From Marivita hallyeonensis (GTDB taxonomy: Bacteria; Pseudomonadota; Alphaproteobacteria; Rhodobacterales; Rhodobacteraceae): DNA of 64,000 nucleotides. The DNA is taken from positions 124,001 through 188,000 of the forward strand of contig NZ_FQXC01000002.1 in the NCBI RefSeq assembly GCF_900129875.1, given 5' to 3'. Shown piece after piece: positions 1 through 64,000 of this stretch; position 1 is the stretch's first letter; the number at the start of each line of letters is the position of its first letter. A program made the translations under genes and the position numbers. The notes beneath the pieces were generated by a model, which was given only the letters and a program-made list of their open reading frames with translations, had not been told where the DNA came from and did no database searches.

Positions 1-260
1 CCGGGGTTTTTTTCTGCCATTTTTTTGCCGCTTCATACACAGGGTTATGCACAAGGTGCCTTTGTAATAAGGCGCGCTGTGTCGCGAGCGTGGATGCGGA
101 TAATGGCGGCGTCATCGGCGCGTCGCGAGCGCGACGTCCCGATTCGGAACCCCACCTCCATCGATTCGCATGCGCGGAGTTCGTCGCGATCTCCCCTTTG
201 CATTATGCAGGCGCAGCATCTAGCGTGCTGCACAAGCAAATGACGAAGGAAGGAGCGATC

Positions 261-1034
261 ATGTCGCTGAAGGGAAAAATCGCCGTGATCACCGGATCGA
301 ATTCGGGCATCGGACTTGGCGTTGCGCGGGAACTCGCGCGTGCCGGGGCGGATGTCGTTATCAACTCGTTCACGGATAACAAGGAAGACCATGACCTCGC
401 TGCCGAGATCGGCAAGGAGCATGGCGTCACGGCGCGCTACATTCAGGCGGACATGTCGAAGCCGGATCAGTGCCGGGCGCTGATCGAGAAAGCGGGGGCC
501 TGCGATATCCTCGTGAACAACGCGGGCATTCAGCACGTGGCGCCCATCGAGGAGTTCCCGACCGAGAAGTGGGACGCGATCATCGCGATCAACCTGTCGT
601 CCGCGTTTCACACAACGGCGGCGGCGTTGCCGATGATGCGTAAAGCAGGATGGGGGCGCGTGGTGAACATCGCGAGCGCGCACGGGCTCACAGCCTCACC
701 CTACAAATCGGCCTATATCGCGGCCAAGCACGGGATTGTGGGGCTGTCCAAGACCGTGGCTTTGGAGACGGCGAAAGAGCCGATCACCGCCAATGCGATT
801 TGTCCGGGCTATGTCCTGACGCCCTTGGTGGAGGCGCAAATCCCGGACACGGCGAAGAAATACGACATGACCGAGGAAGAGGCCAAGCAGAAGGTGATCC
901 TCGAACGTCAGCCGTCAAAGGAGTTTGCCACGGTAGAGCAGATTGGCGGAACGACGGTGTTCCTGTGCTCGCCAGCGGCGGATCAGATCACCGGGACGAC
1001 GATTTCCGTCGATGGCGGCTGGACGGCGTTGTGA
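261..1034 (+). CDS. bdhA: 3-hydroxybutyrate dehydrogenase
   Basis: Short-chain dehydrogenase that oxidises (R)-3-hydroxybutyrate to acetoacetate with NAD in the cytoplasm, during polyhydroxybutyrate breakdown. The 257-residue length is normal for the family. The glycine-rich NAD motif TGSNSGIG is at residues 11-18, NNAG at about 86-89, and the catalytic Ser139, Tyr152 and Lys156 are in place. The protein ends with the family-typical VDGGWTAL. The ATG is chosen because AGGAG lies just upstream; the reading frame is open further 5' but that part does not look like protein. A patatin-like gene follows on the same strand after a repeat element. Specific assignment over other SDRs rests on overall resemblance to BdhA, so the substrate is an inference, though a fairly safe one. 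Confidence 0.9.
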   Translation: MSLKGKIAVITGSNSGIGLGVARELARAGADVVINSFTDNKEDHDLAAEIGKEHGVTARYIQADMSKPDQCRALIEKAGACDILVNNAGIQHVAPIEEFPTEKWDAIIAINLSSAFHTTAAALPMMRKAGWGRVVNIASAHGLTASPYKSAYIAAKHGIVGLSKTVALETAKEPITANAICPGYVLTPLVEAQIPDTAKKYDMTEEEAKQKVILERQPSKEFATVEQIGGTTVFLCSPAADQITGTTISVDGGWTAL

Positions 1035-1044
1035 TCGACGTCTG

Positions 1045-1105
1045 AGAGGGGTGCTGCCCCTCGGCCTGCGGCCTCACCCCGAGATATTTGTGAACCAGAG
1101 AAGCG
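1045..1105 (+). repeat. Intergenic GC-rich repeat, copy 1
   Basis: The stretch reads GAGGGG-loop-CCCCTC, then GGCCTGCGGCC, then ACCCCGAGATATTTG and ACCAGAGAAG. The same ordered blocks occur in reverse orientation at 62891-62957 (ACCCCGAGGTATATG, ACAGAGAAG). It contains two small hairpins and lies between bdhA and the patatin gene. I take it as one member of a dispersed intergenic repeat family; whether it also terminates bdhA transcription is not clear because there is no T-run. Confidence 0.7.
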
Positions 1106-1114
1106 AGACGTGTT

Positions 1115-2146
1115 GTGGTAAAGATCAATCTTGCACTGCAAGGCGGCGGAGCGCATGGCGCGTTCACCTGGGGTGTGCTGGACCGGCTTCTGGAAGAGGA
1201 TGACATCGAGGTTGCCGCGATTTCCGGCACGTCCGCCGGTGCCCTGAACGGGGCGGCGCTCAAGTCCGGCTGGCTGACTGGTGGGCGCGAGGGCGCGCGG
1301 GAAAACCTGGACTGGCTCTGGACGCAGGTGGCAAAGCTGGACGATCTGGCTCTGCCGCGCTGGATGCAGGCGTGGATGCCCGAACCCGCCATCGTCAGCA
1401 AATCCATCGAGTTTTCGCCCGCCTATATGCTTGGGGATACGCTGGGACGGATGCTGTCGCCGTATGCCTGGGGGCCGCTTTACGAAAACCCGTTGGAGAA
1501 GATCGTCGATCAGTTCGACTTCGGTCGCGTCTGCGCGCGCGAGGGGCCCGAGCTTTTCGTCTGCGCCACCCAGGTGCGGGACGGCAAGGTCAGTATCTTT
1601 TCGGGCGATGCCATCACCACGAAGTCGATCCTTGCGTCGGCCTGTCTGCCGACACTCTTTCAGGCGGTTGAGGTTGAAGACCCGCGGACCGGGACGGTCG
1701 AGGCGTTCTGGGATGGCGGCTATACCGGAAACCCGGCGCTTTTCCCGCTGTTCGATCCAAAACTGCCGGATGACGTTCTGATCGTGAACATCAATCCGCT
1801 GGAGCGGGACTCGGTGCCGGTGATGCCGAACGAGATCCAGAACCGGATCAACGAGATCAGTTTCAATTCCTCCTTGCTGCGCGAATTGCGGGCGATCGAA
1901 TTCGTGCAGCGCCTGTTGGCGGAGGGATCGATCAAGAAGGGCGCGATGAAGAACGTGCGTGTGCATATGGTGGCCGACGACGCGCTGATGAATGACCTGT
2001 CGGTGGCCACAAAGCTGATCGCGGTCCCGGCGGTGATTGCCCGTCTCAAGGACGCCGGCCGTCGCGCCGCCGGGGATTTTCTGGCGCATCACCACAAGGA
2101 TTTGGGTAAGCGCCAGACCGTCGATCTGACTAAAATGTTTGGCTGA
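1115..2146 (+). CDS. Patatin-like phospholipase family protein
   Basis: Predicted serine acyl hydrolase of the patatin type, 343 residues, no signal peptide. The oxyanion-hole glycines GGGAHG are at residues 10-15, the nucleophile motif GTSAG has Ser40, and the Asp of the catalytic dyad is in FWDGG (Asp200). The start is a GTG; the reading frame begins here and the lipase motif follows within ten residues, so no later start is possible. Such proteins are often found beside bdhA in alphaproteobacteria, where a role in lipid or polyhydroxyalkanoate granule turnover is suspected but not proven. The last 17 bases overlap the convergent antiporter gene. The physiological substrate cannot be read from the sequence. 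Confidence 0.85.
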   Translation: MVKINLALQGGGAHGAFTWGVLDRLLEEDDIEVAAISGTSAGALNGAALKSGWLTGGREGARENLDWLWTQVAKLDDLALPRWMQAWMPEPAIVSKSIEFSPAYMLGDTLGRMLSPYAWGPLYENPLEKIVDQFDFGRVCAREGPELFVCATQVRDGKVSIFSGDAITTKSILASACLPTLFQAVEVEDPRTGTVEAFWDGGYTGNPALFPLFDPKLPDDVLIVNINPLERDSVPVMPNEIQNRINEISFNSSLLRELRAIEFVQRLLAEGSIKKGAMKNVRVHMVADDALMNDLSVATKLIAVPAVIARLKDAGRRAAGDFLAHHHKDLGKRQTVDLTKMFG

Positions 2147-3047
2147 GATAGGCCATGTACCCCGCGTAGAGCAGCAGGAATCCGGCTCCGGACGCACGGC
2201 TGATCCGTGCTCTTGTGTAGAGCAACGCCAGAAGAAGGCCGGTCGCTGCCAGCATCACCCAGATGTCGCGGCTCATCGATGGTTCGATCGGCAGAGGAAC
2301 GACAATCGCTGTCGTGCCGAGGATGCCCAGAATGTTGAAGATGCCCGAGCCAAGGATATTGCCCAGGGCGACGTCGGATTGCCCCCGTCGTGCGGCCATG
2401 GCCGTCGTGGCCAGTTCGGGCAGGGACGTGCCCACCGCGACGAGGGTCAGACCGATGACCGTTTCCGGAACACCGTATCCGCGTGCGATGCCGGTTGCGC
2501 CATCGACGAGCGCGATGGCTCCGCCGATGGTCAGTGCGAGGCCGATCACAAATCGTATGGCCGCGTTGGAAAACGGATCTGCCGGGATGGACAGGTCTTC
2601 GCTTGGAGGTTCCGCAGCGCGGAAAGCCTGCCAGAGGTAGACGCCCAGCAGTGCCAGCAAGACCATGCCGAGCGAATTTCCGACCTCGCCCAAAACTGCG
2701 AGAAGGGCAACGAGAAGGGCCGTGCCCCCCACCCAGAACAGATCGCGCGAGACGGCGGACATGTTGGCCGTCACAGGATGGATGAGCGCTGCAACGCCAA
2801 GGATGAGCAGGATGTTGGCGGTGTTGCTGCCGACGACGTTACCGATGGCGATGCCGGGGACGCCGGACAAGGCCGCGCTGAGCGAGGTCACCAGTTCGGG
2901 CGCTGAGGTGCCAAAACCGACCAGCGTGAGGCCGATGACCAAGGGCGACACGCCGAAACGTTTCGCCACGCCCACTGCGCCGCGCACCAGTTGATCGCCG
3001 CCGATCAGCAACGCAGCAAGCCCGAAGGCCACCAGTATGATGTCCAA
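2130..3047 (-). CDS. Calcium/sodium antiporter (CaCA family, YrbG-like)
   Basis: Inner-membrane cation/Ca2+ exchanger of 305 residues made of two homologous halves with about ten membrane segments in total. Each half carries the ion-binding alpha repeat: GFGTSAPEL followed by GNVVGSNTAN in the first half, and AVGTSLPEL followed by GNILGSGIFN in the second. The length matches the bacterial YrbG group, which lacks the long cytoplasmic loop of animal NCX proteins. It would export Ca2+ in exchange for Na+ or H+, a plausible need in seawater. It is convergent with the patatin gene with a 17-base overlap. The exact coupling ion cannot be told from sequence. Confidence 0.88.
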   Translation of the reverse strand: MDIILVAFGLAALLIGGDQLVRGAVGVAKRFGVSPLVIGLTLVGFGTSAPELVTSLSAALSGVPGIAIGNVVGSNTANILLILGVAALIHPVTANMSAVSRDLFWVGGTALLVALLAVLGEVGNSLGMVLLALLGVYLWQAFRAAEPPSEDLSIPADPFSNAAIRFVIGLALTIGGAIALVDGATGIARGYGVPETVIGLTLVAVGTSLPELATTAMAARRGQSDVALGNILGSGIFNILGILGTTAIVVPLPIEPSMSRDIWVMLAATGLLLALLYTRARISRASGAGFLLLYAGYMAYLSQTF

Positions 3048-3143
3048 AGATGTATCCCCAAGTCACCACCGCGAAACTGCGGCGCGACCTGAGCGTCACA
3101 TGGACAGCGCCGTGTTCCGCTTCAAGATAGTGTCAGGGATTTA

Positions 3144-3824
3144 TTACGCGGCCTTCGCGGGTTGCGTCGGATCCTTGGCATTTGGATAGACGAGGCCTGC
3201 CGAGATCACCAGCTTCGCCGCGTCTTCGATGGTCATGTCCAGTTCGATGATGTCTTCCTGCGGGAAGAAAAGCAGGAAACCGGAGGTCGGGTTCGGCGTG
3301 GTCGGGACAAAGACGGAAATCAGTGGCCCCATGGTTTCGGCCTTCATCGCAACTTCGCCACGCGTCTCGGTAGAGATGAAGCCGATCGCCCAGATGCCTT
3401 TGCGGGGATACTGGATCAGGCAGGCCTTCTCGAAGTTGCGTTCGGACTGCGCGAAGATGGTTTCGGCGATCTGCTTTACACCGCTATAGATCGAGCGGAT
3501 GACCGGCATGCGTTCCACGAGGCTTTCGGCGAACCGGATCAACGAGCGACCGATCAGGCCCTTGGCGACCCATCCCACGACGATCGTGAACAGCAGAAAG
3601 ATGATGACACCGAGGCCGCGCAGGTTGATGCCGATGTATTCTTCGGGATTGAATCTATCGGGAACGAGAGGCAGGACGAAACCGTCGACCCAGCCAATCA
3701 GTGTCCAGATCAGCCAAATCGTCATGCCCACGGGGGCGATCACCACGAGACCCGTCAGAAAGCTTGCGCGCAAACTGGAAAACAAGCCCGGTTTGCGAGG
3801 GTTGGGGTCGAATGGGGTGGTCAT
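3144..3824 (-). CDS. DUF502 family membrane protein
   Basis: A 226-residue protein with two membrane segments, at about residues 18-45 and 70-95, followed by a soluble domain of about 120 residues. The pattern of a short N-terminus with two helices and the region SLVERMPVIRSIYSGVKQ is characteristic of the DUF502 family, whose function is not established. The start is set at the ATG giving MTTPFDPN; the frame is open 18 codons upstream but those residues look like leader sequence. No strong Shine-Dalgarno is seen. It stands alone between the antiporter and the pseudouridine genes on the same strand and no partnership is evident. Confidence 0.8.
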   Translation of the reverse strand: MTTPFDPNPRKPGLFSSLRASFLTGLVVIAPVGMTIWLIWTLIGWVDGFVLPLVPDRFNPEEYIGINLRGLGVIIFLLFTIVVGWVAKGLIGRSLIRFAESLVERMPVIRSIYSGVKQIAETIFAQSERNFEKACLIQYPRKGIWAIGFISTETRGEVAMKAETMGPLISVFVPTTPNPTSGFLLFFPQEDIIELDMTIEDAAKLVISAGLVYPNAKDPTQPAKAA

Positions 3825-3905
3825 GGAGGTTCCGTCACTGTTCCCTTGAAAACTAGGGAGTCCGGTCGCGCCATACAATGGCCGGTGACTTTCAGGACAC
3901 GGAAA

Positions 3906-4823
3906 TCAGCGCAAGCGCGTCAGTTCCTGTGCAATTTCGGCGGCCAACCGGGCATTGTTGAGCACCAGTGCGATATTGGCATCGAGCGAGCGGCCCTCGG
4001 TCAGTTCGAAAATGCGCTGCAACAGGTAGGGGGTGAGCGCTTTGCCCGCGATCCCGTGTGCCTCGGCATCGCATGTGGCGCGGGCGATGATCGGATCGAT
4101 CTCGGATTGCGGGATTTCAGCGATTTCCGGAATGGGATTGGTCACCAGCTGCCCGCCCGGCAGGCCCAAAGCGGCGCGCATGGCGTGCGACCGCGCGATG
4201 TCGGTCGCGGTGTCCAAGCGCAGGGGCGCCTTGAGCGCGGATCGGCGCGACCAGAAGGCGGGCAGGTGGTCCTGACCGTAGGCGATGACGGGGACACCCA
4301 GAGTTTCCAGTACTTCAAGTGTCTTGGGCAGATCGAGGATGGCCTTGGCCCCGGCGCAGACCACCGTCACGCGGGTTTGGGCGAGTTCCTGCAGATCCGC
4401 CGAGATGTCAAAGCTTTGATCGGCACCCTTGTGCACGCCGCCGATCCCCCCGGTCGCAAAGACGGCGATGCCCGCGAGTTGTGCCCCGGTCATTGTTGCT
4501 GCGACCGTGGTGGCGCCGGTTTCGCCCTTGGCGATACAGACCGCCATGTCCGCGCGGCTGAGCTTGGCCACATGTTTGGCCTGGGCAAGATCGTGCAGCT
4601 GTGCTTCGCTGAGACCCACGCACAGCCGGCCCTTGAGGACGGCAATCGTGGCTGGTTCGGCCCCAGCATCGCGTACGGCGGATTCAATCGCGCGGGCGGT
4701 TTCAAGGTTCTGAGGCCAAGGCATGCCGTGGGTTATGATCGTCGATTCGAGCGCGACGACAGCGCGCCCTTCATCGAGAGCGGTTTGAACCGGTGACGCG
4801 ATATCAAGGGGCAGGGTGGTCAT
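3906..4823 (-). CDS. psuG: Pseudouridine-5'-phosphate glycosidase
   Basis: Cytoplasmic C-C glycosidase that splits pseudouridine 5'-phosphate into uracil and ribose 5-phosphate. At 305 residues it is full length. Residues equivalent to the E. coli active site are visible: Glu26 in ALEST, Lys87 in HVAKLS and Lys160 in GAKAILDLP, the last being the Schiff-base lysine. The GGIGGVHKG loop is also present. Its start overlaps the stop of the upstream kinase gene by four bases, so the two are translationally coupled and together form a complete pseudouridine salvage route. Uracil release would let modified-RNA breakdown products be recycled. Confidence 0.93.
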   Translation of the reverse strand: MTTLPLDIASPVQTALDEGRAVVALESTIITHGMPWPQNLETARAIESAVRDAGAEPATIAVLKGRLCVGLSEAQLHDLAQAKHVAKLSRADMAVCIAKGETGATTVAATMTGAQLAGIAVFATGGIGGVHKGADQSFDISADLQELAQTRVTVVCAGAKAILDLPKTLEVLETLGVPVIAYGQDHLPAFWSRRSALKAPLRLDTATDIARSHAMRAALGLPGGQLVTNPIPEIAEIPQSEIDPIIARATCDAEAHGIAGKALTPYLLQRIFELTEGRSLDANIALVLNNARLAAEIAQELTRLR

Positions 4824-5713
4824 GCGCCCGGTCCTCCGGCCACGTATGCGGCGGCTGTGGACAGGGCGCGGTGAAGCGCCGTTTCGCGATCCGCGCCGCG
4901 CAGCTCTGACGCGATATGGGCAGCCATGAACGTGTCTCCGGCCCCTGTGACGCGAGTCACCATGACCTCGGGCGGGCGTTCGGCGAGAGTGCCGTCGCTG
5001 CTTGCATCGCAGGTGACATTCGCGCCGTCGGTGACAATCGCCCGCGCCGCGCCGCGTTCGATCAGGGTTGCGCCGGCTTGTGGGGCGTCTTCGAATTCGG
5101 TCTGGCAGAGCAGACCGGCCTCTTCGAGGTTGACATAGAGAACACCGCGTCCTGCGCGCAGAAACGGCAAGAGCCGTTCGGCCTTGCCGGGCGACGCGGG
5201 AGCGATGCGCAGATCTGCCGCAGCAAAGGCCGGATGGCGCGCGATTTGGTCGAGCAGGCCTTCGGTGAGGTTGCCGTCAAGCGCGATGGGACCGTCAAAG
5301 GGCGCATCGGCAAACCCCAACGGACCTTCGATCAGCGGGCGCAAGATCTTGTCACCTGACTGTTCCAGCGAATGCGCATCGGCGATGGCTGCGATGAGAC
5401 CGTTGGCGCCTTCCACGGCCATGTATTGATCGGTTGGAAGGTCGTCCGACCGGTAAAGGTGCTCCGTCAGAAGGCCCAGATGCTCACAGGCCGCCACCAG
5501 CTCTTCGCCTTCGGGGTCACGGCCAACGATGCTCAGAAGAGCAGGGCGCAAGTCAAAGCGGGCGAGTGTCATGGCGATATTCAGGGCGACGCCGCCCGGA
5601 AGCCGGGTGATGTGACCGGGCACGTCGCTGCCCTGCTTCATATGCCGGTCGGATCGGCCGATCACGTCCCAGAGAACGGAGCCGATGCAGAGGATATCAG
5701 GGCGAACAGACAT
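4820..5713 (-). CDS. psuK: PfkB-family carbohydrate kinase, likely pseudouridine kinase
   Basis: PfkB/ribokinase fold enzyme of 297 residues. The family signature near the C-terminus is TRVTGAGDTFMAAH, with the catalytic base Asp in GAGD; the substrate-side glycines are in PGGVALNIA near residue 40. The gene overlaps psuG by four bases in a coding order (kinase then glycosidase) known from characterised pseudouridine catabolic operons. The substrate assignment therefore comes mainly from context; the family alone would also allow ribose, adenosine or sugar kinases. The operon reads leftwards, divergent from the transsulfuration gene, leaving a short shared promoter region (5714-5856). Confidence 0.85.
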   Translation of the reverse strand: MSVRPDILCIGSVLWDVIGRSDRHMKQGSDVPGHITRLPGGVALNIAMTLARFDLRPALLSIVGRDPEGEELVAACEHLGLLTEHLYRSDDLPTDQYMAVEGANGLIAAIADAHSLEQSGDKILRPLIEGPLGFADAPFDGPIALDGNLTEGLLDQIARHPAFAAADLRIAPASPGKAERLLPFLRAGRGVLYVNLEEAGLLCQTEFEDAPQAGATLIERGAARAIVTDGANVTCDASSDGTLAERPPEVMVTRVTGAGDTFMAAHIASELRGADRETALHRALSTAAAYVAGGPGA

Positions 5714-5856
5714 ACCCCGTCATGGCGCGCCGCGCCGCCGGGTGCAAGCGCGAGATCTTCGGACGTTGCGGGACGTCCCCCATTGTTGCCGCCGGGGCTT
5801 TGTGGCACCCCGTGTCGAACATGCTGCAGCAAAATGTTCGAAAGGGAACGCCGTTG

Positions 5857-7038
5857 ATGAAACGCACGCTGATGCGCCCGCATGGAATGCCAGACAGCGC
5901 GTCCACCCCCGTTGTCACTCCGCTTATGCCCTCCGTGGTTTACGCAAGCGAGACGCCGGATCGTCTGGATGATCAATATGAGGGTCGCGCCAAAGGCTAT
6001 ACGTACGCGCGTGAGGGACATCCGAATGCCGACGTGCTGGCGCGCCGTATCGATGCGTTGGAGAGCGCGCCGCTGCCGGGGATCACGGTCGGGTCGGGTA
6101 TGGCGGCGGTGACTGCCGTGCTGCTGGGACTGTGCAAGTCAGGGGATCACGTGGTGGGCGGTGACCAGCTTTACGGGCGGTCGCTGCGCATGATGCGGGA
6201 CGATCTTCCGCGGTTGGGTATAGAGACCTCGCTGGCCGATCCGACAGACGTTGATGCGATGGCCGGTGCGTTGCGGCCGAACACCCGGCTCGTCCTGATC
6301 GAAGTGGTGTCCAACCCAACCCTGCGCATCGCGGATGTGGTCGGTATTGCCGAGCTCTGCCGGGAGAGGGGTGTGCTTCTGGTCGTGGACAACACCTTCA
6401 CGACGCCGCGCGCGGTGCAGCCCTTTGCGCTTGGCGCAGATGTGGTTTTGCACTCGGTCACAAAGCTGCTTGCCGGGCATTCGGATGTCACTTTGGGTTG
6501 GGTCGCGGCGCGCGACGAAGCCCATGCCAAGGCAATCTACGATTTTGCGGTGACGACCGGGATGACTCCAAGCCCGTTCGATTGTTGGCTGGCGGAACGT
6601 GGCCTGATGTCCTTTGACCTGCGGTTCGACCGCGCCGAGGCAACCGCCGCGCGGCTGGCGGATCACCTCGCCAAACAGCCCGGCGTGACGCGCGTGCTTT
6701 TCCCGACACGGACCGATCATCCGGACTATCCACGCACGCAAAGCCTGTTGCATGGGCACGGTTGCAACATGGTGAGTTTCGAGCTCGAAGGTGGACGCGC
6801 TGCGGCGAACGCGTTCACCGCGGGCGCGGACCAGATCGCTTTTGCCCCGACACTTGGCGATGTGGGCACGACGTTGTCCCATCCGGCGAGTTCGTCCCAC
6901 CGCGCCTTGACGCCAGAGGGCCGCGCGGCATTGGGCATCAGCGAGGGGTTCTTCCGCGTGTCCGTGGGTCTTGAGGATCCGGACGCCTTGATCGCGGCGT
7001 TTGATGCGGGGCTTGCAGCGGTGTCCAAGTCACGATGA
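5857..7038 (+). CDS. PLP-dependent transsulfuration enzyme (cystathionine gamma-synthase/beta-lyase family)
   Basis: Cys/Met metabolism PLP enzyme of 393 residues. The PLP lysine is Lys203 in HSVTKLLAGHSD, preceded by the PLP-contact VVDNTF near 177-182; the substrate-side YxxR region (GYTYAREGHPN) lies at about 48-57. The ATG is chosen because AAAGGGAA lies upstream and the conserved N-terminus begins there; the frame is open 45 codons further up. The family includes cystathionine gamma-synthase, beta-lyase and methionine gamma-lyase, and I cannot decide between them from motifs. The stop overlaps the start of phoR by four bases, so a metabolic gene and the phosphate sensor share one transcript. 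Confidence 0.85.
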   Translation: MKRTLMRPHGMPDSASTPVVTPLMPSVVYASETPDRLDDQYEGRAKGYTYAREGHPNADVLARRIDALESAPLPGITVGSGMAAVTAVLLGLCKSGDHVVGGDQLYGRSLRMMRDDLPRLGIETSLADPTDVDAMAGALRPNTRLVLIEVVSNPTLRIADVVGIAELCRERGVLLVVDNTFTTPRAVQPFALGADVVLHSVTKLLAGHSDVTLGWVAARDEAHAKAIYDFAVTTGMTPSPFDCWLAERGLMSFDLRFDRAEATAARLADHLAKQPGVTRVLFPTRTDHPDYPRTQSLLHGHGCNMVSFELEGGRAAANAFTAGADQIAFAPTLGDVGTTLSHPASSSHRALTPEGRAALGISEGFFRVSVGLEDPDALIAAFDAGLAAVSKSR

Positions 7039-8075
7039 CCGCGACGCCGCGCGATATCCTGGCGGCGTTGCGCATTCCGGCGATGCTCATTGCGCCCGAT
7101 GACCGGGTTTTCGCAGTGAACGCGGCGGCAGAGAAAATCTTGGGCCTGAACGCGGAAGGGCGTCATTTCATCACCGCGCTGCGACAACCTGTTCTGCTGG
7201 AAACCATCGAACAGGTGCAACGCGACGGGACGCGGCGCGAAACACGATACCTGACCAATGACGGTCAGCATGACGTCACATATCGGGTGACCTGCGGCGC
7301 GGTCGACATGCAAGGCGGGCGCGGCGTCATGGTGTCTTTCGAGGACATCACGCCCGTCGAACAAGCGGGTCAGATGAGGCGCGACTTCGTGGCGAATGTC
7401 AGCCATGAACTGCGCACGCCACTGACGGCGCTGCTTGGTTTCATCGAAACGCTGCAAGGCTCCGCCCGGAACGATCCGCAAGCGCAGGAGCGGTTTCTGG
7501 GGATCATGGCCACAGAAGCCGGACGGATGAACCGGCTTGTGTCGGACCTTCTTTCGCTCAGTCGGGTGGAAGCGGACGAACGCGTGCGGCCGCGCGACAG
7601 CGTCGATCTTGCCTCGCTGGTCCGTCAGACAGAGCATAGCCTCGCCCCTCTTGCTGCCGATGCAGGCATCGTCCTCTCCGTGCAATTGCCCGAGACTCCG
7701 GTGTCGGTTCCGGGGGATGCGGATCAGTTGCGACAGGTGCTGACCAACCTCGTCGAGAACGCGATCAAATACTCTGGCACGGGCGCGACGGTACGGATCA
7801 GCCTGTCGGAACCGAGCTTCGAGAGCCGGCTGCGCGGGCAGGGGGTGCGGATCGACGTGCATGATACCGGGCCGGGCATTGACCCTGTGCATCTGCCCCG
7901 TCTGACGGAACGGTTCTACCGCGTGGACAGCCACCGGTCCCGCGAACTCGGTGGCACGGGACTGGGGCTCGCGATTGTCAAACACATCATCAACCGGCAC
8001 CGGGGACGCCTGCAGATCGACAGCCGTGTTGGTGTTGGCACGACTTTTACGGTGATTTTGCCGGTCGACGGATAG
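7035..8075 (+). CDS. phoR: Phosphate regulon sensor histidine kinase, soluble form
   Basis: Sensor kinase of 346 residues that would phosphorylate PhoB. Order: a PAS domain (about 10-110), HisKA with the phospho-acceptor His124 in NVSHELRTPL, then the HATPase domain with NLVENAIKYS, DTGPGID and GTGLGLA boxes. No membrane segment or signal peptide is visible, unlike the E. coli enzyme, so sensing probably occurs through cytoplasmic contacts with PhoU and PstB. Assignment as PhoR rests on its convergent position to phoB and the pst genes. It overlaps the upstream PLP enzyme gene by four bases. Confidence 0.85.
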   Translation: MTATPRDILAALRIPAMLIAPDDRVFAVNAAAEKILGLNAEGRHFITALRQPVLLETIEQVQRDGTRRETRYLTNDGQHDVTYRVTCGAVDMQGGRGVMVSFEDITPVEQAGQMRRDFVANVSHELRTPLTALLGFIETLQGSARNDPQAQERFLGIMATEAGRMNRLVSDLLSLSRVEADERVRPRDSVDLASLVRQTEHSLAPLAADAGIVLSVQLPETPVSVPGDADQLRQVLTNLVENAIKYSGTGATVRISLSEPSFESRLRGQGVRIDVHDTGPGIDPVHLPRLTERFYRVDSHRSRELGGTGLGLAIVKHIINRHRGRLQIDSRVGVGTTFTVILPVDG

Positions 8076-8090
8076 GGTGCGGTCGGGCCA

Positions 8091-8109
8091 GTGATGCGTC
8101 ATGCATCAC
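8091..8109. other. Hairpin between convergent phoR and phoB
   Basis: A perfect seven-base stem (GTGATGC/GCATCAC) with a five-base loop lies between the stop codons of phoR and phoB. There is no T-run on either strand, so it may be a weak bidirectional terminator or an mRNA 3' end stabiliser. Confidence 0.4.
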
Positions 8110-8118
8110 CGCGCAAAG

Positions 8119-8808
8119 TCACCCCAGCGCATAACCCGCGCCACGCACGGTGCGCAGGGGATCGGTGCCGCCCGTGGCGGTCAGCGATTTCCGAAGCCGC
8201 CCCACATGCACATCAACGGTCCGTGTATCTACATAGATGTCCCGCCCCCAGACGCGGTCCAGCAACTGTTCGCGCGACCAGACACGGCCCGGTTTCTCCA
8301 TCAGAGTCGAGAGCAGACGGAACTCGGTCGGCCCGAGCTTGATTTCCTGTCCGTCGCGCGTGACACGATGGGTCTCGGCGTCGAGGACGATGTCCTCGAA
8401 TTCGAGCCGGAGCCCCGCTGCCGCGGGACGGGCACGGCGCAACTGGGCGCGGACGCGCGCCATCAGTTCGACAACCGAATAAGGCTTGATGACATAGTCG
8501 TCGGCGCCAGTTTCGAGCCCGCGCACGCGATCGACTTCTTCGGACCTGGCCGACAGCATGATGATCGGCACGTTGCGTGTGTCCGAGCGCGTCTTCAATT
8601 GGCGGCACACCTCGATGCCCGACACGTTGGGCAACATCCAGTCAAGCACGATGATATCGGGCTGCTCTTCATCGACAAGGAGGAGCGCTTCTTCACCATT
8701 CTCGGCCTTCGCCACGCGAAATCCTTCGGCTTCGAGGTTGTATCCCAGAACCTCGCGCTGTGCCGGTTCATCTTCGACGACAAGGACGGTGGGCTGCCCG
8801 GCGGTCAC
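8119..8808 (-). CDS. phoB: Phosphate regulon response regulator
   Basis: OmpR-type transcription factor of 229 residues. The receiver domain (1-125) has the acidic pair in VVEDEP, the phospho-acceptor Asp56 in LDWMLP and the conserved Lys in DDYVIKPYS. A winged-helix domain follows (about 135-228) with LGPTEFRLL and VDVHVGRLRKSL. It is the last gene of the pst operon, three bases after phoU, and faces phoR. It should bind the Pho box ahead of pstS and so activate its own operon. Confidence 0.95.
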   Translation of the reverse strand: MTAGQPTVLVVEDEPAQREVLGYNLEAEGFRVAKAENGEEALLLVDEEQPDIIVLDWMLPNVSGIEVCRQLKTRSDTRNVPIIMLSARSEEVDRVRGLETGADDYVIKPYSVVELMARVRAQLRRARPAAAGLRLEFEDIVLDAETHRVTRDGQEIKLGPTEFRLLSTLMEKPGRVWSREQLLDRVWGRDIYVDTRTVDVHVGRLRKSLTATGGTDPLRTVRGAGYALG

Positions 8809-8811
8809 GGT

Positions 8812-9543
8812 TTAGTCCCCCAGTTCCATGCGTTGCGACAGATCGGCGTCGGACGAGGTCACGTCCTCTTTCGGGCGCGGCTCTCCGGGTTTTTCGCCGG
8901 TGACGAGGAACACCACCTGTTCGGCAATCGACGTGACGTGATCGCCCATCCGTTCGATGTTCTTGGCGATGAAGTGGTAATGCATACACGGGGTGATGTT
9001 GCGCGGGTCTTCCAGCATGAAGGTGAGAAATTCGCGGAAGAGCGTGTTGTACATCTGGTCGATGTCCACATCGCGCGCGATCACGTCGCGGGCCAAGCCC
9101 TCGTCGCGTTGAATGTAGCTGTCGAGCGCGTCCTTGAGCATCTTCTGCACATCGCGCGACATGCGGCGCAGCTGGGACGCAGAGCCGTTGATCTGCGGCA
9201 TGGTCATTAGCACCGCGTTGCGCTTGGCAAGGTTCTTGGCCAGATCGCCGATGCGTTCGAGGTTGGCGCTGATCCGCATGACGGACAGGATCACCCGGAG
9301 GTCAATGGCCGTGGGGGCACGCAAGGCAATGACGCGGGCGGCTTCTTCGTTCAGAAGCTCTTCCAGATCGTCGATGGCGCGGTCGCCTTTACGGACCTGT
9401 TCGGCGAGTTCTTGATCACGGGTTTCGAGCGCCTGCGCGGCGTCGAGGATGGCCTGTTCCACTAGGCCGCCCATTTTCATGATGCGGGCCTGGATGCCTT
9501 CGAGATCACGGTCGAAAGCGCTTGAGATGTGTTCCTGGTTCAT
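8812..9543 (-). CDS. phoU: Phosphate signalling complex protein PhoU
   Basis: Cytoplasmic PhoU of 243 residues with two three-helix repeats. Each half contains the metal-binding acidic pattern (ISANLERIGDLAKNLAKR near 90 and KNIERMGDHVTSIAEQ near 195). It links the state of the PstSCAB transporter to PhoR and damps the Pho response when phosphate is plentiful. It sits between pstB (four bases downstream of its stop) and phoB, the usual order in alphaproteobacteria. Confidence 0.95.
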   Translation of the reverse strand: MNQEHISSAFDRDLEGIQARIMKMGGLVEQAILDAAQALETRDQELAEQVRKGDRAIDDLEELLNEEAARVIALRAPTAIDLRVILSVMRISANLERIGDLAKNLAKRNAVLMTMPQINGSASQLRRMSRDVQKMLKDALDSYIQRDEGLARDVIARDVDIDQMYNTLFREFLTFMLEDPRNITPCMHYHFIAKNIERMGDHVTSIAEQVVFLVTGEKPGEPRPKEDVTSSDADLSQRMELGD

Positions 9544-9547
9544 CGGC

Positions 9548-10345
9548 TTATCCGATCCGTCCGGTGATGTAGCTTTCAGTGCGACTGTCTTCGGGATTGG
9601 TAAAGATTTTCGACGTGTCGTCGTATTCGACCAGATGCCCGAGATGGAAGAACGCGGTGCGCTGGCTGACGCGCGCGGCCTGCTGCATCGAATGTGTGAC
9701 GATGACCACGGCGTAGTTCTGGCGCAGTTCGTCGATCAGTTCCTCGACTTGCGCGGTCGCGATAGGGTCAAGTGCGGAGCAGGGTTCGTCCATCAACAGC
9801 ACTTCAGGTTCCGTCGCCACGGCACGCGCGATGCACAAGCGCTGTTGCTGACCACCCGAAAGACCCGTGCCGGGCGCATTCAAGCGATCTTTGACTTCAT
9901 CCCAGATCGCGCCGCGGCGTAGGGCGCGTTCGACAATCTCGTCCAGTTCGGCCTTGTTTCTTGCCATACCGTGGATGCGCGGACCGTAAGCGATGTTGTC
10001 GTAGATCGACTTAGGGAACGGGTTCGGCTTCTGGAACACCATGCCGACCTTGGCGCGCAGTTGCACCGGATCGACACGCTTGTCGTAGATGTCTTCGCCA
10101 TCGATCTCGATCTTGCCATGAACTCGGCAGATGTCGATCGTATCGTTCATGCGGTTCAGACAGCGCAGAAAAGTGGACTTGCCGCAGCCCGACGGGCCGA
10201 TGAAGGCGGTAACGGTCTTGTCCTGAATCGCAACTGAGACGTCTTTGATGGCGTGGTTGTCGGCGTAGTAGACCTGTACGTCATTGGCTTGAATTTTGAC
10301 GTCTGTCACTACCGCCTCCTTCGTCGTGGATGGTGCATCGTACAT
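9548..10345 (-). CDS. pstB: Phosphate ABC transporter ATP-binding protein
   Basis: ATPase subunit of the high-affinity phosphate importer, 265 residues. The Walker A motif is GPSGCGKST, the signature is LSGGQQQRL and Walker B is [13 protein letters not shown], where the Cys in place of the common Thr/Ser is typical of PstB. The Q-loop is FQKPNPFP. The start giving [11 protein letters not shown] is uncertain: a second start (GTG, 12 codons later) would still leave the whole domain. It lies 15 bases after pstA and four before phoU. Confidence 0.95.
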
Positions 10346-10360
10346 GGGACCGTGTCCTGA

Positions 10361-11683
10361 TTACCAGCGGCGCTCGAAACGGCGGCGCAGAATGATTGCG
10401 ATGAGATTCATGGTGAGGAGGAACAGCAGAAGAATGATGATCCCGCCCCAGGCTTTTTCGTAGAACCCCGCATCAGCACGCGCTGCCCAGGTATAGATCT
10501 GGGCAGGCATGGCGGAATTCGGATCGATGAAACCCGAGACCACACCTTCGGGATAGGCGCGGGCGATATAACCCACCATACCGATCAGCAGAAGCGGCGC
10601 TGTTTCGCCCAAGGCTTGCGCCAGGCCGATGATGGTGCCCGTCAGGATACCCGGAGCCGCCAACGGCAGGACATGGTGGAACACTGTCTGCATCTTGGAG
10701 GCTCCGACGCCAAGCGCGGCTTCGCGGATCGACGGTGGAACCGCCTTGAGCGACGCGCGGGTCGAGATGATGATCGTGGGCAGTGTCATCAATGTCAGAA
10801 CGAGACCACCCACCAGCGGCGCGGATTGCGGAAGGTGCATGAACTGGATGAAGACAGCGAGGCCCAGGATACCGAAGACGATGGACGGCACGGCGGCGAG
10901 GTTGGAGATATTCACCTCGATCAGGTCGGTGAACCAGTTCTTGGGTGCAAACTCTTCCAGATAGATCGACGCGGCAACGCCGATGGGCAAGGACAGGACG
11001 AGCACCACAAGCATCATGAAGAACGACCCGATCACCGCCACACCGATCCCGGCACCGCCCGGGTTGTCGACGCCGGTATCCGCTCCCGTAATGAAGTTCC
11101 AGTTGAACGCGCTTTTGATGATCCCGGCATCGTAAAGCGCGTCCACCAGATCGAGGTCGGTCACCATGAGAAAGCGACTGTCGACAACGCTGTCGCGGGT
11201 CACGCGGCCTTTGAAATAGCCGTCCACACGGGAAGATGCGGCCAGTTCGAAACTCACAGGGGTGCCGATCCGATCAGGATTGGCGCGGAAATACTCGCGG
11301 ATCGTCCCACCGGTCTTGCCCAGGAGGCGTTCAATGGCGGCGGCGTCGAAAGCCACATTCAGACCGCGCTGCTCAAGCTGGCTTTGCAGGGCTGCGATGA
11401 AGATGTTCTCGTAAGCCTTTGTTTTCAGGAGCTGACTTTCGGCTTCATCAAACTGCTCCTGCGTCAGGGTGAACTCAACCTCGACAACCGTCTGGGTGAA
11501 TGCGGGCAGGCCGGAGCGGATAATCGACACCGCGAGAACCACAAGGAAGAAGAGCCCGATGACGATGGCCGTCAGCCCGTAAGCGCGGAACCGTTTTTCG
11601 GCGGCGTTGCGCTTTTTCGTGCGGGCATCGACAGTGGTGAGGGTGCCGCGAGGTGCGGCGCTTTCCATGCTGACATCGGTCAT
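10361..11683 (-). CDS. pstA: Phosphate ABC transporter permease PstA, long form
   Basis: Membrane permease of 440 residues. After a cytoplasmic start (MTDVSMES) and a first helix at about 35-60 there is an extra-cytoplasmic segment of roughly 150 residues typical of alphaproteobacterial PstA (DUF3333), then the permease core with about five helices and the EAALGVGASKMQT coupling loop. The ATG overlaps the pstC stop by four bases. The frame stays open far upstream inside pstC, but that part is an out-of-frame shadow. It pairs with PstC to form the phosphate channel. Confidence 0.93.
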   Translation of the reverse strand: MTDVSMESAAPRGTLTTVDARTKKRNAAEKRFRAYGLTAIVIGLFFLVVLAVSIIRSGLPAFTQTVVEVEFTLTQEQFDEAESQLLKTKAYENIFIAALQSQLEQRGLNVAFDAAAIERLLGKTGGTIREYFRANPDRIGTPVSFELAASSRVDGYFKGRVTRDSVVDSRFLMVTDLDLVDALYDAGIIKSAFNWNFITGADTGVDNPGGAGIGVAVIGSFFMMLVVLVLSLPIGVAASIYLEEFAPKNWFTDLIEVNISNLAAVPSIVFGILGLAVFIQFMHLPQSAPLVGGLVLTLMTLPTIIISTRASLKAVPPSIREAALGVGASKMQTVFHHVLPLAAPGILTGTIIGLAQALGETAPLLLIGMVGYIARAYPEGVVSGFIDPNSAMPAQIYTWAARADAGFYEKAWGGIIILLLFLLTMNLIAIILRRRFERRW

Positions 11684-13152
11684 TCGTACTGCTCCCGATA
11701 TTTGCGCACGATATAGAGCGCGAAGATGTTGAGCCCGAGCGTGATGACGAAAAGCGTCATGCCAAGGGCGAAGGCCACCAGCGCCTCGGGTGAGGCGAAA
11801 TCCGCGTCTCCGGTCAGTTGCGACACGATTTTGGCGGTCACGGTGGTCATCGCTTCGAACGGGTTGAGTGACAGCCGCGCGGCGGCCCCGGCCCCCAGGA
11901 CGACAATCATCGTTTCGCCGATGGCCCGCGAGGCGGCGAGCAGGATCGCACCGACAATGCCGGGCAGGGCGGCGGGCAGCACGACCTGGCGGATCGTCTC
12001 GGATTGTGTTGCGCCAAGCCCGTATGACCCGTCTCTCATCGCTTGCGGTACGGCGTTGATGATGTCGTCCGACAGCGAAGATACGAAGGGGATGAGCATG
12101 ATGCCCATGACAAGCCCCGCAGTCATCACCGCGGTTCCGGCCTGCATCCAGCCTAGGCCATCGTCGCCGAAGACGCGGACCAGAAGCGGTCCGACGGTCA
12201 GAAGGGCGAAGAGGCCGTAAACGATGGTCGGGATGCCTGCGAGCACCTCCAACAGCGGCTTGGCGATGGCGCGCACCTTCGGGCTTGCGTATTCGGACAG
12301 GTAGATCGCCGCGAAGAGACCAACCGGGACGGCGACAAGAAGCGCCACGATCGAGATGTAGAACGTGCCCCACAGCAGCGGGAGGATCCCGAGGTCGGAC
12401 GCGCCGCCGCGCCCCGAAAAGCTGGGAGCCCAGCTGAGACCGAAGAAGAATTCGGACGCGGGGTAGAGGCGGAAGAACTCAATGGTGTTGAAGACCAGCG
12501 ACAGCACGATGCCGAGCGTGGTCAGGATGGCGATGGACGCGGCGGCGATGAGCAGGGCGCGCACGCCTCGTTCCACAGTGTTGCGGGCGCGGAACGCCGG
12601 CGATGCTTCGCGAATGCCCCATGTGGCCCCGATCAAGGCAACGATAATCACCGCGACCGACATCCAACGCGCGCCAATGGTATTCAACGCACGAAACTGC
12701 TGTGCGGCGGCCAGCACCGGCTCTGTGAGCTGCGAAGTAACGATAGCTCCGGCCTCTTGCAGGCTGGATGTGGCCACGTCCAGATCAAGCCCTTCGCTGC
12801 GCGCGAGCGCCTCGGTCAGGCCGCCCGACGCGACGGCCATGTCGAGCCCGTCCGCCGTCCGGCGCACCTCGGCCATCACCAGCGCGCGCGACGAATTGTC
12901 TGCAATCGCCGCGTCGGGGATCAACGACGAAACGGCGTTATCGACGATGAACGGCTGCGCGAGGAGCCAGGCGACGAGAAGCAGCAGGGCAGGGACCGCC
13001 GACTTCATCGCGGCGTTGCTTCCGTAGTAGGACGGCAGCGAATGCAGTGCCCGGCGATCGTCGCCAGCCATCGACAACACCCGCGACCGAGCGAGCAGAT
13101 ATGCCCCTGCGGCTATCGCCAGAACGATCAGGAAGAGCCAGAAAAGTGGCAT
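11680..13152 (-). CDS. pstC: Phosphate ABC transporter permease PstC, long form
   Basis: Membrane permease of 490 residues. It begins with a hydrophobic helix (residues 1-20) and a second one near 52-66, followed by a periplasmic region to about 150, and then the transporter core with the coupling loop YGLGATQSETIRQV near 380. The long N-terminal extension is usual for PstC of this bacterial order and matches the similarly extended PstA. It follows pstS after a hairpin and overlaps pstA by four bases. Confidence 0.93.
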   Translation of the reverse strand: MPLFWLFLIVLAIAAGAYLLARSRVLSMAGDDRRALHSLPSYYGSNAAMKSAVPALLLLVAWLLAQPFIVDNAVSSLIPDAAIADNSSRALVMAEVRRTADGLDMAVASGGLTEALARSEGLDLDVATSSLQEAGAIVTSQLTEPVLAAAQQFRALNTIGARWMSVAVIIVALIGATWGIREASPAFRARNTVERGVRALLIAAASIAILTTLGIVLSLVFNTIEFFRLYPASEFFFGLSWAPSFSGRGGASDLGILPLLWGTFYISIVALLVAVPVGLFAAIYLSEYASPKVRAIAKPLLEVLAGIPTIVYGLFALLTVGPLLVRVFGDDGLGWMQAGTAVMTAGLVMGIMLIPFVSSLSDDIINAVPQAMRDGSYGLGATQSETIRQVVLPAALPGIVGAILLAASRAIGETMIVVLGAGAAARLSLNPFEAMTTVTAKIVSQLTGDADFASPEALVAFALGMTLFVITLGLNIFALYIVRKYREQYE

Positions 13153-13182
13153 GAAGCCCCCAAGAAACGTTTAATCACCTAA

Positions 13183-13215
13183 AAGGAAAAGGAGGCGACG
13201 AAATATGCCGCCTCC
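13183..13215 (-). terminator. Hairpin with T-rich tail between pstS and pstC
   Basis: On the minus strand a seven-base stem GGAGGCG/CGCCTCC (13191-13197 with 13209-13215) is followed by TTTTCCTTTT. Placed just after pstS, it probably stops or attenuates part of the transcripts, giving more of the binding protein than of the membrane and ATPase subunits. Confidence 0.6.
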
Positions 13216-13236
13216 TGTCTGGTCGGGCAGGGACGA

Positions 13237-14274
13237 TTACATGTCGGCGCCCATGACCTTTTCGTCAGCGACCATCTGCTGTGTCTTGGCCAGTTCCGGA
13301 TCGGACACCAGACCGTATTGCGCCAGCGGGCCGGACGGGTCAGCAAGATCGTCGGAGACGAAGAATTGGGCGAACTCCTTGAGGCCCGGGATCACGCCGA
13401 TATGCGCTTTCTTGATATAGAAGAAGAGCGGGCGGGAGACCGGATATTCACCGGCGGCAATGGTTTCGGTCGACGGGGCGACGCCCGACATGGTCGCGAC
13501 CTTCAGCGTGTCGGTATTGTTCTCGTAAAAGGCGAGGCCAAACACGCCGATGCCGTTGGTGTTGGCGTCGATGCGGGCGAGGGTCTCGGTGTAGTCGCCA
13601 TCGATGTCGACGGACTTGCCGTCCTGCCGGACGTCGAGGCACGCATCCTCTACGTCATCCTCGGACATGCCGCCTGCGATCATCGCTTCCATGGCGCCGG
13701 TGGCTTCGCACCCGGCGAGCAGAACCTGTTCTTCGAAGACTTCGCGTGTGCCGTGCTTGGTGCCCGGGATGAACATCGCGATTTCCGCGTCGGGCAGGTC
13801 AGCGTTGAACTCGGCCCATGTCTCGTAGGTGTTCTCGACCAGGGCACCGTCTTTCATGACCTGCGCGCCAATGGCGTTGTAGATGTCTGCCGGAACGAAC
13901 GCGTTGAAGGCCGGGCCGGAATGCTGCGAGGCAAAGACGATGCCGTCATAGCCGATGCGGACTTCGATGATGTCCGTCACGCCGTTTTCGGCGCAGGCGG
14001 CAATTTCGCGCTCGCGCATTGCGCGGGATGCGTTTGCGATATCGATGGTGTTTTCGCCAACGCCTTCGCAAAACCGCTTGAGGCCCGCGGAAGAGCCACC
14101 GGACTCAACAACCGGGGTCGGGAAATCGGTGTTCTCACCGAAAGCCTCGGCCACGATGGACGCATAGGGAAGGACCGTTGACGACCCGGCGATCTGGACG
14201 TTGTCACGCGCCATGGCAGATGTTGCTGAAACTGCTGCGATGGCAGCAGCGGACACAGAGAGTTTCACGGACAT
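13237..14274 (-). CDS. pstS: Phosphate ABC transporter periplasmic binding protein
   Basis: Periplasmic phosphate receptor of 345 residues with a Sec signal peptide cleaved after about residue 22 (AMA-RDN). Phosphate-contact motifs are GSSTV at about 31-35 and the ESGGSSAGLKRFC region near 58-70, with NASRAM further on. It is the first gene of the pst-pho operon. A three-half-site Pho box lies 86 bases upstream of the start, so it should be strongly induced in phosphate limitation through PhoB. Confidence 0.95.
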   Translation of the reverse strand: MSVKLSVSAAAIAAVSATSAMARDNVQIAGSSTVLPYASIVAEAFGENTDFPTPVVESGGSSAGLKRFCEGVGENTIDIANASRAMREREIAACAENGVTDIIEVRIGYDGIVFASQHSGPAFNAFVPADIYNAIGAQVMKDGALVENTYETWAEFNADLPDAEIAMFIPGTKHGTREVFEEQVLLAGCEATGAMEAMIAGGMSEDDVEDACLDVRQDGKSVDIDGDYTETLARIDANTNGIGVFGLAFYENNTDTLKVATMSGVAPSTETIAAGEYPVSRPLFFYIKKAHIGVIPGLKEFAQFFVSDDLADPSGPLAQYGLVSDPELAKTQQMVADEKVMGADM

Positions 14275-14664
14275 GAAGTCAGCTCCTTGGTTTGGAATCT
14301 CTCGGCCATCCCCCTGATGACCGTTGGCGCCGGATCTAGTCGCGGTTGACCATGCTTTTGTGACAGTTGCGTAACAGTTTTATGACGCAGGCCCGCGTGC
14401 ATTGAAGAAATTTGAGTGCTGCCTGCAGGTGCCTGATTTTACATGACTTTCCCAAGTGAATTGACCAAACGTCACGCCGGACAGCGGGACAGCAAGACGT
14501 AAGTCCATTCGGCGAAATTAGCCGCTTGCGGCCTTCCACGACGGTCCACGCGCGATCTTGCGAGTCGCTTTGATGTGGAGGTGCCTCAGCGTGGCTTGCG
14601 GAATCGAGTTTGAAGATGCAGGACGACAAGCTATCGTTCAAAGGCCGAGATTTGGGAGCCTGCC
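14275..14664. other. pstS-gcdH divergent intergenic region
   Basis: 390 bases without a gene. Next to pstS it holds the Pho box (14360-14388). The remainder, towards the acyl-CoA dehydrogenase gene, shows no clear motif or structure to me; a short open frame on the minus strand (14336-14641) has no protein-like features. Confidence 0.6.
14360..14388 (-). promoter_or_regulatory. Pho box with three half-sites upstream of pstS
   Basis: Read on the minus strand: GCGTCAT, four bases, CTGTTAC, four bases, CTGTCAC. The 11-base period and the 7-4-7 layout with A-rich spacers match PhoB-binding direct repeats (consensus CTGTCAT). The two downstream half-sites are near-perfect and the third is weaker. 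It lies 86 bases before the pstS start. Confidence 0.85.
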
Positions 14665-15897
14665 ATGAACGAGATGACCCCGCCGAAACCTGCCTTGAAA
14701 GCCAAAGACGCCCCTGATCTTGGGTCGTTTTCCTGGGACGACCCGCTGCGTCTTGCCGATCAACTGACCGAAGACGAGCGCATGATGGCCGACAGCGCGC
14801 GCGCCTATGCGCAGGAAAAACTGCAACCCCGGGTGATCGAAGCGTACAACAGTGAAACCGTAGAGCCCGAAATCTTTCGCGAAATGGGTGAAATGGGTCT
14901 TCTCGGGATCACCATTCCCGAGGAGTATGGCGGGCTAGGGGCCTCCTATGTGTCTTACGGCCTTGTCGCGCGCGAGATCGAGCGCGTCGATAGCGGCTAC
15001 AGGTCCATGATGAGTGTGCAATCTAGCCTCGTCATGTACCCGATCTATGCCTACGGAACCGAAGAGCAGCGGCAGAAATACCTCCCGAAACTGGCAAGCG
15101 GCGCGTTCATCGGCTGCTTCGGCCTCACAGAACCGGATGCAGGTTCGGATCCCGCCGGGATGAAGACACGCGCCGAGAAAACAGAGAGCGGCTACCGGAT
15201 CACTGGATCGAAGATGTGGATCTCGAACAGCCCGATTGCCGACGTCTTCGTCGTCTGGGCCAAGTCGGACGCGCATGACGGGAAGATCCGCGGGTTTGTG
15301 CTTGAGAAAGGCATGACGGGTCTGAGCGCACCAAAAGTCGGCAACAAGCTGTCGCTGCGCGCGTCTGTGACCGGCGAGATCGTCATGGACGGGGTCGACG
15401 TTGGCGAAGATGCTTTGTTGCCGCATGTTCAAGGGCTTAAAGGGCCGTTTGGATGTTTAAACCGCGCGCGTTACGGCATCAGCTGGGGCGTCATGGGTGC
15501 CGCTGAGTTCTGCTGGCACGCAGCACGGCAATACGGGCTGGATCGCAAGCAATTCGGCAAGCCCATCGCGCAAACGCAGCTCTTCCAGAAAAAGCTCGCG
15601 GACATGCAGACCGAGATCACCTTGGGCCTTCAAGCGTCCTTGCAAGTGGGCCGCCTGATGGACGACGCCAAGGCCGCACCGGAAATGATCTCGATGGTTA
15701 AGCGTAACAACTGTGGAAAAGCACTTGATATCGCAAGACTTTCCCGAGACATGCACGGCGGGAACGGGATCTCGGCCGAGTTCCAGGTGATGCGCCATAT
15801 GGCGAACCTAGAAACGGTGAACACCTACGAAGGGACGCATGACGTACACGCCTTGATCCTGGGACGCGCGCAAACAGGGCTTCAGGCGTTCTTCTGA
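14665..15897 (+). CDS. gcdH: Glutaryl-CoA dehydrogenase
   Basis: FAD-dependent acyl-CoA dehydrogenase of 410 residues converting glutaryl-CoA to crotonyl-CoA and CO2 in lysine/tryptophan and aromatic catabolism. The segment [18 protein letters not shown] is characteristic of the glutaryl-CoA group rather than of straight-chain dehydrogenases. [11 protein letters not shown] marks the FAD/substrate site and the catalytic base is Glu389 in YEGTHD. The ATG follows GGGAG at 14654. It is divergent from pstS; the next gene is a LuxR regulator on the same strand 301 bases away. Confidence 0.92.
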
Positions 15898-16198
15898 TCT
15901 CCAAGACAGCGCTAAGTAAACAACGTGTCACAGGCCGCTGATTTCACAAGAGAAGTGCCTACGCTTCCCGCGTATATTATTCTTATAATCAGTATTATGT
16001 AATATAAACTTGCTACTGCGAACAGCATTTAGGGCTTTCGCAGTCGGTCTTGGACAAGGAACGTCTAATCCTGCATGTGCCGTAGGAAAGCGTAGCTACG
16101 TCGGACGTAACCCATTAGTGTTAAACAACGTCCGGCGCGCTAGACAAAGCGAAGCCGCGCGCACTAAAAAAAGTTGTAGCTTTGATGTCTTGGTCACG
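15898..16198. other. AT-rich upstream region of the LuxR gene
   Basis: About 300 bases without a gene. Positions 15970-16015 are strikingly A/T-rich for this genome and contain several TATAAT-like hexamers (TATTATT, TTATAAT, TATTATG). Downstream are a perfect ten-base palindrome CGTAGCTACG (16091-16100) and an inverted pair CGGACGT (16102-16108) / ACGTCCG (16128-16134) spaced by 19 bases. These look like a promoter with operator elements for the LuxR gene, but no known binding-site consensus fits well. Confidence 0.5.
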
Positions 16199-16960
16199 AT
16201 GACGCCTGTACAAAACGCGGCCCTTTTGGATTTGACCCACGCCAACAGCATTGAGACGCTGTGGGACCTGCATTGTCGGCGTATGGCGAATTTCGGGTTT
16301 GACCGGTTGCTCTACGGATTCACGCGTTTCCGCACCGCGACCTCGCTCGGTGATCCGAACGATTTCATCATCCTGTCGAATATCGAATCCGATTACGTCA
16401 CGCATTTCGTCAATGATGGTCTCTACCGCCAAGCGCCGATGGTGCAATGGGCGCTTGAGAACGACGGCGCGGCAAGCTGGACTGTTCTGCAGATGATGAT
16501 GGAAAGCGGCACTGTGACCGATGCAGAGCGGCGCATCCTTGCGTTCAATGCAAAACATGGAATTACAGCGGGATACTCGATCAGCTTCCGCAGCCTGTCG
16601 GACCGCGCCAAGGGGGCCGTCGCGTTGATTGCGGAACCGGGCATGTCGCAGGCGGATGTGGATGCGGTTTGGGAAAGATCGGGCGAACTCATTCAGCTGA
16701 TGAACAACATCGTGCATCTGAAGATCCTCACCCTGCCCTATACGCCCCCAAATCAGGCGCTCACCAAGCGCCAGCGTGAAGCTTTGGAATGGGTCGGCGG
16801 CGGGAAAACGATGCAGGACATCGCCACGATCATGGGGCTCACACCTGCAACGGTTGAAAAGCATTTGCGTTTGGCGCGACAGGCGCTGAACGTCGACACC
16901 ACGGCGCAGGCCGTGCTGAAAGCCGCGTTACAGAACCAAATGTTCGTCAGCGACGCCTGA
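16199..16960 (+). CDS. LuxR-family regulator with autoinducer-binding domain (LuxR solo)
   Basis: Transcription factor of 253 residues: an autoinducer-binding domain (about 20-165) and a C-terminal LuxR helix-turn-helix (about 185-248; LTKRQREALEW, ATVEKHLRLAR). The sites that contact the lactone in TraR-type proteins look altered: Tyr66 and Phe70 sit where Trp and Tyr are usual, and the Asp of the Asp-Pro pair is Ala79 (YRQAP). That suggests a non-canonical ligand or none. No luxI-type synthase is in the window. The ATG giving MTPVQNAA is preferred; upstream codons of the open frame are not protein-like. Confidence 0.85.
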   Translation: MTPVQNAALLDLTHANSIETLWDLHCRRMANFGFDRLLYGFTRFRTATSLGDPNDFIILSNIESDYVTHFVNDGLYRQAPMVQWALENDGAASWTVLQMMMESGTVTDAERRILAFNAKHGITAGYSISFRSLSDRAKGAVALIAEPGMSQADVDAVWERSGELIQLMNNIVHLKILTLPYTPPNQALTKRQREALEWVGGGKTMQDIATIMGLTPATVEKHLRLARQALNVDTTAQAVLKAALQNQMFVSDA

Positions 16961-17213
16961 AACCCGAAAAAAGTTGCTTTGGTCAGGAAATCCGGACTTT
17001 CTTGACGTTGCGTTAACTGGCAATCTGAAGTTGTTCCGTGAGTGGTGGCAATTACAGCCTAGGAACACGAGGCCCGCATCCGCGCGTATTGTATAGGCTC
17101 TGCGGGTCTCACTCAAAGAGCACTGTGTGTTCGGAGATGGTGTGCCTGTCCCGGCTGAGTTTCATCCCGATCCACGATCCGTCGCAGCCACCCCAATGGC
17201 GCGACGGGTGTTC
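16961..17213. other. Intergenic region between luxR and tsf 3' ends
   Basis: Roughly 250 bases between two convergent genes, ending at the tsf terminator. I see no tRNA, coding signal or repeat in it; a 77-codon open frame on the plus strand (17038-17271) runs into the terminator and is judged spurious. Confidence 0.5.
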
Positions 17214-17250
17214 GAAAAAAAGCGGCGCTGTCTATTCCGACAGCGCCGCC
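17214..17250 (-). terminator. Rho-independent terminator of rpsB-tsf
   Basis: On the minus strand an 11-base stem (17239-17249 with 17222-17232, GCGGCGCTGTC) and a six-base loop are followed by a run of seven T residues. It lies 23 bases after the tsf stop codon. Confidence 0.9.
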
Positions 17251-17272
17251 TTCATGTCTCGTCGGGGATGAC

Positions 17273-18148
17273 TTAGCCCTGAACGGCTTTCGCCACTTCA
17301 GCAGCGAAGTCTTCTTCCTTCTTCTCGATGCCTTCGCCGACCTCAAGACGCACAAATCCGGTGATATCGACACCCGCTTCCTTGGCCGCCGCTTCGACGG
17401 TCAGGTCGGGGTTGATGACGAAGGACTGACCCAACAGCGTCACTTCGCTGAGGTACTTCTTCATGCGGCCTTCGATCATCTTTTCGATCACCTGCTCGGG
17501 CTTGCCCGACTCGCGCGCGATCTCGATCTGGATCTGGCGTTCTTTGTCGATGACGGCCGGATCGAGGTCATCCGCAGACAACGATGCCGGGTTCACGGCG
17601 GCGATGTGCATCGCGACCTGCTTGCCGAAGGATTCGTTGTCGCCGGACAGCGCGACCAGCACGCCGATCTTGCCCATGTCATCCGCTGCCGCGTTGTGCA
17701 CGTAGGACACGACCTGCGTGCCTTCGATCGTTGCCATACGGCGTACGGACATGTTCTCGCCGATGGTGGCGATCTTGTCGGTCAGAACATCCTGAACCGT
17801 CTTGCCGCCCATGTCGGAGGTCAGAAGCGAGGCCACGTCCGACGCATTCATCGCCAGCTTTGCGATACCCGCGACCATGGTCTGGAATTCGGCGTTCTTG
17901 CCGACGAAATCGGTCTCGGAGTTCACTTCGACCGCGACGCCCTTGTTGCCTTCCACGACGACGGCCACAAGGCCCTCTGCCGCAGTGCGGTCGGACTTCT
18001 TCGCGGCCTTGGCCAGACCCTTGGTGCGCAGCCAATCGACGGCTCCGTCCATGTCGCCATCGGTTTCCACCAGCGCTTTCTTGGCATCCATCATGCCCGC
18101 GCCGGTCATCTCGCGCAGTTCTTTTACCTGTGCTGCTGTGATCGCCAT
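17273..18148 (-). CDS. tsf: Translation elongation factor Ts
   Basis: Nucleotide exchange factor for EF-Tu, 291 residues, cytoplasmic. The UBA-like N-terminus is complete ([18 protein letters not shown]) and the TDFVGKN motif that contacts EF-Tu is near residue 80. The C-terminal dimerisation modules are present. It lies 73 bases downstream of rpsB, the conserved bacterial order, and is followed by a strong terminator. Confidence 0.97.
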
Positions 18149-18221
18149 TTTCGGCTCTCCTCAAATTCAGTTCGGGTTGCGCGGCACATAGGTACGCCGC
18201 GCATCATGTTCAAACGAAGGC

Positions 18222-19064
18222 TCAGCCTTCCTTGTTCTCAAGCTCGAGCGGTGCGTCCTTGGACATCGTGTCGTCATGGACCGCTTCGTCCGATGCGCCG
18301 CCGACGGGCATCTCGGACACCGCTTCTTCGACCGGTGCTTCTTCGAGAGCGCCGAGGTCAACGCCGGCAGCGCCCATCTGTGCGGTCATGCCGTCCAGAG
18401 CTGCACGGGCTGCGAGATCACAGTAGAGGCTGATCGCACGTGCCGCGTCGTCGTTGCCCGGAATGATGTAGTCCACGCCATCGGGCGAGCAGTTGGTGTC
18501 GACGACAGCCACAACCGGGATGCCCAGCTTGTTGGCTTCGGCCACGGCCAGCGCTTCTTTCTTGACGTCGATGACGAAGAGAAGGTCCGGGACACCTCCC
18601 ATTTCGCGGATACCACCGAGCGAAGCTTGCAGTTTGCCCTGCTCACGCTCCATGCCCAGACGCTCTTTCTTGGTCAGGCCCTCTGCCCCGCCTTCCATCT
18701 GCTCATCGATGCTCTTCAGACGGTTGATCGACTGCGACACGGTCTGCCAGTTGGTTAGCGTGCCTCCGAGCCAGCGATGGTTCATGTAGTATTGCGCGCA
18801 TTTCTCAGCGGCTTCGGCGATCGGCTGCTGCGCCTGGCGCTTGGTGCCGACGAACAGGATGCGGCCGTTCTTGGCGACGGTCTCGCGGATCACGTTCAAT
18901 GCCGCGTCGAGCATCGGAACGGTCTGCGTCAGGTCCATGATGTGGATGCCATTGCGCGCGCCATAGATGAACTCGCCCATGCGGGGGTTCCAACGCTGCG
19001 TCTGGTGGCCGAAGTGAACGCCAGCTTCAAGCAGCTGACGCATGGTGAACTCTGGAAGAGCCAT
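18222..19064 (-). CDS. rpsB: 30S ribosomal protein S2
   Basis: Ribosomal protein S2 of 280 residues. The start [20 protein letters not shown] and the LFVGTKRQA and DLLFVID segments are textbook S2. The C-terminal 50 residues form an acidic tail (rich in Glu, Ala and Asp), a common alphaproteobacterial extension. AAAGGA precedes the chosen ATG; the open frame extends eight codons further. Expression is likely controlled from the structured leader at 19130-19232. Confidence 0.97.
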
Positions 19065-19129
19065 GTGTTGTATCCTTTCCGGTTTCAATCCTCAGCGGGG
19101 GTATCAGCCAGATGGCCAACCGGTGGACA

Positions 19130-19150
19130 TTTGGGGATGTCTCCCCCAAA
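19130..19150 (-). promoter_or_regulatory. Hairpin in the rpsB leader
   Basis: A perfect seven-base stem TTTGGGG/CCCCAAA with a seven-base loop lies 66-86 bases before the rpsB start on its transcript. It may be part of an autoregulatory leader, as is known for S2 in other bacteria; no specific S2-binding structure can be recognised by eye. Confidence 0.4.
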
Positions 19151-19208
19151 GGCCCGACCCCGCCTGCGGTGTCAGTGGCGCGCGTATAGCGAGAGCACGA
19201 ACAGGGTG

Positions 19209-19232
19209 CAAGGCTTTTCGAGAAGCCTTGCA
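19209..19232 (-). terminator. Hairpin downstream of the HupE-like gene
   Basis: A perfect nine-base stem GCAAGGCTT/AAGCCTTGC with a six-base loop begins 51 bases after the HupE-like stop codon. It has no T-run. It may end the upstream transcript, or belong to the rpsB leader. Confidence 0.45.
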
Positions 19233-19282
19233 AAGCGGTTTCGGCGGCGCGTCTTCAAGCCTTCCCGATAGGGATTGGATAC

Positions 19283-20584
19283 TCAGAGAAACACCCGCTC
19301 CACGAACCAATACGCACCAACCAACGCGATGGACGCGCTGGCGGGGATGGCGACGTAGCGGCGGTATGCTTCAAGTTGATCGACCAGCGTTGCCGATACG
19401 GCGCAGAGCACCGACAAAGCAGCCAGTGGCCAGAAGAACACCATGGCGGACGCGCCCATGACCTCCTGGAAGCCGTCGGTGTTCATTGCGATGCCGAGGC
19501 CCGTAAAGACAACAGCAAGGACGCCGTAAAGAACCTGAGCCGGTCGTACGTCTGCCTCGCCACGGTCCACCCGAAGTGCGTACCACACGAGGATGAACGC
19601 AATCGCGATCACCGTCAGCTGGCCCAGTTCCACGCCGATGTTGAAGCCGATCAGCGCCGGAACCACTTGGCCGTCGGGAAGGCCGAATTCGCCCAGAACC
19701 GACGCGAACCCCAAGCCGTGCAAAAGGCCGAAGCCGAAGATCACGAATGGTCGCCAGCGGTGCAGCTTGTCGGACACGATGTTTTCCACCGCAACGTAAA
19801 CAATGGAAGCCGCGATCAATGGCTCTACGATGCTGCCGGGCACCGAGACAATCCCGAGCACGGCCATCGCCAGTGTCACGGTATGAGCCAGCGTGAAGGA
19901 TGTGACCTGCCACAAAAGCGGCGTGAACCGCGTGGACAGGAAGAAGAGGCCCAGCACGAAAAGAATGTGATCCAGACCTTTGGGCAGAATATGATCGAAC
20001 CCAACCGGAATGTACGTGGCAAAGGTCTGCCAGCCGCTGGCTTCATCGCCGCCACCGAGCGCGATCTCACCGCTGCTCTGACCGCCTTCCAGATAGCCGG
20101 TATACGGCTCTTCAACGCCTTGCTGGCGCAGGACGAGTGCACCGTATGCTGCGGGCCAGGTCAGGCTTAGTGATTGAGCGCCCGACGGGATTGCCCCGGT
20201 CAGGGAAATCACCGTGTCGCGTGGCAATTCGGTATTGCCAACCTCGTCCACCGTGACGTCAGTCACCTGCAGCGCCACAGCCGTATCGCCTGACGTCACA
20301 TCGAGGCTCTCGGCGAAGGCGGGCATTTTTGGCTGAAGTTCAGCCTGCAATGCTTCCGGTTCCAAGGCGCGAAGGCGATCAACATCGTCGGATGCGTCAA
20401 GTTCATCGGTGTTGGTGATGCCATCGAGGCTGACTTCACCTGCCAGCGCTTCGCCGTTGAGTGTGATTGTCAGGGACAGCGTGCCATCCGTAACCTCAAA
20501 GTCCGCAATAGCGGGGCGCACCTCGTGGGCCACAACGCTCGTGACCCAAGCAAGACATGCGATGACAGCCCATAGCAGTTTCAT
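19283..20584 (-). CDS. HupE/UreJ family membrane protein with large exported N-terminal domain
   Basis: 433 residues: signal peptide (about 1-20, ending VVA-HEV), a periplasmic region to about 210, then the HupE/UreJ-like membrane domain with about seven helices (starting at FDHILPKGLDHILFVLG, histidine- and aspartate-rich as in nickel/cobalt permease-like proteins). The family is named after hydrogenase and urease accessory proteins, but no such enzymes occur here, so a metal transport role is only inferred. The ATG giving MKLLWAV follows AGAGGA; the frame is open 14 codons upstream. C-terminus is hydrophobic. Confidence 0.75.
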   Translation of the reverse strand: MKLLWAVIACLAWVTSVVAHEVRPAIADFEVTDGTLSLTITLNGEALAGEVSLDGITNTDELDASDDVDRLRALEPEALQAELQPKMPAFAESLDVTSGDTAVALQVTDVTVDEVGNTELPRDTVISLTGAIPSGAQSLSLTWPAAYGALVLRQQGVEEPYTGYLEGGQSSGEIALGGGDEASGWQTFATYIPVGFDHILPKGLDHILFVLGLFFLSTRFTPLLWQVTSFTLAHTVTLAMAVLGIVSVPGSIVEPLIAASIVYVAVENIVSDKLHRWRPFVIFGFGLLHGLGFASVLGEFGLPDGQVVPALIGFNIGVELGQLTVIAIAFILVWYALRVDRGEADVRPAQVLYGVLAVVFTGLGIAMNTDGFQEVMGASAMVFFWPLAALSVLCAVSATLVDQLEAYRRYVAIPASASIALVGAYWFVERVFL

Positions 20585-20676
20585 TCTGCAATCCTCTTTA
20601 CACCGATTCCGGTTACTCTGGCTCAATTGAAAGAGGCTTCAAGCGCAAACTCTTCTTTTCGTTGAAAAAGCCGGGG

Positions 20677-21198
20677 TTAGAGCGCAGTGAGCCCAGTCTG
20701 GTAGCGCCGCATTTTCTCTTGATACCCGGTCGCGCTTTTGCGCAGCCCCTCGATGGCGGCGGCATCCAATTCGCGGACAACCTTGCCCGGAGCCCCCATG
20801 ACCAGCGATCCGTCCGGGATTTCCTTGCCCTCGGTGATCAAGGCCCCTGCCCCGATGAGGCAGTTGTCACCGATTCTCGCGCCGTTCAGGATGATTGCGC
20901 CCATGCCGATCAGCGTGTTGTTTCCAATGGTGCAGCCGTGCAGCATCACCTTGTGACCGATCGTACAATTCTCACCAATGACAAGCGGATAGCCCATATC
21001 GGTGTGCAGAACGCAGTTTTCCTGAATGTTCGATCCCTGGCCCAAGGTGATCCGTTCGTTATCACCGCGCAGGGTGGCGCAGAACCAGACACTGGCCCCG
21101 TCTTCGATGACGACATCACCGATCAGATTGGCATCATCGGCGATCCATGTGTCATCCGCCACCTGCGGAGACACGCCATCCAAAGCGTAAAGCGTCAT
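20677..21198 (-). CDS. Gamma-class carbonic anhydrase-like protein
   Basis: Left-handed beta-helix protein of 173 residues made of hexapeptide repeats ([35 protein letters not shown]). Zinc-ligand positions of the Cam/YrdA type appear: His in VLHTDMG, and two His in IGHKVMLHG. The RGDN motif near residue 45 is conserved. YrdA/CaiE-like members may be carbonic anhydrases or have unknown roles, so activity is unproven. The start overlaps the gmk stop by four bases. Confidence 0.85.
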
Positions 21199-21836
21199 CT
21201 CAAATCCTCGAATTCCTGCTGTAGTTTGCGCACATGATTGACCAGTCCCGGTTGCTGAAGTCGGCGGAGACGGGTTGCTGTCACGATGGTTTTCAGATCC
21301 TCGAACGTCCGGTCGAGATCATCGTTGACCAGCACGAAATCATAGCTGCCCCAGTGGCTGATCTCGTCCCAGCTTTTCAGCATCCGCTTTCCGATGGTCT
21401 CGGCACTGTCCTGACCGCGGGATTCCAACCTGCGGCGCAATTCGGCGATGGAGGGCGGTAGGATGAAGATCGACAGCGTGTTTGGTCCGAGGGCCGAGTT
21501 CACGATCTGCTGCGCACCCTGCCAATCAATGTCAAACAGAACATCACGCCCGTCCTCGATTGCCTCTTCCACCGGTTTGCGCGGGCTTCCGTAGAAATGC
21601 CCGAACACATGCGCGTGCTCCAGCATGCCGTCTTGGGCCACTTCGCGCTTGAACGCGTCCTCGCTCAGGAAATGATAGTGTTTTCCATCCACTTCGCCCG
21701 GACGAGGGGCACGCGTGGTCGCAGAGACCGAAAACCTGAGCGACGGATCCCAGGCGAGCAGTTGTCGCGACAGCGTGGTTTTGCCCGCGCCCGACGGAGA
21801 CGAGAGGATGATGAGAAGGCCGCGACGCGTGCTCAT
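21195..21836 (-). CDS. gmk: Guanylate kinase
   Basis: Phosphorylates GMP to GDP with ATP, 213 residues, cytoplasmic. The P-loop [10 protein letters not shown] is at residues 12-21, the GMP-binding [17 protein letters not shown] follows at about 40-56, and DIDWQGAQQ marks the nucleotide-binding core. It is placed three bases after yicC and overlaps the carbonic anhydrase-like gene, so three genes form one operon. The yicC-gmk linkage is widely conserved. Confidence 0.96.
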
Positions 21837-21839
21837 GGG

Positions 21840-22730
21840 TTACTCCACATTCTGGACCTGTTCCCGCATCTGATCGATGACGGACTTCAACTCAAGCCCG
21901 ATGGCGGTCAGAGGCGCGGACTGCGCTTTTGAACAGAGCGTGTTCGCTTCTCGGTTGAACTCCTGCATCAGGAAATCGAGCTTGCGCCCCACCGCTCCGT
22001 CCGCGTCAAGAAGCGCGTGTGCGGCATCCACATGCGCGCGAAGGCGGTCCAGTTCCTCGGTCACGTCCGCCTTGACCGCGATGAGTGCGAGTTCCTGCGC
22101 GATGCGCTGCTCGTCGACGCTGTCCTGACCGTCCAGCACGCGCGCCAGTGCGGCGCGCAGACGGTCCTGCTGTTCCGCCTTGCGCGCATCCGCCATCGCG
22201 TCGGCCTGCGTGACCAGATCGGCAACCTGCGCAACCTGATTGCGCAGCACGTCGGTCAAGGCGGCACCTTCGCTTTGACGCGACGCGAGAAAGCTTTCCA
22301 GAACGGGAACGAAGTCTTGCAGCAGATACGCGCGCACCTCAGCCGGGTCAGCCTGTTGATGCGGGGTATCGAGTACGCCGCGCAAGCTCATCAGATCCGC
22401 AGCGCTCGACGCCGTCAGGCTGAGACCGCGCGCCATCGCGTCTTCCTCGATCCGGGCCATCGCGCTCAGAACACGCTCCAACTGTGCCTCGTTCAGATCC
22501 TGAACGGCGTCAGTGCCATTGCCGTTGAGCCGCAATGAAACGGTGACGCTTCCCCGGGACAGCCGCTTGGTCAGCAACGCTCGCAGGGCCTGATCGAGCC
22601 CCTCGATCCAATCCGGAACGCGGACGCGAATGTCGAGCCCACGGGCGTTCACGCTGCGCAGATCCCATGACCATCCAAGGCCCAGTGCCTCGCCCTGCCC
22701 CGATGCAAAGCCTGTCATGGAATTCCGCAT
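21840..22730 (-). CDS. YicC/YloC family endoribonuclease
   Basis: Protein of 296 residues with the YicC N-terminal signature (MTGFASG, LRSVNARGLDIRVRVPD) and the DUF1732 C-terminus (DFLMQEFNREANTLCSKAQ). YicC of E. coli is an endoribonuclease that promotes decay of the small RNA RyhB. The ATG giving MRNSMTGF is chosen because GGGAGAGG lies just upstream. It heads the yicC-gmk operon and is divergent from the PAS-domain gene, sharing a 164-base region with a CtrA-type site. Confidence 0.9.
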   Translation of the reverse strand: MRNSMTGFASGQGEALGLGWSWDLRSVNARGLDIRVRVPDWIEGLDQALRALLTKRLSRGSVTVSLRLNGNGTDAVQDLNEAQLERVLSAMARIEEDAMARGLSLTASSAADLMSLRGVLDTPHQQADPAEVRAYLLQDFVPVLESFLASRQSEGAALTDVLRNQVAQVADLVTQADAMADARKAEQQDRLRAALARVLDGQDSVDEQRIAQELALIAVKADVTEELDRLRAHVDAAHALLDADGAVGRKLDFLMQEFNREANTLCSKAQSAPLTAIGLELKSVIDQMREQVQNVE

Positions 22731-22812
22731 AGCCTCTCCCGCGATGGTCGGTTTGTCCGTTCGGTACGCTGTGGCGCCAAGCGATGCAAGCCGCTCTAAC
22801 GCGGCAAAGCGG

Positions 22813-22827
22813 TTAACCAATTGTTAA
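22813..22827 (+). promoter_or_regulatory. CtrA-type binding site
   Basis: TTAA, seven bases, TTAA exactly, with CC after the first half (TTAACCAATTGTTAAG), matching the CtrA consensus TTAA-N7-TTAA. It lies 68 bases ahead of the PAS-domain gene start and 83 bases from the divergent yicC start, a usual promoter distance. Confidence 0.7.
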
Positions 22828-22894
22828 GAATTCAGATCAAGTTGCGCGGGTTTCGTGCGATACCGAGGTGGGTGAGATCACATGGGGGTGCGAT

Positions 22895-23488
22895 ATGTTC
22901 GGCAATCCGCTGCTGGAAACAGTTCTGACGCAACATCAGGAACGCGCTGTGCAGGCCGTCGACCGCTACTGGCATCAGCTTGCGGCGGGACGCGGTGTGG
23001 CGAAGCGGTCGGCCATCGACCCAAGCGTTATACAGGACGCGTTGGAATACGCCTTTGTCGGCGAACGTTTGTCCGAAGGGCACGCGCGGGTGCGTGTTGC
23101 GGGCGGGGCCTTGATCGCGGTTGCGGATATGGAGGTCGCTGGCATGCCCTTGGCCGTCATGATCGCCCCGAAAGACCGCGCGAAATTCACGGATCGCGTG
23201 GCACATGTTTTCGATGATCCGGCGATTGTCACACTTGGATTGACGGGCGACGTCAAGTTCGGTCAGCCGCCTTTGTCCGCGCAATTGCGTCTTTATCCTT
23301 TGACCGATGATCAGGGCCGTGTGACCCGGATGATGGGGACCTTCGTGACGGTCGGTCGGATCGGTTCGTCGCCACGGCGGTTCACGATAGAAGATGCGCA
23401 GACAGAGCCGGTGCGCGAGACTGCGCCACAGGCCTCACGACCCGGCATTTCGCGCGGCCATCTGCGACTGGTGGTTTCAAACGCATAA
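22895..23488 (+). CDS. PAS-domain protein (PAS_5 type)
   Basis: 197 residues dominated by one PAS_5-type domain (about 15-160): DRYWHQLAAGRGVAKRSAIDP at the start and RLYPLTDDQGRVTRMMGTFV near the end are typical of this alphaproteobacterial group. There is no output domain, membrane segment or signal peptide. The C-terminal tail is Pro/Arg-rich. The ATG follows GGGGGTG. Family members are uncharacterised sensors or adaptors; the CtrA-type site upstream suggests a link to cell-cycle, motility or gene-transfer-agent control, which is an inference. Confidence 0.8.
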   Translation: MFGNPLLETVLTQHQERAVQAVDRYWHQLAAGRGVAKRSAIDPSVIQDALEYAFVGERLSEGHARVRVAGGALIAVADMEVAGMPLAVMIAPKDRAKFTDRVAHVFDDPAIVTLGLTGDVKFGQPPLSAQLRLYPLTDDQGRVTRMMGTFVTVGRIGSSPRRFTIEDAQTEPVRETAPQASRPGISRGHLRLVVSNA

Positions 23489-23510
23489 GGGCGGACCGAA
23501 GCCCGCCCTT
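23487..23510. terminator. Bidirectional hairpin between PAS gene and DAHP synthase
   Basis: An eight-base stem AAGGGCGG/CCGCCCTT starts at the stop codon of the PAS gene, with a TTT tail on the plus strand and TTATG on the minus strand. It can serve both convergent genes. Confidence 0.65.
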
Positions 23511-23532
23511 TCAATTCGTCTGGCCCGACGGG

Positions 23533-24903
23533 TCAGCCCGCTTTTGCGGCCGCCTCTGCTTCGCGTCGTGCGGTCAGCTCTTCGGCCACGAGGAACGCCA
23601 GTTCAAGCGACTGGGACGCGTTGAGACGCGGGTCGCAGGCTGTGTGGTAGCGGTCGCTCAGATCCTCTTCGCTCACCGCCCGGACACCTCCGGTGCATTC
23701 GGTCACATCTTGACCGGTCATCTCGAAATGCACACCACCAGGAACAGTGCCTTCGGCGTTGTGCACCGCGAAGAAGTCTTTCACTTCGCGCAGAACGCTC
23801 TCGAACGGGCGCGTCTTGTAGCCGGTGGACGATTTGATCGTGTTGCCGTGCATCGGGTCGCAGACCCAGGTTACGTTGGCACCTTCCTCGGCCACGGCCT
23901 TGACGAGACGCGGCAGGTGCTCTCCGACCTTGCCAGCGCCGAAGCGCGCGATCAGCGTGAGCTTGCCCGCCTCGTTGTCGGGGTTCAGCTTGGACATGAG
24001 CACCTTCAGATCTTCAGCGGTTGTCGTCGGTCCGCATTTGAGCCCAACAGGGTTCAGAACACCGCGCGCGAATTCCACGTGCGCGCCGTCAGGCTGCCGC
24101 GTGCGGTCGCCGATCCAGATCATGTGACCGGAACCCGCCAGCCACTTGCCCGAGGTCGAATCCTGACGGGTCAGCGCCTCTTCATACTCCAAGAGAAGCG
24201 ATTCATGGCTGGTGTAGAAGTCCACCGTCTGAAGCGACGGTTCGCGATCGGAATCGAGACCCGCCGCCTTCATGAAGTCGAGCGTGTCGCTGATCCGGTT
24301 CGCCATATCGCGGTACTTCTCGGATTCCTCGCGATCCGTGAAGCCCAGCGTCCAGGCATGCACCTGATGCACATCTGCGTAACCGCCGGTCGAGAACGCG
24401 CGCAAGAGGTTCAGCGTCGCGGCGGCCTGTGTGTAGGCCTGCAGCATTTTCGCCGGATCGGGAATACGCGCCTCTGGCGTGAAGGCCAGTTCATTGATGA
24501 TGTCACCACGGTAGCTGGGCAGTTCCACACCATCCACGACCTCGGTCGGGGCCGAGCGCGGCTTGGCGAATTGGCCGGCCATGCGGCCCACCTTGACCAC
24601 CGGCACCTTGGCGCCGAAGGTCAGCACCATCGCCATCTGCAGCATCACCTTGAACGTGTCGCGGATGGCGTTCGCGCTGAATTGATCGAACGCCTCGGCG
24701 CAGTCGCCGCCTTGAAGCAGGAACGCTTCACCGCGTCCAGCCGCGCCCAATTCCCGTTTCAGCTTCCGCGCTTCGCCTGCAAAAACGAGCGGCGGATATT
24801 TGGAAAGCTGGGCTTCGACGGCCTCCAGCTTTTCTGCATCCTGATAGTCAGGCATCTGCACCCGCGGTTTCGCGCGCCAGCCTGATTTTTGCCACTCGGT
24901 CAT
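23533..24903 (-). CDS. Class II 3-deoxy-7-phosphoheptulonate synthase
   Basis: First enzyme of the shikimate pathway, condensing phosphoenolpyruvate with erythrose 4-phosphate. At 456 residues with [35 protein letters not shown] and CDPMHGNT motifs it belongs to the plant-like class II rather than the AroFGH class. The ATG giving [10 protein letters not shown] follows GGAGTAAAG; the upstream open frame is not conserved-looking. It is monocistronic, divergent from the GlxA-type gene. Feedback regulation cannot be predicted from sequence. Confidence 0.94.
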
Positions 24904-25071
24904 TGTCTTTACTCCGGTAGATCCATGGTCGTTAGCGTTAGCGGGCCGTCTATACCGAACCCGGCACGGTCTGACCATATGCGAAATCACCCCTAGTGCT
25001 TGACCCAGCCTGCCACTTCTGCCCATTTGGCAGGCAAGGTGCCGCAGAGCACGTCGGAAGGAACGCCACGC

Positions 25072-26076
25072 ATGCTACCAACACGTCAGACCGTTGAAGT
25101 GGAGACCGTTCCCAAACGACCGCGTCGTTTCGTGTTTGTGCTTTTGCCCGAATTCACCATGCTTTGCTTTTCCGCCGCTGTGGAATCCCTGCGCATCGCC
25201 AACCGGATGGCGAACCGGCCGCTGTATGACTGGAAGATCATCGGAGAGGGCGGAGATGAAGTCCGCTGTTCCGCCGGTGTCTCTTTTCGGTTGGACGCCG
25301 ATCTCGTCGAACTGAACCGAGACGACGTCATCTTGGTCTGCGGCGGCATCGACGTGCAGTCGGCCACCACCAAGAAGACCATCAATTGGCTGCGTCGTGA
25401 AGCGCGCCGCGGATTGGTCATCGGGGGTTTGTGCACAGCGGCCTTTTCGCTCGCCACGGCTGGGTTGCTCGACAACAAACGCGCCACGATCCATTGGGAA
25501 AACCAGGACAGTTTCTCCGAGGAGTTCCCCGAGGTGGAGCTGACCAAGTCGATCTTTGTGGTCGACGGCAACCGGATCACCACGGCGGGCGGCACGGCCT
25601 CCGTCGACCTGATGCTGAAGATCATCGCCGACGATCATGGAGAAGAACTTGCCGGCGCGGTGGCGGACCAGCTGATCTACAACTCCATCCGGACAGATCA
25701 GGACACCCAGCGTTTGTCGGTGCCGACGCGCATCGGGGTGCGGCATCCGAAGCTGTCCAAGGTTATCCAGATGATGGAGCAGAATATCGAGGAGCCGATC
25801 AGCCCCTCCATCCTCGCCCAACAGGTCGGCATGTCCACCAGGCAGTTGGAGCGGCTGTTCCGTCGCTACCTGAAACGGTCTCCCAAGCGCTATTACATGG
25901 AACTGCGCTTGCAGAAGGCGCGAAACCTCCTGATGCAGACCGACATGAGCGTGATCAACGTGGCCCTCGCCTGTGGCTTTGCCTCACCGTCGCATTTTTC
26001 GAAATGCTACCGCGCCCATTACGAGACGACGCCGTACCGTGAACGCGGCGCACATGCGTCGCGCCTGTCTGTCTGA
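25072..26076 (+). CDS. GlxA-family AraC-type transcriptional regulator
   Basis: 334 residues: a DJ-1/PfpI-like domain without obvious catalytic use (about 20-200) and an AraC helix-turn-helix domain (about 230-330; [34 protein letters not shown]). The general layout matches GlxA, GbdR and CdhR, which sense choline- or carnitine-derived compounds; I cannot fix the ligand. The ATG is chosen because AAGGAA lies about eight bases upstream. It is divergent from the DAHP synthase gene and followed by a small conserved-looking ORF. Confidence 0.88.
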
Positions 26077-26179
26077 GAGGAAAGACGCCGTTTGAACCGG
26101 CTTTTGATCTGCATCAGCGCGCCGTCGGGTGCGATTGTCTAAACTTCTCCTCAACGGATCGTCGTGGGGAGGACCAATC

Positions 26180-26461
26180 ATGATCACATTGGACGACATC
26201 GAAGACATGACCTGCCTGAATCGGGCGGAGATCGAAGCGATTGCAGAGCACGAGAACCTGCCGGCCGTGAACGCGTCGGCTTTGGCGGATTACATGATGC
26301 ACCTGCATCATGGGCCACAGCAGGTGCAGCAGATGATTTGCGAAGACATCCGGTCCGCGCTGCATGCGGACAATGTTGCCCATGCGAAAGAACTCTACGC
26401 GGTGCTGCACGCGTTTCTGAAAGACCATCCCGAGGCGATCCGTGGGGTCTCGGAAACCTGA
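26180..26461 (+). CDS. Small uncharacterised protein
   Basis: 93-residue acidic, cytoplasmic protein with no recognised domain. The start is well supported by GGGGAGGA seven bases upstream of the ATG. The sequence contains a His-rich middle (MMHLHHGPQQVQQM) and appears largely helical. Its composition and codon use match the neighbours, so it is probably a genuine gene. It lies 100 bases after the GlxA-type regulator and 140 bases before a phasin gene; no operon can be shown. Confidence 0.7.
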   Translation: MITLDDIEDMTCLNRAEIEAIAEHENLPAVNASALADYMMHLHHGPQQVQQMICEDIRSALHADNVAHAKELYAVLHAFLKDHPEAIRGVSET

Positions 26462-26604
26462 GATCTGCTGAAAATTTAGGCAGTCGACCGGAGCAAGCGC
26501 GACGAAACCGCCGATCTACGCACTCGGTTGCTTGAAGTCAGAGACATCGATGCCAAAGCACACCGTAACCTACCACCGATATCGAATGCCAACGCGAGGG
26601 AACC

Positions 26605-27054
26605 ATGCCAAAGGCCACTTCAAAGACCACCGCCGCACCTGACATGTCCAAATCCGTGAATGCGATGCAGGCCATGTCCTTTCTGGCGCCATTGATTGCG
26701 CCTCAGATCAAGCAATTCTGGGATACGCAGGAGAAGGTGCTGGACGAAACACAACGCTTCACACAGCACTGGTTCGAGCGCCGCCATGCCGCCGTGCGGA
26801 GCAGTCTGGACACGGCCCGCAGCGTGACCACGGGTGGCATATCCAACCCGATGACGGCCATCTCGATGCTGACGGACTGGCAGCGTCACTCGGCTGAACG
26901 CATGGCCGAAGATGCTCGCGAATGGTTCGAAACCATGTCCCGTTGCGCCGAATACGCCGTCAATACCGAGAAAAACACGCTCGACGAGACGATGACCGAA
27001 GCCGCCGATCTGGCGCGCAAAGTCACGAAATCGGCGAAGTCAGAGCCGGTTTAA
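26605..27054 (+). CDS. Phasin-like protein
   Basis: 149-residue helical protein with the pattern of phasins: a hydrophobic patch (MSFLAPLIAPQIKQFWDTQEKVLDE), heptad-like helices and a Lys/Ser tail. Phasins coat polyhydroxyalkanoate granules and control their size. The ATG follows GAGGGAACC. Together with bdhA at the left end it suggests that the organism stores polyhydroxybutyrate. No polymerase gene is present in the window, so the substrate granule is inferred. Other amphipathic helical proteins could look alike. Confidence 0.7.
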   Translation: MPKATSKTTAAPDMSKSVNAMQAMSFLAPLIAPQIKQFWDTQEKVLDETQRFTQHWFERRHAAVRSSLDTARSVTTGGISNPMTAISMLTDWQRHSAERMAEDAREWFETMSRCAEYAVNTEKNTLDETMTEAADLARKVTKSAKSEPV

Positions 27055-27070
27055 GGCGCAGTTCTCAAGA

Positions 27071-27104
27071 AAAAGCGGCCCTGCGAGGTGTGCCTCGCCG
27101 GGCC
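27071..27104 (-). terminator. Rho-independent terminator of the PQQ sugar dehydrogenase
   Basis: A stem GGCCC/GGGCC plus GCGAGG/CCTCGC (27077-27104) with one mismatch and a four-base loop is followed on the minus strand by GCTTTTTCTT. It begins 24 bases beyond the dehydrogenase stop codon and also sits 23 bases after the phasin gene. Confidence 0.85.
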
Positions 27105-27127
27105 AACTTGTTTGCGGATGCACTCCA

Positions 27128-28252
27128 TCAGGACGACGGCGCCGACATCCGATACAACGCCCCGTTGCCAACGCTGAGGAACCACAGATCACCGTTCGGC
27201 CCTTGCCGGATATCGCGGACGCGTTGTGTGCTATCGCCCTGGATCTGTTCAACTTCGCGGAGCGGTGATCCGTCGAGGCGGGCGATGTAGTCGAATTTCA
27301 GTGATCCGACAAACATGTCGCCGTCCCAGCTGCGCACCGGACCATCGTTGTAGAACGCCATGCCCGACGGCGCGATGGACGGGTCCCAATAGGTCACGGG
27401 TTGTTCCATGCCCGGTTTTGACGTGCCCTCGCCGATAGAGCGGCCGGAATAGTGACGCCCGTAGGCGATCACGGGCCAGCCATAGTTCGCGCCTTTCTCG
27501 ACGCGGTTTACCTCGTCCCCGCCGCGCGCGCCGTGTTCGTTGACCCAGAACTGACCGTTTTCATCAAATGCTGCACCTTGCGGGTTGCGGTGGCCGTAGG
27601 ACCAAATCTCGGGCTGTACGCCTTCGGTGTTCACAAACGGATTGTCGGTCGGCACGCTGCCATCCTTGTTGATCCGCAGAACGGAGCCGTTGTGCACGCT
27701 GCGATCCTGCGCGGAGGGGCGGTCGCCCCGGTCTCCGACCGTCAGGAACAGCGTACCATCCGGGGCCTCGGCAATGCGGGATCCGAAATGACGCCCGCCG
27801 CTGGACCCAGGTGCGATCTGAAAAATCACCTCGACATTGGTCAAGGCCGTCTCATCCGCTGACAGGCGGGCTTTCGTCACGGCAGTTCCGCTGCCGCGGC
27901 CCTGTCGGATGGCATGGGTAAAAAACAGTTCGCGGCTCTGCGCGAAATCCCGCGGCACCAACACGTCGAGCAGCCCGCCCTGCCCGTCCGCATAGGCATT
28001 CGGCGGATTGCGTAGTTGAACCGAACCCTCGCCCGGAGTGATCAGAAGAACATCGCCACGTCGTTCGGTCAGGACAATTTTACCGTTTGGTAAAAAACCG
28101 AAAGCCCAAGGCGTGTCGAGCCCGGTGACAATAGCAGAGGCCTGCATCGCGCCTGCCTGTGTCTGAAGCGTCTCGGACGTGACTTGCGCAGCACACAGCG
28201 CGGGTGTGACAGCCAGAAGGACGGTAAACGACAAACTCCGCAGGCTTAGCAT
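27128..28252 (-). CDS. PQQ-dependent sugar dehydrogenase (YliI-like)
   Basis: Periplasmic six-bladed beta-propeller of 374 residues of the soluble aldose sugar dehydrogenase group, oxidising sugars with pyrroloquinoline quinone. A signal peptide is visible (residues 1-22, ending CAA-QVT). Typical segments are GLDTPWAFGFLPNGKIVLTER near the start, GRHFGSRIAE, LTVGDRGDR, YSYGHRNPQG-like YGHRNPQG and the ending GPNGDLWFLSV. Catalytic His of the HFG region is present. The gene is monocistronic with its own terminator. PQQ synthesis genes are not in the window. Confidence 0.88.
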   Translation of the reverse strand: MLSLRSLSFTVLLAVTPALCAAQVTSETLQTQAGAMQASAIVTGLDTPWAFGFLPNGKIVLTERRGDVLLITPGEGSVQLRNPPNAYADGQGGLLDVLVPRDFAQSRELFFTHAIRQGRGSGTAVTKARLSADETALTNVEVIFQIAPGSSGGRHFGSRIAEAPDGTLFLTVGDRGDRPSAQDRSVHNGSVLRINKDGSVPTDNPFVNTEGVQPEIWSYGHRNPQGAAFDENGQFWVNEHGARGGDEVNRVEKGANYGWPVIAYGRHYSGRSIGEGTSKPGMEQPVTYWDPSIAPSGMAFYNDGPVRSWDGDMFVGSLKFDYIARLDGSPLREVEQIQGDSTQRVRDIRQGPNGDLWFLSVGNGALYRMSAPSS

Positions 28253-28508
28253 GACTCAATCTCCTGTTTCAGCGCTCCTGACCTATGAATATGGAGGGCA
28301 TTTAGGTGCCGACAACGACGGCGACGCAGACGTGAACAGCACCGTCGTTGCGTCAAGAGCGGGAGGAAAAGCCAATTCCTGTACGTAAGCGATTGTTTTT
28401 CCACGGCTCCACGTCGTGCCTCATAGAGCGGAGAGGGCTTTTCTTTTTTCCCCGGCAACTCTAATCTCGCGGCAGAACACGCGAGATGTTCCAACACGGG
28501 AGTGAATC

Positions 28509-29705
28509 ATGAAAAAACTGCTGACAGCCACTGCGGCTGGCGCGTTGATGGCGGGTGCTGCGATTGCAGGAAGCCATTCCAACGAAATCAAGATGGGGAT
28601 CATCCTGGGCTTCACCGGTCCCATTGAATCCCTGACCCCGGCGATGGCCGCTGGTGCCGAAATGGCGATGGCTGAAGTCACCGAAAGCGGCAAACTGCTG
28701 GACGGAGCAACGGTCACACCGGTGCGCGCGGACTCCACCTGCGTGGACAGCGCGGCGGCCACGGCGGCAGCCGAGCGTCTGATCACCAGCGACGGCATCA
28801 AGGGCATGATGGGCCCCGATTGCTCGGGCGTGACAGGTGCGGTTCTGGCCAACGTGTCGGTGCCGAACGGCATGGTGATGATTTCGCCCTCTGCGACGTC
28901 CCCTGCCCTGACAGCGGCCGAAGACAACGGTCTCTTCTTCCGCACCGCGCCGTCTGATGCGCGTCAGGGCGAAGTCCTGGCGAACATCCTGATTGAAAAA
29001 GGCATCACCAGCGCGGCTGTAACCTATACCAACAACGACTACGGCAAGGGTTTCGCGGATGCGTTCCAGGCGTCCTATGAAGCCGCTGGCGGTTCTGTGA
29101 CGCTCTCTGCGCCGCATGAAGATGGCAAGGCCGACTACTCGGCCGAAGTGGGTGCTCTGGCCTCTGCCGGTGGCGACGCGCTTGTCGTGTTGGGCTATGT
29201 CGATCAGGGCGGCGCTGGCGTCATCCAAGGCGCGCTCGACACAGGTGCCTTCGACATGTTCGCGATGGGCGACGGCATGATCGGTGACGCGCTGACCGAG
29301 CGTTTCGGATCTGACATCGACGGCATGATCGGCACGGCGCCGGGTTCCGACAACGCAGGAGCCGCGATGTTCGCTGAAATGGCGACGGCGGCTGGGATCG
29401 ACGGCACATCCGTTTACGCGGGCGAGTCCTACGATGCGGCGGCGCTGAAGCTTCTGGCGATGGCAGCGGCGGGCTCTTCCGAGCCTGCGGATTACGCTTC
29501 GCACATCTTCCACGTGGCCAATGCACCGGGCGAACCGATCCTGCCGGGTGAACTGGACAAGGCGCTTGAGATCATCGCCGGTGGCGGTGACGTCGACTAC
29601 CAGGGCGCGACGGGTGTTGAGCTGGTCGAGCCGGGTGAAGCTGCCGGATCCTATGCCGAGTACACGGTCGAGAACGGCGCATTGACGGTGGTCGGTTACC
29701 GCTGA
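28509..29705 (+). CDS. Branched-chain amino-acid-type ABC transporter substrate-binding protein
   Basis: Periplasmic type I binding protein of 398 residues (LivK/Peripla_BP_6 family) with a signal peptide of about 20 residues (ending IAG-SHS). Core motifs are GFTGPI, ISPSATSPAL and TYTNNDYGKGF. It heads an operon encoding two ATPases, a small secreted protein and two permeases. The binding specificity cannot be derived; this family takes amino acids, amides, urea and other small compounds. A terminator-like hairpin follows, consistent with excess production of the receptor. Confidence 0.88.
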   Translation: MKKLLTATAAGALMAGAAIAGSHSNEIKMGIILGFTGPIESLTPAMAAGAEMAMAEVTESGKLLDGATVTPVRADSTCVDSAAATAAAERLITSDGIKGMMGPDCSGVTGAVLANVSVPNGMVMISPSATSPALTAAEDNGLFFRTAPSDARQGEVLANILIEKGITSAAVTYTNNDYGKGFADAFQASYEAAGGSVTLSAPHEDGKADYSAEVGALASAGGDALVVLGYVDQGGAGVIQGALDTGAFDMFAMGDGMIGDALTERFGSDIDGMIGTAPGSDNAGAAMFAEMATAAGIDGTSVYAGESYDAAALKLLAMAAAGSSEPADYASHIFHVANAPGEPILPGELDKALEIIAGGGDVDYQGATGVELVEPGEAAGSYAEYTVENGALTVVGYR

Positions 29706-29729
29706 TTTGACTTGACATGACGACACAGG

Positions 29730-29753
29730 CGGCGCGGGTTTCCCGCGCCGTTT
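29730..29753 (+). terminator. Attenuating hairpin after the substrate-binding protein gene
   Basis: A perfect nine-base stem CGGCGCGGG/CCCGCGCCG with a three-base loop is followed by TTTCAAT. It lies 25 bases after the stop codon and inside the operon, so it probably lets only part of the transcription continue. Confidence 0.65.
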
Positions 29754-29792
29754 CAATATACTGAGGGGCGTCTTTCACGCTTTGGGTGAGGA

Positions 29793-30572
29793 ATGATCGA
29801 GGTCAAGAACCTCCATCGGCATTTTGGCGGCTTTCGCGCAGTCGATGGCGCGACGCTTGAGATCGAAACCGGATCGATCACGGGATTGGTCGGACCGAAC
29901 GGCGCAGGCAAGACGACGCTGTTCAATGTCGTGGCAGGCGTGCTGCCTCCGACCTCGGGCCAGGTGTTCATGGCGGGCGAAGACATTACCGGCCTGCCGC
30001 CACATGTCCTGTTCCACAAGGGCCTCCTGCGCACCTTCCAGATCGCGCACGAATTCAGTTCCATGACCTGCCGCGAGAACCTGATGATGGTGCCCGGTGG
30101 GCAGACCGGTGAAACGCTTTGGAACACATGGTTCGGGCGCAAGCGCATCGCGGATGAAGAGCGTGCGCTGAAAGCCAAGGCGGACGAGGTGCTGGAATTT
30201 CTCACAATCGAACATCTGGCCGATCACAAGGCGGGTCAGGTCTCTGGTGGACAAAAGAAGCTGCTGGAGCTTGGCCGCACCATGATGGTGGACGCGCGCA
30301 TCGTGTTCCTTGACGAAGTCGGCGCGGGCGTGAACCGCACCCTGCTCAACACCATCGGTGACGCGATCCTGCGGCTGAACAAGGAACGCGGCTACACGTT
30401 CTGCATGATCGAGCACGACATGGATTTCATCGGCCGCCTCTGCGATCCAGTTATCGTGATGGCTGAGGGCAAGGTGCTGTCGAAAGGCACCATCGACGAG
30501 ATCAAGGCCGATGAGCGCGTGATCGAGGCGTATCTGGGCACGGGATTGAAGAACAAAGAGGCGGTTGGATGA
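29793..30572 (+). CDS. ABC transporter ATP-binding protein (LivG type)
   Basis: First ATPase of the branched-chain amino-acid-type importer, 259 residues. Walker A is GPNGAGKTT near 37-45, the signature VSGGQKKLLELGR has GGQKK typical of LivG-type proteins, and Walker B is IVFLDEVGAGVN, in which the usual Pro after Glu is Val. The C-terminal LivG tail (VIEAYLGTG) is present. GGTGAGGA precedes the ATG. Its stop overlaps the next start by four bases. Confidence 0.9.
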   Translation: MIEVKNLHRHFGGFRAVDGATLEIETGSITGLVGPNGAGKTTLFNVVAGVLPPTSGQVFMAGEDITGLPPHVLFHKGLLRTFQIAHEFSSMTCRENLMMVPGGQTGETLWNTWFGRKRIADEERALKAKADEVLEFLTIEHLADHKAGQVSGGQKKLLELGRTMMVDARIVFLDEVGAGVNRTLLNTIGDAILRLNKERGYTFCMIEHDMDFIGRLCDPVIVMAEGKVLSKGTIDEIKADERVIEAYLGTGLKNKEAVG

Positions 30573-31399
30573 GCGACAACCCCTATCAGGACGACCGCGG
30601 CAACAAGGATGCGTCGATCACCAATCCGCACGGGCGCGGCACCCTGACATCAAGCGGTACGCAGCCGAATCCGATGCCGGGGAAGGATGGCCCGTACCTC
30701 ATCGGTGAAAACATGACGGGCGGCTATGGCAAGGCTGGTCCCGACATCCTTCATGACTGCACGATCTCCGTAGAACGCGGAGAGATTGCAGTGATCGTGG
30801 GGCCGAACGGGGCGGGCAAGTCGACGGCGATGAAGGCGGTGTTCGGGATGCTCGACCTGCGTCACGGGCGTGTGTTGCTGGACGGTGACGACATCACCGC
30901 CCTGACGCCGCAGGCGCGGGTACGGCACGGTATGGGGTTCGTGCCGCAGACGTCGAACATCTTTACGTCGATGACCGTAGAAGAGAACCTCGAGATGGGG
31001 GCCTTCATCCGCGAAGATGATTTCGCCAGCACCATGGAGCAGGTGTTCGAGCTGTTCCCGATCCTGCGCGAGAAACGCGCGCAGGCCGCGGGCGAGCTGT
31101 CGGGCGGTCAACGTCAGCAGGTGGCCGTGGGTCGCGCGTTGATGACCCAGCCGAAAGTGCTGATGCTGGACGAGCCCACCGCAGGTGTGTCGCCGATCGT
31201 GATGGACGAACTCTTCGACCGGATCATCGAAGTGGCGCGGACCGGCATTTCCATTCTCATGGTCGAACAGAACGCGCGACAGGCGCTCGAGATCGCCGAC
31301 AAAGGGTATGTGCTGGTGCAGGGAAGTAATGCGCATACCGGAACCGGTAAGGACCTGCTGGCCGATGCCGAAGTGCGCCGGTCTTTTCTGGGGGGATGA
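30569..31399 (+). CDS. ABC transporter ATP-binding protein (LivF type) with N-terminal extension
   Basis: Second ATPase of the importer, 276 residues, longer than the usual 235 because of an N-terminal extension of about 40 residues that is polar and probably disordered. Walker A is GPNGAGKST near 91-99, signature LSGGQRQQVAVGRAL, Walker B VLMLDEPTAGVSP. The MVEQN segment of the H-loop region is typical for LivF. Translation is coupled to the upstream gene by an ATGA overlap. A later in-frame start giving a normal length is possible. Confidence 0.9.
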   Translation: MSDNPYQDDRGNKDASITNPHGRGTLTSSGTQPNPMPGKDGPYLIGENMTGGYGKAGPDILHDCTISVERGEIAVIVGPNGAGKSTAMKAVFGMLDLRHGRVLLDGDDITALTPQARVRHGMGFVPQTSNIFTSMTVEENLEMGAFIREDDFASTMEQVFELFPILREKRAQAAGELSGGQRQQVAVGRALMTQPKVLMLDEPTAGVSPIVMDELFDRIIEVARTGISILMVEQNARQALEIADKGYVLVQGSNAHTGTGKDLLADAEVRRSFLGG

Positions 31400-31401
31400 G
31401 C

Positions 31402-31770
31402 ATGCGTCTTTTGATGATGGCGGGACTACTGGCGAGCGCTGTCGCCCAGACAGCAGTCGCAGACGACGCGTTCGAGTGTCGGTTCACCGTCGAATGTTTC
31501 GAGACGGAGACCTGCGGCGAGACGGACCTTGGAATCGCGGTCACACAAGTTCAGCCACAGGCGTCGATCTACCAGATCATCACGGATGCAGAGACCATGT
31601 CGGGCAAAGGACACACCGTTGAAACCGGCGGCTTTCTCTTTCAGGGCGGAAATGTGAACGGGGCGCATCTGTTGACAATCGCCGTTGGCGGTAGCGCCCG
31701 GTACTCCGTTCAGTATTTCGAGGGACCGATGGTCATCACCTATCACGGTCAATGCGAGGAGGTCGTCTGA
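31402..31770 (+). CDS. Small secreted protein within the transporter operon
   Basis: 122-residue predicted periplasmic protein: signal peptide about 1-20 (ending VA-DDAF), then four cysteines in a short stretch (ECRFTVECFETETCGE) that could form two disulfides, one more near the C-terminus (HGQCEEVV). No domain is recognised. An alternative ATG six bases upstream overlaps the livF-type stop, but the chosen one has GGGGGG at a better distance. It lies between the second ATPase and the first permease with overlap at both ends, which implies a role tied to the transporter. Confidence 0.75.
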   Translation: MRLLMMAGLLASAVAQTAVADDAFECRFTVECFETETCGETDLGIAVTQVQPQASIYQIITDAETMSGKGHTVETGGFLFQGGNVNGAHLLTIAVGGSARYSVQYFEGPMVITYHGQCEEVV

Positions 31771-32780
31771 TGGATCTTCTCAACGGTTTCGTGGCGCTGG
31801 CCAACTTTGTGCTGATCCCGGCGATTGCCTATGGCAGCCAGCTGGCGCTGGGCGCTCTGGGCGTGACGCTGATCTATGGCATCCTGCGCTTTTCGAACTT
31901 CGCGCATGGCGACACGATGGCGATGGGAACGATGTTCGTTGTGCTGATCACCTGGGGGATGCAGGCGCTGGGCATTTCCTTCGGCCCCTTCCCCACGGCA
32001 CTGCTTGCAATACCGTTCGGCATTCTTGGCGCGACGGCGCTGGTGTTGTTGACGGACAAGTACGTGTACAAGTTCTACCGCGCCCAAAAGGCCAAACCGG
32101 TGATCCTTGTCATCGTGTCTATGGGCGTGATGTTCATCTACAATGGCCTGACGCGGATCATCATCGGACCGGACGACTATCGCTTTGCCGATGGTGAACG
32201 CTTCGTCATCTCGGCGCGGACATTTCGCGACATGACGGGCCTTGAGGAAGGTCTGGCTGTCCGCACCACGCAGGTGATTACGGTCGTAACAGCCGTGATT
32301 GTGGTTGCGGCGCTGTTCTGGTTTCTCAACAAGACGCGCACCGGCAAATCCATGCGGGCGTTTTCCGACAACGAGGATCTGGCGCTACTTTCCGGCATCA
32401 ATCCGGAGCGGGTGGTTCTGGTGACCTGGCTCATCGTCGCCTCACTCGCCACTGTGGCGGGTGTGCTCTATGGACTCGACAAGTCGTTCAAAGCCTTCAC
32501 CTATTTCCAGCTTCTGTTGCCGATCTTTGCCGCGGCCATCGTGGGCGGCCTGGGCAACCCATTGGGCGCCATTGCGGGCGGGTTCGTGATCGCGTTCTCT
32601 GAAGTCGGGATCACCTATGCCTGGAAAAAGGTGCTGACCTATTTCATGCCCCCTGCCCTTGAGCCGGACGGCTTGGTGCAGATCCTGAGCACGGAGTACA
32701 AATTCGCGGTGAGCTTCGTGATCCTCGTGATCGTTCTTCTGTTCCGGCCAACGGGACTGTTCCGGGGGAAAGCGCTATGA
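31770..32780 (+). CDS. ABC transporter permease (LivH type)
   Basis: First membrane permease of the importer, 336 residues with about eight to nine helices. LivH-type motifs are GVTLIYGILRFSNFAHGD near the N-terminus and the coupling loop GKSMRAFSDNEDLALLSGIN near 197-216. GAGGAGG precedes the ATG, which overlaps the preceding stop. Its stop overlaps the LivM-type start by four bases. Confidence 0.92.
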   Translation: MDLLNGFVALANFVLIPAIAYGSQLALGALGVTLIYGILRFSNFAHGDTMAMGTMFVVLITWGMQALGISFGPFPTALLAIPFGILGATALVLLTDKYVYKFYRAQKAKPVILVIVSMGVMFIYNGLTRIIIGPDDYRFADGERFVISARTFRDMTGLEEGLAVRTTQVITVVTAVIVVAALFWFLNKTRTGKSMRAFSDNEDLALLSGINPERVVLVTWLIVASLATVAGVLYGLDKSFKAFTYFQLLLPIFAAAIVGGLGNPLGAIAGGFVIAFSEVGITYAWKKVLTYFMPPALEPDGLVQILSTEYKFAVSFVILVIVLLFRPTGLFRGKAL

Positions 32781-34066
32781 GAACGTTTTTACTGTTCGGC
32801 GCCGTTGCGTGCCTGATCCTTGGAACCGGGTTTCTGCAAAGCTGGAACTCTGCGCTCTTGATCCTGAACATGGGTCTAGTCAGCGCGGTGATGGCGCTGG
32901 GTGTGAACCTGCAATGGGGCCTTGCGGGGCTCTTCAATGTCGGTGTCATGGGCTTTGTCGCGCTGGGCGGTTTGGCTGTTGTCCTGATCTCCATGCCGCC
33001 TGTCGGCGCGGCCTGGGCCGCCGGGGGCGGGCAAATCCTGTTGGGGCTCGTCCTCGGTGCTGCAACGATTGTCGGCGCAGTGCTGGTCTGGGCGCGCACG
33101 CTGGGCCGTGTCCGGGGATGGGCCACGGCGGCGGTGCTGCTTGTCGGGTTGATCATCTACCGCATGGTGCTTGACCCGGCGGTGGATGCGGTGGAATCGG
33201 TGGACCCGGCGCTTGCGGGCTACCTTGGGGGTCTCGGCCTTCCGGTGCTGCTGGCGTGGCCCGTGGGCGGTTTGCTGGCAGCGGGTGCGGCCTGGATCAT
33301 CGGCAAAACCGCGCTGGGGCTGAGGTCGGACTATCTGGCCATTGCAACCCTTGGTATTGCCGAAATCGTCATTGCGATCCTGAAGAACGAGGACTGGATG
33401 GCGCGGGGCGTTAAGAACGTTATCGGTCTGCCCCGGCCGGTCCCCTACGAGGTCGATCTGCAGAACGACCCGGCCTTTGTCGAGCGTGCGGCGGGCTTTG
33501 GGCTGGATGCCACGACGGCATCCACGCTGTACGTGAAGCTTGAATACGGCATGTTGTTTGCCGTCGTGCTTATCACCCTGCTCGTCCTGGCGCAGCTTGC
33601 GCTGAAGAGCCCCTGGGGCCGAATGATGCGCGCCATTCGCGACAACGAGACGGCTGCGCGGGCGATGGGCAAGGACGTGACCGCGCGGCATCTTCAGGTC
33701 TTCATCCTCGGGTCCGCCATCTGCGGCATCGCGGGTGCGATGATGACAACACTCGACGGGCAGCTGACGCCCGGGAGTTACCAACCGCTGCGCTATACCT
33801 TCCTGATCTGGGTGATGGTGATCGTCGGGGGGTCCGGAAACAACCTCGGCGCGGTGCTCGGCGGGTTCCTGATCTGGTTCCTCTGGGTACAGGTGGAACC
33901 GATGGGTCAACTGTTGATGTCTGTCATCACAGCCGGTTTGGTGGACGGGTCGTGGTTGAAGGACCATCTGCTTGATTCCGTTCAGCATATGCGCCTTCTG
34001 ACGATGGGTCTGATCCTTCTTCTGGTGCTGCGACTCAACCCGCGGGGCCTTCTGCCCGAGAAGTGA
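32777..34066 (+). CDS. ABC transporter permease (LivM type)
   Basis: Second permease of the importer, 429 residues, long for the family because of additional helices near the N-terminus (about 60-145). The coupling loop GRMMRAIRDNETAARAMGKDVT is near 280-300, and the FNVGVMGFVALGG segment is LivM-like. It ends the transporter operon. 112 bases with no visible motif separate it from a response regulator gene on the same strand. Confidence 0.9.
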   Translation: MRTFLLFGAVACLILGTGFLQSWNSALLILNMGLVSAVMALGVNLQWGLAGLFNVGVMGFVALGGLAVVLISMPPVGAAWAAGGGQILLGLVLGAATIVGAVLVWARTLGRVRGWATAAVLLVGLIIYRMVLDPAVDAVESVDPALAGYLGGLGLPVLLAWPVGGLLAAGAAWIIGKTALGLRSDYLAIATLGIAEIVIAILKNEDWMARGVKNVIGLPRPVPYEVDLQNDPAFVERAAGFGLDATTASTLYVKLEYGMLFAVVLITLLVLAQLALKSPWGRMMRAIRDNETAARAMGKDVTARHLQVFILGSAICGIAGAMMTTLDGQLTPGSYQPLRYTFLIWVMVIVGGSGNNLGAVLGGFLIWFLWVQVEPMGQLLMSVITAGLVDGSWLKDHLLDSVQHMRLLTMGLILLLVLRLNPRGLLPEK

Positions 34067-34178
34067 TCCGGCGCGCCTATGAGACCTTTCGGCAAGAGAC
34101 GCGCTCGTCCTGTCGGCCTAAAGTTGAGCGACATCGGCGGAGATCAGGTTCCGCGCAGACGACGATACGAGTGAGCCC

Positions 34179-34868
34179 GTGACCATGCGAGACACATCAA
34201 CATCTGCTTTGACAGCTTTGGTGGTGGACGATCACCCGCTGTTTTGTGACGCGCTCACCCTGACCCTGAGGTCGATTGCGGATTTTGACGACATCCACAC
34301 GGCCGGCACGCTGGAAGCGGCGCTCACGAAAGTGTCGGAAGAAGACGAGTTCGGCCTGATCCTCTTGGACCTGAACCTGCCGGACGTGAATGGGCTGGAC
34401 GGGTTGGTGCGACTACGGACAGCGGCACCGAAGGCGATGATCCTGATCGTGTCATCCATGGCCGACAACCGCATGATTTCGCACGCTTTGAAAGCGGGTG
34501 CGGATGGGTTTGTGCCGAAGCATTCGCAGCGCGCTGTTTTCCAGAATGCGTTCGAGACCGTGCAATCGGGCCAGCCTTTTGTGCCGGACGGGTATATCGA
34601 TCCGCAAGGCCAGGACGCGACGCGCGAGGCCCCGGAAGAGGCGCTGTCAAGACTGGCATCGCTGACGAACCAACAGGCGCGGATCCTCAACCTGATCTGC
34701 GAAGGCAAGCTGAACAAGCAGATCGCCTATGACCTGTCGATTGCGGAAACCACGGTGAAGGCGCATGTCACCGCCATCATGCGCAAGCTGGGGGTTCACA
34801 GTCGGACCCAGGCCGTCCTGATCGCGCAGGAAGCACGCTTCAACCGAGTCTTGCCAAGCGACACCTGA
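34179..34868 (+). CDS. NarL/LuxR-type response regulator
   Basis: 229 residues: receiver domain (about 12-130) with VVDDHP and the phospho-acceptor Asp64 in LILLDLNLPDVNG, and LuxR helix-turn-helix (about 165-220; NKQIAYDLSIAETTVKAHV). The start is probably the GTG; an ATG two codons later is equally possible. It resembles the ErbR/AgmR class of regulators that lie beside PA1975/PA1976-like genes in Pseudomonas. Here the next two genes encode a FIST protein and a hybrid kinase, so it is the likely output regulator. Confidence 0.88.
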   Translation: MTMRDTSTSALTALVVDDHPLFCDALTLTLRSIADFDDIHTAGTLEAALTKVSEEDEFGLILLDLNLPDVNGLDGLVRLRTAAPKAMILIVSSMADNRMISHALKAGADGFVPKHSQRAVFQNAFETVQSGQPFVPDGYIDPQGQDATREAPEEALSRLASLTNQQARILNLICEGKLNKQIAYDLSIAETTVKAHVTAIMRKLGVHSRTQAVLIAQEARFNRVLPSDT

Positions 34869-34909
34869 TCCTCCTATTCTCGGTCCCAGCCAAACTTGGG
34901 GACCACAGA

Positions 34910-36106
34910 GTGGAAGGAAGCAGGGTTTTTCCTGCAACTGAATGTACTGAAAACGCCTCAGACGTCGTCGCCTTCGCTCAAGCGCGCTGCGACGACGCGA
35001 ATATTGTCGAAGATTTACAGAAGCAGCTTGGACCGGGACCTTTTGAGCTTGTCTGCCTGTTTATCTCGCCAGAGGCCGATTTTCGGGCATTGGTTGAAGA
35101 CGCGTCGCGCCGTTTCGGTGCGGCGGACGTTCTTGCGTGTACAACCGCTGGCGAATTGGGACGCGGTGGTTACGAGGAAGAACAGGTCATCGCGCTGGGT
35201 TTCCGGTCGGATCACATCAATGTTCTGACATACGCGATCGAGGACCTCGAAACGATCAGCGAGCACGCCATCGCCGGCGAGCTGATCGAAGCCCGCCTGT
35301 CACTGACCAAACGCGCACCCAACTGGCACTCGGAATTCGCGTTCCTCTTGGTGGACGGGCTCAGCCTTCGGGAAGAGCAGCTGACCGCGTTCCTGTCTGC
35401 CGGGCTCGGTCCGACGCCCCTTTTCGGGGGCTCATCCGGCGACGGGACCAAATTTGCCGAAACACTGCTCGCGCGGAATGGCACGATCATGAAGAACGCC
35501 GCCATCGTGGTGCTTGCGCGCTGTGATCGGCCTGTGCGGGTGTTCAGTCTCGATCACCTCCTGCCTACAGACCAGCGTATGGTGGTGACGTCGGCCTCAC
35601 CCGACGAACGCATCGTGCACGAGATCAACGCAGAGCCAGCGGCGCTGGAATACGCCCGGCTTCTTGGGCTGGACCCCAACCAGCTTGACCAGTTCACCTT
35701 TGCAGAACACCCGGTGGTGGTACGGCTGGGCGATGCGCATCACGTTCGGGCAATCCAACAGGTGAACCAGAACAACGATCTCGTGTTCTTCTCGGCCATC
35801 AACGAGGGCATGGTCCTGACGCTTGCCCGCCACGAGGACATTGTTGCGCATCTGGAGCGCGGACTGACTGACCTTGCCATGCCGGACAAACCCGAGATCA
35901 TCCTTGGCTGTGACTGCATCCTGCGTCGGATCGAGGCTGGCAGAAAGCAGCGGACGCATGAAATGAGCGCGGTTTTGCGCGAACACAACGTCGTCGGCTT
36001 TTCGACCTATGGCGAACAGATCGGCGGTTTGCACGTCAACCAGACGCTCACGGGAGTGGCCATCTATCCACCGGTGAAGTCCGAGGCATCCGATGTCGCT
36101 GATTAA
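34910..36106 (+). CDS. FIST-domain sensor protein, NosP-like
   Basis: 398-residue cytoplasmic protein with FIST_N (about 35-235) and FIST_C (about 250-385) domains. Recognisable blocks are ACTTAGELGRGGYEE, TPLFGGSSGDG and the ending VVGFSTYGEQIGG. NosP proteins of this architecture bind haem and nitric oxide in several bacteria and regulate a co-encoded hybrid kinase (NahK). Gene order here is the same: the stop overlaps the kinase start by 14 bases. Whether this protein binds haem is unknown; several His residues are candidates. GTG start with TTGGGGA upstream. Confidence 0.85.
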   Translation: MEGSRVFPATECTENASDVVAFAQARCDDANIVEDLQKQLGPGPFELVCLFISPEADFRALVEDASRRFGAADVLACTTAGELGRGGYEEEQVIALGFRSDHINVLTYAIEDLETISEHAIAGELIEARLSLTKRAPNWHSEFAFLLVDGLSLREEQLTAFLSAGLGPTPLFGGSSGDGTKFAETLLARNGTIMKNAAIVVLARCDRPVRVFSLDHLLPTDQRMVVTSASPDERIVHEINAEPAALEYARLLGLDPNQLDQFTFAEHPVVVRLGDAHHVRAIQQVNQNNDLVFFSAINEGMVLTLARHEDIVAHLERGLTDLAMPDKPEIILGCDCILRRIEAGRKQRTHEMSAVLREHNVVGFSTYGEQIGGLHVNQTLTGVAIYPPVKSEASDVAD

Positions 36107-38303
36107 CCCAAACGATACGCTGGAGCGGCAGAACGAAAAGCTGCTCAAGATCGCCGACAGTCTGATGCGGCGTGTGGAATACGGGACGTCGCAATCCGGT
36201 GCAGCCTATGCCCAGTTCGAACGCGCGGCGTTGTTGGAAAAGCGTGTGCGAGAACGGACACTCGAACTGGAGCGCACGCTCGATCTTCTGCACGACGCCA
36301 ACGCTCAGCTCGCGCGGGCCAATGACGAGACCGAAGCCGCACGGCGCAACCTTGCCGATGCGATTGAAACCATCTCGGAAGGGTTCGCCCTGTTCGATCC
36401 TCAGGACGTGCTGGTGCTTTGCAACTCGCGGTTTTGCCGCGACTTCAAGGACACCGCAACGGAACTGAAACCGGGCCTGCCATTTGACAGCTATGTTGAC
36501 CGGGTCAGCCGATCAAAGTACCTGAGTCTGCCCGAAACGCAGGATCGCAACGCCTGGGCCAAGATGCGCCGCAAGAAGCACACGGAACGGCGGGTGATGT
36601 TCAACGTCCGGCTTGTCGAGGATCGCTGGCTGCAGGTGTCCGAACAGCGCACCAAGAACAACGGCACCGTGGTTCTTCAGACCGACATCACCGACATCAT
36701 GCGGACCGAACGGCAGGAGCAGGCCAAGCTTCGGGACAAGCAGACCCGCATGATCCGGGCGACGCTGGATCACTTGAACCAAGGCGTGTGCATCTTCGAC
36801 GAGAACGCGCAGCTGGTCGGATGGAACCAGAAAATCGGCACGCTGTTGTCCCTCCCCGCCCGCCGGTTGCGCATTGGCGCCACCTTTGTCGGCTTGCTGG
36901 ATGATCTGGACGACGAATACGAATTCACCCGCGGCATCGATCGCGGGTCGTTCCGCCGTTGGGCCGTGTCGGACGGGTTGCGGCAGCCGATTTCCTTTGA
37001 GGTGCAACGCGGGGACAGCGCGATCCTGCACATCTTCGGTCGCGCGATGCCGGACCGGGGGTTCGTGATCTCCTGTACCGATGTGACGGCCGAACGCGAA
37101 GCGGCGCAGAAGCTGTACGAGTTGAACGAGATCCTTGAGCAGCGCGTCATGGAGCGCACGCTTGAGCTCGAAGATGCGCTAAGCGCCGCCGAGCGGGCGA
37201 ACGCGTCGAAGTCCCGGTTCGTGGCAGCGGCGAGCCATGACCTTTTGCAACCGTTGTCCGCCGCCAAGCTGTTCATGGCGTCGCTGTCAGACAAGCTGGA
37301 CGCCCCGAACGAGCAGGCTGTGCTGTCCAAAGCCGAAACCGCGCTCGAAGCGGCGGAACAGATCATCGACGCGCTCCTCAACATTTCGAAGCTTGAATCG
37401 GACGGTCTGAGCTTTGACATCCGCCCCGTGGCGCTTCGCGAGGTTTTCGATCCCTTGCGCGACGAGATGGGCATTCTGGCCGCCCAGAAGGGGCTCAGAC
37501 TGCGCATCCTTGACAGTTCTCTGGTGGTGAAAACCGACCCCTCGTATCTGCGTCGGATCGTGCAGAACCTGCTGACCAACGCCATTCGCTACACTGACAC
37601 CGGTCGCGTCGTCGTGGGTGCGCGCCGCAATGGCGAATCCGCGCGGATCGAGGTTTGGGACACCGGACCCGGGATCGCCGAAGAAGACCAAAATTCGATT
37701 TTCGAGGAATTCCGCCGTCTCGACACGAAGGCCAGCAACAACGATGGTCTCGGTCTTGGCCTTGCCATTGTCGAGCGTGCCTGCGCGCGTTTGGGTCATC
37801 CGCTTGGCCTTTGGTCCGAACTCGGGCGCGGATCGTGTTTCATGCTGAACGTGCCACTGGCACATGATGCGGAACTGAGCACACGCAACAAAACGATCAA
37901 CGCGTCGCCCATCGGGCTGACGCAAGCAGGTCTGATCGCACTGCTGGTCGAAAACGATCCGCAGCTGCGCCGCGCGATATCGATCTTGATCGAAAGTTGG
38001 GGCGTCAGCGTGATCGAGGCTGAGGACGCAGAGAGCGCCTTGGATCTGATGGACGATCTGCAGATTTCTCCCGACGCGCTGCTGCTTGACTACCAGCTTG
38101 GCGATGGCCCGACCGGGACGGAGCTGTACGAAGAGCTCACTCGGCGTCTGGGCCGCCTGCCCTGCGCGATTGTCTCGGCAGAAAGATCGACGCACCTGCG
38201 ACAAGAGACGCGACGGCTGGAGATCGAGCTTCTGCTCAAGCCGCTGGATCGCGCGAAACTGATTGAATTTCTTCAGAGTGCCGCATTACGGGCCGGGATC
38301 TGA
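36093..38303 (+). CDS. Hybrid sensor histidine kinase, NahK-like
   Basis: 736-residue cytoplasmic kinase without membrane segments. Order: coiled coil (about 30-80), PAS_7 domain (about 85-200), second PAS-type domain (about 215-340), coiled coil, HisKA with His382 in ASHDLLQPL, HATPase (about 485-600; NLLTNAIRY, DTGPGI, GLGLAI) and a receiver domain (about 620-730) with Asp666 in LLLDYQLGDGP. It would phosphorylate the nearby response regulator or a histidine phosphotransfer protein. The start overlaps the FIST gene. The layout matches NahK/ErcS'-type kinases. Confidence 0.88.
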   Translation: MSLINPNDTLERQNEKLLKIADSLMRRVEYGTSQSGAAYAQFERAALLEKRVRERTLELERTLDLLHDANAQLARANDETEAARRNLADAIETISEGFALFDPQDVLVLCNSRFCRDFKDTATELKPGLPFDSYVDRVSRSKYLSLPETQDRNAWAKMRRKKHTERRVMFNVRLVEDRWLQVSEQRTKNNGTVVLQTDITDIMRTERQEQAKLRDKQTRMIRATLDHLNQGVCIFDENAQLVGWNQKIGTLLSLPARRLRIGATFVGLLDDLDDEYEFTRGIDRGSFRRWAVSDGLRQPISFEVQRGDSAILHIFGRAMPDRGFVISCTDVTAEREAAQKLYELNEILEQRVMERTLELEDALSAAERANASKSRFVAAASHDLLQPLSAAKLFMASLSDKLDAPNEQAVLSKAETALEAAEQIIDALLNISKLESDGLSFDIRPVALREVFDPLRDEMGILAAQKGLRLRILDSSLVVKTDPSYLRRIVQNLLTNAIRYTDTGRVVVGARRNGESARIEVWDTGPGIAEEDQNSIFEEFRRLDTKASNNDGLGLGLAIVERACARLGHPLGLWSELGRGSCFMLNVPLAHDAELSTRNKTINASPIGLTQAGLIALLVENDPQLRRAISILIESWGVSVIEAEDAESALDLMDDLQISPDALLLDYQLGDGPTGTELYEELTRRLGRLPCAIVSAERSTHLRQETRRLEIELLLKPLDRAKLIEFLQSAALRAGI

Positions 38304-38306
38304 CGC

Positions 38307-38750
38307 CTATTCGGCAACCTTCTCTGCCGCCGGATCTGACGCCACGAGGTAATCCTTGACCCGCTCGTGGATCGCGTCCGGCCAGCGCCGAGTTCGCAGG
38401 GCAATCGACTCGGTCAAAACCAATGTCCCGGTCATCGACACGCGCGTCTCGGCGCCGGTGGTGCCGACAATCTCTAGCCACATGCTGCTGCGACGGATTT
38501 CGCGCACCGAGAGCCGCCACGTCAAACGGTCGCCAAGTCTGCTGGGCGCAGGAAACTCCGCGCTGACATTCACAAACGGCAATGACAGATTATCGCTGCC
38601 CTGAACCTGGCTCATCGGCCAATCAAGTGCTTCATCGAGCCAATTCTCGATGACATTGTGCATCATGTCGAAATATCGCGGAAGAAAAACGATTCCAGAT
38701 GGCTCGCAATCACGGAGCATGACATCGTGAACGTATTTATATGCCGGCAT
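38307..38750 (-). CDS. Hot-dog fold acyl-CoA thioesterase
   Basis: 147 residues, 4-hydroxybenzoyl-CoA thioesterase family. The N-terminal motif reads LRDCEPSGIVFLPRYFDM; the position of the catalytic Asp of the Pseudomonas 4-HBT enzyme (DCDPAGI) is Glu here, which is unusual. The substrate is unknown. It ends four bases from the end of the hybrid kinase gene and is convergent with it, so there is no room for an intergenic terminator. The 160 bases upstream, before the EnvZ-like gene, show no motif apart from AT-richness. Confidence 0.8.
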   Translation of the reverse strand: MPAYKYVHDVMLRDCEPSGIVFLPRYFDMMHNVIENWLDEALDWPMSQVQGSDNLSLPFVNVSAEFPAPSRLGDRLTWRLSVREIRRSSMWLEIVGTTGAETRVSMTGTLVLTESIALRTRRWPDAIHERVKDYLVASDPAAEKVAE

Positions 38751-38910
38751 GCCGGGTCGTCCCGTTTGGTTCCCAATGGCTGTCTTATATCGACAGCGCT
38801 CCGTCGTTATCGTCTATAAAAGACGCATTTTACAATATCTTTTGTCCAGAATGCCGGATTTTTTAGCTTGGTGAAAGCGGCCGGTTGCGGGTGTCGGCAT
38901 CGTCCCGCCG

Positions 38911-40209
38911 TCAGCGGGCAATGACGATATCGGCGCGCAGACCGCCCAGTCGTTCACTCTGACTCAAGCGCAGGACACCGCCGTGCACGCGGGCGATATC
39001 CGCCGCGATGGCGAGGCCCAAGCCAACACCCGACCCCTGATCCTGATTGCGTGCGGGATCCAGTCGCACAAAGGGGCGAAGCGCGGCGTCGCGCTGCTCG
39101 GGCGGGATACCCGGTCCGTCATCTTCCACCCTCAAACGCAAAGATTTTTCCCCCAAGGCAACGGACACCTCACACTGTGTTCCGTAGCGGACCGCATTGC
39201 CGATAAGGTTCTCAAGCGCGCGTCGCATGGCCGTCCGGCGCAGGGTGATGGTGCCCTGCCCCTCGGTCTCGGCAAGGGTGACCGGTGTTCCGGCACGCTG
39301 GCTGTCCTCAACAATCGATCGCACGAAGTCCGGTATGGGCGTCGGCTCTGCCTCAGCGCTTTCGGCATTGCCGCGCGCGAAGTCGAGGAAGGCGTCGATC
39401 AGGCGCTGCATATCGTCGATGTCGCGTTCCAATGGTTCGCGTTCTTCGTCTGACAACATCGACACGCCAAGCCGCAATCGGGTGAGCGGTGTGCGCAGGT
39501 CATGACTGACCCCGGACAGCATCATCGTGCGTTGTTCGATCTGGCGTTCAAGCCGCGCGCGCATGTCCAGAAACGCGTGACCCGCTGCTCGCACCTCGAC
39601 CGCCCCGGCAGGCGAATACGGCAATCGCCGGCCCCGACCGAAAGCCTCTGACACCTCAGCCAATCGCGTGATCGGGCGCAGCTGGTTGCGGAGATAAAGA
39701 TAGGCGATGAGGGTCATCAAGGCACCGAAGACCACCATATTGACCAAAAGCTGGTGCGGATTGGACGCAGAGGCCCGTTCGCGGTTGAATTCGATCTTCG
39801 TCAGTTGCTGGCCGTCCCTCGCGGTCCAGACGAATACGGTTCGGTCGTCGACCAGATGCGCCCGCTGAAACCCGACCACGTCCCGGGCCAGCGTGCGTAT
39901 CACGACAATGCCCGAAAAATCGTACCACCGCCTGATGTTGTCTTCCGGAAGATCGGCTGCGTTTGTCGGAAGAAAATCAAGCCGGAGCGCCTCGGCCAAG
40001 GCCGGGTCATCCACCCAGTCAGGCGAAAGCACCGCGTTGATCTCGCGGGCAATCTCGCGGCTCATTTGTTCGGTCACACCTTCGAAATGGCGCTGAATGA
40101 ATACGATCGACACGACAAGCTGCAGTGTGACCACCGGCAGAATGAGAATGAGCGCAGCGCGTCCATAAAGCCCACGGGGCATGTATCGTTTCAACCAGTC
40201 AAACGTCAT
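38911..40209 (-). CDS. EnvZ-like sensor histidine kinase
   Basis: 432-residue inner-membrane kinase: helix 1 (about 17-38), periplasmic sensor region (about 40-155), helix 2 (about 156-174), HAMP, HisKA with His236 in GVSHDLRTPLTRLRLG, and HATPase (NLIGNAVRYG, DDGPGIP, GVGLGLAI). The HDLRTPLTRLR block is that of EnvZ. No OmpR-type partner lies beside it: the neighbours are a thioesterase and an MBL hydrolase. Its stimulus may be osmotic, as in EnvZ, which is only a family-based guess. Confidence 0.85.
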   Translation of the reverse strand: MTFDWLKRYMPRGLYGRAALILILPVVTLQLVVSIVFIQRHFEGVTEQMSREIAREINAVLSPDWVDDPALAEALRLDFLPTNAADLPEDNIRRWYDFSGIVVIRTLARDVVGFQRAHLVDDRTVFVWTARDGQQLTKIEFNRERASASNPHQLLVNMVVFGALMTLIAYLYLRNQLRPITRLAEVSEAFGRGRRLPYSPAGAVEVRAAGHAFLDMRARLERQIEQRTMMLSGVSHDLRTPLTRLRLGVSMLSDEEREPLERDIDDMQRLIDAFLDFARGNAESAEAEPTPIPDFVRSIVEDSQRAGTPVTLAETEGQGTITLRRTAMRRALENLIGNAVRYGTQCEVSVALGEKSLRLRVEDDGPGIPPEQRDAALRPFVRLDPARNQDQGSGVGLGLAIAADIARVHGGVLRLSQSERLGGLRADIVIAR

Positions 40210-40319
40210 GTGGCCACGCTAGCGGACGTGTCTGAAAAACGAAATGAGCAGCCTCCGATGACTTGCATTTTCTCCAGCAGACTGGTGCTGTTGCATGTGA
40301 CCGAGAGTGGATGCGTTCG

Positions 40320-41231
40320 ATGCAAGACCCCCAGCCCGACTTTCGCCCGAAGATCGGAGAGGCAGAGGAAGTTGCCCCGGGCATCCGCCGTCTCGTCGCC
40401 CCCAATCCGTCCCCGATGACCTTTCGCGGCACAAACACCTATCTTGTCGGCGAACGCGAGGTTGCGGTGATCGATCCGGGACCAGAAGACGCAAGCCATT
40501 TGCAGGCCATTCTTGACGCGTGTGCTGGCGCGACGGTCGCCGCCATTCTTGTGACACACGCCCATGTCGACCACTCGCCTCTTGCGGCGCGGCTCAAGGC
40601 AGCGACCGGCGCGCCGATCTACGCGTTCTCGGATGCCACAGGTGGGCGCAGCGCGGTGATGCAGCACTTGGCCGCGACGGGTTTGGTGGGAGGTGGCGAA
40701 GGCGTTGACGCGGGTTTTGCTCCGGACATTTGCCTTCGAACAGGCGACAATGTTGAGATCGAAGGAGCGTCATTGACCGCGCTCCATACGCCGGGCCATT
40801 TCGGTAATCATCTGGCCTTTGCCCTTGGCGATCACCTGTTTTGCGGGGACCTCGTCATGGGCTGGGCCAGTTCGCTGGTTTCGCCGCCTGATGGTGACCT
40901 GACCGATTTCATGGCGTCTTGCCGGATGTTGCGAGAAACGCGCTGGTCAAGCTTTCATGCGGGCCACGGCGCGCCGATTGACGATCCGGCCGCGCGGTTG
41001 GATTGGCTCATCTCGCATCGGCTTTCGCGGGAGGCCGCGATCCTGGATGCTCTGCAGGACAGCCCCGCAACATGCGCCACCTTGGCAGAGCGCATCTACA
41101 CGGATACACCCGCCATCCTCTTGCCCGCCGCGATGCGCAATGTTCTTGCGCATATTATTGATCTATATGGAAAAAAAAGAGTTTTCCCCAAGGGAGAATT
41201 GACCGCTGACGCGGTATTCGAACTGGTCTGA
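40320..41231 (+). CDS. Metallo-beta-lactamase fold hydrolase (LACTB2-like)
   Basis: 303 residues, cytoplasmic. The zinc motif is HAHVDH at residues 80-85; further ligands are in HTPGHFGNH near 155 and FCGDLVMGW near 180, with GHG near 228. A C-terminal winged-helix-like region (about 255-300; AILLPAAMRNVLAHIIDLYGKK) is typical of the LACTB2 group, some of which are nucleases. The ATG giving MQDPQPDF is preferred since GAGTGG is nine bases upstream; an ATG nine bases earlier is also possible. tRNA-Asn follows. Confidence 0.87.
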   Translation: MQDPQPDFRPKIGEAEEVAPGIRRLVAPNPSPMTFRGTNTYLVGEREVAVIDPGPEDASHLQAILDACAGATVAAILVTHAHVDHSPLAARLKAATGAPIYAFSDATGGRSAVMQHLAATGLVGGGEGVDAGFAPDICLRTGDNVEIEGASLTALHTPGHFGNHLAFALGDHLFCGDLVMGWASSLVSPPDGDLTDFMASCRMLRETRWSSFHAGHGAPIDDPAARLDWLISHRLSREAAILDALQDSPATCATLAERIYTDTPAILLPAAMRNVLAHIIDLYGKKRVFPKGELTADAVFELV

Positions 41232-41313
41232 CCCGATAACGTCTCTTTCGACGGTTTTTTTTATCAAACCCTCTGGACGCGCGCCGACACTGTTGCTAAA
41301 CCGCGCCTCGTGT

Positions 41314-41388
41314 TCCGGCGTAGCTCAGCGGTAGAGCAGTTGACTGTTAATCAATTGGTCGTAGGTTCGATCCCTACCGCCGGAGCCA
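41314..41388 (+). tRNA. tRNA-Asn (anticodon GTT)
   Basis: Complete cloverleaf of 75 bases including an encoded CCA. Acceptor stem TCCGGCG/CGCCGGA pairs perfectly, the anticodon loop is CTGTTAA, and the T-arm holds GGTTCGATCC. It lies between the MBL hydrolase and aroQ on the plus strand; no obvious terminator follows. Confidence 0.97.
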
Positions 41389-41515
41389 AAATCAACGAAA
41401 AGGTCCGATCTTGATGTCGCTCGCGCGACACGCGTGATGCGTTTGATGCCGCGGGACGGCTTGCTTGCTTCGGACGAAGCTGGCACTGCTGCGCCACCAA
41501 TGCCGGAGCAGCGCC

Positions 41516-41953
41516 ATGTCGAAGACCGTTTTCCTGATCAATGGACCGAACCTCAACCTACTGGGAAAGCGCGAGCCCGAGATCTACGGCGCGGACACGC
41601 TTGAGGACGTGAAAGAGCGGTGCGCCGCGTTGGCGACCGGCGCAGGTCTGACACTGGACGCCATGCAGTCGAACCACGAGGGTGAGATCATCGACATGAT
41701 CCACCGCGCTCGAGATGAGGCGGCAGCGATTGTGATCAACCCGGGCGCTTTCACGCATACCTCCATCGCGATCTTCGATGCACTGCAGGCTTTCGACGGG
41801 CTGGTCTTCGAGGTCCACATCTCGAACGTCCACAAGCGCGAAGCGTTTAGGCACCACTCCTACGTGTCTGCCCGCGCCGATGGCGTTCTGGCGGGGTTCG
41901 GGGTCGAAGGCTACGAACTTGCGCTGCGGCGGGTGATCAGCCTGTTGGGTTGA
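41516..41953 (+). CDS. aroQ: Type II 3-dehydroquinate dehydratase
   Basis: Small shikimate-pathway dehydratase of 145 residues forming a dodecamer, converting 3-dehydroquinate to 3-dehydroshikimate. The signature [18 protein letters not shown] holds the catalytic Tyr24; NPGAFTHTS binds substrate, and the catalytic His lies in [16 protein letters not shown]. The ATG is chosen since GGAG lies about 10 bases upstream; the open frame begins 17 codons earlier. It is convergent with the Ppx/GppA gene. With the class II DAHP synthase, it shows a second shikimate step in the window. Confidence 0.95.
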
Positions 41954-41956
41954 GGC

Positions 41957-43069
41957 TCAGAACGACCCGTCTTCCAGCACACCGTCCGCCGACATCTGGG
42001 CGTAAAGCAATCCCTCGCGCAAACCCCGGTCCGCGACCGACAGGCGATCCGTCGGCCAGCACCTGAGCAAGGCCTGCAGAATTGCCGCGCCGGACATGAT
42101 GAGTGCCTGACGGTCCTGCCCAATACGTGGATCGGCGCGGCGGCCTTCCGGCCCAAGGCGCAGATAGCCCGAAATCACCTTTTCGATCTGGTCCGACGTC
42201 ATACGCAGCCCGTCCACCTTGGTCCGGTCGTAGCGCTTGAGACCCAGATGGCTGGCGGCCACCGTGGTGACAGTGCCGCTTGTGCCGACAATCTGGAAAC
42301 CTTCGCGCGCCTGTTCGTCCTTATAAGGCGCGAATTCGGCGAGGTTTTCCTCGAAATACCAGCTCATCAACGCATAACGCGCGGAATCGCTTTCGACGTC
42401 TGAGAATTGGTCACGCAAGGTCGCAACGCCCAAGGGTACGCTGATCCAGTCCACGACGCGCGCGGCGGGGAACGGGCTGTCCTTGGTGTGAAACCCGGCA
42501 TGCAGGCGCATGATGGCGCGCGGGCGTTCGAAGCTCGGCACAGCGCTCAGGTCAATCCAGACAAGCTCGGTCGAGCCACCGCCGATGTCGACGACAAGCA
42601 GCTGCTCGGTCTTCGTGCTGACGAGCGGCGCACAGGAGATCACTGCGAGCCGCGCTTCTTCCTCGGGCTGTATGATCTCAAGCGTGAGACCGGTTTCGCG
42701 CTTCACCTGGCGGATGAACTCACGTGAATTGTGTGCCCGCCGGCAGGCTTCGGTCGCCACAAGTCGCATCCGACGTACGTCGTGGCGACGGATCTTCTGC
42801 TGACACACGCGAAGCGCCGAGATGGTCCGGTTCATCGACGACCGGCTCAAGCGCCCAGACTTCTCAAGGCCCGCACCCAGTTGAACGGACTTGGAAAAAC
42901 TGTCGACCACGTGGAATTGATTGCCCTTGGGTTGGGCAATCAACATCCGACAACTATTTGTACCCAGATCCAACGCGGCATACAGCTCGGATGGATCGGG
43001 CCTCGACGGCGCGGGGCTCTCAACCGGTTTCGGGAATGCGCCCGCACCTTTGGGACGCTTTGGCGCCAT
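41957..43069 (-). CDS. Ppx/GppA family exopolyphosphatase/phosphatase
   Basis: 370 residues of the actin-like Ppx/GppA fold. After a Pro-rich N-terminus (about 1-28) comes LDLGTNSCRMLI, then EARLAVIS, VDIGGGSTELV near 160 and GTSGTVTTVAA near 260, all family motifs. Members hydrolyse polyphosphate or ppGpp precursors; the size, shorter than E. coli Ppx, does not decide. The ATG giving MAPKRPKG follows GGAAGG; the frame is open 21 codons upstream. It is divergent from the methionine cluster. Confidence 0.88.
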   Translation of the reverse strand: MAPKRPKGAGAFPKPVESPAPSRPDPSELYAALDLGTNSCRMLIAQPKGNQFHVVDSFSKSVQLGAGLEKSGRLSRSSMNRTISALRVCQQKIRRHDVRRMRLVATEACRRAHNSREFIRQVKRETGLTLEIIQPEEEARLAVISCAPLVSTKTEQLLVVDIGGGSTELVWIDLSAVPSFERPRAIMRLHAGFHTKDSPFPAARVVDWISVPLGVATLRDQFSDVESDSARYALMSWYFEENLAEFAPYKDEQAREGFQIVGTSGTVTTVAASHLGLKRYDRTKVDGLRMTSDQIEKVISGYLRLGPEGRRADPRIGQDRQALIMSGAAILQALLRCWPTDRLSVADRGLREGLLYAQMSADGVLEDGSF

Positions 43070-43334
43070 GACTTCGCGCCTTCCGAATTTGTAACTTGCA
43101 TTAAACCTAAGCGGGCGCACGGCGTATCGCAAGCGTCCTGATGGACGATATCGGCTTTATGAACGCGGCTCATGCAAAGGCTGAGAATTTTGGCCTCGGT
43201 GGTGCATCGCATTTGTCACGCCCAGACCCTATTGTTGTTGCAGGGTCGCGGACAGAAGCGGTTAAGTCGAAAACCGACCCTTGGCGCGCGATGCGCTCAA
43301 TTACGAAGGCGCAAATGGCGAAGGAATCGGTTCC

Positions 43335-43640
43335 ATGGCGGATGTCACAGTTGTGTACTGGCGCGATATTCCAGCGCAAATCATCGTTGGCAAAGGCCGT
43401 CGCGGCGCCAAGGCGCAGCTGAGTGAGCGCTTCGAGCAAGCGATTGATCGCGCCGCGATGAAGGTCGGCGCGGCGGACACCGACAGCTACCTCGCTGAAT
43501 GGCGCAAGGCCACGCCTTACGCGATCGACGGAGACGCGCAGGACGTCTGCACGGCAGAGGCCGCGCGACTGGAAGCGGAATACGACGCAGCGCGACTGAA
43601 AGCGCTGATAGACAATGAAGGCTGGGCTGTCGCCCCGTGA
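43335..43640 (+). CDS. Virulence factor family small protein upstream of metF-like gene
   Basis: 101 residues, resembling the small domain annotated as 'virulence factor' (PF13769): ADVTVVYWRDIPAQIIVGKGRRGAK at the start, AIDRAAMKVG in the middle and YDAARLKALIDNEGWAV at the end. Biochemical role is unknown to me. AAGGA lies seven bases upstream of the ATG. It is the first gene of a tight operon with a methylenetetrahydrofolate reductase-like gene 17 bases downstream, so it probably has to do with one-carbon metabolism rather than virulence. Confidence 0.75.
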   Translation: MADVTVVYWRDIPAQIIVGKGRRGAKAQLSERFEQAIDRAAMKVGAADTDSYLAEWRKATPYAIDGDAQDVCTAEAARLEAEYDAARLKALIDNEGWAVAP

Positions 43641-43657
43641 CCCTGAAGGAGGCCATC

Positions 43658-44584
43658 ATGGCTTTGTTGAATTTCCGCAAGCGTGAAGACACGCGGCAGG
43701 CCGGTTCTCCGGACCTGGAGGCGTTCCTGAAAGGCTTCTCCATCGAGGTGATGCCCCGGACCGCCGAAAAGGTTGACGATTTTCAAGCGCTCCTGGCACC
43801 CGGGACGCGCGTCTATATTGCCCATATCGACGGCACGCCGATTGAGGACATGGTTGCCACCGCCCGTCGCCTTGCCGAGGCCGGTTTTCCTGTCATGCCG
43901 CATTTCCCGGCGCGCATCATCAAGGACGACATGATGCTGGCTGACTGGATCGCGCGCTATCAGGGCGAAGCCGGTGTCGAACAGGCGCTTCTCCTCGCGG
44001 GTGGTGTGGCGGAACCTCATGGGGCGTTCCATTCCTCCATGCAGCTTCTAGAGACGGGGCTGTTCGACAAGGCGGGCTTCACGCGACTGCATGTGGCTGG
44101 CCACCCGGAAGGCAACAAGGACATCGATCCGAAGGGCGGCATGAAGAATGTCGAAGACGCTCTGCGCTGGAAGCAGGCGTTTTCCGAACGGACGGACGCG
44201 AAGATGGCCTTGGCCACGCAATTCGCCTTCGACGCCGATCCGATCATCAAATGGGTCGACGACCTGTCTGCAGCGGGGATCACCCTGCCCGTCCATATCG
44301 GGATTGCGGGTCCGGCCAAGCTTCAGACCCTGATCAAATTCGCCATTGCCTGCGGCGTTGGTCCGTCACTCAGGGTTCTGCAAAAGCGCGCGATGGACGT
44401 GTCGAAGCTGCTTTTGCCGTACGAACCGACAGATGTGTTGACCAAGCTTGCCGCGCACAAAGCCAAGAACCCGGACTTCAATATCGAACAGGTGCATTTC
44501 TTCCCGCTTGGCGGGATCAAGACAAACGCGACCTGGGCGATCGAGAACGGCGGTGAGTCCACGGCGCCGGTCTCGGCCCGCTGA
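43658..44584 (+). CDS. Methylenetetrahydrofolate reductase-like protein
   Basis: 308-residue TIM-barrel protein of the MetF superfamily, which reduces 5,10-methylene- to 5-methyl-tetrahydrofolate. Segments such as GFSIEVMPRTAEK, VYIAHIDGTPIEDMV, LLLAGGV, VAGHPEGNKDI and LATQFAFDADPI match the barrel strands of MetF (normally SFEFFPPKT, GDPP, VAGYPE, and TQFFFD). Several canonical motifs are altered, so it may be a divergent isozyme. The ATG is chosen because AAGGAGG lies five bases upstream. It lies in the methionine cluster with a methyl-accepting partner 660 bases downstream. Confidence 0.8.
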   Translation: MALLNFRKREDTRQAGSPDLEAFLKGFSIEVMPRTAEKVDDFQALLAPGTRVYIAHIDGTPIEDMVATARRLAEAGFPVMPHFPARIIKDDMMLADWIARYQGEAGVEQALLLAGGVAEPHGAFHSSMQLLETGLFDKAGFTRLHVAGHPEGNKDIDPKGGMKNVEDALRWKQAFSERTDAKMALATQFAFDADPIIKWVDDLSAAGITLPVHIGIAGPAKLQTLIKFAIACGVGPSLRVLQKRAMDVSKLLLPYEPTDVLTKLAAHKAKNPDFNIEQVHFFPLGGIKTNATWAIENGGESTAPVSAR

Positions 44585-44590
44585 GCTAAG

Positions 44591-45250
44591 ATGCCGGCAC
44601 TTCTGTTCGACCTCGACGGGACCATGCTCAATTCGGACGCGATCCACGAGCAGGTGTACAGGGAACTTTGGGCGTCGCGCGGTCTAGAGATGACGGATGG
44701 GTTCTACATGGCGCATGTGCACGGGCGGCTGAATGTCGACGTGTTTGCCGAATTCCTGCCGGACGAACCGGACCCGCAGGGCCTGAGCGAATGGAAAGAG
44801 GCAGAGTTCCGCGCCCGCCTGCCGCGACCCTACCCGCCGATGCCGGGGGTGCTGGATGTGCTTGAAACGGCGCGCGCTCAAGGATGGGCCGTATCTGTGG
44901 TGACAAACGCGATGCGGCTGAATGCCGACGCGATGCTCGCGGCCATCGGGGCACAAGACTTCGTCGATGACGTGATCATCGGCGAGGAGTGTACCCATGC
45001 CAAACCGCATCCCGAGCCCTATCTGACGGCGATGTCTCGCCTCGAGGTCGCGCACCACGATTGCATCGCCTTCGAGGACAGCCCCACAGGCGTGCGTGCC
45101 GCCACTGCATCCGGTGCGTTTACCATCGGTGTGCGCTCGGCCTTGTCAGACGCAGACCTGCGGGACAACGGCGCCCACGCCACCATCCAGGATTTCACCG
45201 ACACCGCGTTGCCAGCCCTGCTGGACCGCCTCAAAGGAGCCGCCGCATGA
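44591..45250 (+). CDS. HAD-superfamily phosphatase
   Basis: 219-residue haloacid dehalogenase-type hydrolase of the phosphoglycolate phosphatase-like subgroup. Motif I is FDLDGTML with Asp7 and Asp9; motif II is VVTNA near 100; motif IV is FEDSPTGVRAA near 163. The substrate is unknown. It lies seven bases after the MetF-like gene and overlaps the following methyltransferase by four bases, so it is within the cluster, which suggests a repair or recycling task in one-carbon metabolism. Confidence 0.85.
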   Translation: MPALLFDLDGTMLNSDAIHEQVYRELWASRGLEMTDGFYMAHVHGRLNVDVFAEFLPDEPDPQGLSEWKEAEFRARLPRPYPPMPGVLDVLETARAQGWAVSVVTNAMRLNADAMLAAIGAQDFVDDVIIGEECTHAKPHPEPYLTAMSRLEVAHHDCIAFEDSPTGVRAATASGAFTIGVRSALSDADLRDNGAHATIQDFTDTALPALLDRLKGAAA

Positions 45251-46329
45251 CACGGACCGTTATCGAGTCAAAAACCAAAACCGCCTTGATCGGGTTCGAC
45301 CAGCCGTTCTGCGTCATCGGGGAGCGGATCAACCCCACCGGTCGCAAGGTCCTCAACGAAGAGTTGGAACGCGGCGATTTCAGCCGGGTTGAGGCGGATG
45401 CACTGGCACAGGTGGCCGCTGGTGCCAATGTGCTCGATATCAACTCGGGCGCGGTCTTCTCGAACAAGATGGCCGAAGACCCGCGCTACGCCGACAACAA
45501 CTTCGTCGAGCCGACCTTGATGAAGGAACTGGTCGAACATGTGCAGGCCGTCACCGACTGCCCGCTCTGCATCGACTCGTCTGTGCCCGGGGCCTTGGAA
45601 AACGGGCTTGCCGCAGCCGAAGGCCGCCCGCTTCTGAACTCGGTCACGGGTGAAGAAGAGCGGCTCGAACTGGTGTTGCCGCTGGTGAAGAAATACAACG
45701 TGCCGGTCGTCGCGATCTCGAATGACGATACCGGCATCAGTGAAGATCCGGACGTGCGGTTTGCCGTTGCGAAGAAGATCGTGGAGCGTGCTGCGGATTT
45801 TGGCATTCCCGCGCATGATATCGTTGTCGACCCGCTCGTCATGCCAATCGGAGCGATGGGCACTGCCGGGTTGCAGGTTTTCACCCTTGTCCGCCGTCTG
45901 CGCGAAGAGCTGGGCGTCAACACCACCTGTGGCGCGTCGAATATCAGCTTCGGGCTTCCGAACCGACACGGGATCAACAACGCCTTCCTGCCGATGGCAA
46001 TCACGGCGGGCATGACCAGCGCAATCATGAACCCGGTGGCCTTGCCCGTGGGGCCGACGAAACTCGCCGAGAAAAGAGCCGAAGTCGAGGCTGCAGGCAT
46101 CGTTCTTCCGCCCGAAATGGATGACGAGACGTTTTGCCAGCTGTTTGGCCTGGGCTCGACCAAGCCGAAGCCGGGCAAAGAGATGGAGGCGATCCGCGCG
46201 GCCAACTTCCTGACCAACAATGACGAAGGCGGCGCGGCCTGGATCGAATTCAACAAACAGCCCCCGAAAGCCGGCCACGAAGGGCGCGGTCGCGCAGGTC
46301 GGTCCGGAGGCCGACGCCGCCGCGCGTGA
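45247..46329 (+). CDS. Methyltetrahydrofolate:corrinoid methyltransferase (split MetH pterin-binding subunit)
   Basis: 360 residues with the pterin-binding TIM-barrel fold of the DHPS/MeTr superfamily. GERINPTGRKVL near 20-31, VLDINSG near 65, LCIDSS near 103, PLLNSVTG near 125, PLVMPIGAMG near 205 and GASNISFGLPNR near 235-246 match the methyltetrahydrofolate site of MetH and of corrinoid-iron-sulfur methyltransferases. The C-terminal 30 residues are Arg/Gly-rich. Homocysteine and B12 domains are absent. AAAGGAG precedes the ATG. In roseobacters this subunit acts with separate homocysteine and cobalamin proteins encoded elsewhere. Confidence 0.88.
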   Translation: MTRTVIESKTKTALIGFDQPFCVIGERINPTGRKVLNEELERGDFSRVEADALAQVAAGANVLDINSGAVFSNKMAEDPRYADNNFVEPTLMKELVEHVQAVTDCPLCIDSSVPGALENGLAAAEGRPLLNSVTGEEERLELVLPLVKKYNVPVVAISNDDTGISEDPDVRFAVAKKIVERAADFGIPAHDIVVDPLVMPIGAMGTAGLQVFTLVRRLREELGVNTTCGASNISFGLPNRHGINNAFLPMAITAGMTSAIMNPVALPVGPTKLAEKRAEVEAAGIVLPPEMDDETFCQLFGLGSTKPKPGKEMEAIRAANFLTNNDEGGAAWIEFNKQPPKAGHEGRGRAGRSGGRRRRA

Positions 46330-46372
46330 CCTTGGCAATAAGGCCCTTAACGCAAAATTAGCACCCCGGTCT

Positions 46373-46396
46373 CAGAATCTTCGTACGAAGATTCTG
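46373..46396. promoter_or_regulatory. Perfect 24-bp palindrome of unknown function
   Basis: The half-site CAGAATCTTCGT is followed immediately by its exact complement in reverse, with no loop. It lies between the 3' ends of two convergent genes, 44 bases after the methyltransferase and 86 from the DUF815 gene. It lacks T-runs and has a moderate GC content. The symmetry and lack of spacer speak for a protein-binding site; a terminator or a recombination site is less likely. Confidence 0.75.
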
Positions 46397-46481
46397 GGCC
46401 GTTGCCAGTAAATTCTATGAACGTCGGCCGGTCTGCCAAAGGACTGGTTAATGTCGTTGGCACAGGCAGCGCGGGGCAGCG

Positions 46482-47318
46482 TCAGACACGTACGCCGCGA
46501 CGCCCTGCCAGATCGGTGAAATACTGCCACGCCACGCGCCCCGAGCGCGATCCGCGCGTGGCTTGCCATTCGATCGCTTCCGCACGCAGCGTCGCATCGT
46601 CGATCTCGACGCCATACGCGTCGCAATACCCCCGGATCATGGCGAGGTAATCGTCCTGATTGCAGGGATGGAATCCAAGCCAGAGACCAAACCGGTCGGA
46701 CAGCGATACCTTCTCCTCGACCGCTTCGGACGGATTGATCGCCGAGGACCGCTCATTCTCGATCATATCGCGTGGCATCAGGTGGCGCCGGTTCGATGTG
46801 GCATAGAACACCACATTCTCCGGCCGCCCCTCAACGCCACCGTCCAACACCGCTTTCAGAGATTTGTAATGCTGGTCGTCGTGGCTGAAGCTCAAATCAT
46901 CGCAGAACAGGATGAACCGGTGCGACGACACTCGCAAAAGGTTGAGCAGTCGCGCCACGCTCGGCAGATCCTCGCGTTGCAATTCCACAAGTTTTGCCGA
47001 CTGACCTTCTGCCAGGATCGCCGCATGCACCGCTTTGACAAGGCTCGACTTGCCCATCCCGCGCGCGCCCCACAACAAAGCGTTGTTCGCGGGCAGGCCG
47101 CTGGCGAATTGCCTTGTGTTCGCAAGCAGCGTGTCCCGGCTGCGATCCACACCGACCAACAGGTCAACCGGCACCCGGCTCACCTCGGGCACGGGCTGCA
47201 GATGGTCCGGGCCCACATGCCAGACAAACGCGTCAGCGGCATCGAAGTCAGGCGCAGGCTGCGGCGCGGGGGCAAGCCGTTCCAGCGCAGCGGCGATCCG
47301 CTCCATCGGGTCGATCAC
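46482..47318 (-). CDS. DUF815 family AAA-type ATPase
   Basis: 278-residue ATP-binding protein. Walker A is GARGMGKSS near 84-92, Walker B LFCDDLSF near 136-143, and sensor region VVFYATSNRRHLMPRDM near 168-184, characteristic of DUF815. The C-terminal AAA lid (HPCNQDDYLAMIRGY) follows. The function is not established. The GTG start overlaps the tatC stop, which may indicate co-translation with the Tat genes; an ATG four codons downstream is possible. Confidence 0.85.
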   Translation of the reverse strand: MIDPMERIAAALERLAPAPQPAPDFDAADAFVWHVGPDHLQPVPEVSRVPVDLLVGVDRSRDTLLANTRQFASGLPANNALLWGARGMGKSSLVKAVHAAILAEGQSAKLVELQREDLPSVARLLNLLRVSSHRFILFCDDLSFSHDDQHYKSLKAVLDGGVEGRPENVVFYATSNRRHLMPRDMIENERSSAINPSEAVEEKVSLSDRFGLWLGFHPCNQDDYLAMIRGYCDAYGVEIDDATLRAEAIEWQATRGSRSGRVAWQYFTDLAGRRGVRV

Positions 47319-48211
47319 TGTTTCGCGCCCTCGTCTTCGTCGAACTCTTTCATCAGAGGATCATCTTCGAGGTCATCATCTTCCATCCAGAGGCCTTGCG
47401 CGCGCAGCTCTTTCTCGCGCTTCCGCTCCACCCGGCGGACAAGGAAAATGGACACTTCGTAAAGACCGTAGACCACGACGAAGAGGATGATCTGTGTGAT
47501 GACATCCGGCGGCGTGACCAGAGCGGCCAGAACGAGGATCGCGACCACGGCGTATTTGCGCACCGATCCAAGGCCGTCGGAACTCACCAACCCCGCCTTG
47601 CCCATCAGGGTCAGAAGAACCGGCAACTGAAAGCAAAGACCAAAGGCCACGATGAATTTTACAGTGAGGTTCAGATATTCCTGGGCCGAGCCCTGAAAGA
47701 CGACCGACAGGCCTTGGGCGACCTCTTCGTCGACCACGGCCTCGCCTTCCGCGCCGAATTGCTGGAAGCCGAGGAAGAAATCGTAGGCCAGCGGTGTGAC
47801 CACGTAGAACGCAAAGGACGCGCCCAAGAGGAACATGAACGGCGATGCGACCAGGAAGGGCAGGAACGCGCCCTTCTCGGACTTGTAAAGTCCCGGTGCC
47901 ACAAAGCGCCACATCTGCAGGCTGATATAGGGAAAGGCCAGCATGAAGCCGCCCAAGAGAGAGATCTTGATGGCGACAAAAAAGCCTTCCTGCGGGCTGA
48001 TGAAAATCAGGTCGCAATCCTGACCGCGCGTTGCCAGCACCTGGCACAAAGGGGCCGTCAGGAAGTTGAAGATTGGCGTCGCCACCGTGAAACAGATGAT
48101 CATCCCGATGATGAAGGCGACCACCGAATGGATCAGGCGATTGCGCAGCTCGGCCAGATGCTCGATCAGCGGGGCGGAGCTGTCCTCGATCTCGTCCGGC
48201 GTACTGTTCAT
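47315..48211 (-). CDS. tatC: Twin-arginine translocase subunit TatC
   Basis: Integral membrane receptor of the Tat export pathway, 298 residues with six helices. Motifs: [15 protein letters not shown] at the start (twin-arginine signal-contacting Glu) and [25 protein letters not shown] near 75-100. The C-terminal tail is acidic ([17 protein letters not shown]). Start overlaps the tatB stop by four bases. The full set tatA-tatB-tatC is present in this order. Confidence 0.96.
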
Positions 48212-48663
48212 GACGCGTCTTTCGTGTCGGTCGCGTCCGGCTTGGCGGCGGCTTCCATCTTGGCGACTTTGTCCGCCGCTTCCTTGGCTTCCCGCGCCTT
48301 GCGTTCCGCCGCAGCCTTGGCCGCAGACAGCTCGATCTTTTTCTTCGCTTCCTGCCGTTCGGCGGACAGCTTACCTGTATGACTGTCGGGATTGATATCC
48401 GTCATCGCCTTGGCGGCATCTTTCACGCCATCCATTGCGGAACTGACCGGATTGGCTGCGGATTTGAAGGTCTTGGCCACATCCGCCACACCCGCGTCAT
48501 CCGCCGCTTCGTTCATCGCACGGCTGAACTCACGCGCCATCCCGCGCGCTTTGCCCATGAACCGCCCGATGCTGCGAAACAGCACGGGAAGATCCTTTGG
48601 CCCCACGACAATCAGCGCAACAACGCCGATGACCAGAAGCTCCGTCCAGCCAAGATCGAACAT
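48208..48663 (-). CDS. tatB: Twin-arginine translocase subunit TatB
   Basis: 151 residues: one N-terminal membrane helix with the [26 protein letters not shown] pattern of TatB, an amphipathic helix (about 25-45) and a long charged, Lys/Ala/Glu-rich coiled tail (about 100-145). It forms the receptor with TatC for twin-arginine precursors. Six bases separate it from the tatA stop. Confidence 0.95.
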
Positions 48664-48669
48664 CTAGGG

Positions 48670-48888
48670 TTACACCTTGTCCTTTTCGGACTCAGGCGTC
48701 ACGTCCTTGGCCTCGTCACCCGAATTGGCCTGTTCGATTTCTTCGGTGCCGTCTTTCACGCCCTTTTTGAAGGCCGTGATGCCTTTGCCCACCTCGCCCA
48801 TCAGTGACGAGATTTTGCCGCGACCAAACAGCACGAGGACCACGACCGCGATCAGCAGAAGGCCCGGAAGGCCGATATTGTTGAGCAT
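48670..48888 (-). CDS. tatA: Twin-arginine translocase subunit TatA
   Basis: 72 residues; membrane helix (about 5-22) followed by [23 protein letters not shown], the TatA amphipathic helix, and an acidic tail. It oligomerises to form the protein-conducting pore. The ATG follows AAGGAGAGAG. It is the first gene of tatABC; the region upstream is shared with the YafY-type regulator on the other strand. Confidence 0.95.
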
Positions 48889-49010
48889 CGCTCTCTCCTT
48901 GAATCGTCCCTGCCGCGATCACGCGGCTGAATTCGATCCGGTTCTAGTGGGTTTGCCCCCTGTGGAAAAGCGCCAAAATCCGTGGCCCCGGGGCAAATCG
49001 CAGCGATTTT

Positions 49011-49044
49011 TGTCAAGAGCTTGTCAGTTGACAGGTTTTTGTCA
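49011..49044 (+). promoter_or_regulatory. Cluster of TGTCA boxes upstream of the YafY-type regulator
   Basis: TGTCA occurs at 49011, 49022 and 49040; the second copy forms a palindrome with TGACA (49022-49033, TGTCA-GT-TGACA). The first two are 11 bases apart. The cluster lies 30-63 bases ahead of the regulator ATG, where an operator for autoregulation would be expected. A weak Pho box is the alternative reading because of the 11-base spacing. Confidence 0.5.
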
Positions 49045-49073
49045 GTATTGATGCGCAAGATGAGGAGAATCGC

Positions 49074-49739
49074 ATGAAACGCGCCGACCGGCTTTACGCT
49101 TTGATGCAGCGGCTCAAGGACGGACATCTGCACACGGCAGAGGCCATGGCGCAGGACCTCAATGTCTCGGTGCGCACCATCTACCGGGACATGGAAACGC
49201 TCGCTGCCTCGGGCGTTCCGGTCGAAGGTGCGCGCGGGTCCGGCTACACAGCCCGGGCGATGATCACCTTGCCACCTTTGAACCTGACCGAGGTCGAGCT
49301 CGAGGCCCTGCATATCGGTTTGGCGGCCGTTGGCTCGGGCACCACCGATGATCTGGCCGAGGCCGCCCGCAGCCTTGCCGACAAGGTCGACGCCGTCCTG
49401 CCCGAAGACGTCGGCGCGCCCTCTGCACGGTTCGGCTTTGCCACCTACCCCTTTGCCGAGGCCGCACAGGGGTTTCAGCACATGCCCGCCTTTCGCAAAG
49501 CCATCCGAGCGCGCCAGAAACTGCGTCTGCGCATACAGGGCGAAGAGGCGCCGCAGATCGTCCGTCCCTTGCACCTCGACTACTGGGGTCGCATCTGGAC
49601 CTGCGTTGTCTGGAGCGAAACAAACGAGGCATTCGAAACCTTCCGCATGGACCGCGTGATCGAGCTGTCACCGCTGCCAGGCCTGTTCGTGGATGAGGCA
49701 GGCAAGCGGCTGAAGGATTTTCATGCCTTGCAGTCCTGA
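49074..49739 (+). CDS. YafY-family HTH/WYL-type transcriptional regulator
   Basis: 221 residues: a DeoR/HTH_11 winged helix (about 1-60; AEAMAQDLNVSVRTIYRDMETL) followed by a WYL-like ligand domain (about 130-215; PLHLDYWGRIWTCVVWSE). Members respond to small molecules or nucleic acids. GAGGAGAA precedes the ATG. It lies 45 bases ahead of the reductive dehalogenase gene on the same strand and probably controls it, and is divergent from tatABC. Confidence 0.85.
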   Translation: MKRADRLYALMQRLKDGHLHTAEAMAQDLNVSVRTIYRDMETLAASGVPVEGARGSGYTARAMITLPPLNLTEVELEALHIGLAAVGSGTTDDLAEAARSLADKVDAVLPEDVGAPSARFGFATYPFAEAAQGFQHMPAFRKAIRARQKLRLRIQGEEAPQIVRPLHLDYWGRIWTCVVWSETNEAFETFRMDRVIELSPLPGLFVDEAGKRLKDFHALQS

Positions 49740-49784
49740 GGCAGCGATGATGCACTTGCGTCCGGACAGGTGAGGAGACACCCT

Positions 49785-52700
49785 TTGGGTATTCGGCTCT
49801 TTTCGGACAAGGCACGCCCGGTGCATTTGGGCCCGTTTCCCTTGGAAACAGCAGTGCGCGGACCGATGCCAGACCTGTCTTCCGTCCCACGCGACGGCGC
49901 GTTGAGCTTCCGGCGCGCCAACGATCCGGCATCCATCATCAACGCCATGACCGACTACCAGGCGATGATGGACGCCATTCGGGACGGGTTTGTGAACCGG
50001 TCGCCGTCAATCGTGCCCACAGATTTAAATGAACGCTCCAATCACCTGAAAGCATTCGGATATTTCTCGGACGCGTCAATGGTCGGCATCGGGCCAGTTC
50101 CCGCAGAAGCGCGGCTTTCCACCCCAACGCGCAATCCCGATATCGACCGTTTGGCAGAGGCTCTGCGGACGCAGCAAACGAAAACCCTCGCCTCTGGCAT
50201 CGACCTCATCATGGCGGACCTCAAGGAGTCGATGGACGCGCCGCAGACGACCATCGCCGATCACCAGACGGCGCTGGTGTTTCTGTACGAAATCCCGCGG
50301 GACCCAAAGCCCAATGAGCCCGGCACAGGCTGGATTGAAGGCGCACAGGCCCATCGCGCCTGCCTGCGCGCAACCGAAACGGCCGTGGTTGTCGCCAACT
50401 ACCTGCGCCTTCTTGGTTGGGACGCGAAGGCGCATTCCGCGACCAGCACGGATGTCGATCTGAACACTTGTACGGTTGCGGCCGGGTTGGCGTACGTTTC
50501 GGACGGCCGGTTGGTCAATCCGTGGCTCGGTGACCGCTTTGGCGTCGCGGTCGTGTCCACGACCTTCGAGATGCAACACGACCAGCCCCTGTCACCTGAC
50601 CAACCACACGCGGTCACACATGGGCTGTCGTGGACCCTCGGCACCGAATCCGCGCGCTCAAGTCTGAACACGAACCCGTTTGACCGACGCCGATACATCG
50701 ACGGCCCCCATCCGTTCGAGACGCTTAAACGCGTTGACATCCCGACGACCTATATCGACGAAGCAAACGTCCCGCGTGTTCCGAAGCGCACCGATATGTT
50801 CGCGCGTGCGCTGTTCGGTGACATGGGAAAGAAGCTGCAGGACGGCGCCAAAGGCGGGCATTACGTCCGGAAATCGGCACCGTCGTCGGCGCAAAGACGG
50901 ATGCTCGGCGCGTTTGTGCTCCTGCAGGACGGTGATCCTGCCCCCGAACGCCACGTACCCGACCCGCAAGGCCACGCCGATGCGATCAAGGCCACTGCCT
51001 ATTGGCTTGGCGTGGACGCCATCGGGATCAGCCGCTGCCCGGACTGGGCGTGGTACAGCCACGACGCGCGCGGCGACCCCATCGACCCGCCGCACGATCA
51101 GGCGATCAGCGTCATCATCGACCAAGGCTACGAGACGATGGAAGGCGCGTCCGGCGACGATTGGATCAGCGTCGCCCAATCGATGCGCGCCTATCTTCGG
51201 TTTTCGCTTCTGGGGGGCGTGATCGCACGGCAGATCCGCAACCTCGGCTACAGCGCGAAGGCGCATAGCGTGATGGATGGAGAGGTGCTGCAACCGCCGC
51301 TGCTGCTGCTGTCGGGACTCGGCGAAGTCAGCCGCATCGGCGAAGTGATCCTCAACCCCTTCCTTGGCCCGCGTCTGAAATCCGGCGTCATCACCACCGA
51401 TATGCCGCTTGCCCATGACAAGCCCATCGACTTCGGTCTGCAGAAATTCTGCGAAAGCTGCAACAAATGCGCCCGTGAGTGCCCGTCTGGCGCAATAACC
51501 GCCGGGCCGAAGCTGATGTTCAACGGCTACGAGATCTGGAAATCGGACAGCCAGAAATGCGCCACCTATCGGATCACCACCGAAGGCGGCGCAATGTGTG
51601 GGCGGTGCATGAAGACCTGCCCGTGGAACCTCGAAGGTTTGTTCGCCGAAAAGCCGTTCCGCTGGGCCGCGATGAACGTGCCTCAGGCGGCCCCGGTTTT
51701 GGCAAAACTCGACGACGCGCTCGGACGTGGCGGATTGAACCCGGTCAAGAAATGGTGGTGGGACCTCGAACTGCAAGAGGACGGTGGGTATCGCCCGACG
51801 GACAAGCCGGTGAACGCCCGCGATCTGCAAAAGGGCCTTGATCTAAAGTACGAGGACCAGACGCTTGCCGTCTATCCGGCACCACTGGCACCACATCCCT
51901 ACCCTTACCCCGATCCGATGGACCGCGAGGCCGGGATCAAGGCCTATGGCGAGATGGTCGACGCCGACACGCACAGAGCGCGACTGGCGAAGGGCGACAC
52001 CACGCATCTGCATCGGGTGAAGGACGTAACCGAAAGCCCGGTCATCCCGGTGATCGTGAGCAAGGTAGAACGGATGTCGCCCTCGGTCACGAAATACGAA
52101 TTCCAAAGCATCGACGGCTCCGCCTTGCCTGCGTGGGACGCCGGTGCGCATCTCGATCTGGTCGTGGCGCCGGAATACCTGCGGCAGTATTCCATGTCCG
52201 GCGATCCGGCTGATCGCAGTACGTACCAGATCGGAGTGCTGCGCGAAGATGCGGGGCGTGGTGGATCGGCCCTTCTGCACCGTGTCTTCACCGAGGGACG
52301 CAAGGTGTTCATCTCGCACCCGATCAACCATTTTCCGCTGGTCGAGGATGCCAAATTCACCTGGCTTCTGGGGGGCGGCATCGGCGTCACACCGATGATC
52401 GCCATGGCGCACCAGCTGCACGCACTCGGCAGAGATTTCGCGCTGCACTACTCCATCCCGTCGCGCGCGGATGCCGGATATCTTGAGGACCTGCAATCCG
52501 TGCCCTGGGCCTCGCAGGTCCATCTACATGTTAGCGACGAAGGCAGCCGCATTGATCTGGCCACAACGCTGCCCAAGTATACCGATGGGCATCATGTCTA
52601 CACCTGCGGCCCCGACCACTACATGCAAGCCGTCATGGAAGCCGCTGAAGCCAAAGAATTTCCCGATGACCACCGGCACCTGGAATACTTCGCTGTGCCG

Positions 52701-52985
52701 GAGCAGCCGGCGTACGAAAACCACCCCTTTACGCTGCGCCTGAAAGATGGGCGAAGTTTCATCGTACCCGCCGACAAGACAGCGACGGACGTGCTGGCGG
52801 AGAACGGGATTGCGGTGGATGTGAAGTGTTCAGATGGGATTTGCGGGGTGTGCAAGGCCCGGGTGCTGAGCGGTGATGTCGAACACCGGGACTTCGTTCT
52901 GTCGAAGGCGCAGCGTGCGGATCAGATCATCCTCTGCCAGTCGCGGGCGGCAAGGGCGGACGGTGAGATCACGATCGACCTGTAA
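49785..52985 (+). CDS. Self-sufficient reductive dehalogenase fused to FAD/NAD/2Fe-2S reductase
   Basis: 1066-residue cytoplasmic enzyme. The N-terminal two thirds resemble reductive dehalogenases, with two 4Fe-4S motifs: Cys556, 559, 562, 566 (CESCNKCARECP) and Cys592, 605, 608, 612 (CGRCMKTCP). The last third is a phthalate dioxygenase reductase-type module: FAD site RQYSMS (800-805), NAD site GGGIGVTPM (863-871), CGPDHYM (941) and a plant-type 2Fe-2S centre CSDGICGVC at 1015-1023. The layout matches the BhbA type, a cobamide enzyme that removes halogens from halophenols without a partner protein. No Tat signal or membrane anchor. Start is a TTG after GAGGAGA; a GTG at 49770 is the alternative. 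Confidence 0.88.
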   Translation: MGIRLFSDKARPVHLGPFPLETAVRGPMPDLSSVPRDGALSFRRANDPASIINAMTDYQAMMDAIRDGFVNRSPSIVPTDLNERSNHLKAFGYFSDASMVGIGPVPAEARLSTPTRNPDIDRLAEALRTQQTKTLASGIDLIMADLKESMDAPQTTIADHQTALVFLYEIPRDPKPNEPGTGWIEGAQAHRACLRATETAVVVANYLRLLGWDAKAHSATSTDVDLNTCTVAAGLAYVSDGRLVNPWLGDRFGVAVVSTTFEMQHDQPLSPDQPHAVTHGLSWTLGTESARSSLNTNPFDRRRYIDGPHPFETLKRVDIPTTYIDEANVPRVPKRTDMFARALFGDMGKKLQDGAKGGHYVRKSAPSSAQRRMLGAFVLLQDGDPAPERHVPDPQGHADAIKATAYWLGVDAIGISRCPDWAWYSHDARGDPIDPPHDQAISVIIDQGYETMEGASGDDWISVAQSMRAYLRFSLLGGVIARQIRNLGYSAKAHSVMDGEVLQPPLLLLSGLGEVSRIGEVILNPFLGPRLKSGVITTDMPLAHDKPIDFGLQKFCESCNKCARECPSGAITAGPKLMFNGYEIWKSDSQKCATYRITTEGGAMCGRCMKTCPWNLEGLFAEKPFRWAAMNVPQAAPVLAKLDDALGRGGLNPVKKWWWDLELQEDGGYRPTDKPVNARDLQKGLDLKYEDQTLAVYPAPLAPHPYPYPDPMDREAGIKAYGEMVDADTHRARLAKGDTTHLHRVKDVTESPVIPVIVSKVERMSPSVTKYEFQSIDGSALPAWDAGAHLDLVVAPEYLRQYSMSGDPADRSTYQIGVLREDAGRGGSALLHRVFTEGRKVFISHPINHFPLVEDAKFTWLLGGGIGVTPMIAMAHQLHALGRDFALHYSIPSRADAGYLEDLQSVPWASQVHLHVSDEGSRIDLATTLPKYTDGHHVYTCGPDHYMQAVMEAAEAKEFPDDHRHLEYFAVPEQPAYENHPFTLRLKDGRSFIVPADKTATDVLAENGIAVDVKCSDGICGVCKARVLSGDVEHRDFVLSKAQRADQIILCQSRAARADGEITIDL

Positions 52986-53013
52986 TATGCTGATATTTCG
53001 GACGAACTAAGTC

Positions 53014-53048
53014 GCGTGGCCCCGGCACGCGGATGACCGGAGCCACGC
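53014..53048. terminator. Hairpin between dehalogenase and EF-hand gene
   Basis: Stem GCGTGGC/GCCACGC extended by CCGG/CCGG past one mismatch, with an 11-base loop. It lies between the 3' ends of two convergent genes, 28 bases after the dehalogenase stop. No T-run is present, so it is a candidate bidirectional terminator. Confidence 0.5.
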
Positions 53049-53055
53049 AGGGAGG

Positions 53056-53307
53056 TTAGCCGTCCGATGCAGGCATCAGGCCCTCGGTCTGTGCCACCGC
53101 CAACTCGTCCTGATTGAGAAGGCCATCACCGTCTGCATCCACCGCAATGAAGGTATCGGTGGTGACTTCGGGCAGGATGGCCTGAACCTCTTCCAGCGAC
53201 AGCATTCCGTCGCCATTGCCATCGGCCGCCACATAGTCGGCCGCGAGGGCTGCTCCCGGCAAAGCGATCAGGCCAAGTGCGATCAGTTTTGCGATTGTGC
53301 GTTTCAT
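53056..53307 (-). CDS. Small exported EF-hand protein
   Basis: 83-residue predicted periplasmic or secreted protein with a signal peptide (about 1-23, ending LAA-DYV) and two EF-hand loops: DGNGDGMLSLEE and DADGDGLLNQDE. Both have the full calcium-ligand pattern D-x-D/N-x-D-G-x-[ILMV]-x-x-x-E. The ATG giving MKRTIAKL follows GGAGAAA. The next gene upstream, in the opposite direction, is an ECF sigma factor. Function is probably calcium binding. Confidence 0.85.
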   Translation of the reverse strand: MKRTIAKLIALGLIALPGAALAADYVAADGNGDGMLSLEEVQAILPEVTTDTFIAVDADGDGLLNQDELAVAQTEGLMPASDG

Positions 53308-53530
53308 GTGTTTCTCCATGTCAAACTTCATGTGAAGCGCCGCGATGTTGCGACCTTCACGATGTATGAGGGCGAAACCGGCCCTCGCATCCCGTCACCT
53401 CCTGCGTGCGCGCAGACCTGCCAGTTTTGCTCGTGGCCATGCGCAGCCCATCGCTGAAAAAGCGCGGGAGATCGCCGTCGGCGGAAAGCCCCGGGCTGGC
53501 CGGGGATTTTCCCGCTGTCATACCGGATGC

Positions 53531-53989
53531 ATGGATACGGATCACCTGCCGCGCCTGCGCGCACGCGCCCGCCGCCTGACCCGCTCTCACGCGGATGCGG
53601 AAGACCTGTGCCACGACGCGTGCCTCGCCCTGTTGGAGCGGGAAGCCGACGGCGCGCGGATCGACCGGCCTTTGCCCTACATGATGACTGCCCTGCGTCA
53701 TGCGGCTTTGGCCAGATCCAAGTCGATCGCACGGCATGACACGCTTGAGGACGAGGATCTGCCGTCGTCCGAGGACGCCACTCTTGCCTGTTTCTGCGCC
53801 GAGGTGCTGGTCCATCTCGACCACCTGCCCCAAACCGACCGCGCCCTGCTGCGGCGCGTGGCCTACGAGGGGATCACGCCAAGCGAGCTGGCCGAAGAGC
53901 TCGACATTCCTGTCGGCACCGTCATGTCCCGCCTTGCCCGCGCCCGCGCGCGTTTGCGGGAGGCTATCGGGGTGAGTTCGGTCTTCTGA
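53531..53989 (+). CDS. ECF-type RNA polymerase sigma factor
   Basis: 152 residues with sigma region 2 (DAEDLCHDACLALLE near 25-39) and region 4 (LPQTDRALLRRVAYEG, LDIPVGTVMSRLARARARLR near 125-148). The ATG giving MDTDHLPRL is chosen since region 2 starts soon after; the frame is open for 62 codons upstream but those residues do not look conserved. No anti-sigma gene lies downstream. It is divergent from the EF-hand gene and convergent with nrdJ. Confidence 0.82.
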   Translation: MDTDHLPRLRARARRLTRSHADAEDLCHDACLALLEREADGARIDRPLPYMMTALRHAALARSKSIARHDTLEDEDLPSSEDATLACFCAEVLVHLDHLPQTDRALLRRVAYEGITPSELAEELDIPVGTVMSRLARARARLREAIGVSSVF

Positions 53990-54002
53990 CGCGCAAGTTT
54001 GG

Positions 54003-54029
54003 AAAAAAAAGGGGGCCGCAGTGGCCCCC
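54003..54029 (-). terminator. Rho-independent terminator of nrdJ
   Basis: On the minus strand a seven-base stem GGGGGCC/GGCCCCC with a five-base loop is followed by eight T residues. It lies about 103 bases after the nrdJ stop codon and can also act on the sigma factor transcript, although that side has only a short T-tract. Confidence 0.85.
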
Positions 54030-54131
54030 TTCTGAGTTTCGCTCGTCAAGCTCCCATTTGTATACCGCTCGGAATAATCTTGCCTGCGGCCTGACGCGCG
54101 TCAGAGGCGGGCGCACCCGCCTCGTGACTGG

Positions 54132-57100
54132 TTAGCTACACCCGCTCGTTGCTCCGCAGGTGTTGCACTTCATGCAGGTGCCGTTGCGCACCAGCGTGTA
54201 ATTGCCGCAATCGCCGCAGGCCTCGCCTTCGTAGCCCTGCATCTTGGCCCGAGTGACAGCAGTCATCGCCGTGGTCGATGTCGTGGTCTCCAGCGCGACG
54301 GCTGTGACACCCGCCGTTTCCGGCACCAGCGTGTTGAGCGCCGTCACGGGATCGCCACCACCGAAGGCGACCGCGGCCGCCTGACCGCCCTGGAGCACGA
54401 TCAGCTCTTGCGGCAACCGCTTCCGAAGGTACCCGGTCGACGAGATTTGCTTAAGCACTTCCAAAGACTTGGACGCCGCACTTTCACTGATCTCCTTTAC
54501 GTTCGACACGCCCTCTTCCTCGCCGCGACCGATATCGTCGAAAGTCGCGCCTTCCGGTTTCACATGCGCCAGATCGGTGCGGTCGAGGTAGCTGACCGCC
54601 AGTTCGCGGAAGATGTAGTCGAGGATCGAGGTCGCGTTCTTGATACTGTCATTGCCCTGCACCATGCCCGCCGGTTCGAACTTGGTGAAGGTGAAGGCAT
54701 CGACGAATTCCTCAAGCGGAACACCGTATTGCAGGCCGACGCTCACAGCGATGGCAAAGTTGTTCATCATCGCCCGGAAGCCCGCACCTTCCTTGTGCAT
54801 GTCGATAAAGATCTCGCCCAGGGACCCATCTTCGTATTCACCCGTGCGCAGGTAAACCTTGTGCCCACCAACGATGGCTTTTTGCGTATAACCCTTGCGC
54901 CGTTCCGGCATCTTCTCACGGTGCGACTTGGCGATTTCCTTGATGACCACCTTTTCGACGATCTTCTCGGCCAGCACTTGCGCCTTTTCCGGGATGGACC
55001 CGCTTTCCAGCACCTCTTGTGCTTCTTCGTCGTCCTCGACCAAGGCAGCCGCGAGAGGCTGGGACAGCTTGGAGCCGTCGCGGTAAAGCGCGTTGGCCTT
55101 GGTGCCCAACGACCAGCTTAGCTCATAGGCTTTCTGGCAATCCTCGATGGTCGCATCGTTGGGCATATTGATCGTCTTGGAGATCGCACCCGAGATGAAG
55201 CTCTGCGCCGCCGCCATCATTGTGATGTGGCTGTCCACGGACAGAAAGCGCTTGCCCTTCTTGCCGCAGGGGTTGGCGCAGTCGAAGACCGACAGATGCT
55301 CGTCCTTCAGATGCGGCGCGCCTTCCAGCGTCATCGTCCCGCACACGTGGTCGTTCGCAGCGTCGATGTCGGCCTTCGAGAACCCGAGATGCCGCAGCAA
55401 ATCGAAGGTCGGATCGTTCAGCTTATCCGCAGGAATGCCCAACACCTCGCGGCAGAACTCTTCGCCCAGCGTCCACTGGTTGAACACGAAGCGAATGTCG
55501 AAGGCGGCAGCAAGGGCCGCGTCCACCTTTTCCAACTGCGCCGGGCCAAAGCCGTGGCCGATCAGGGAGGTGTGGTTGATGCCCGGCGCGTTGCCGATGG
55601 TGCCATGACCGACCGCGTAGGACACGATCTCCTCGATCTGCGCAGATCCGTAACCCAGCTTTTCCAAAGCCGCCGGAACGGATTGGTTGATGATCTTGAA
55701 GTAGCCGCCGCCTGCGAGCTTCTTGAACTTCACCAGCGCAAAGTCCGGCTCGATCCCGGTTGTGTCGCAATCCATGACCAGACCGATGGTGCCCGTCGGC
55801 GCGATCACAGTCGCCTGCGCGTTGCGGTAGCCGTGCTTTTCACCCAACCGCAGCGCCTCGTCCCAGGACGACATCGCCAGATCGACAAGACGGCTGTCCG
55901 GGCAGTTGGCATGATCCAACGCCACCGGCTTGACCGACAGCCCCTCATAGCCGTCCGTCGCGCCATAAGCGGCGTTGCGGTGGTTGCGGATGACGCGCAA
56001 CATGTGATCGGCGTTCTTCTTGTAGCCCGGGAACGGCCCCAACTCGCCCGCGATCTCGGCCGAGGTGGCATAAGACACGCCCGTCATAATCGCCGTCAGA
56101 GCACCGCAGAGCGCGCGACCCTCGTCACTGTCATAGCTGTAGCCGAGGTTCATCAAGAGCCCGCCAATATTGGCGTAGCCCAGACCCAGCGTGCGGAAGT
56201 CATAGGAGCGCTGCGCGATTTCCTTGGACGGGAACTGCGCCATCAAGACGCTGATCTCGAGCGTCAAGGTCCAGAGGCGGGTGGCATGCATATAGTCATC
56301 TGCCTGAAACTCACCGTCCTTGAGGAAGGTCAGCAGGTTCATCGACGCGAGGTTGCACGCTGTGTCGTCAAGGAACATGTATTCAGAACAAGGGTTTGAA
56401 CCACGAATCTCACCGTCTGCCGGGCAGGTGTGCCATTCGTTGACGGTGTCGTGGAACTGGATGCCCGGATCGGCACAGGCCCATGCTGCGTGACCCACAT
56501 CTTCCCACAGGTCGCGTGCCTTGATCGTTTTGGCGACGCTGCCATCGGTGCGACGGATCAGTTCCCAATCAGCGTCGTTCTTGACCGCATCCAGAAACGC
56601 ATTGGTGACGCGGATCGAGTTGTTGGAATTCTGCCCCGACACACTGGCATAGGCTTCCGAGTCCCAATCGGTGTCGTAGGTCGGAAACTCGATCGAAGCA
56701 TAGCCCTGCCGCGCGTAATCGAGCACGCGCTTGATGTAGGTCTCGGGGATCATCACGCCTTTTGCGGCGCGAATTGCGTCTTTCAAGGCATTGTTTTTCT
56801 TGGGATCGTAGGCGTCTTCTTCGGTGCCGTCCCAGGTGCGGATCGCTTCGAAAATGCCGTTCAGCATCTTCTCGTGCATCTTCGACCCCGCGACGATGCT
56901 GGCAACCTTCTGCTCTTCCTTGACCTTCCAGTTGATGAATTGCTCGATATCCGGGTGGTCGGCATCACAGATGACCATCTTGGCCGCCCGGCGTGTGGTG
57001 CCGCCCGACTTGATCGCGCCCGCCGCGCGGTCGCCGATCTTGAGGAAGCCCATCAGGCCCGACGACTTGCCACCGCCGGACAGCGGTTCGCCCTCGCCGC

Positions 57101-57794
57101 GCAGGTGGCTGAAATTGGTGCCGGTACCGGACCCATACTTGAAGAGACGCGCTTCACGCACCCAAAGGTCCATGATGCCGCCATCGTTCACCAGATCGTC
57201 CGAGCAGGACTGGATGAAACACGCATGCGGCTGCGGATGTTCGTAGGCGCTGTCCGACTTGGTCAGCTTGCCCGTCTTGTAGTCGACATAGTGGTGGCCC
57301 TGGCTTGGGCCGTCGATGCCGTAAGCCCAGTGCAGACCGGTGTTGAACCACTGCGGCGAATTCGGCGCGGCGCGCTGGGTTGCCAGCATGTGGCGCATCT
57401 CATCATAGTAGGCCTGCGCGTCTTCTTCGGTGCTGAAGTAGCCACCTTTCCAGCCCCAGTACGCCCACGCGCCTGCCAAGCGGTCGAAGACCTGTTTGGA
57501 GGAAATTTCGCCAGTGCGCTCGGTGCCTTCGTCTTCGGCGGTCGAGCGCCACAGGAAGGACGGCACGTCCTTTTCCTTGACCTTCTTCAGCGCAACGGGG
57601 ACGCCCGCCTTTCGGAAATACTTCTGTGCGATGACATCGCTTGCCACCTGGCTCCAGCTTGCCGGAACCTCCACGTCGTCCAATTTGAAGACGACGGTTC
57701 CATCAGGATTCCGAATTTCCGACGTGGTCGAGACAAACTCGATCCCCGCATACGCGTCCTGCCCTGCTGTCGTAAATTTTCTTTCGATTTTCAT
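54132..57794 (-). CDS. nrdJ: Adenosylcobalamin-dependent ribonucleoside-diphosphate reductase
   Basis: Class II ribonucleotide reductase of 1220 residues that makes deoxyribonucleotides using coenzyme B12, without oxygen requirement. Visible features: [21 protein letters not shown] (active-site Cys and Asn/Glu region), [13 protein letters not shown], and [23 protein letters not shown], typical of the long NrdJ form. The C-terminus has a zinc-ribbon-like [18 protein letters not shown] pair and a final CGATSGC. Upstream on the minus strand lie a NrdR-like box and DnaA boxes. Monocistronic with a strong terminator. Confidence 0.96.
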
Positions 57795-57939
57795 CGCACC
57801 GGTCTCTTTTTTTGACTACCCCAACGGCCCAAAATGAGGCCAAGATCGAGACAAGTATGCCGGTCCGCGCACGGCAGTGTGCGCAGGCGAAATGCGAGTG
57901 AGCATGTCTTCCGGTATCCCCGTCCCTTTGTCCGCCGAA

Positions 57940-57955
57940 ACACTATATGTTGTGG
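57940..57955 (-). promoter_or_regulatory. NrdR-like box upstream of nrdJ
   Basis: ACACTATATGTTGTGG agrees with the NrdR consensus ACACWAWATCTWGTGT at 13 of 16 positions. On the minus strand it contains TATAGT, a possible -10 element, so binding would block transcription. It lies 146 bases ahead of the nrdJ start. The usual second box one or three helical turns away is not convincing. Confidence 0.65.
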
Positions 57956-58077
57956 TTGCATCGACCGACCTGCACAACCTGACGGAAGGCTCACAGAGTC
58001 GTCAACACGTTTTTTCGACTTTTTGACATAGATTTTGGGTTGACCGGCAGAGAAGACACAAGGGCTGGTGATTCAGC

Positions 58078-58151
58078 TGTGGATGACTGACGGATAAGTC
58101 TGTGGATAAAGCGCGGGCGGAATTTTCAGCGCTGTCAGAAAGTTATCCACA
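58078..58151. promoter_or_regulatory. Cluster of DnaA boxes
   Basis: TGTGGATAA (58101-58109, minus orientation) and TTATCCACA (58143-58151, plus orientation) match the DnaA box exactly; TGTGGATGA (58078-58086) has one mismatch. The three lie within 74 bases and face each other. They may let DnaA control nrdJ, or mark a secondary DnaA-binding locus. Confidence 0.7.
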
Positions 58152-58329
58152 GGTATTCAAGGCGCACTTCAATGTCGCTGGAGGATTGTCAGCGCCCGTT
58201 ATTCGGCTCGTGCCGAATCTGTCTGACATCACGGCTGTGACTTTGATCCCACGCTCAATGGAATTGAACAAGAACAGCCGCTTAGCAACGCGGTTGGCTG
58301 CATTTGGAAACTGTGGCGGAAGAGAATGA

Positions 58330-58406
58330 TGGTCGGGACGGCAAGATTCGAACTTGCGACCTACGGTACCCAAAACCGTCGCGCTACCAGGCTGCGCTAC
58401 GCCCCG
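58330..58406 (-). tRNA. tRNA-Pro (anticodon TGG)
   Basis: 77 bases with encoded CCA. The acceptor stem CGGGGCG/CGTCCCG has six pairs plus one wobble, the anticodon loop is TTTGGGT, giving UGG, and the T-arm has AGTTCGAATCT. It is on the minus strand, ahead of the nrdJ regulatory region. Confidence 0.96.
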
Positions 58407-58466
58407 ACTGCCGCGTCGTTTAGCGGTCGTGGTCCGATTTGAAAAGCGGTTTTTTCCGCCGCTTGC

Positions 58467-58943
58467 CTAGGATCCGCAGGGCCACGCGGCATCTTCGGTG
58501 GGAATGGCTGGATGCCGCATTTCGGTGCCAACATCCATGCCCAACCGGTCGGCCATCCCGCCGTTGATTTCCAGCACGAACTGAATGTTCGACCCGCCGG
58601 GAATGGCTGTCAGGTCCCCCGGGACCGCGTTGGAATGGATACGCTGCACCACTCCTTCGCTATCGGCAAAAATCATGTCCAGCGGGATGAGCGTGTTCTT
58701 CATCCAGAATGAAACGGTCTGTTCGCGGTCGTAGACAAAGAGCATGCCGAACATCCGCGGCATGTCTTCCACGAACATCAAGCCGCGGCTGCGTTCCTCT
58801 GGCGTGTCCGCAAGGTCAATGGAAAACCGCGCCGTCCCCCAGTCCCCTCGCAGGTGAATGGTGTCGTCCTGACAAGCATCGAGTGCAAACGTTTCGGTTG
58901 CGGCTAGCGCAAGCGCAAAGCTCAGTCCAAACCACTTTCCCAT
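58467..58943 (-). CDS. DUF192 family exported protein
   Basis: 158-residue predicted periplasmic protein: signal peptide about 1-20 (ending TFA-LDA), then a DUF192 domain with the conserved [22 protein letters not shown] and [14 protein letters not shown] blocks and the terminal [17 protein letters not shown]. The function is unknown. The start lies inside the cold-shock gene (22-base overlap), so translation is probably coupled. Confidence 0.9.
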
Positions 58944-59461
58944 GCAAGCACCTCAACAGCCATGCGCCCCCGCTTGCTGTCGATGGCGCGCAGCGCGAGC
59001 GCTTCGCCGGGGAAAAGATCGGAAAGCCCGGACCGGCGCAAGACTTCGATATGAATAAACACATCTTCGGACCGCCCGTAGACATTCGCAAACCCAAAGC
59101 CCTTGGACTTGTCGAACCATTTGACACGCGCCGGCTCAAGCTCGGCCGCCGCGATCTCGTCCGGAGACACACCGCTGAAGTCCTCGAGCGGTGCCACGTC
59201 ACCGCCTTCGGGCGGCGCGATCTTCAGGATCTCGATCGCCTGAAGGCCTCGCCCCGTCGACTGAACGATCACGTCGATCCGCGCGCCGTCCGCAACCGAG
59301 CCCTGCCCGTAGTTGCGCAGCACGTTCGCGTGAAGAAGGATGTCCGGTCCTCCATCATCGGAAACCAGAAACCCGAACCCCTTCGTCGGGTCGAACCATT
59401 TCACGTGACCTGAAACGCGCGCATCCACGTCTTGCGACTGTTCCACATTCTTATCCAACAT
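58922..59461 (-). CDS. Cold-shock protein with two CSD domains
   Basis: 179 residues with two cold-shock domains: the first at about 15-80 (VKWFDPTKGFGFLVSD, DILLHANVL) and the second at about 110-175 (VKWFDKSKGFGFANV, DVFIHIEVLRR). The RNP1-type GFGF motif is intact in both. Such double-domain proteins are typical of alphaproteobacteria and bind single-stranded nucleic acids. The ATG giving MLDKNVEQ is preferred; the frame is open 30 codons upstream. The stop lies inside the DUF192 gene. Confidence 0.9.
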   Translation of the reverse strand: MLDKNVEQSQDVDARVSGHVKWFDPTKGFGFLVSDDGGPDILLHANVLRNYGQGSVADGARIDVIVQSTGRGLQAIEILKIAPPEGGDVAPLEDFSGVSPDEIAAAELEPARVKWFDKSKGFGFANVYGRSEDVFIHIEVLRRSGLSDLFPGEALALRAIDSKRGRMAVEVLAWESGLD

Positions 59462-59563
59462 CAAATTCCCACTCCAATTTTGGCCGTGTGGTGATGGGTT
59501 GCAAGCCAAAAACATCCTATTTCCGGAATGAAAACAAGCCGCGCATTTCACGTGACGTGAGCG

Positions 59564-60169
59564 TCAAGGGTTCAAGCGACTGATATTCCATCCCTTTTCA
59601 CCCTCATTTCGAACCCAGCGGAACCGGTCATGCAGGCGAAACGGGCCATCGGCCCAGAATTCCATTTCGGTCGGGCTGATCCGATACCCGCCCCAGAACG
59701 GCGGTCGCGGCGGGTTCGTCCCGAGCTTTGCCGTCAGTTTCGCCACCTCCGCCATGAGCTCGCCACGCGACCCCAGAGGCTGCGATTGTTTCGACGCCCA
59801 AGCCCCCAACCGGCTCTTGAGCGACCGCGAAGCATAATAGGCATCGGCCCGTTCACCGTCTTCTTTCGTGACCGTCCCACGGACCCGGATTTGCCGGTGC
59901 AACGATTTCGAGTGCAGAACAAACGCGGCCTTTCCCGCCCCATCGATTTCCTGCGCTTTGCGGCTCTCATAATTGGTGTAGAAGACAAAGGCGTCGTCTT
60001 CGATCTCCTTGAGAAGCACCATGCGCACGTTTGGCATGCCCGCTGCATCCACCGTGGACAGCGCAATCGCATTCGGGTCATTGACCTCGGCCGCCTCGGC
60101 CTCTTTCAGCCAGCGACGGGCAATCTCAAACGGATCATCACCCGCGAATATTCCGGTGCGGTCACTCAT
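59564..60169 (-). CDS. pdxH: Pyridoxamine 5'-phosphate oxidase
   Basis: FMN-dependent oxidase of 201 residues that makes pyridoxal 5'-phosphate. It begins with the typical [24 protein letters not shown], has [11 protein letters not shown] and [13 protein letters not shown] for FMN binding, [11 protein letters not shown], and the C-terminal signature [21 protein letters not shown]. The end WNISRLNP is conserved. GAGGAGACC precedes the ATG. It is divergent from fabI. Confidence 0.96.
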
Positions 60170-60334
60170 ATGGTCTCCTCGAAAAATTTCGCGTAGCGCA
60201 CGCTTTAAGGTCTTGTCGAGTAGGACGTCGAGTCACCCAATTACGTGATATAAACGGAAATCACGCGCAGCCTTGCCGCCCTCGCGCCCTTCGCCTAAAC
60301 GACATATACACTTTAGCAGAAGGGGCACTGTGTC

Positions 60335-61141
60335 ATGCAAGACGGGATTATGGCGGGAAAGCGCGGACTTATCATGGGTCTTGCGAACGACAAGTCCATC
60401 GCATGGGGCATTGCCAAGGCCTTGGGGGCCGCCGGGGCGGAGATGGCCTTTTCCTACCAGGGTGACGCCCTGAAAAAACGCGTCGACCCGCTCGCCGAAA
60501 AGCTTGGCTCGGACATCGTCCTGCCCTGTGACGTAAGCGACGAAGAGTCGATCGACAGCCTTTTCCAAGACCTGAAAACCCGCTGGGACACGCTCGATTT
60601 CGTGGTTCACGCGATCGGTTTTTCCGACAAGAACGAATTGCGCGGTCGCTATGTCGACACCACGCGCGCCAATTTCAACATGACCATGGATATCTCGGTC
60701 TATTCCTTCACTGCCGTGATGCAACGCGCCGAAAAGATGATGACCAATGGCGGCGCGGCGCTGACCATGACCTATTACGGCGCGGAACGGATCATGCCGC
60801 ATTACAACGTGATGGGTGTCGCCAAGGCCGCGCTGGAATCGTCGGTACGCTATCTGGCCGAAGACCTCGGAAAGGACGGCATTCGCGTCAACGCGATCTC
60901 GGCGGGTCCGATCAAGACGCTCGCCGCATCCGGCATCGGCGATTTCCGCTACATCATGAAATGGAACGAGTACAACTCGCCCTTGCGCCGCAACGTGAGC
61001 ATCGATGACGTTGGCAACTCGGCCCTCTACCTCTTGTCCGATCTGGGCGCGGGCGTGACCGGAGAGACCCACCACGTCGACGCCGGGTATCATGTGGTGG
61101 GAATGAAAGCGGTCGACGCGCCAGACATGAGCAAGGAATAA
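60335..61141 (+). CDS. fabI: Enoyl-[acyl-carrier-protein] reductase (NADH)
   Basis: Last reductive step of fatty-acid elongation, 268 residues. The N-terminal GLIMGLANDKSIAWGIAK is the typical FabI NAD motif and the catalytic pair is Tyr157 and Lys164 in PHYNVMGVAKAA; SAGPIKTLAASGIGDF matches the substrate-binding loop. The ATG at 60335 lies about ten bases after AGAAGGGG; an alternative start five codons downstream would give MAGKRGL. The following LysE gene begins five bases after the stop. Confidence 0.95.
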   Translation: MQDGIMAGKRGLIMGLANDKSIAWGIAKALGAAGAEMAFSYQGDALKKRVDPLAEKLGSDIVLPCDVSDEESIDSLFQDLKTRWDTLDFVVHAIGFSDKNELRGRYVDTTRANFNMTMDISVYSFTAVMQRAEKMMTNGGAALTMTYYGAERIMPHYNVMGVAKAALESSVRYLAEDLGKDGIRVNAISAGPIKTLAASGIGDFRYIMKWNEYNSPLRRNVSIDDVGNSALYLLSDLGAGVTGETHHVDAGYHVVGMKAVDAPDMSKE

Positions 61142-61146
61142 CCGGC

Positions 61147-61749
61147 ATGACCACCGCGCAGTTCATCGCCTTCAACCTCACTCTGCTCGCCGCCCTGGCC
61201 GCTCCCGGTCCCGCGCTGCTCTACGCGCTGCGTCAGTCGGTTGCGGGCGGTTTCGCGGCAGGTGTGGCGACCGGTGCGGGGCTTGCGACGATGGCGGCGC
61301 TCTGGACCGGGGCGGCCCTGCTCGGATTGAACGCGGTTTTTGCGGTGGTGCCGTGGGCGTATCTTCTGCTCAAGACAGCGGGTGCGGTCTACCTGATCTG
61401 GATCGCGATCCAGCTCTGGCGCCATGCCAGGGACGCGGTAAGCGATTCTGCGCATCCGGGCGCGCGAGCCTATCTCGGCGGCATTTTAGTGAACGCCGCC
61501 AACCCGAAATCCGTGCTCTTCGCAGGTGCAGTTCTGGTTGTGATCTTTCCGCCCGATCTCACCCTTGGCGCAAAAGCGCTGATCGTGCTCAATCACTTCG
61601 TCGTCGAGGTCGTGGCCTACACCATTTTCGCGGCCTGTCTGTCCAGCGCCCCGGCCCGCGCCGGGTATCTTCGTCTCAAGCCTCTGGTCGATCGCGCCGC
61701 ATCGGTGATCCTCGGCGCGCTGGGTCTGCGCCTTCTGTTTGGGCGCTGA
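61147..61749 (+). CDS. LysE family exporter, copy 1
   Basis: 200-residue inner-membrane protein with five to six helices of the LysE/RhtB family. The start APGPALLYALRQSVAGGFAAGVATGAG is characteristic (normally SPGPN...), and NPKSVLFAGAV is the second family block. It would export amino acids or related metabolites; the substrate cannot be told. It follows fabI closely and precedes a second LysE gene by five bases. Confidence 0.88.
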   Translation: MTTAQFIAFNLTLLAALAAPGPALLYALRQSVAGGFAAGVATGAGLATMAALWTGAALLGLNAVFAVVPWAYLLLKTAGAVYLIWIAIQLWRHARDAVSDSAHPGARAYLGGILVNAANPKSVLFAGAVLVVIFPPDLTLGAKALIVLNHFVVEVVAYTIFAACLSSAPARAGYLRLKPLVDRAASVILGALGLRLLFGR

Positions 61750-61753
61750 GGAC

Positions 61754-62365
61754 ATGACAACCGCCGCCATCCTCAGCATTGCGCTCATTCACCTCGTCGC
61801 GGCGATGAGCCCTGGACCGTCCTTCGTCGTCTCGGCCCGCACCGCCGTCTCCGAAGGGTTTGGCACCGCCGTCGCGCTCGCCATCGGATTCGGGCTCGGA
61901 GCCGTGCTCTGGGCCGCGGCCGCCATGGCAGGCCTCGCGCTTCTTTTCGAATTGGTGCCGCAGCTGTTTCTCGCGTTGAAACTCATCGGCGGCGCCTTTC
62001 TTGTCTACATCGCCATCATGATGTGGCGGCACGCCAAGGATCCTTTGCCCGATACCAGTGCGCAACCGCCACGCAGCGCGTTCTCCGCCATCTGGTTCGG
62101 TTTTGTCACCTTCGCGTCCAACCCCAAGACTGCCGTCTTTTTCGGCGCCGTCTTCGTGGGTCTGGTCCCCGCCGACACACCGCTTTCCATCCGCGTGCTC
62201 TTGCTGGCGATTATCTTCGCGAACGAAACGCTGTGGTACATCCTCGTCGCCCGCATCTTTTCCTTTCAACACGCGCGCAGCGCCTATGGCCGCCTGAAAA
62301 CCGGCATCGACCGCGCGTTTGGCGGGTTGATCGCGCTCTTCGGCGTGCGTATCGCCCTGTTCTGA
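61754..62365 (+). CDS. LysE family exporter, copy 2
   Basis: 203-residue LysE/RhtB protein with [29 protein letters not shown] at the start and [14 protein letters not shown] in the second half. It has about six helices. It is similar in layout to the preceding gene, suggesting tandem duplication followed by divergence. The ATG is only four bases from TGAGGA; a TTG or other start upstream is possible but would not add conserved sequence. It precedes the xanthine phosphoribosyltransferase. Confidence 0.88.
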
Positions 62366-62382
62366 TCATTCCGGAGGATCCA

Positions 62383-62886
62383 ATGACCGACCGTCTGCCG
62401 CATGAAAAAGGCTTCCACGTAAGCTGGGATCAACTGCACCGCGATGCCCGCGCGCTGGCCTGGCGCCTCGACGGCCAAGGCCCCGATGACGGCGCCTGGA
62501 AGGCGGTGGTCGCCATCACCCGGGGCGGTATGGCCCCTGCCATGATTGTTGCGCGCGAACTGGACATCCGCATGGTCGATACGATCAGCGTAAAAAGCTA
62601 CAACCACCAGACCCAGTCCGAACCACAGGTGATCAAATCCCCCGATATGGACGTGGTCGGTGATGGCACCGGTGTTCTGGTGGTGGACGACCTCGTGGAT
62701 ACCGGGCGCACGCTCGAGGTGGTTCGGGCTCATATGCCCAACGCGCATATCGCGACCGTTTACGCCAAACCAAAGGGGCGCCCGCAGGTCCAGACCTTCA
62801 TCACCGAGGTCAGCCAGGACACCTGGATCTTCTTCCCCTGGGACATGGCCCTGCAATATGTCGAACCCTACCGGGGCAAAGACTGA
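62383..62886 (+). CDS. gpt: Xanthine phosphoribosyltransferase
   Basis: Purine salvage enzyme of 167 residues converting xanthine or guanine plus PRPP to nucleotide. The PRPP-binding motif [11 protein letters not shown] is at residues 100-110 and [17 protein letters not shown] is near 45-61. The end [13 protein letters not shown] matches the Gpt group of proteobacteria. CCGGAGGA precedes the ATG. A repeat element follows the stop. Confidence 0.9.
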
Positions 62887-62890
62887 CCCG

Positions 62891-62957
62891 CAGCTTCTCT
62901 GTTTCGCATATACCTCGGGGTGAATTGGCCGAAGGCCAAGAGGGGCAGCGCCCCTGA
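62891..62957 (-). repeat. Intergenic GC-rich repeat, copy 2
   Basis: Read on the minus strand, this stretch has the same blocks in the same order as 1045-1105: AGGGGCGCTGCCCCT hairpin, GGCC-TTC-GGCC, ACCCCGAGGTATATG and ACAGAGAAG. It lies between the xanthine phosphoribosyltransferase gene and the aminotransferase gene. See copy 1 for details. Confidence 0.7.
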
Positions 62958-63005
62958 ACCATACCAAACCAGCGCGCCGCAGGCGCACACTCTGGAGAAC
63001 CCGAC

Positions 63006-64000
63006 ATGACAACGCGGACCCAAGCCACGTTTGCGCCCCCGGTCATGGAAGCCCGCCGCTGGCTCGAAGGCGCGACGTTTCCGGACAACCAGCCGCTGAT
63101 CAATGTCAGCCAGGCCGCCCCGGTCGATCCACCCCCCGCGCCGCTGCGCGACGCGATGGCCGAGGCGTTGACTGAACCCGACACGCATCTTTACGGACCG
63201 GTACTTGGCCTGCCCGCGCTGCGCGAGGAACTCAGCGACCAGTGGTCCGCGCATTACCACGGCACCGTAACCCCGTCGCAGGTCGCCATCACCTCAGGCT
63301 GCAACCAGGCCTTCGCGGCGGTAATCGCGGCCCTGTGCGATCAGGGGGACGAGGTCATCCTGCCGACGCCGTGGTACTTCAATCACAAGATGTGGCTCGA
63401 CATGTCCGGTGTCACCGCGATCGCGCTCAAGACCGGGCCCGACCTGATTCCCGACGCGTCACTGGCAGGGGCGCTCATCACCCCCCGAACCCGCGCCATC
63501 GCTCTGGTGTCACCCAACAACCCGGGCGGCGTGGAATATCCCGCCGACACACTCAAGGCATTCTACGACCTTGCACGCGCAAACGGTCTCAAGCTCATCG
63601 TCGACGAAACTTACCGCGATTTCGACAGCCGTCCGACGCCACCGCACGGCCTGCTCTCCGACGCTGACTGGTCCGATACGCTGATACAGCTCTACTCATT
63701 CTCGAAGGCCTACCGCCTCACCGGTCATCGCGTCGGCGCGATCATCGCCGATCAGGCGCTTCTTGCCGAAGTCGAAAAGTTCCTCGACACCGTCGCCATC
63801 TGCCCGCCGCAACTGGGCCAGAAGGCCGCGCTCTGGGGACTTCGGAACCTGAAAGACTGGCTTGCCGGCGAAAGGGAGGAAATCCTCGACCGGCGCGCGG
63901 CGATCCATGACAACATGCCCCTGCTCGACGACAAGGGATGGCGGCTGATGGGGTGCGGGGCGTATTTCGCGTATCTTGAACATCCTTTCGCCGAAAGCAG
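63006..64000 (+). CDS. Aminotransferase class I/II, partial (cut by the window edge)
   Basis: Cytoplasmic PLP-dependent aminotransferase; 331 codons are visible with no stop, so the 3' end is missing. Visible: HLYGPVLGLPALREEL near 61-76, ITSGCNQAF near 95-104, SPNNPGG at 169-175, Asp200 and Tyr203 in VDETYR, and the PLP lysine Lys234 in YSFSKAYRLTGHRVG. The N-terminus is complete, starting at ATG after GGAGAACCCGAC. Substrate unknown; it resembles broad-range aminotransferases of fold type I. About 60 more residues are expected for this family. Confidence 0.88.
   Translation, partial: MTTRTQATFAPPVMEARRWLEGATFPDNQPLINVSQAAPVDPPPAPLRDAMAEALTEPDTHLYGPVLGLPALREELSDQWSAHYHGTVTPSQVAITSGCNQAFAAVIAALCDQGDEVILPTPWYFNHKMWLDMSGVTAIALKTGPDLIPDASLAGALITPRTRAIALVSPNNPGGVEYPADTLKAFYDLARANGLKLIVDETYRDFDSRPTPPHGLLSDADWSDTLIQLYSFSKAYRLTGHRVGAIIADQALLAEVEKFLDTVAICPPQLGQKAALWGLRNLKDWLAGEREEILDRRAAIHDNMPLLDDKGWRLMGCGAYFAYLEHPFAES

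Follow-up and report, generated by a model that had tools for sequence, protein, structure and literature searches.

A predicted self-sufficient reductive dehalogenase gene behind a tat-linked WYL regulator gene in Marivita hallyeonensis

In the 64,000-nt stretch of Marivita hallyeonensis DNA analysed here (the window; contig NZ_FQXC01000002.1, positions 124,001 to 188,000), we found a gene, rdhA. From its sequence, the product is predicted to be a catabolic reductive dehalogenase that works in the cytoplasm with a cobamide and carries its own NAD(P)H reductase as a fused tail. This RdhA adds one member to the already characterised self-sufficient class of BhbA and JtRdhA, and one genome to the class of oxygen-tolerant debrominases. 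The gene stands on a contig no shorter than 720 kb, directly behind the gene for a WYL-domain regulator, with which it is probably co-transcribed. We consider this account as a whole (a fused RdhA behind an older, tat-linked WYL gene, with probable co-transcription) very likely to be correct. An earlier note on this DNA had described the regulator as dedicated to rdhA; that part of its reading was rejected after tests of linkage, of congeners and of family synteny. The correction matters to anyone who reads an inducer from a neighbouring regulator.

The rdhA gene, its product and its relatives

The mechanical open reading frame runs on the forward strand from a GTG at 49770 to 52985 (1071 aa). 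A TTG at 49785, preceded by AGGAG, gives the 1066-residue protein of the earlier note (rdhA, 49785..52985) and leaves the 45 nt after the WYL stop codon that the note had given. The position aligned to this TTG is ATG in 13 of 14 congener loci and GTG in the remaining one, and the alignment with NpRdhA also begins there, which supports the TTG as the start.

NpRdhA (Nitratireductor pacificus; PDB 4ras, 6zxu) is the best solved relative (4ras, E 1.1e-153), and the alignment runs from its residue 1 across both halves, including the N-terminal vestigial duplicate domain. NCBIfam TIGR02486 scores 210.1 bits against a cut-off of 160.35, which points to a corrinoid-type RdhA core. Two [4Fe-4S] motifs lie at 51450..51620 on the forward strand, with cysteines at C556, C559, C562, C566, C605, C608 and C612 (1066-aa numbering), where the earlier note had placed them. 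NpRdhA residues F291, S422, M423, Y426, K488 and R552 correspond to F339, S466, M467, Y470, K532 and R596 here. All six of these pocket residues named for NpRdhA are invariant in the 37 rows of one alignment, and likewise in 8 of 8 rows of another that includes the plasmid-borne BhbA. The earlier note had proposed to check the active-site Tyr and Lys/Arg by alignment with BhbA and NpRdhA, and had counted absence of conserved pocket residues against its own reading; Y470, K532 and R596 are kept, and all six NpRdhA residues are present instead. Its proposed structure comparison came out the same way: in a Foldseek search with the AlphaFold model, 14 NpRdhA chains ranked on top (match of about 750 columns), followed by self-sufficient P450s and 2pia. 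The model itself is moderately good (mean pLDDT 70, pTM 0.60; residues 551-620, which hold the [4Fe-4S] motifs, fall below 50), and what we say on active-site geometry therefore comes from sequence.

Behind the core is a phthalate-dioxygenase-reductase-like tail (52056..52982, forward strand; residues 763-1071 of the 1071-aa frame) with flavin (RQYS, GRGGS), NAD(P)H and [2Fe-2S] domains. Phthalate dioxygenase reductase, 2pia, matches it at residues 763-1069 in the same numbering (E 2.8e-54). RQYS at 800 and C1015, C1020 and C1023 fall where the earlier note had put them, and C1051 completes the cysteines (1066-aa numbering). In the Pfam search of the tail, Fer2 was above its gathering score, PF00175 (NAD-binding) was below its own, and the listing held no flavin-binding model; the flavin and NAD part of the tail therefore rests on 2pia-type matches. 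The note's assignment of a reductase tail holds, but FMN is a likelier flavin than its FAD, going by JtRdhA as described in excerpts of PMC10463259.

At 50103..50258 (forward strand; residues 112-163 of the 1071-aa frame) an insert of 52 residues stands opposite 10 residues of NpRdhA, and BhbA shows only a 1-residue gap there. By its position, and by published description rather than by the JtRdhA sequence, we equate it with the insert that RdhA-PDOR fusions, JtRdhA among them, are described as having. When the N-terminus was read by eye rather than with a signal-peptide predictor, no twin-arginine signal was visible, and the ORF list, used here in place of an RdhB model, contained no RdhB-like frame beside rdhA. 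A Tat signal, an RdhB membrane anchor and the absence of a fused reductase mark respiratory RdhAs, and the protein here has none of these marks. These observations agree with the cytoplasmic siting in the earlier note and, together with the core, the tail and the kept pocket residues, with the BhbA-type, cobamide-dependent, self-sufficient design that it had proposed.

Among known relatives, BhbA (Comamonas sp. 7D-2, plasmid pBHB, NC_021077; WP_015585978, an accession given the name BhbA in the excerpts of PMC10463259) is 51% identical over 99% of the length and shares the full-length architecture and the pocket residues. BhbA differs in context, as it is encoded on a conjugative plasmid among genes for protocatechuate 4,5-dioxygenase, a porin and an aldehyde dehydrogenase, whereas rdhA here follows a WYL gene. 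JtRdhA (Jhaorihella thermophila, WP_104007082) is, in the same excerpts, also a marine self-sufficient RdhA-PDOR fusion that has no Tat signal, carries an insert relative to NpRdhA and keeps the Y/K/R set; unlike the protein here, it has been characterised biochemically (PMC10463259). The excerpts report NADPH-dependent debromination by this same architecture and no turnover of chlorinated analogues (PMC10463259). NpRdhA has the same active-site set in an RdhA half, but it has no counterpart of the reductase tail, and the stretch that follows its residue 101 is shorter by 42 residues. Ros_A3X954 from Roseobacter sp. MED193, according to excerpts of PMC13101508, is a Roseobacter-group RdhA that debrominates 2,6-dibromophenol; it differs in being a separate RdhA, with Fe-S motifs at 283-345. 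The MED193 genome also encodes a fused RdhA that is 73% identical to the one described here.

rdhA is present in 15 of 17 Marivita genomes, and relatives occur in about two in five of the sampled family genomes (152/394). In the rdhA tree, from which thirteen duplicate rows had been dropped beforehand, the genus forms one clade (14 rows, support 100). The neighbouring genes, taken from a crude GC-position gene caller with one member annotated per neighbour cluster, vary widely between genera. Some relatives have pobA or lig genes close to rdhA, and LuxR-, LysR- or MarR-type regulators are found beside it in other lineages. Literature searches pairing reductive dehalogenase with WYL, with Roseobacter and MarR, or with Marivita found no title on this locus.

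The WYL regulator and its tat neighbours

The regulator is encoded at 49074..49739 on the forward strand (221 aa), and both its HTH_11 and WYL Pfam models score above gathering. It shares these domains with WYL/YafY-type regulators but is short, and its WYL triad reads WTC. On the reverse strand, divergent from it, are tatA (48670..48888; frame read from the sequence), tatB (48208..48663; identified from its position and its relatives in congeners G007 and G010) and tatC (47315..48211; TIGR00945, 211.7 bits against a cut-off of 132.7). Between tatA and the WYL gene, at 49011..49048 on the forward strand, is a conserved array of the form TGTCA-N6-TGTCA-N2-TG(A/T)CA-N6-TGTCA, then GTAT. Counted upstream from the WYL start, TGTCA occurs at 63, 52 and 34 nt and TGACA at 45 nt; across 16 sequences from the genus the array hardly varies. 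We presume the array to be a putative autoregulatory operator/promoter of the WYL gene.

To identify how closely the regulator is tied to rdhA, we compared the positions of the two genes across the family. The WYL gene adjoins rdhA in all 15 rdhA-bearing genomes of the genus (gap of 44-59 nt), but it was found near none of the 72 other named rdhA loci, whose flanks reached up to 6 kb and were in some cases much shorter. Of the 394 family genomes, 213 have a relative of the WYL gene. Linkage typing covered 148 of the 152 genomes with rdhA and 148 of the 213 with the WYL gene; among the matches listed, 86 genomes have both genes, and only one of these, congener G002, has them close together. Twenty others carry both on one contig at least 134 kb apart, and 65 carry them on different contigs, an arrangement that by itself does not exclude closeness in broken assemblies.

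We then examined 20 family loci picked by hand across 74-53% identity from the WYL matches listed; 12 of their genomes carry rdhA at another place, and the remaining 8 are absent from the set of genomes that matched rdhA. In all 20, the WYL gene is divergent to tatABC and there is no rdhA within 4-5 kb. TatA was recognised by motif in its true frame upstream of the WYL gene in every locus, and tatB and tatC matches were present in all; the tatA tblastn matches in family loci and congeners came from a wrong-frame query and mark only homologous DNA. The TGTCA array precedes the WYL gene in 16 of the 20, the shuffles used for this count preserving base composition alone. Congener G007 keeps an intact WYL gene at this site without rdhA, and that gene has a median pN/pS of 0.17 against other congeners, as compared to 0.12 among those. 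We considered whether TGTCAGTTGTCA in G007 is a decayed operator and dropped the idea: the same form is found in 7 of 20 other family loci, making it a normal variant.

Since the WYL gene and its boxes sit at tatABC without rdhA across the family, and also in G007, tatA-WYL looks like an old unit of the family and rdhA like a later addition behind it, an order of events that we infer. The dedicated regulator of the earlier note is not borne out by the 72 other rdhA loci, the 20 picked loci or G007, nor is the halogenated inducer that it had read from the TGTCA boxes, given that these boxes also precede WYL genes with no rdhA nearby. Its view that the tat genes are coincidental stands for the enzyme and fails for the regulator, for which they are the usual neighbours. 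Both the WYL gene and the TGTCA array are part of the tat locus and pose a separate question. Searches on WYL domain/tatA/Rhodobacter and on YafY/Rhodobacter/WYL brought up, among the matches listed, no paper whose title concerns an orthologue at this locus.

We also considered a B12 neighbourhood (nrdJ and a methyltetrahydrofolate methyltransferase gene) as linked to rdhA and took it as chance, as G007 keeps both genes without rdhA. Neither gene had a match in the 20 picked family tat-WYL loci.

Proposed reaction and regulation, and alternatives to them

By extrapolation from JtRdhA and NpRdhA, NADPH would pass a hydride to FMN, and single electrons would move from there through the [2Fe-2S] cluster and the two [4Fe-4S] clusters to a base-off corrinoid. 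A halogen ortho to the phenol hydroxyl would be removed, with a proton supplied by the Tyr470-Lys532/Arg596 set. The likeliest substrates would be bromo- (or iodo-) phenols and hydroxybenzoates of natural origin, and the frequency of this rdhA class in the family would be consistent with natural bromophenols being everyday substrates. The dehalogenated product could be degraded by a standard aromatic pathway; elsewhere, the genome encodes a 4-hydroxybenzoate 3-monooxygenase, with pobA scoring above its cut-off. In a cobN search of the genome, two partial matches were strong yet scored under the family cut-off, which leaves cobamide synthesis by the organism itself a possibility. A fusion enzyme of this kind could instead carry out another natural reduction, such as the detoxification of tyrosine-like compounds that carry iodine or bromine, or a dechlorination, and the wide variation in neighbouring genes, which fixes no single pathway to rdhA, would suit that; we think it unlikely, as all six NpRdhA pocket residues are kept and pobA or lig genes lie near rdhA in some relatives. 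The tatABC genes next door could also suggest an organohalide-respiring enzyme exported by the adjacent Tat system. To this we give almost no credence: the protein is fused to an NAD(P)H reductase, neither a twin-arginine signal nor an RdhB was seen, and tatABC adjoins the WYL gene without rdhA in all of the picked family loci.

In the ancestry of the genus, rdhA would have come to stand directly behind the older WYL gene, which is divergent to tatABC in much of the family, and would probably be read through from the WYL promoter at the TGTCA boxes, whose signal would predate it. We tentatively suggest, as a possibility less probable than not, a regulatory capture: in one genus the widespread debrominase gene would have taken second place in a family-wide, tat-linked WYL unit that regulates itself, and would answer the old signal of that unit and not a halogenated substrate, where other lineages use LuxR-, LysR- or MarR-type regulators. 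Some WYL regulators respond to DNA damage, and the old signal is perhaps this, or export or envelope stress. As a counter-point, adjacency has persisted through the genus (15/15), a sign, perhaps, that rdhA now benefits from the regulator. Taken further, this becomes the view of the earlier note confined to one genus, in which the WYL protein has been recruited to control rdhA and detects a halogenated phenol; the conserved short gap and the nearly invariant array are in its favour. We find it improbable, however, when 16 of the 20 picked loci have the same boxes before WYL orthologues with no rdhA nearby and G007 has an intact WYL gene without rdhA, with the pN/pS given above, although the absence there may be recent; we also know of no WYL domain that acts as a haloaromatic sensor.

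A promoter scan of 48880-53350 found no consensus sigma-70 site before rdhA and none before the WYL gene; blank at both, it says nothing on read-through or co-transcription. Among RNA features in the window, no riboswitch was above its gathering score and two tRNAs were the only hits. When we searched the M. hallyeonensis genome for further operators, we found three TGTCANNTGACA sites, each read on both strands. The three-box form is exact only at this locus, and allowing one mismatch adds a reverse reading that overlaps this site, plus one other place.

Enzyme class, active site and expected activity

The rdhA gene lies at 49785–52985 on the forward strand and encodes a product of 1066 residues (1071 if begun at an upstream GTG). 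At the position of the window's TTG, behind a purine-rich ribosome site, 14 congener loci carry ATG (13) or GTG (one); TTG is thus the better start. The N-terminal two thirds of RdhA align with NpRdhA (4ras) from NpRdhA residue 1 (E 1.1e-153), and the last 307 residues resemble both phthalate dioxygenase reductase (2pia; E 2.8e-54) and the reductase halves of self-sufficient P450s. TIGR02486 and Fer2 score above their cut-offs in RdhA, and the Pfam NAD-binding model falls below its own. An AlphaFold model, moderately confident overall (mean pLDDT 70) but low near the [4Fe-4S] motifs, was used to rank PDB entries; 14 NpRdhA chains came out on top, then self-sufficient P450s and 2pia. The 1066-residue reading frame, the 4ras and 2pia matches and the TIGR02486 hit confirm the fused dehalogenase described in an earlier note; its reading as a self-sufficient enzyme is right, and RdhA belongs to a known, already named class.

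In the alignment, NpRdhA F291, S422, M423, Y426, K488 and R552 correspond to F339, S466, M467, Y470, K532 and R596. None of the six varies across 37 of 37 aligned rows, nor across 8 of 8 rows of a second set with Comamonas BhbA and four further plasmid-borne fusions among them; BhbA is 51% identical to the window RdhA and has the six residues in common with it. Since they are invariant in every aligned row, the check for corrinoid-pocket residues found none missing that would speak against the enzyme. The cysteines of the [4Fe-4S] clusters (C556, C559, C562, C566, C605, C608, C612) and of the [2Fe-2S] cluster (C1015, C1020, C1023, C1051) are likewise kept.

The work in PMC10463259 on JtRdhA, an enzyme of the same architecture from Jhaorihella thermophila, demonstrates NADPH-driven phenol debromination via FMN, [2Fe-2S] and [4Fe-4S]/corrinoid, with turnover tightly coupled even in air and chlorinated analogues acting as inhibitors only; it names the class "full-length/self-sufficient" and counts a Ruegeria pomeroyi protein among its members. 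By homology, the window RdhA should catalyze the same NADPH/FMN phenol debromination, in which electrons would pass from NADPH to FMN, to [2Fe-2S] and on to [4Fe-4S]/corrinoid. The genome encodes a 4-hydroxybenzoate 3-monooxygenase (above cut-off). A pobA cluster immediately adjoins rdhA in 3 of 80 relatives' loci (one cluster member confirmed by annotation); in Nitratireductor OM-1 and Comamonas pBHB, rdhA has pobA or protocatechuate dioxygenase genes nearby. Cobamide synthesis by the strain itself is likely, as judged from a cobN-like 1203-aa frame with two strong matches that both stay below cut-off.

Distribution of rdhA

In its own genome rdhA is single-copy (a second search row matches just the reductase part, and weakly). 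Within the genus, 15 of 17 genomes have it, and at E ≤ 1e-100 so do 152 of 394 family genomes and 8 of 72,556 plasmid records. Scanning named genomes yielded 551 coding stretches; the 80 that we kept include ones from Marivita, Phaeobacter, Ruegeria and Shimia. A quick tree built from 94 rows groups the 14 rdhA rows of the genus in a single clade (support 100), which is in keeping with a single acquisition. The rdhA proteins of the named Marivita loci L003–L010 are identical to those of sampled congeners. In one sampled congener, G005, rdhA is spread over two contigs (L096 and L097; query 5–652 and 606–1071), probably through an assembly break.

Linkage and history of the WYL regulator

The WYL regulator gene (49074–49739) lies upstream of rdhA and adjoins it in all 15 rdhA-bearing genus genomes, with a gap of 44–59 nt. 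A search of the flanks (up to 6 kb, much less in a few) of the 72 remaining named rdhA loci did not turn it up. WYL relatives (E ≤ 1e-40) are present in 213 of 394 family genomes. Among the 86 genomes with both WYL and rdhA matches listed, the two genes are close only in one congener (G002); they are on the same contig but at least 134 kb apart in 20, and on different contigs in 65, which is weaker evidence where assemblies are broken. We picked and fetched 20 of these family WYL loci. In every one, tatB, tatC and a DUF815 ATPase gene are upstream of and divergent from WYL, a TatA motif is immediately upstream of it, and there is no rdhA match; 8 of these genomes are absent from the 152 with an rdhA match. 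A regulator that was not found in the searched flanks of 72 other named rdhA loci and is tat-linked without rdhA in 20 of 20 picked loci does not support the idea that WYL is dedicated to rdhA.

A divergent tatA–WYL pair with four TGTCA boxes spaced 11-7-11 recurs across the family (window 48889–49073; L129–L148, the picked loci). The array TGTCA-N6-TGTCA-N2-TG(A/T)CA-N6-TGTCA precedes the WYL start in 16 of the 20, scoring better than all 200 shuffles of the same locus; L139, L145, L146 and L148 fail this test.

Two congeners without rdhA bear on the order of events. G007 has tatABC, WYL and nrdJ in the window's order, with no EF-hand or sigma match at the corresponding place, and its WYL gene is intact with a low pN/pS (median 0.17 against other congeners, compared to 0.12 among those others). 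The simplest history starts from an old tatA–WYL pair; rdhA was then inserted after WYL in the genus, and G007 later lost it. In G010, tatABC adjoins the EF-hand and sigma genes and neither WYL nor rdhA is there; loss and early branching are both compatible with this. Given this simplest history, the TGTCA boxes, which recur with WYL at tat loci without rdhA, cannot serve as the sign of a haloaromatic inducer that they had been taken for, and the regulatory reading of the earlier note is unsupported. We consider it very probable that the locus holds a fused debrominase of known class behind an older, tat-linked WYL regulator; the many genomes with the two genes on different contigs, and a promoter scan that favours neither view, temper this slightly.

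Because only 45 nt separate the two genes in the window, rdhA is probably transcribed by read-through from the WYL promoter; a promoter scan gave no consensus site before rdhA and none before the WYL gene either. In other lineages the neighbour of rdhA is a divergent LuxR-type (8 loci) or LysR-type (5 loci) gene, typed from one annotated member of each cluster, and two plasmids have MarR-type genes there. With WYL here and these other types elsewhere, regulation of self-sufficient RdhA looks locally improvised.

Other features of the locus

Within the WYL domain (49482–49667), the site that we take to be the signature triad reads WTC both here and in 15 compared sequences from congeners, so the ligand pocket may differ from that of canonical WYL domains. 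Two types of TatC (tatC, 47315–48211) occupy one syntenic place within the genus (L003–L010, L112, L113). Divided at 68% identity, a threshold of our choosing, they are a median of 64% identical between types and 94% within types (11 genomes), whereas across these genomes the adjoining DUF815 protein shows 92% identity; this would reflect in-place replacement or deep allele sorting. Behind rdhA, genes for a small EF-hand protein (53055–53310; EF-hand named by eye) and an ECF-type sigma factor (53345–53989) diverge from each other. The rdhA region is flanked by genes for the B12-dependent ribonucleotide reductase NrdJ (54132–57794) and a methyltetrahydrofolate:corrinoid methyltransferase-type protein (44989–46329), a grouping of B12 enzymes that is probably chance clustering.
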